From Firmicutes bacterium AM31-12AC (GTDB lineage: Bacteria > Bacillota > Clostridia > Lachnospirales > Lachnospiraceae), in contig QUJA01000052.1 in NCBI GenBank assembly GCA_003480425.1, positions 1 to 15,501 on the forward strand: DNA of 15,501 bases, written 5' to 3'. Made by a program: the position numbers and the translations under genes. Of this stretch, positions 1 to 15,501 are shown piece after piece. Each line of letters opens with the position of its first letter. Within the stretch, counting starts at the first letter, position 1. Below the pieces are notes generated by a model, which searched no databases, was not told where the DNA came from, and was given only the letters and a program-made list of their open reading frames with translations.

Positions 1-68
1 GGCTTTTTGCAAACAAAAAGCCACTAACCCCGTCCCCTTTGGTCCACTAACCCCGTCCCCATTGGTCC
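1..68. repeat. GGGGACGG-type repeat, copy A (hairpin plus 23-bp tandem duplication), cut by window start
   Basis: Positions 1-8 (GGCTTTTT) and 15-22 (AAAAAGCC) form a perfect 8-bp hairpin with a 6-base loop. Positions 23-45 and 46-68 are a direct tandem repeat of 23 bp with one mismatch (T38 against A61); each unit carries the core ACTAACCCCGTCCCC. The same core occurs at 13273-13339 and, inverted and diverged, at 15463-15501. By comparison with the complete copy at 13273, the first 22 bases are the loop and inner stem of a palindrome whose left arm lies outside the window. The element is non-coding. It could be a REP-like mobile palindrome or a terminator; the sequence alone does not decide. 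Confidence 0.75.
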
Positions 69-78
69 CACCCACCAC

Positions 79-111
79 AAAAAAATGAACCACTTTCGTG
101 ATTCATTTTTT
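79..111 (-). terminator. Hairpin downstream of purC, likely terminator
   Basis: Positions 80-89 (A-rich) pair with 102-111 (T-rich) in a 10-bp stem. It is extended by a C/A mismatch and CAC/GTG around a TTTC tetraloop. Read on the minus strand the 3' arm ends in a run of seven T, as expected for an intrinsic terminator about 80 nt past the purC stop. The A and T runs also make it usable in the plus direction. It sits between two repeat elements, so it may belong to the mobile repeat rather than to purC. Confidence 0.5.
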
Positions 112-145
112 GTCTAGGTATCGATTAGGGCGTCCATCCTAGACA
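111..145. repeat. Imperfect palindrome TGTCTAGG...CCTAGACA
   Basis: Positions 111-118 (TGTCTAGG) and 138-145 (CCTAGACA) are an exact 8-bp inverted repeat around a 19-base loop. It directly abuts the hairpin at 79-111 and ends the repeat mosaic that starts at position 1. Its function is unknown; the arrangement fits the end of a compound palindromic element. Confidence 0.45.
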
Positions 146-188
146 TGATATTATATTTTCAATTTTTTATGTAGTTAGCAATTTAATC

Positions 189-1061
189 TTATTTCAGTTT
201 TTCACCTGTCAGCATCTCATATGCCTGAAGATACTTGTTGATTGTTTTATCCACTATGTCCTGTGGAAGTGTCCAGTCATTATCCGGATTTGCTTTCAGC
301 CAGTCGCGAGCAAACTGTTTGTCAAAGGATGGCTGTCCATGTCCCGGTTCGTATCCTTCAGCCGGCCAGAAACGAGAACTGTCTGGTGTGAGCATCTCAT
401 CACCGATTACAAGATTACCATTTTCATCCAGACCAAACTCAAATTTTGTGTCTGCAATGATAATTCCTTTGCTCAATGCGTACTCTGCACATTTTTTATA
501 TAATGCGATTGTACAGTCACGCAATTTTTCTGCGTATTCTTTTCCCTGTCCTGGGAAATATTTTTCCAGATGTTCTATACTCTGCTCATAGGAAATGTTT
601 TCGTCATGGTCACCAATCTCTGCTTTTGTTGATGGTGTATAGATTGGCTCAGGTAATTTGTCAGATTCTTTCAATCCTTCCGGAAGCTTGATTCCGCAAA
701 CAGTTCCGTTCTCTTTATAGCTTTCCCATCCGCTTCCTGTAATATATCCACGAACGATGCACTCGATTGGGAGCATCTCCAACTTGCGGCACATCATGCT
801 GTTGCCATCGAATTTTGGCTGCTGGAAATATTCCGGCATATCTTTCACGTCTACAGAAATCATGTGGTTTGGAAGAATGTCTTCTGTAAGATCAAACCAG
901 AATTTTGACATCTGAGTCAATACAGTTCCTTTTTTTGTCACTTCATTATTCAGAATCACGTCAAAACAGCTGATTCGATCTGTTGCAACCATGATCAGGC
1001 TGTCACCATTATCATAAATCTCACGTACTTTTCCTTCTTTAATTGGTTTTAATTCCTGCAT
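189..1061 (-). CDS. purC: Phosphoribosylaminoimidazole-succinocarboxamide synthase (SAICAR synthase)
   Basis: This cytosolic enzyme of de novo purine synthesis joins CAIR and aspartate, using ATP, to give SAICAR. The protein opens with the nucleotide-binding strand [10 protein letters not shown]. It carries the signature around [18 protein letters not shown] and the second signature ADTKFEFG, then a C-terminal segment with PDSSRFWP. At 290 residues it is the longer ADE1-like form rather than the roughly 240-residue Bacillus form. The frame is open to an ATG at 1088, but I choose ATG 1059-1061. It has a GAGGTG ribosome site six bases upstream, and a TATAAT box at 1096-1101 would put the transcript start almost on the 1088 codon. 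The gene stands alone, with none of its usual pur neighbours inside the window. Identity is very secure; the start is likely. Confidence 0.95.
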
Positions 1062-1067
1062 CTTTTG

Positions 1068-1073
1068 CACCTC
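1068..1073 (-). promoter_or_regulatory. purC ribosome binding site deciding the start
   Basis: On the minus strand GAGGTG lies six bases before the ATG at 1061. No comparable site precedes the upstream ATG codons at 1088 and 1085. This favours a 290-residue product over 299. Confidence 0.6.
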
Positions 1074-1095
1074 GTATTTATTCATCATAGCTTTT

Positions 1096-1101
1096 ATTAT
1101 A
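1096..1101 (-). promoter_or_regulatory. -10 box of the purC promoter
   Basis: A perfect TATAAT is read on the minus strand about 35 bases before the chosen purC start. No convincing -35 hexamer stands 16-18 bases upstream, so the promoter may be weak or activator-dependent. I saw no purine riboswitch or other structured leader between it and the gene. Confidence 0.4.
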
Positions 1102-1217
1102 GCGATACAAACAGGAATTATAATCTAGTCTTACCTCAAGCTGCATTTCCCATTCTTTCGCTACAGATAACCTACCACCATTTATACTTGCATGTCAATG
1201 AATCCGACTGTTACATT

Positions 1218-1239
1218 TTCTTATAACTATTTATAAGAA
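1218..1239 (-). other. Small inverted repeat after the FtsX-type permease gene
   Basis: Positions 1218-1225 (TTCTTATA) and 1232-1239 (TATAAGAA) form an 8-bp AT-only hairpin with a 6-base loop, three bases past the stop codon of the permease gene. It lacks GC pairs and a T run, so it is at best a weak terminator or an mRNA end-protecting hairpin. Confidence 0.3.
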
Positions 1240-1241
1240 TA

Positions 1242-3482
1242 TCACTCAACGTTTTTTAATGCCTGTGATAATGGGATTCTTCGGATTTTTTTCGACTGGA
1301 TTATATATACAACCAGATAACAAAGCATTCCCAACACAAACATTGTCGGATAAATCCAAGGAGCTATATAATACGTCAACCATCCTGAATAATCTTTCAT
1401 CATAAGATAATAGATTACTTTTATCGCTTTATCACTGAGTGGTATCGCGATTATCAAAGAAATCGCCACAACAACGCCCGTTGCAAGGCTGTATAAATTT
1501 CCGGCCTCTCTGTCGGAGTACCCAAGAATTTTAAGCATTGAAATTGACGCTTCATTTTTCTCGATAATCGTTTTTGCAAGCAAATAAATTACGATGATAT
1601 AAATCATCAAAGCAAATCCATTCATCATATAAAAGGTCTGTCCCATAGAGTCTTCAAGCTGATCTGCCATAACTGTCAGATCATGTTCCGTAATCGTAGA
1701 TGCAATCATTGTATCCTCGATATCTTCTATTTTTTTATCTGTAAAATATCCGCTAAAATAATCCGGGTCTTTGTCAAATATATCGCAAAATGTGGATTTT
1801 GATAAAAATATACACATCGTAGCCGGATAATGATAACTTCCGCTCACCTTAAATGTATATTTATTATCTCCGTATTCTTCATGGAGATTAATCTCATCTC
1901 CGATCTGGATACCATATTTCTCCATATATCCGTCTGACAGTACGACTTCTCCATCTTTCAGATCCAAATTCTTCAAATATTTTGAATGATCCTCGATTCC
2001 ATAAACCGTAATCTCTTCGTCACTAGTGTTTTTCAGCTCTGATACTGCATATTTTTCAGCACCTGATGTCTCCGTTTCCAAAGGCATTTTCAAAATATAC
2101 TGATAATTCGCAATTTTTGAATCGAGTACTTCTGCTTTAAAATGAGTCAACAATGGTGATAACATCATTCCAAACAACATCAGAACACTTGCAAAGAAAA
2201 TACCCGCAAACAACGTCAGATAAGCCGCTTTATTTTGCAGAATCACACGGATGCGGAATCTGGTAATAAATTTCCAGTTTGGAAGGCCGATTGCTCTTCT
2301 TTTCTTGTTTCTCTTAAGCTCATGTCTTAAAAATTGTAATGGCGGCAAAGTCATCATGGACATGATTACAAGGAAATTTACAACCAGAAGTAACACAAAT
2401 GGTATGACTGTCGTTTCTATAAAAGCATCTGCATTCCAGATTGTCGTGTATGTCGGAAGCGAATAACTATGGTAATACATCCCTGCCACAACATATTTCA
2501 TCCATGTATACCCGAGTACATTTCCTACAACAGATGCGACCAGCATAACAACCACCGGCAGCGTCATATAATGCCGCACCAATTCGCCTCTCGTATAACC
2601 GGACGCCAATAAGGTTCCGACTACGGAAGATTCCTGCTCAATCGTACTTCTCGCCGTAATCGCAAATATAAATGCCAGAATAACGATTACGATATAAAGC
2701 AGCCACTGTACCATTACCTGGTCTCCGCCCATATCGTCTCCTGTGAAGGTGATTGCCTGATTGTCCTGACGGGCAACAAAATCTGTCATGACAGCTTTTT
2801 TCTTTATGATATCCTTGATATCATTTGCCTTATCCTCCTGCTCTTTGTCAGATAAAGCTACGTCATCATTTACCCACGCATAGCATTTCTTAAGACCGGC
2901 ATCTCCAAGTTTATCAAACGCATGTTTCGTTACAAGTGCAACTGTAAATTTATTCGCATCAAACATCATATCGGTATTATTTTTAAATAATGCACTGTAA
3001 TCTGATAATGCGACCACACCTGTCACCTTGTATTTTTTGCCTTCGATTTGCATGGTGTCGCCGATGGCAATCTCATTATTTTCGGCATACAAGCGGTCAA
3101 TCACGATTTCATCATCCGCTTTGGGATACTCTCCATCCATCAAGTCCGCCTTATTTACATCATCACGCATCTTATACAGTCGGATTGTATGTTCTTTTGC
3201 GATTTCTTTATCTTTATAGAACATCGGATAAATCGTAATATCTTCTTTTTCTTCCAATTTCTCTTTTAATTCATCTGAAATGGAATCGGTTAATACAAAA
3301 TGTCCATTCTCGACATTATATTTTTCAAAGCTGTTATCATAGGCTGATTTGCAGCTTCCGTCTGCCACAAGAAAACCGGAACAAAATCCTATGATGATCG
3401 TAAAGAACAAAAAGAGGGCCAGATATTTTCCCCATTCAGACTTCAGCTCACGCAGATATCGTTTTGATAATGGATTTTTCAT
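1242..3482 (-). CDS. ABC transporter permease, FtsX-like family (two FtsX domains)
   Basis: This 746-residue integral membrane protein is probably the permease of a MacB/LolCDE-like exporter or mechanotransmission-type ABC system. Visible layout: a membrane helix at about 19-41, a large extracytoplasmic domain to about 255, and helices near 258-276, 306-325 and 356-378. A second unit follows, with a helix at 418-440, another external domain, and helices near 620-640, 665-685 and 708-730. The conserved FtsX coupling region appears as ESSVVGTLLASGYTRGEL and again as NEASISMLKILGYSDREA. A GGGGG-type ribosome site precedes the ATG, and the partner ATPase gene ends only 12 bases upstream, so the two are co-transcribed. 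The substrate is unknown. No adjacent sensor kinase or response regulator points to bacitracin-type resistance. Confidence 0.9.
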   Translation of the reverse strand: MKNPLSKRYLRELKSEWGKYLALFLFFTIIIGFCSGFLVADGSCKSAYDNSFEKYNVENGHFVLTDSISDELKEKLEEKEDITIYPMFYKDKEIAKEHTIRLYKMRDDVNKADLMDGEYPKADDEIVIDRLYAENNEIAIGDTMQIEGKKYKVTGVVALSDYSALFKNNTDMMFDANKFTVALVTKHAFDKLGDAGLKKCYAWVNDDVALSDKEQEDKANDIKDIIKKKAVMTDFVARQDNQAITFTGDDMGGDQVMVQWLLYIVIVILAFIFAITARSTIEQESSVVGTLLASGYTRGELVRHYMTLPVVVMLVASVVGNVLGYTWMKYVVAGMYYHSYSLPTYTTIWNADAFIETTVIPFVLLLVVNFLVIMSMMTLPPLQFLRHELKRNKKRRAIGLPNWKFITRFRIRVILQNKAAYLTLFAGIFFASVLMLFGMMLSPLLTHFKAEVLDSKIANYQYILKMPLETETSGAEKYAVSELKNTSDEEITVYGIEDHSKYLKNLDLKDGEVVLSDGYMEKYGIQIGDEINLHEEYGDNKYTFKVSGSYHYPATMCIFLSKSTFCDIFDKDPDYFSGYFTDKKIEDIEDTMIASTITEHDLTVMADQLEDSMGQTFYMMNGFALMIYIIVIYLLAKTIIEKNEASISMLKILGYSDREAGNLYSLATGVVVAISLIIAIPLSDKAIKVIYYLMMKDYSGWLTYYIAPWIYPTMFVLGMLCYLVVYIIQSKKIRRIPLSQALKNVE

Positions 3483-3494
3483 ACGAGCACCCCC

Positions 3495-4193
3495 TTACCA
3501 TTCCAACTCTGCCACAGCTTGTTTCTGTCCATTGTAAATGCATTTGCGAATCTGTCCGTCACGCAATTTGATGACCTGATCTGCCATTCCCTGAATCGCA
3601 TCATTGTGTGTCACAAGAATAACCGTATTTCCGAATTTTTGATTCACATCTTCAATCAATTGTAAAATTTCTTTAGAGGTCTGATAATCCAATGCTCCTG
3701 TTGGCTCATCGCAGAGCAAAATATCCGGATTCTTAATCAAAGCCCGTCCAATTGCGGTTCTCTGCTGCTGTCCTCCTGAAAGCTGATTTGGAATTTTGTC
3801 TTTATGTTCCCATAGCCCCAGTGTTTTCAGCAAACCATCTAGCTCCAGCGGATTTTTGGATAAATATGCGCCAACCTCAATATTTTCCTTTACGGTCAGA
3901 TTCGGAATCAGATTGTACGCCTGAAATACATAGCCCAAATGTTTTCGACGATACTGGGCCAACTGCTTTTCATTCATACTCTCCATCTGTTCATCGCCGA
4001 TTCGAATCGAGCCGCTATCGATATTTTCAATGCCACCGATGATATTTAACAGGGTGGATTTTCCTGACCCTGACGGGCCAAGTAAAACACAGATATCCCC
4101 TTTCTTAATCCCACACGAAATACCTTTGAGTACTTCCGTTTTGTTTTCTCCGCTTCCAAATGATTTTTTTACTTGATTCAGTTCCAGATACAT
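3495..4193 (-). CDS. ABC transporter ATP-binding protein (MacB/LolD-like)
   Basis: This 232-residue cytoplasmic ATPase energises the FtsX-type permease encoded just downstream. All ABC motifs are intact: Walker A GPSGSGKST (39-47), Q-loop Gln91, signature LSGGQ (138-142), Walker B with DEPTGALD (162-169) and switch His196. Length and the PTGALD form match the MacB/LolD/SalX subgroup. The ribosome site AGAGAGGA lies six bases before the ATG. The gap to the upstream P-type ATPase gene is 17 bases and to the downstream permease 12 bases, indicating one transcript. Such ATPases pair with many exporters, so the substrate cannot be read from this gene. Confidence 0.93.
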   Translation of the reverse strand: MYLELNQVKKSFGSGENKTEVLKGISCGIKKGDICVLLGPSGSGKSTLLNIIGGIENIDSGSIRIGDEQMESMNEKQLAQYRRKHLGYVFQAYNLIPNLTVKENIEVGAYLSKNPLELDGLLKTLGLWEHKDKIPNQLSGGQQQRTAIGRALIKNPDILLCDEPTGALDYQTSKEILQLIEDVNQKFGNTVILVTHNDAIQGMADQVIKLRDGQIRKCIYNGQKQAVAELEW

Positions 4194-4210
4194 AGATGTT
4201 CCTCTCTTTC

Positions 4211-6286
4211 CTATTTATCCAGCAAATCTTTCATACTTTGCAAACTGATCAATAAGGTCGATGTATTGTGCAATAATGCAGACGTTGTAGGTGGGAAGAT
4301 TCCCATAACTCCACCCGCTATCAGGCAAGCATTGATTCCGACAATGGAACGGTAATTATTATGGATTCGCTCCATCAGTCTGTCGCTTAGATTTTTCAGA
4401 ACAACAATTTCTTCCAGATTATCTGCGCCAATCGTAACATCTGCAATTTCTCTCGCGATCTCTGCTCCGTCACTGATTGCAATTCCAATATCGGAAGCTG
4501 ATAGTGCCGGTGAATCATTGATTCCGTCACCGATCATAATGACTTTTCTTCCGTCAGCCTTTTCTTTCTCTATAAAACTTGCCTTATCCTCCGGCAACAC
4601 CTCTGAGAAATACTCATCCACACCTACTTTTGAAGCAATCACTTTCGCTGTGCGGTCACTGTCACCTGTCATCATAACGACCTTGATTCCCTTACTCTTA
4701 AGTTCGGCAATCACTCTTTGTGCCTCTTCACGAAGTGGGTCTTCGACACAGACAACTGCGGCCAGTTTACGGTTAATTGCCATATATAAGTGTGAGCATT
4801 CTCCTGGGAGCTGTTCATAGAGCTTCTCTTTTCCTTCCGGAATGGTACATTTTTCATCTTCAAACACAAAATGTGAGCTTCCGATGATAACGGATTTCCC
4901 TTCAATTGTCGACGAAATACCATGAGCAACAACATATTCTACTTTGGAATGTAGCTCTTCATGTACCAGATTTTTCTCTTTTGCCGCTGTTACAACTGCT
5001 TTCGCCATGGAATGTGGGAAATGTTCCTCCAGACATGCTGCAATTCTTAGAAGTTCATCACTGCCCATATCATTAAATGATACGACATCTACTACTGTAG
5101 GCTGTGCTTTTGTCAATGTTCCTGTTTTATCAAATACAATCGTATCTGCTTCTGACATTGCCTCAAGATATTTTCCACCTTTTACAGTAATATTGTAGGT
5201 ACTTGCTTCTTTAATCGCTGACAATACGGAAATCGGCATTGCAAGTTTCAATGCGCACGAAAAATCTACCATCAATACAGATAATGCCTTTGTTACATTT
5301 TTCGTACACAAATACGTAATTCCTGTTCCAAGAAGTGTATATGGGACAAGCTTGTCTGCAAGATGCTCTGCTTTTCCTTCCAGAGAAGATTTCAGCTTTT
5401 CTGACTCTTCAATCATGGAAACAATCTGGTCAAATTTGCTGTTTCCATTGCTTTGTTTTACTCGGATCGTAAGTTCTCCTTCTTCCAATACGGTTCCTGC
5501 AAAGACACTTGCATCCGTCGTCTTCGCAACCGGAACGGATTCTCCTGTCATGGAAGCCTGATTTACCATTCCTTCTCCGGAAACGATTGTTCCATCAAAA
5601 GGAATTACATTTCCCATATGTACTCTTACCAAATCTCCTGCTTTGATATCCGAAGTTGAAACAAGCACTTCCTGGTCTTCAGTTACAAGCCATACTTTAC
5701 TGATATGTAAAGACATGCTGCGTGCAAGATCGTCGACTGATTTTTTATGTGTCCACTCTTCCAGTATTTCACCAATTCCAAGCAAGAACATAATGGAACC
5801 TGCAGTGCCGAAATCTTGTCTGAAAATAGAAACTCCGATAGATGTTGCATCTAACACCGGAACTTCAATTTTACCTTTTGCAAGTGTACAGATTCCATGC
5901 CATATGTATTTCACTGATTTTGCAGTTGTAAGCACTGCACGAACCGGAAGCGGCAGAAATAGTTTATTTCCATAATGAAGCACTACCGAAGTAACCAGTT
6001 TCTCCCAGTACTCGCTGTTCAATTCTCGTCCTGAATTTTTCAGATAGGTTTCCGGAAGTGTCACCTCTCCATAGTGAAATGCTTTCAGGCTTTCAATTAC
6101 GCTTTCTCTGTCTCCTTTATAGCAAATTGTTACACATTGCGTACGTTCCTGCACTTTCACAGATGTAATCTGCATATTTTGTTCCATATAATATTGTATT
6201 TCGTCTGCCTGCTCAAAGGTCATTCGACTCTGAACAAACTGCACACGTAATCTTCCTTGTATATCATGTTTAATTTTAAACTTCAT
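4211..6286 (-). CDS. P1B-type metal-transporting ATPase with SCALK motif; candidate ferrosome FezB-like
   Basis: This 691-residue membrane pump moves a metal ion using ATP. Residues 1-75 look like a degenerate heavy-metal-associated domain without the CxxC metal site. The actuator loop has TGES (247-250), the phosphorylation site is DKTGTLT with Asp386, the nucleotide domain has EEHFPHSMAKA (420-430) and MTGD (539-542), and the hinge is GDGIND (586-591). The membrane motif that is CPC in copper and zinc pumps is here SCALK (343-347), so metal choice should differ. The frame opens with GTG at 6310, but the ATG at 6286 has AGAAGG six bases upstream and is preferred. It follows a small GxxxG membrane protein gene, like the fezA-fezB pair of ferrosome loci, where FezB is a P1B-6 ATPase. 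P-type identity is certain; the Fez role is inference. Confidence 0.93.
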   Translation of the reverse strand: MKFKIKHDIQGRLRVQFVQSRMTFEQADEIQYYMEQNMQITSVKVQERTQCVTICYKGDRESVIESLKAFHYGEVTLPETYLKNSGRELNSEYWEKLVTSVVLHYGNKLFLPLPVRAVLTTAKSVKYIWHGICTLAKGKIEVPVLDATSIGVSIFRQDFGTAGSIMFLLGIGEILEEWTHKKSVDDLARSMSLHISKVWLVTEDQEVLVSTSDIKAGDLVRVHMGNVIPFDGTIVSGEGMVNQASMTGESVPVAKTTDASVFAGTVLEEGELTIRVKQSNGNSKFDQIVSMIEESEKLKSSLEGKAEHLADKLVPYTLLGTGITYLCTKNVTKALSVLMVDFSCALKLAMPISVLSAIKEASTYNITVKGGKYLEAMSEADTIVFDKTGTLTKAQPTVVDVVSFNDMGSDELLRIAACLEEHFPHSMAKAVVTAAKEKNLVHEELHSKVEYVVAHGISSTIEGKSVIIGSSHFVFEDEKCTIPEGKEKLYEQLPGECSHLYMAINRKLAAVVCVEDPLREEAQRVIAELKSKGIKVVMMTGDSDRTAKVIASKVGVDEYFSEVLPEDKASFIEKEKADGRKVIMIGDGINDSPALSASDIGIAISDGAEIAREIADVTIGADNLEEIVVLKNLSDRLMERIHNNYRSIVGINACLIAGGVMGIFPPTTSALLHNTSTLLISLQSMKDLLDK

Positions 6287-6292
6287 GTAAAT

Positions 6293-6298
6293 CCTTCT
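6293..6298 (-). promoter_or_regulatory. Ribosome binding site of the P1B-ATPase, deciding the start
   Basis: AGAAGG on the minus strand lies six bases before the ATG at 6286. The in-frame GTG at 6310 falls inside the hairpin at 6306-6333 and has no ribosome site of its own. Confidence 0.6.
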
Positions 6299-6305
6299 TT
6301 CCGAA

Positions 6306-6333
6306 AACACCTGCAGATAAAACTGCAGGTGTT
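6306..6333 (-). other. 11-bp hairpin between the small membrane gene and the P1B-ATPase
   Basis: Positions 6306-6316 pair with 6323-6333 around an ATAAAA loop, including the palindromic ACACCTGCAG / CTGCAGGTGT arms. Read in the direction of transcription it is followed by only four T, then the ATPase ribosome site. It could be a partial terminator or an mRNA-stability hairpin that sets the ratio of the two proteins. A full stop is unlikely, since no other promoter is evident for the ATPase. Confidence 0.45.
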
Positions 6334-6365
6334 CTGGTTTTTGTTTGCTTTATAGCTTATATTTA

Positions 6366-6707
6366 TTATGCTTCTTCGGTTTCTGTTTCTTTAAAGCTTT
6401 CTTCAACATCTGTTTCGTTGGCATCTGCCTCTTCTACATCTGTCACAACTTCTTCTGCTGCTGCACGTTCTTCATTGATCTGCTGTGCTTCTGCATAAAT
6501 GTCTTCTGCATTTTCCTGAATTGTTGTGGCTGTTTTCATCACACAAGACTTTGCACGAAGAATCGCTGCTGTACAGTTTGTGTAAAGCTTTTTCGCATCC
6601 TTACTTGCAAGTACCTTGATACCTGCTGTTCCGAATAACACACCTGCTGCAAAAATTCCTGTTGATTTACCATTTACTTTCTTTAAACATTTCAAATAAT
6701 TTGACAT
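6366..6707 (-). CDS. Small membrane protein with acidic tail (DUF6110-like); candidate FezA-like partner
   Basis: This 113-residue protein has a short basic N-terminus and one hydrophobic segment at about 17-33 containing GVLFG (a GxxxG packing motif, Gly22 and Gly26). The motif GIKVLASKDAKKLYT follows, then an amphipathic helix to about 75. The C-terminal third is very rich in Glu, Asp, Thr and Val. I recall such proteins as DUF6110, from memory of the family pattern rather than a search. It is the first gene after the promoter at 6740-6769, with an AGGAGG site nine bases before the ATG, and precedes the P1B-ATPase by about 80 bases. GxxxG helices help membranes oligomerise, and the acidic tail could bind cations. 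A role in a metal-storing membrane compartment is my inference. Confidence 0.8.
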   Translation of the reverse strand: MSNYLKCLKKVNGKSTGIFAAGVLFGTAGIKVLASKDAKKLYTNCTAAILRAKSCVMKTATTIQENAEDIYAEAQQINEERAAAEEVVTDVEEADANETDVEESFKETETEEA

Positions 6708-6739
6708 GATAAAATTCCTCCTCTGTTTTTTATGGACAA

Positions 6740-6769
6740 ATTATATATCCATTATTTTTCTTGTTTCAA
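6740..6769 (-). promoter_or_regulatory. Promoter of the small membrane protein / P1B-ATPase / ABC operon
   Basis: On the minus strand TTGAAA (6764-6769) and TATAAT (6740-6745) are separated by 18 bases, close to the sigma-70/SigA consensus. The box lies about 33 bases before the ATG at 6707. It separates this operon from the flavodoxin operon upstream. Confidence 0.65.
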
Positions 6770-6779
6770 GCCAATTCTA

Positions 6780-6807
6780 TCTTATTGAGAAATTTTATCC
6801 AATAAGA
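6780..6807. promoter_or_regulatory. 8-bp inverted repeat upstream of the -35 box, possible operator
   Basis: TCTTATTG (6780-6787) and CAATAAGA (6800-6807) are exact inverted arms separated by 12 AT-rich bases. The repeat lies 11 bases upstream of the -35 hexamer and about 50 bases beyond the flavodoxin stop. The lack of a T run argues against a terminator. A regulator site is possible, but its half-site differs from the GTTAG motif at 8280-8317. Confidence 0.3.
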
Positions 6808-6860
6808 CGCTTGCAAATGAGATTCGCTATCATTTATAATAGTAAATTCATTTTTTGCGC

Positions 6861-7283
6861 TTATGCAAGTGCCGCTCCCAACTCCTTGCAAGCTGTAATT
6901 GCATCCTCATCAGGTGCATCATTGCATACAACACTGTCGCAGGCAAGTTCTATTCCTGCTTCTTTACAATCATCTTCCCAGTTTCTCATCCATTCTCCAT
7001 CGCCCCATCCATAAGAACCGAACAATGCAACCTTCTTTCCTGCCAGTGCCAATTTGCACTCGTCAAACAGTGGCTGGAATTCATCTTCCTCCAAAACTTC
7101 TGCACCCATTGCCGGGCATCCAAAGGCAATTGCATCGTAACCCTCTACATCTCCTGCCTGAAATGCATCTGCTGAATAGATAGAAGCATCTGCTCCATTT
7201 TCTTTCATTCCTTCCAGAACTGCATTTGCCATTTCCTCTGTATTTCCTGTTCCACTCCAAAATACGACTGCTGTTTTACTCAT
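6861..7283 (-). CDS. Flavodoxin (short chain)
   Basis: This 140-residue cytoplasmic FMN electron carrier can replace ferredoxin when iron is scarce. The FMN-phosphate loop is SGTGNTE (10-16), preceded by the first beta strand TAVVFW. FGSYGWGDGEWM (88-99) supplies the aromatic loop next to the flavin, and FGCPAMGAEVLE is the other ring-contact region. Length matches short-chain clostridial flavodoxins. A GGAGG site lies upstream of the ATG. It is the last gene after DUF2325 and DUF3793, all on one strand with short gaps, so it is probably under the operator-covered promoter at 8305-8333. Identity is secure; iron control is inferred from context and operator. Confidence 0.95.
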   Translation of the reverse strand: MSKTAVVFWSGTGNTEEMANAVLEGMKENGADASIYSADAFQAGDVEGYDAIAFGCPAMGAEVLEEDEFQPLFDECKLALAGKKVALFGSYGWGDGEWMRNWEDDCKEAGIELACDSVVCNDAPDEDAITACKELGAALA

Positions 7284-7322
7284 TTCTTATTTCCTCCATT
7301 TTCATTTATATCAAGTGATTTT

Positions 7323-7904
7323 TTAAGCCACTGTGAGCTTCTGTATGCTTCTTCCATTTCTCCAAAGCCGGTTATATACATCTGTACATTTTTTATATTT
7401 GCAAAATGTTCTTTCTGCTTCTTCTTTATTGCAATAAACCTTCCAGCATCCAATGCAATGACAATTCTTTCCTTTATTAACAATAAAGCCGATCACATCA
7501 TCCAATGGATATCCCAGGAATAATCCGATTTCATGTGGGAATGTTCCGTTTTCTTCTAAACGTTCAATCAAATGAGAAATAGCATGATGCGGATCCGTAT
7601 CCTGATATCCATATTTTCGAAGCAAGTTCATCACTCCTGGTTTTTCCAGATCTTGTTGCAACTTTTTCATGCGGCAGACATAAATCAACGCCCTGTTTTC
7701 TTGTTTTTGTAATATAAACAGACTTAATCCTTTTTCTTTCATCTCTTTTTCCCAATACATTATACTCATTTCAAGTGATTGTATACATGTATATTTGCAT
7801 GTAAATAAATTTGCGGTTTTAAGAGATGCCAGTGTAGGGGCACAATGCATGATCAAACACTGCTCCAGCCCTTCTGCAGTGTTTCCCATATTACGTTTCT
7901 TCAT
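7323..7904 (-). CDS. DUF3793 family protein, Cys-rich
   Basis: This 193-residue protein of unknown biochemical role resembles DUF3793, which I know mainly from Clostridia iron-uptake and flavodoxin neighbourhoods. The N-terminus has HCAPTLASLKTANLF (20-34), the middle holds ERLEENGTFPHEIGLFLGYP (114-133), and the C-terminus clusters cysteines at 148, 150, 153, 158, 168 and 173. Cys-rich spacing of this kind could bind iron, zinc or an Fe-S cluster, but no known motif fits exactly. The likely ribosome site is GAAAGGA about eight bases before the ATG. It lies between DUF2325 (25-base gap) and flavodoxin (39-base gap). Another open frame at 7280-7483 overlaps its 3' end but lacks family resemblance. 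Confidence 0.85.
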   Translation of the reverse strand: MKKRNMGNTAEGLEQCLIMHCAPTLASLKTANLFTCKYTCIQSLEMSIMYWEKEMKEKGLSLFILQKQENRALIYVCRMKKLQQDLEKPGVMNLLRKYGYQDTDPHHAISHLIERLEENGTFPHEIGLFLGYPLDDVIGFIVNKGKNCHCIGCWKVYCNKEEAERTFCKYKKCTDVYNRLWRNGRSIQKLTVA

Positions 7905-7929
7905 ATCTGCAATCCTTTCACTTCATTAT

Positions 7930-8211
7930 TTATGCACAGCAAGATTTCAAAATTTCTGTCAATGCATTCTGACTGCTTGTGTGAGAACGCACAACATCTG
8001 TTTTTGAACTGTCAATTTCATCCAAAGCTGTTTTTACCATCTTATGTGACACTGTGTTTGTAAATAATACGAGAAGATCTGGACATCCAATCTGTTTATC
8101 AAAATCCGCCTTCATGTGTGTAAATACTTTTACCTTGCATTTGTAGGATTTACATATTTTCTTATACTGGGCTACCATTCTGTCGTGCCCTCCGACAATT
8201 ACTATGCTCAT
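7930..8211 (-). CDS. DUF2325 family protein
   Basis: This small 93-residue protein begins with MSIVIVGGHDRMV, a Rossmann-like strand and glycine turn typical of DUF2325. It continues with PDLLVLFTNTVSHKMV and VVRSHTSSQNAL, the other conserved blocks I recognise. It ends in Cys-Cys. An AGGAGG site stands directly before the ATG. It is the first gene of the DUF2325, DUF3793, flavodoxin operon and follows the promoter at 8305-8333 with a leader of about 85 bases. Its molecular role is not known. The single-domain length and histidine near the N-terminus suggest a small sensor or chaperone-like partner, which is speculation. Confidence 0.85.
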   Translation of the reverse strand: MSIVIVGGHDRMVAQYKKICKSYKCKVKVFTHMKADFDKQIGCPDLLVLFTNTVSHKMVKTALDEIDSSKTDVVRSHTSSQNALTEILKSCCA

Positions 8212-8279
8212 TTTTCCTCCTGTTTCTGATTGTTAAAATCTTGCATTCTCTATTTTCGTGTTACCTTCAATTATCATTT

Positions 8280-8317
8280 GTTAGCTCTTTCTAACTACAC
8301 GGTTAGTATATTCTAAC
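8280..8317. promoter_or_regulatory. Double palindromic operator (GTTAG-N6-CTAAC twice, 22-bp pitch)
   Basis: Exact GTTAG-N6-CTAAC palindromes occur at 8280-8295 and 8302-8317. The bases between them also give CTAAC-N6-GTTAG, so four half-sites repeat every 11 bases on one face of the helix. The second palindrome covers the -10 box (8305-8310) and part of the spacer of the minus promoter; the first lies around the transcript start. This is the geometry of a repressor site that binds two dimers. The TTAG/CTAA half-site is reminiscent of DtxR/IdeR-type iron regulators, but the regulator is not encoded in the window. Confidence 0.7.
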
Positions 8318-8333
8318 TTTCTCTCCTTGTCAA
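8305..8333 (-). promoter_or_regulatory. Promoter of the DUF2325-DUF3793-flavodoxin operon
   Basis: On the minus strand a perfect TTGACA (8328-8333) and TATACT (8305-8310) are separated by exactly 17 bases. This is one of the best SigA-type promoters in the window. A strong promoter under a phased palindromic operator fits a gene set that is normally shut off by a metal-loaded repressor and strongly induced on starvation. Confidence 0.8.
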
Positions 8334-8450
8334 TTCTATTCAATGATAACTTTTCTCATTTACTTTCTTCTATATGTGAGATTTTTCATATACTATACAA
8401 CCTTACAACATTCTCCTCGAAAATTAATGACCATTCGTCATTTTTGCTTA

Positions 8451-8479
8451 TAGAAATCATTATTACTTTCTGATATACT
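8451..8479 (+). promoter_or_regulatory. Extended -10 promoter of the YhgE/Pip operon
   Basis: TGATATACT gives a TG-extended -10 box with TATACT at 8474-8479. TAGAAA at 8451-8456 is a 4/6 match to the -35 consensus at 17 bases. The expected start near 8486 leaves a leader of about 50 bases. Confidence 0.5.
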
Positions 8480-8514
8480 GGTGTTAAATTGAGATTTTAT
8501 ACATACTCGTTGTT

Positions 8515-8522
8515 AAAGGAGG
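8515..8522 (+). promoter_or_regulatory. Ribosome binding site with long spacing before the first YhgE/Pip gene
   Basis: AAAGGAGG is a full consensus but lies 13 bases from the ATG at 8536, longer than usual. No in-frame ATG, GTG or TTG stands closer upstream, so the 8536 start is kept. Confidence 0.6.
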
Positions 8523-8535
8523 ATTTTTATTTAGG

Positions 8536-11076
8536 ATGAAGACAACACTTCAAATATTCAAACGTGACTGCATGCGTTTGCTTCGCAATCCAGTTGCTAT
8601 GCTTGTTGTGATCGGCGTCTGTATTCTGCCATCGCTTTATGCCTGGTTCAACATTGCCGCTAACATGGATCCATACAGCAATACAAAAGGGATTAAAGTA
8701 GCAATTGCCAGCAATGATGCCGGAGCTTGCTCCGATAAGATTTCCCTCAATGCAGGTTCTTCGCTTATTGAACAATTAGAAAAAAATAATTCTCTTGGAT
8801 GGACTTTCGTAGATGAAGATGCTGCTATTGAAGGTGTAAGGTCCGGAAAATATTACGCTGCTATTGTGATTCCTGAAGATTTCAGCGAATCTCTTCTAAG
8901 TATCATCAGTGGCGAACCTCAGAACCCGGTTTTAGATTATTATGTAAATGAGAAGAAAAATGCGATTGCTCCAAAGATCACAGACACCGGAGCCGGTACG
9001 ATTCAGCAGGAAATCAACGATACTTTTTCCAATGTTGCCGCTGAAACAATTTCGAATTTAATTATTAAATCTGTCTCTAAAGTTTCCGGTAATATGAGTG
9101 ATATGAATACTGAGACACTGCGCTCTATTTCTGATATTCAAAAGAATCTGGATGACTATCAGACTACTTTGAAGGATTTTCAGGAAACTGTAAAGAGCAG
9201 CTCTTCGATTATCGCAGACACGCAAGCCTCTTTGGATTCTGTCAATACAGCCGCTTTATCCGGTGCGAAAACACTTTCCAGTGCGTCTGATGTATTAAAT
9301 ACCAGCCGCAGTGCAATTGGTACATTTTCTTCGACATTCTCTCAGAGCTTGTCTGATGGAGACCAATTGTTAAGCAATATTTACGGTTCTGCTTCTGACA
9401 AGCTTGGAACAATTGAAAATGATATGCAGACGATTAACGGGAATATAAGTAACAGTCTTGCTTCTGCCCAGAATCTGGTTGAATTAAATAAGGAAATAAT
9501 TAACGATTTACAAGTGATAACCGCTCATATTTCAAATGAAGAGCTTGTCGCAGCTTTAAATAGTAAGATTGCTGATTTGGAAAGTCAAAATATTAAATTG
9601 CAGGAACTTGTCAACTCTTTAAAAGCCGGAAATGACAATATAGAAACTGCTTTAAATGGTGCTTCTACTGCACGTACACAATTAAACACTCTTGTATCGC
9701 AGAGTAAACAGTCCTTGAGGGATTACCAGAATTCATTGAATCAGACATTGCTGCCGACTTTAAATCAGTCGCTAGATACATTTTCTACACTAAGTGGAAA
9801 TCTTTCTGCCACAATGAATGGGATTTATCCTTCTATTACTCAGTTGAAATCCATCCTTGGACAACTCGACAGCAGCTTAAAAGACAGTGCTTCTGTTCTT
9901 GACTCGACCGGCACTGCACTTCAGACAGTAAATGATAAGCTTTCCAGCCTCACAACGGATTTAAAAGCTTTGCAAAGCTCCAGTGCATATCAGCAGTTTC
10001 TTTCTCTAAAAGGAATTGATGCAGATGGTATTTCAACTTTTATGTCATCACCGGTAACTGTTGATACAGAAGTACTCTACGATGTAAAGAATTATGGTTC
10101 TGCCATGACACCATTTTACACAAATCTGGCTCTTTGGGTAGGTGGACTGATTCTGGTTTCTATTTTCAAACAAGAGGTAGATTTTGATGAAAAAATTCCA
10201 AATGCAACTGCAACTCAGTGTTATTTTGGCCGTTTTCTTCTATTTCTGAGCATCGGACTTATTCAGAGTGTCATCGTATGTGCCGGTGATATCTGGCTTA
10301 TTAAAGCCCAATGCAATGAACCTGCCGCTTTTATTTTTGCCGGAATGGTATGCTCCGTTGTTTATGTCAGTCTGATTTATGCAATGGCACTTGCATTTAA
10401 ACACATTGGTAAGGCATTGTGCGTGCTTCTGGTTATTTTGCAGATTCCAGGATCATCTGGTACTTATCCAATTGAGATGATGCCAGCTTTCTTCCAGAAT
10501 CTTCATCCACTCCTTCCATTTTCGTATGGAATCAGTGCAATGCGTGAAGCTATTGCTGGAATGTATGCTCACAACTATCGTAGAAATTTATTGATCATGC
10601 TTGTATTCCTTGGAATCGCATTTCTCATCGGTCTTGGACTTCGTCCTCTGCTGATGAACCTAAATTACCTGTTTGACCGCAGACTTGCTGTTACAGATTT
10701 GATGTTGTGTGAGACTTCCAGTACAGAACGAAACACTCAGCAAGTATCTATGATTTATAAAGCAATGCTCTACAATGAAGTTACACGCAAGGAATTGACC
10801 GATAAGGCGGAAAAATTTGAACGCACTTATTCGAGACGAATCCGTCGTGGATTCAATTGCATTTTTATACTTGCTTTTGTTTTTCTGATTCTGATGTTCA
10901 GTTTGGAATCTAAGCTTGTATTTTTAATTTTGTGGATTGTTTCCGTAGTTGTATTGGCATTTTACTTGATTATTATGGAATACATCCACGACAAAACACA
11001 GAAGCAATTAGAACTTGCCAAGTTATCTGAAGATGAATTATTAAAACTTTTGAAGAAAGGAAATGAACGATCATGA
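8536..11076 (+). CDS. YhgE/Pip family membrane protein (ABC-2-like), long form
   Basis: This 846-residue protein has the YhgE/Pip architecture. An N-terminal helix (about 19-40) ends in the hallmark LPSLYAWFNIAANMDPYSNT. An extracytoplasmic domain carries SGKYYAAIVIPEDFS. A long Ser/Thr/Gln-rich helical stalk (about 180-490) follows, then five C-terminal helices (about 525-705) including GKALCVLLVILQIPGSSGTYPIE. The family includes phage-receptor proteins and is related to EsaA/YueB of type VII secretion; most members have no known substrate. Unlike its downstream paralogue it has an extra C-terminal part (about 710-846) with two more helices at 772-815 and a charged tail. Its stop overlaps the next start in an ATGA, so the two are translationally coupled. 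Confidence 0.9.
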   Translation: MKTTLQIFKRDCMRLLRNPVAMLVVIGVCILPSLYAWFNIAANMDPYSNTKGIKVAIASNDAGACSDKISLNAGSSLIEQLEKNNSLGWTFVDEDAAIEGVRSGKYYAAIVIPEDFSESLLSIISGEPQNPVLDYYVNEKKNAIAPKITDTGAGTIQQEINDTFSNVAAETISNLIIKSVSKVSGNMSDMNTETLRSISDIQKNLDDYQTTLKDFQETVKSSSSIIADTQASLDSVNTAALSGAKTLSSASDVLNTSRSAIGTFSSTFSQSLSDGDQLLSNIYGSASDKLGTIENDMQTINGNISNSLASAQNLVELNKEIINDLQVITAHISNEELVAALNSKIADLESQNIKLQELVNSLKAGNDNIETALNGASTARTQLNTLVSQSKQSLRDYQNSLNQTLLPTLNQSLDTFSTLSGNLSATMNGIYPSITQLKSILGQLDSSLKDSASVLDSTGTALQTVNDKLSSLTTDLKALQSSSAYQQFLSLKGIDADGISTFMSSPVTVDTEVLYDVKNYGSAMTPFYTNLALWVGGLILVSIFKQEVDFDEKIPNATATQCYFGRFLLFLSIGLIQSVIVCAGDIWLIKAQCNEPAAFIFAGMVCSVVYVSLIYAMALAFKHIGKALCVLLVILQIPGSSGTYPIEMMPAFFQNLHPLLPFSYGISAMREAIAGMYAHNYRRNLLIMLVFLGIAFLIGLGLRPLLMNLNYLFDRRLAVTDLMLCETSSTERNTQQVSMIYKAMLYNEVTRKELTDKAEKFERTYSRRIRRGFNCIFILAFVFLILMFSLESKLVFLILWIVSVVVLAFYLIIMEYIHDKTQKQLELAKLSEDELLKLLKKGNERS

Positions 11077-13267
11077 GAAATATCCTGGAAATTTTTAAAC
11101 GTGACATCGTGCGGATTAAAACAAATGTAATCGCATTGCTGGTCATCCTCGGAATCACGATTGTTCCGCCACTTTATGCATGGTTTAATATTGCTGCAAG
11201 CTGGGACCCTTATGGTAATACAAGTAGCTTAAAGGTTGCTGTTGCAAGCGTGGACGAGGGATATGAAGGGGATTTGATTCCTCTGAATATCAACATTGGT
11301 GACAATGTTCTTTCTGCTCTTCGTGAAAATACGCAATTAGACTGGGTGTTTACTACAAAGGATAAAGCAACGAAGGGTGTAAAATCCGGAAAGTACTATG
11401 CCGCTGTTATCATTCCTGAAAATTTCAGTAAAGATATGATGAGCATTTTCTCAAGTGATATCGAAAACCCAAAAATCACTTACTATTATAATGCGAAGGA
11501 AAATGCGATTGCACCGAAGATTACCGACAAGGGAGCGAGTGCAATCCAAAACAGGTTAATTCTGTATTTATAGAAACGATATCCGAAACTGCACTTGTAG
11601 CACTTCAGTCTGTATCTGATATGGCAGATGAAAGTGGCGCTGATGTAATTCTTAATAACCTTTTAAATAACCTGAGCGCTATTTCAAATGATTTGACTGC
11701 TGCGTCCGGTACAATCCAGTCCTTTTCAAACCTGACCGGTTCTGCCAAGAATATGCTGGACACAACCTCAGAATTTTTAACTGAGTCAAAAACGCATTCG
11801 GACAGCAGCTTAGCTTCTTTGAAAAATACGAAAAATTCATTTTCCGACGTAAAAACATCTATCAGTGGCGCAACCGATGGAATTAACGCAGCAATTTCCG
11901 GAAGCCAGAGCTTTTACACGCAGCTCTCTTCCATTATTGACGATGCGTTTGCATCACAGTCGGGAAGTGCAGAAACGCTTGCTAATACGTTAAATGGCCT
12001 GGGGGATAAGATTACTCCGATCATCAATGGGTATCAGACACTTATCCAGGCATTCTCTGATTTGAGAAATACGCTTCCTGATGAACTACCGAGTGGTATT
12101 GCAGACGAACTGGATTCTATTATCCGTCGTTTGAACAGTGCTGTTGCAACTCAGCAAAATTTGCAGAACAAGTTATACCAGTCTGCACAGGATATACAGA
12201 ATTCGCCGGCTAACATTGCCGCCGCAAAGGCTGAGCTGGATCAACTGATCCAAACAAGCAGCAACAGCCTTGTTTCCATAAAAAATGACTACGAAAATAA
12301 TGTGGAAAATAGTTTGAATACTCTGTTTGACTCTCTTGGAACGACAAGCTCAACCATTTCTACTTTATTTACACAATTGGATACAACAGCGGACAATATC
12401 CATAAGCTGTCAGGTTCTGCCTCTTCTGATCTTGCAAAGATTCAGACTACATTGTCAGACACCTCTGCACTGATCGACAAGACATCGAAAAGGATGAACA
12501 CAACAATTGACCAGTTGAAGAAAATCAAAAGCAGCGGGGATTACAAACAACTACAGCAGATTTTATCTGGAAACAGTGAAACAATTGCCAGCTTTTTATC
12601 TTCTCCTGTTACATTAAAAACACATGAAATTTATCCTGTGGCAAATTATGGTTCAGCAATGGCACCATTCTATTCTGTCCTCTCCCTCTGGGTAGGAGGC
12701 ATTGTACTGGTTGCCATCTTAAAAGTAACCGTTTCGGCTTCTTCGACCGCCGGACTTAAAAACCTAAAACCATATCAGGTTTATCTTGGCCGCTATCCGA
12801 TTTTCCTGATTGTAGGACTTTTACAAGCCACCTTAATCTGCATGGGGGATTTGTGTTATTTACAGATTCAATGTGAGCATCCGTTTTTATTTTTACTTGC
12901 AGGATGGTTTAGCAGTATCGTATATGTAAATATCATTTACACGCTGACCGTCTCATTCGGAGACATCGGCAAAGCAATCTGCGTGATTTTACTCGTAGTA
13001 CAGGTTGCAGGTTCCGGTGGAACCTTCCCGATTGAGACTGCTCCTCCATTCTTTAGGGCTGTATATCCATTGCTGCCATTTGTACACAGTATGACTGCTA
13101 TGCGCGAATGCGTCGCCGGAATGTATGGTTCAACTTATTGGATACAAATGGGAATTTTAGGAATTTTCCTGATTATTTCTTTGTTCTTTGGATTGGTATT
13201 GAGAAATCCGATCATCAAGTTAAATGATGCTTTTATGGAGAAATTAGAAAGTACACATTTGATTTAG
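11073..13267 (+). pseudogene. Second YhgE/Pip family membrane protein, frameshifted
   Basis: The 5' part (11073-11573) encodes the family N-terminus with LYAWFNIAASWDPYGNT and SGKYYAAVIIPENFS, then runs into a stop. The rest continues in the -1 frame, open well before the ATG at 11621, to the stop at 13267. It includes the stalk and the C-terminal helices with VAGSGGTFPIE. Adding one A to the run at 11548-11551 restores AIQKQVNSVFIETISETA, which aligns with TIQQEINDTFSNVAAETI of the first YhgE protein and gives a 731-residue product. Everything else looks intact, so the lesion is recent, phase-variable or a sequencing error. It overlaps the upstream stop by ATGA. It lacks the extra C-terminal domain of its neighbour. 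Confidence 0.85.
11548..11551 (+). other. Frameshift site in an A tract
   Basis: Four A here put the 5' reading frame out of step with the downstream 548 codons; five A would join them without any stop. There is no X-XXY-YYZ slippery heptamer in the needed phase (the local codons are ATC CAA AAC), so programmed -1 frameshifting is not well supported. Confidence 0.8.
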
Positions 13268-13272
13268 AGAGC

Positions 13273-13339
13273 GAGCCAAAGGGGACGGGGTTAATGGCTT
13301 TGCAAGCAAAAAAGCCATTAACCCCGTCCCCTTTGGCTC
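13273..13339. repeat. GGGGACGG-type repeat, copy B: perfect 29-bp inverted repeat
   Basis: Positions 13273-13301 and 13311-13339 are exact reverse complements around a 9-base loop. The arm contains GCCAAAGGGGACGGGGTTA. It fills the gap between the YhgE stop (13267) and the convergent radical SAM stop (13346), so it can end both transcripts as a strong hairpin. T runs outside the stem are poor, unlike a standard intrinsic terminator. It is the only complete copy of three in the window. The other two, at 1-68 and 15463-15501, share the core, which points to a dispersed palindromic element. Confidence 0.85.
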
Positions 13340-13345
13340 CTTCTT

Positions 13346-13960
13346 TTAATCCTCCCAAGGTCGGATTCGGTATGTTACTCCAAGATTTTCACAAATCTTC
13401 GCACACTGTGCTTCTTCTTCTTTTGTCAATGTTGTATCGACTGTTGACAATACAACATGTGGTACATACTGTTTTACTTCTTTTACAAAATCGAGCATTC
13501 CACGATATGCTTTATCTCCAAAAATGCTGCGGACCAATTCATTGTATTTCTGCTCATTTGGTGTATTTAAGCTGATTGAAATTGTATCTACCAAGCCTTT
13601 AAATTCTGGTGCTGTATCACGTTTATTGATCAGACTTGCCTGTCCGTTTGTATTCACACGAATTGGTTTCTGATATGTCTCTTTTACGAATTTTGCAACT
13701 TCAAGCAACGCATCTAATCTTTCTGTAGGCTCTCCAAATCCGCAAAATACAACTTCGTCAAACTTTGTCATATCGAATTTTTTAAACTCTTCTTTTACTT
13801 CTTCTACTGTTGGTTCATGTTCAAGCCAAAGTGAATCGGACTCTTCCATGTGATCTCTTGTCTGTCTCAAACAAAATGTACAGGCGCAAGAGCAACGATT
13901 TGTCAGGTTTACATACAAGTTGTTATGCACTTTATATAAGATTGTCATTGATTTTCTCAT
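13346..13960 (-). CDS. Radical SAM protein, TatD-associated type
   Basis: This 204-residue radical SAM protein has the cluster motif Cys23-X3-Cys27-X2-Cys30 in NRCSCACTFCLR, the SAM-contact motif GFGEPT and a conserved NTNGQ block. The short length and the motif CxFCLR match the TatD-associated (TatD-linked) radical SAM family, whose reaction is unknown. In other genomes it is next to or fused with a TatD nuclease; here no tatD is in the window. It ends the operon after the pyridoxamine kinase gene, with a 19-base gap and an AAGGAG site nine bases before the ATG. An additional Cys25 lies inside the motif. The family call rests on motif and length; the substrate is not known. Confidence 0.85.
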   Translation of the reverse strand: MRKSMTILYKVHNNLYVNLTNRCSCACTFCLRQTRDHMEESDSLWLEHEPTVEEVKEEFKKFDMTKFDEVVFCGFGEPTERLDALLEVAKFVKETYQKPIRVNTNGQASLINKRDTAPEFKGLVDTISISLNTPNEQKYNELVRSIFGDKAYRGMLDFVKEVKQYVPHVVLSTVDTTLTKEEEAQCAKICENLGVTYRIRPWED

Positions 13961-13979
13961 TGTATTTTTCTCCTTTTCT

Positions 13980-14819
13980 TTATCTTTTTCTGTTCAATGT
14001 GTGTAGTACCTCTTCAAAGCATACACCGTCTGTTACAGGAATATCCAGTTCTATTGAGCGTAAAATACATTTTTTAATAAATAAAGATGCTCTTTTTACA
14101 GAATCATGAAAATTTACTCCATTGACAGCGTCTGCTGAAATGATTGCAGAGAAAATATCTCCTGTTCCGGAACGCTGTGTTCCAACCTTCTGAGTCTTAA
14201 CGATAGATGGCTCCGTTCCTTTTTCATAGCAGAAATTGCAAATATAACTCTTCTGAGATACTCCGGTTATAACAACTTTTTCCGGCCCTTGTTCGGAAAG
14301 TTTTTCTGCCAATTCAATTACCTCCGCAACTTTCCAGTCTTCTTTATATGGCGTATCCGTCAAAATACATGCTTCTGTCAGGTTTGGAGTTAAAATATCA
14401 GCCTTGCACGCCAACTGCTTCATACGTTGACACATTTCCTCTGTATATGTTGAATACGTTTTTCCATAATCTCCCATAACCGGATCTACAATAACTAATG
14501 TATCTTTTGATTTAAATTCAGAAATAAATTCCTGCACGATTCGTATTTGTTCCGCTGAACCCAAAAATCCAGTGCTGATTCCATTAAATTTCAAATCCAA
14601 CTTTTTCCATTCTTCCATATAAGGCTCCATATTTTTTGTAAAATCTTCAAAAAAGAATGATGGAAAACCCGTATGATTAGAAAAAATAGATGTTGGCAAT
14701 GGGCAGCACTGTACCTTTAACATTGAAATAATGGGCAGGGACACTGCAATTGAGCAGCGTCCAAACCCAGAAATATCATTTATAACAGCTATTTTCTTTT
14801 GATGATTGTGTGATGTCAT
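13980..14819 (-). CDS. pdxY: Pyridoxamine / pyridoxal kinase
   Basis: This 279-residue ribokinase-fold enzyme phosphorylates vitamin B6 forms at the 5' hydroxyl in the salvage route to pyridoxal phosphate. Motifs: N-terminal NDISGFGRCS, DPVMGDYGKTY (from 112), TPNLTEA (144-150) and the anion-hole GTGD (218-221) with Asp221 as likely base. The N-terminal pattern and PDP-type metal region fit PdxY/PdxK rather than the HMP kinase ThiD. AAGGAG precedes the ATG. The ECF transporter gene ends three bases upstream of its start, so the pair are tightly coupled, which suggests the transporter imports the kinase substrate. Confidence 0.9.
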   Translation of the reverse strand: MTSHNHQKKIAVINDISGFGRCSIAVSLPIISMLKVQCCPLPTSIFSNHTGFPSFFFEDFTKNMEPYMEEWKKLDLKFNGISTGFLGSAEQIRIVQEFISEFKSKDTLVIVDPVMGDYGKTYSTYTEEMCQRMKQLACKADILTPNLTEACILTDTPYKEDWKVAEVIELAEKLSEQGPEKVVITGVSQKSYICNFCYEKGTEPSIVKTQKVGTQRSGTGDIFSAIISADAVNGVNFHDSVKRASLFIKKCILRSIELDIPVTDGVCFEEVLHTLNRKR

Positions 14820-14822
14820 CTG

Positions 14823-15347
14823 TTATACTCCTTCTGAGATAAATTTTGAAGCATGGCACTTTTCCATAACAAATCCCAGAACATAGAATCCAATAATTCC
14901 AATAATTCCTTCTGTTGTCAGTCCAGGTACCTGTGCAAGTCCTGTCGCAACACTTCCATACATGATTCCACCGGCAATTGTATATCCTGCAATCATAATT
15001 ACGATAGAAACCACTGCTCCGATAAATGTTCTAGCTGACAGCATACGTGCAGGTGTTTTCCCTGCATGTGTAACTTTTGAACCTGCATATCCCATAATAC
15101 CCTTAATAATCAAAGTAGGCAATACCCACTGCGGATATCCTGTCAATAAATCTGACAATGCAGAACCGACACCGCCGGCTAAAAGCCCGATATCCCAAGG
15201 GAATAAATACGAACACAGAAGAATACAAATATTTCCTAAATGCATATAACCAAGCGGAATCGGAATATGAATGATTGCTGTTGATATGCAGACAAGCGCA
15301 ATTGATAAGGCTGCAATTGTAATTTTTTTTGCTGAAAATCTTTTCAT
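14823..15347 (-). CDS. ECF transporter S component, probably vitamin B6 (PdxU-like)
   Basis: This small membrane protein of 174 residues has about five to six helices and binds the vitamin for an energy-coupling factor transporter. It shows the S-component layout: IAALSIALVCISTAI, then PLGYMHLGNI, then GGVGSALSDLLTGYPQW. The shared energising module (EcfA, EcfT) is not in the window, as usual for group II systems. The frame opens with ATG at 15362, but that codon abuts its only possible ribosome site. The ATG at 15347 has GGAGAG seven bases upstream and is chosen. Immediate linkage to pyridoxamine kinase suggests pyridoxine, pyridoxal or pyridoxamine as substrate; HMP or thiamine precursors are the main alternative. 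Confidence 0.85.
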   Translation of the reverse strand: MKRFSAKKITIAALSIALVCISTAIIHIPIPLGYMHLGNICILLCSYLFPWDIGLLAGGVGSALSDLLTGYPQWVLPTLIIKGIMGYAGSKVTHAGKTPARMLSARTFIGAVVSIVIMIAGYTIAGGIMYGSVATGLAQVPGLTTEGIIGIIGFYVLGFVMEKCHASKFISEGV

Positions 15348-15354
15348 AAGTAAT

Positions 15355-15360
15355 CTCTCC
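15355..15360 (-). promoter_or_regulatory. Ribosome binding site of the ECF S component, deciding the start
   Basis: GGAGAG on the minus strand is seven bases from the ATG at 15347. The upstream ATG at 15362 overlaps this site and has GAGGA only one base away, too close for initiation. Confidence 0.55.
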
Positions 15361-15399
15361 ATTCCTCACAGAAATCTTTCTGTATTTTTATTTTTCCAA

Positions 15400-15408
15400 A
15401 TCATAACA
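15400..15408 (-). promoter_or_regulatory. Candidate extended -10 promoter of the vitamin B6 operon
   Basis: On the minus strand TGTTATGAT is a TG-extended -10 box about 53 bases before the ATG at 15347. The -35 region is AT-rich without a good hexamer. I see no riboswitch structure between it and the gene. Confidence 0.4.
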
Positions 15409-15462
15409 CATGATTGGATTGATAAAAACAGCCAGAATCGTTAAATTTAACCAGTCCAGTTT

Positions 15463-15501
15463 GCCAAATGGGGACGGAGTTCAGTGGCTTTTTCAGTGTG
15501 A
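15463..15501. repeat. GGGGACGG-type repeat, copy C, cut by window end
   Basis: The stretch GCCAAATGGGGACGGAGTT followed by CAGTGGCTTTTT matches the left arm of copy B with a few changes (an inserted T, GG to GA, and TTAATGG to TTCAGTGG). By analogy the right arm lies beyond the window. It sits upstream of the vitamin B6 operon, so here it is not between convergent gene ends on the visible side. Confidence 0.65.

Follow-up and report, generated by a model that had tools for sequence, protein, structure and literature searches.

A probable C. difficile-type fezA-fezB locus from a gut bacterium resembling Lachnospiraceae

We found that two adjacent genes of a Lachnospiraceae-like gut bacterium, encoding a small membrane protein of the DUF6110 family and a P1B ATPase devoid of the CPC motif, probably constitute a fezA-fezB locus of the kind present in C. 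difficile. We have high confidence that this is a homologous ferrosome-type locus, and by analogy it may form ferrosomes. The reading is based on homology, motifs, the conserved pairing, iron genes recurring nearby and a sequence resembling an operator. Systems of this kind are already known; the novelty lies in how far this one reaches and how it is regulated. An earlier note, made from the letters of the sequence, had proposed a ferrosome-like locus, and this proposal is largely supported: the ATPase stands apart from the Cu, Zn/Cd and Sb pumps, and the same pair occurs in G690, a genome that 16S primers identify as C. difficile or very close kin.

The features below were located in the window, i.e. 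the whole stretch of 15,501 nucleotides that was analysed.

1242..3482, minus strand: FtsX-type permease, same ABC pair (PF02687)
3495..4193, minus strand: ABC ATPase, starting 17 nt past the P1B ATPase gene
4211..6289, minus strand: FezB-like P1B-6-type ATPase, 692 residues (TIGR01525, motifs, two trees)
6366..6707, minus strand: FezA-like small membrane protein, DUF6110, 113 residues (PF19605, E 1e-37; 56% identical over 66 residues to the DUF6110 protein of G690)
6740..6769, minus strand: promoter predicted for the pair, TTGAAA-18-TATAAT (11 of 12 in a consensus scan)
6786..6800, unstranded: Fur-type palindrome TGAGAAATTTTATCC, second of the 15,487 window positions, its centre 61 nt before the predicted transcript start of the pair
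6861..7283, minus strand: flavodoxin (PF00258, E 4e-17)
7323..7904, minus strand: DUF3793 protein (PF12672, E 7e-63)
7930..8211, minus strand: DUF2325 protein (PF10087, E 7e-32)
8305..8333, minus strand: promoter predicted for the DUF2325-DUF3793-flavodoxin operon, TTGACA-17-TATACT (11 of 12 in a consensus scan)
8344..8358, unstranded: Fur-type palindrome TGATAACTTTTCTCA, first of the 15,487 window positions, upstream of the DUF2325-DUF3793-flavodoxin operon

The DUF6110 protein and its ATPase

Read along the minus strand, the genes follow in the order DUF2325, DUF3793, flavodoxin, DUF6110, P1B ATPase, ABC ATPase and FtsX-type permease. Both open reading frames of the pair described in the earlier note are thus present with the small gene first, and the adjoining flavodoxin operon is real, its three products being matched by PF00258, PF12672 and PF10087. 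The P1B ATPase has 692 residues when read from the ATG at 6289, while a GTG start at 6310 would add seven; in most relatives the protein begins with the MKF.IKHE stretch. The named close protein matches include one 98% identical to the ATPase ('Ruminococcus sp.') and one 96% identical to the DUF6110 protein ('Clostridia'). Together with the trees, such matches suggest that the window belongs to the Lachnospiraceae.

The small protein matched PF19605 far above the family cut-off, and carries the features that had been noticed at the outset, namely a GxxxG motif (G22-xxx-G26) inside a single predicted helix (residues 13-33) and a strongly acidic tail, with a net charge of -18 across the last 50 residues and without any His or Cys metal motif. 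A structure model of low confidence (mean pLDDT 61.6) places helices at residues 13-33 and 36-99. In a 22-row alignment of DUF6110 proteins, F19, G22, S35 and A47 were invariant, and G26, G29, K31, L33, A38, K39, K53, D69 and A74 nearly so. GxxxG occurs within the first 45 residues in 88 of 92 members of the family. The acidic tail had been considered a variant feature and turned out to be the rule: the last 40 residues have a net charge of -8 or lower in 76 of the 92 members, and the tail of the window protein is ordinary since the median across members is -11 (range -17 to -2).

The ATPase scored 503 bits against TIGR01525 and, as anticipated, contains neither CPC nor, in its first 120 residues, CxxC. 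CPC was absent from all 81 ATPases compared (the window and 80 relatives), and CxxC within the first 120 residues was found in one relative alone (L022). In place of these motifs, the window protein reads DFSCALK in TM4, LHN in TM6 and HDIQGRLR near the N-terminus. The TM4 motif follows D[FY]SCA[LI]K in 80 of the 81 proteins, with DFCCALK in L027; HN is found in the last 60 residues of 80, the remaining one (L068) being cut short; and an H-x4-5-RxR stretch lies at the N-terminal start in 79. The window ATPase therefore combines the two hallmarks of the P1B-6 type, absence of CPC and HN in TM6, and shows none of those of Zn/Cd/Pb or Cu exporters, i.e. CPC in TM4, a CxxC domain and grouping with ZntA/CopA.

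The trees lead to the same placement. In a tree of 40 rows, the window ATPase falls in a clade of 27 (support 98/92), which also takes in pumps of Azospirillum, Arcobacter, Vibrio, Cereibacter and Deinococcus. The Cu, Zn/Cd, Sb and related pumps form a separate clade (97/98), while a third (100/99) consists of two pumps linked to DUF1490. A second tree, from which KdpB and the Gloeothece rows were left out as long branches and to which two rows were added, agrees on the placement of the window ATPase and recovers that of G690 as sister to 12 Lachnospiraceae-type rows including the window (98/95). Grouping with zinc, cadmium or copper pumps, which would have spoken against the ferrosome-like reading, was seen in neither tree.

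The pairing of the two genes is highly conserved and, like the profile E-values, goes beyond chance. DUF6110 lies upstream of the ATPase gene in 79 of 80 named loci, at a gap of -11 to 298 nt and with one called ORF in between in 2 of the 79; in the exception (L031) the sequence ends 310 nt upstream. Hence the small protein has both the profile assignment and the recurrent FezB-type neighbour that the earlier note had proposed to look for. As the relatives share descent, these counts are not independent. Further loci came from genome samples drawn automatically. In the phylum sample the ATPase was adjacent in 10 of 12 new loci, the exceptions being a locus without a DUF6110 or ATPase match (L098) and a copy without ATPase (L091), and in the class sample an ATPase match was found in 26 of 26 (in L135 over 40 residues only).

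Comparison with C. difficile and rival explanations

The comparison with C. difficile was made through G690. The 22-base core of a 16S primer matched 2 of the 391 class-sample genomes, G690 exactly at ten places and the other with two mismatches, and the three G690 16S copies examined contain both full primers 157 bases apart. The primer pair is described as C. difficile-specific in the relevant passage of PMC6429045. By its 16S primers, G690 is C. difficile or very close kin. Its genome is 4.26 Mb long and its fez stretch has a G+C content of 28%. Another candidate for a C. difficile genome (L158) was discarded, its ATPase being 100% identical to that of Clostridium sp. ZBS2.

G690 contains a single DUF6110 match with an ATPase directly after it. 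The ATPases of G690 and the window are 57% identical over 692 residues, against 30% for the next-best G690 pump. Among the matches found (partial matches at 26-43% left out), the DUF6110-adjacent ATPase is the only CPC-less heavy-metal pump of G690: two others have CPC and CxxC, and the fourth pump is KdpB. With G690 as a proxy for C. difficile, the sequences suggest that the window ATPase is orthologous to C. difficile FezB. A FezA-type small membrane protein, DUF6110 in both genomes, stands beside it.

In C. difficile, fezAB corresponds to CD630_05910-05920, as given in the relevant part of PMC11651100. Table 1 of PMC6311696 lists CD630_05910 as an ATPase and CD630_05920 as a hypothetical protein; in it both are upregulated when iron is low as well as when fur is mutated, and the 05920 row carries a Fur box mark. 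The corresponding section of a review (PMC12574912) states that ferrosomes need both fezA and fezB, and that both are Fur-repressed. Judged via G690, C. difficile fezAB shares with the window a one-helix small protein gene directly before a CPC-less P1B ATPase and, going by that same table, a Fur-type box upstream. On the other hand, the best box in G690 (14.4 bits) is found 380 nt upstream of the small gene whereas the window box is at -61, and the window pair adjoins the DUF2325-DUF3793-flavodoxin operon, unlike C. difficile fezAB. No counterpart of fezX, a gene mentioned in a review (PMC11533511), was identified in the window.

Assuming that the window pair works like its C. difficile counterpart, FezA (DUF6110) would be anchored in the membrane via its GxxxG helix, where it would cluster and gather FezB. 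The latter would use ATP to transport ferrous iron across the membrane into vesicles, giving rise to ferrosomes. The Fur-type box would tie production to iron starvation, so that the cell would be ready to lock iron away on its return. In this scheme the clustering, the iron substrate, the vesicle formation and the sign of regulation are borrowed from the C. difficile system and the PacL proteins of mycobacteria, and may apply here by analogy.

The six-gene fez operons of Gram-negatives (R. palustris RPA2333-2338) offer a second comparison, judged via a six-gene-like cluster on an Azospirillum plasmid (L103) whose identity as a fez operon is presumptive. Like the window, they have a small glycine-rich membrane protein next to a P1B ATPase that falls in the same clade. 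By contrast, the window has two genes, with DUF6110 in place of the YtxH-like protein and no HMA2 genes, and the profile link between the small proteins reaches only 67%. We regard this value as too weak to claim homology of DUF6110 with the Azospirillum and Arcobacter small proteins. The neighbours of the window ATPase are flavodoxin, DUF3793, DUF2325 and ABC genes rather than further fez genes. A plasmid search with a distant DUF6110 query gave no match.

The pair could instead build a platform for metal efflux within the cell membrane, with DUF6110 gathering the pump as PacL gathers CtpC and iron or another metal being expelled without any organelle, an explanation that we consider unlikely. 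It draws on the relatedness of DUF6110 to PacL/DUF1490 and its usual pairing with P1B6 ATPases, noted in a passage of PMC9374683, and on the effluxosome-like assemblies proposed for DUF6110 proteins in part of PMC13043812. PacL and DUF6110 systems have in common a glycine-bearing helix and a small-protein-plus-pump layout, and in L109 and L129 a DUF1490 gene lies ahead of a pump. As in the window, mycobacterial PacL-CtpC has a one-helix glycine-motif protein encoded immediately upstream of a P1B pump whose TM6 contains HN. However, the DUF1490-linked pumps possess CPC and fall outside the clade of the window, and the profile probability between DUF6110 and DUF1490 is only 18.5%, too low to claim homology. 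Moreover, for the small protein of the window only DUF6110 scored above the cut-off, and its tail lacks the C-terminal metal-binding motif of PacL. Finally, a detoxifying exporter would presumably respond to metal excess, whereas iron starvation is what the Fur-type box and the flavodoxin neighbours suggest.

We deem it highly improbable that the ATPase is one of the usual pumps conferring Zn/Cd/Pb or Cu resistance, or that it is a PfeT/FrvA-like iron exporter of the P1B-4 type. Not only the generic heavy-metal model but also that of the Cd subfamily (TIGR01512) scored above its cut-off (353 versus 313.5 bits), as was the case for the G690 ATPase. Nevertheless, CPC and the N-terminal CxxC are missing, and the protein remains separate from such pumps in both trees. 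P1B-4 pumps carry SPC together with HEGxT, while TM4 of the window ATPase reads FSC and TM6 LHN. There is likewise very little chance that the pair and the ABC/FtsX genes downstream together make up a larger operon for transport, iron being incidental. The ABC gene lies on the same strand, only 17 nt beyond the ATPase gene, and the two are probably co-transcribed. But homologues of both ABC and FtsX genes occur near the locus in only 2 of 80 relatives, against 49 of 80 with iron genes or the flavodoxin set. The ABC/FtsX genes are thus no conserved partners of the pair, and the idea of a variant arrangement with extra ABC genes was not sustained.

Operator, promoter and regulation

The palindromes at 8344 and 6786 each lie just upstream of a near-consensus predicted promoter. 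The one at 8344 agrees with the earlier suggestion of a metal-type operator at the flavodoxin operon, and that at 6786 provides the pair with a predicted site of its own. The standard Fur consensus TGATAATNATTATCA was matched at 10 to 11 of 14 positions in the window, and its best score on the fez side was reached by 28% of shuffles. Because of this weak match, a palindromic matrix (TGAnAAAnTTTnTCA) was trained on 73 DUF6110 upstream regions with the window held out. It scored at least 12 bits in 48 of the 73 regions against 16 of 730 random segments; having been seeded with a Fur-like pattern, it gives scores for the relatives that are not independent. The matrix placed the sites at 8344 and 6786 first and second of the 15,487 window positions, and one suspected at first, at 6818, ninth. 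A palindrome over the -10 box was present in 1 of 77 upstream regions, that of the window.

We observed that the predicted box tends to sit some 60 bp ahead of the predicted start, which is a new feature. Its centre is 58-61 nt upstream in 37 of 47 loci (61 in the window), the 47 being the de-duplicated upstream regions with both a box of at least 12 bits and a predicted promoter, others having been dropped. Box-to-start spacing played no part in the training of the matrix. A scan of 1.0 Mb gave 43 box/-10 pairs at a spacing of 58-62, and DUF6110 follows 37 of them. Of the 57 boxes of at least 15 bits, 44 lie by DUF6110 and one by FeoA, counts that favour the pair since the loci were centred on it. 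A box of at least 12 bits precedes the flavodoxin set in 2 of 18 relatives. Given the FeoA and flavodoxin counts, the site cannot simply be taken for a general Fur box.

A spacing near -60, upstream of the -35, would suit an activator touching RNA polymerase. Yet the C. difficile fez genes rise in a fur mutant, as listed in PMC6311696.

Iron-gene neighbourhood, distribution and a mobile form

Within five genes of the pair, the 80 loci contain Fur-like (33), FeoB (24), FeoB-associated/HMA (21), FeoA (16), flavodoxin (15), DUF3793 (15), DUF2325 (7) and DtxR-like (7) genes. As raw, uncontrolled counts, 44 of the 80 have at least one Feo, Fur-like or DtxR-like gene, and 49 when the flavodoxin set is included; where 5 kb is available to either side, as in 48 loci, 34 have such iron or flavodoxin neighbours. 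For the Fur, FeoB, FeoA and DtxR clusters, the assignment of a single representative was borne out by Pfam, while the representative of the FeoB-associated cluster was above the cut-off for HMA and below it for FeoB_associated. The window has the flavodoxin set and no Feo or Fur-like gene within five genes.

The neighbouring Fur-like regulators lack the usual metal motif, which is also new. H-[HD]-H was found in none of 31 matched proteins, CxxC after residue 80 in 7 and C-x-[CSA]-CKE in 28. They range from 74 to 279 residues, and the short ones may be pieces; a 94-residue form matched the first half of PF01475 only. A box of at least 12 bits was present in 21 of 25 loci with a Fur-like gene directly upstream versus 31 of 52 without.

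DUF6110 scored above the family cut-off in 9 of 398 phylum-sample genomes, 24 of 391 class-sample genomes and 125 of 299 genomes (about two fifths) from the family of a Blautia relative, and in none of the 14 control genomes in each of the three samples. Whether commensals have ferrosomes is asked in a passage of PMC12574912. If the pair makes ferrosomes, organelle iron storage would be common in the gut, and commensals would share the tool that C. difficile uses against iron withholding; many harmless gut bacteria may possess iron stores of this type. The finding also links the ferrosome and PacL efflux literatures. Outside Pi 2023 and Grant 2022, the two papers found to mention DUF6110 belong to the PacL efflux field, with neither 'ferrosome' nor 'FezA' in their main texts.

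A stretch of about 18 kb (L175:14056 to L055:12612) is common to Lachnospiraceae CE91-St61, Dorea sp. D27 and Negativibacillus massiliensis, the last of which NCBI assigns to no family. Negativibacillus is 99.85% identical to the other two in the left part and 99.98-99.99% in the right part, and its flank matches neither of them; CE91-St61 and D27 are close kin that also have the left flank in common (96%). The stretch starts inside a TRAM/uracil-methyltransferase gene and stops 31 bases short of the end of the serine recombinase frame. It encodes mobility-type proteins (MobA/MobL, IstB-like, RepA_N, serine recombinase), iron-related ones (DUF3793, flavodoxin, DUF2325, FeoA, FeoB-type and FeoB-associated/HMA), a short Fur-like protein, DUF6110, the ATPase and a TPR/STAND-like protein. 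This content suggests a candidate mobilizable element, new to this system, that would carry the whole iron module between genera. Since its DUF3793-flavodoxin-DUF2325 trio is that of the window, it supports the view that the two operons of the window form one iron-starvation module.

Taken jointly, these observations allow a broader and more tentative picture, possible though rather doubtful as a whole. Ferrosomes would be widespread in commensal Lachnospiraceae, and a dedicated member of the Fur family, with a CxCC motif but deprived of the usual metal motif, would switch the fez promoter by way of a site nearly fixed at -60. The complete module (DUF3793, flavodoxin, DUF2325, FeoAB, Fur-like regulator and fezAB) would have spread between genera on the 18-kb mobilizable element, and DUF6110 would unite ferrosomes and PacL platforms as one scaffold-plus-pump design.

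The contigs bearing the 18-kb stretch are 1.4 to 4.2 Mb long, and a 97.8% version of it is present in L051.

Mobilizable element carrying the fez module

We found the whole flavodoxin-Feo-Fur-like-fezAB module, which includes the FezA-like DUF6110 gene and the FezB-like P1B-6-type ATPase gene (together fez), on a mobilizable element, along with a relaxase, RepA_N and a serine recombinase.

L175:14056 to L055:12612 in the relatives' loci (also L173/L053 and L174/L054): mobilizable element, ~18 kb

This element is nearly identical among Negativibacillus, Dorea sp. D27 and CE91-St61, and its flank in Negativibacillus differs from the flank in the other two. Furthermore, L051 holds a version of it at 97.8%.

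On plasmids, DUF6110-ATPase pairs were observed in Deinococcus (L101:5512-8139 and L115:2491-5121), and outside the Firmicutes, on an Arcobacter plasmid, a DUF2325 gene (L102:2152-2484) again lies near a fez-like cluster.

Fur-family proteins adjoining fez

L045:4992-5444: Fur-family protein beside fez, with 30 similar proteins

None of these 31 proteins has the H-[HD]-H metal motif, and a C-x-[CSA]-CKE motif is present in 28 of them.

Fur-type boxes and the split gene in the window

8344-8358: Fur-type box of the flavodoxin operon, between divergent DUF2325 (-) and a YhgE/Pip-like gene (+, 8536)
11073-13267 (+): second YhgE/Pip-like gene, in two ORFs (11073-11573 and 11621-13267)

Given its position between divergent genes, the box at 8344-8358 might serve both DUF2325 and the YhgE/Pip-like gene. 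The split of the second YhgE/Pip-like gene probably reflects either a broken gene or a sequence error.

A matrix scan of the window returned a third box-like site (6707-6721, 12.3 bits) overlapping the start of the DUF6110 gene. Moreover, a palindrome covers the predicted -10 box of the fez pair (6733-6753), which the window alone has among 77 upstream regions.
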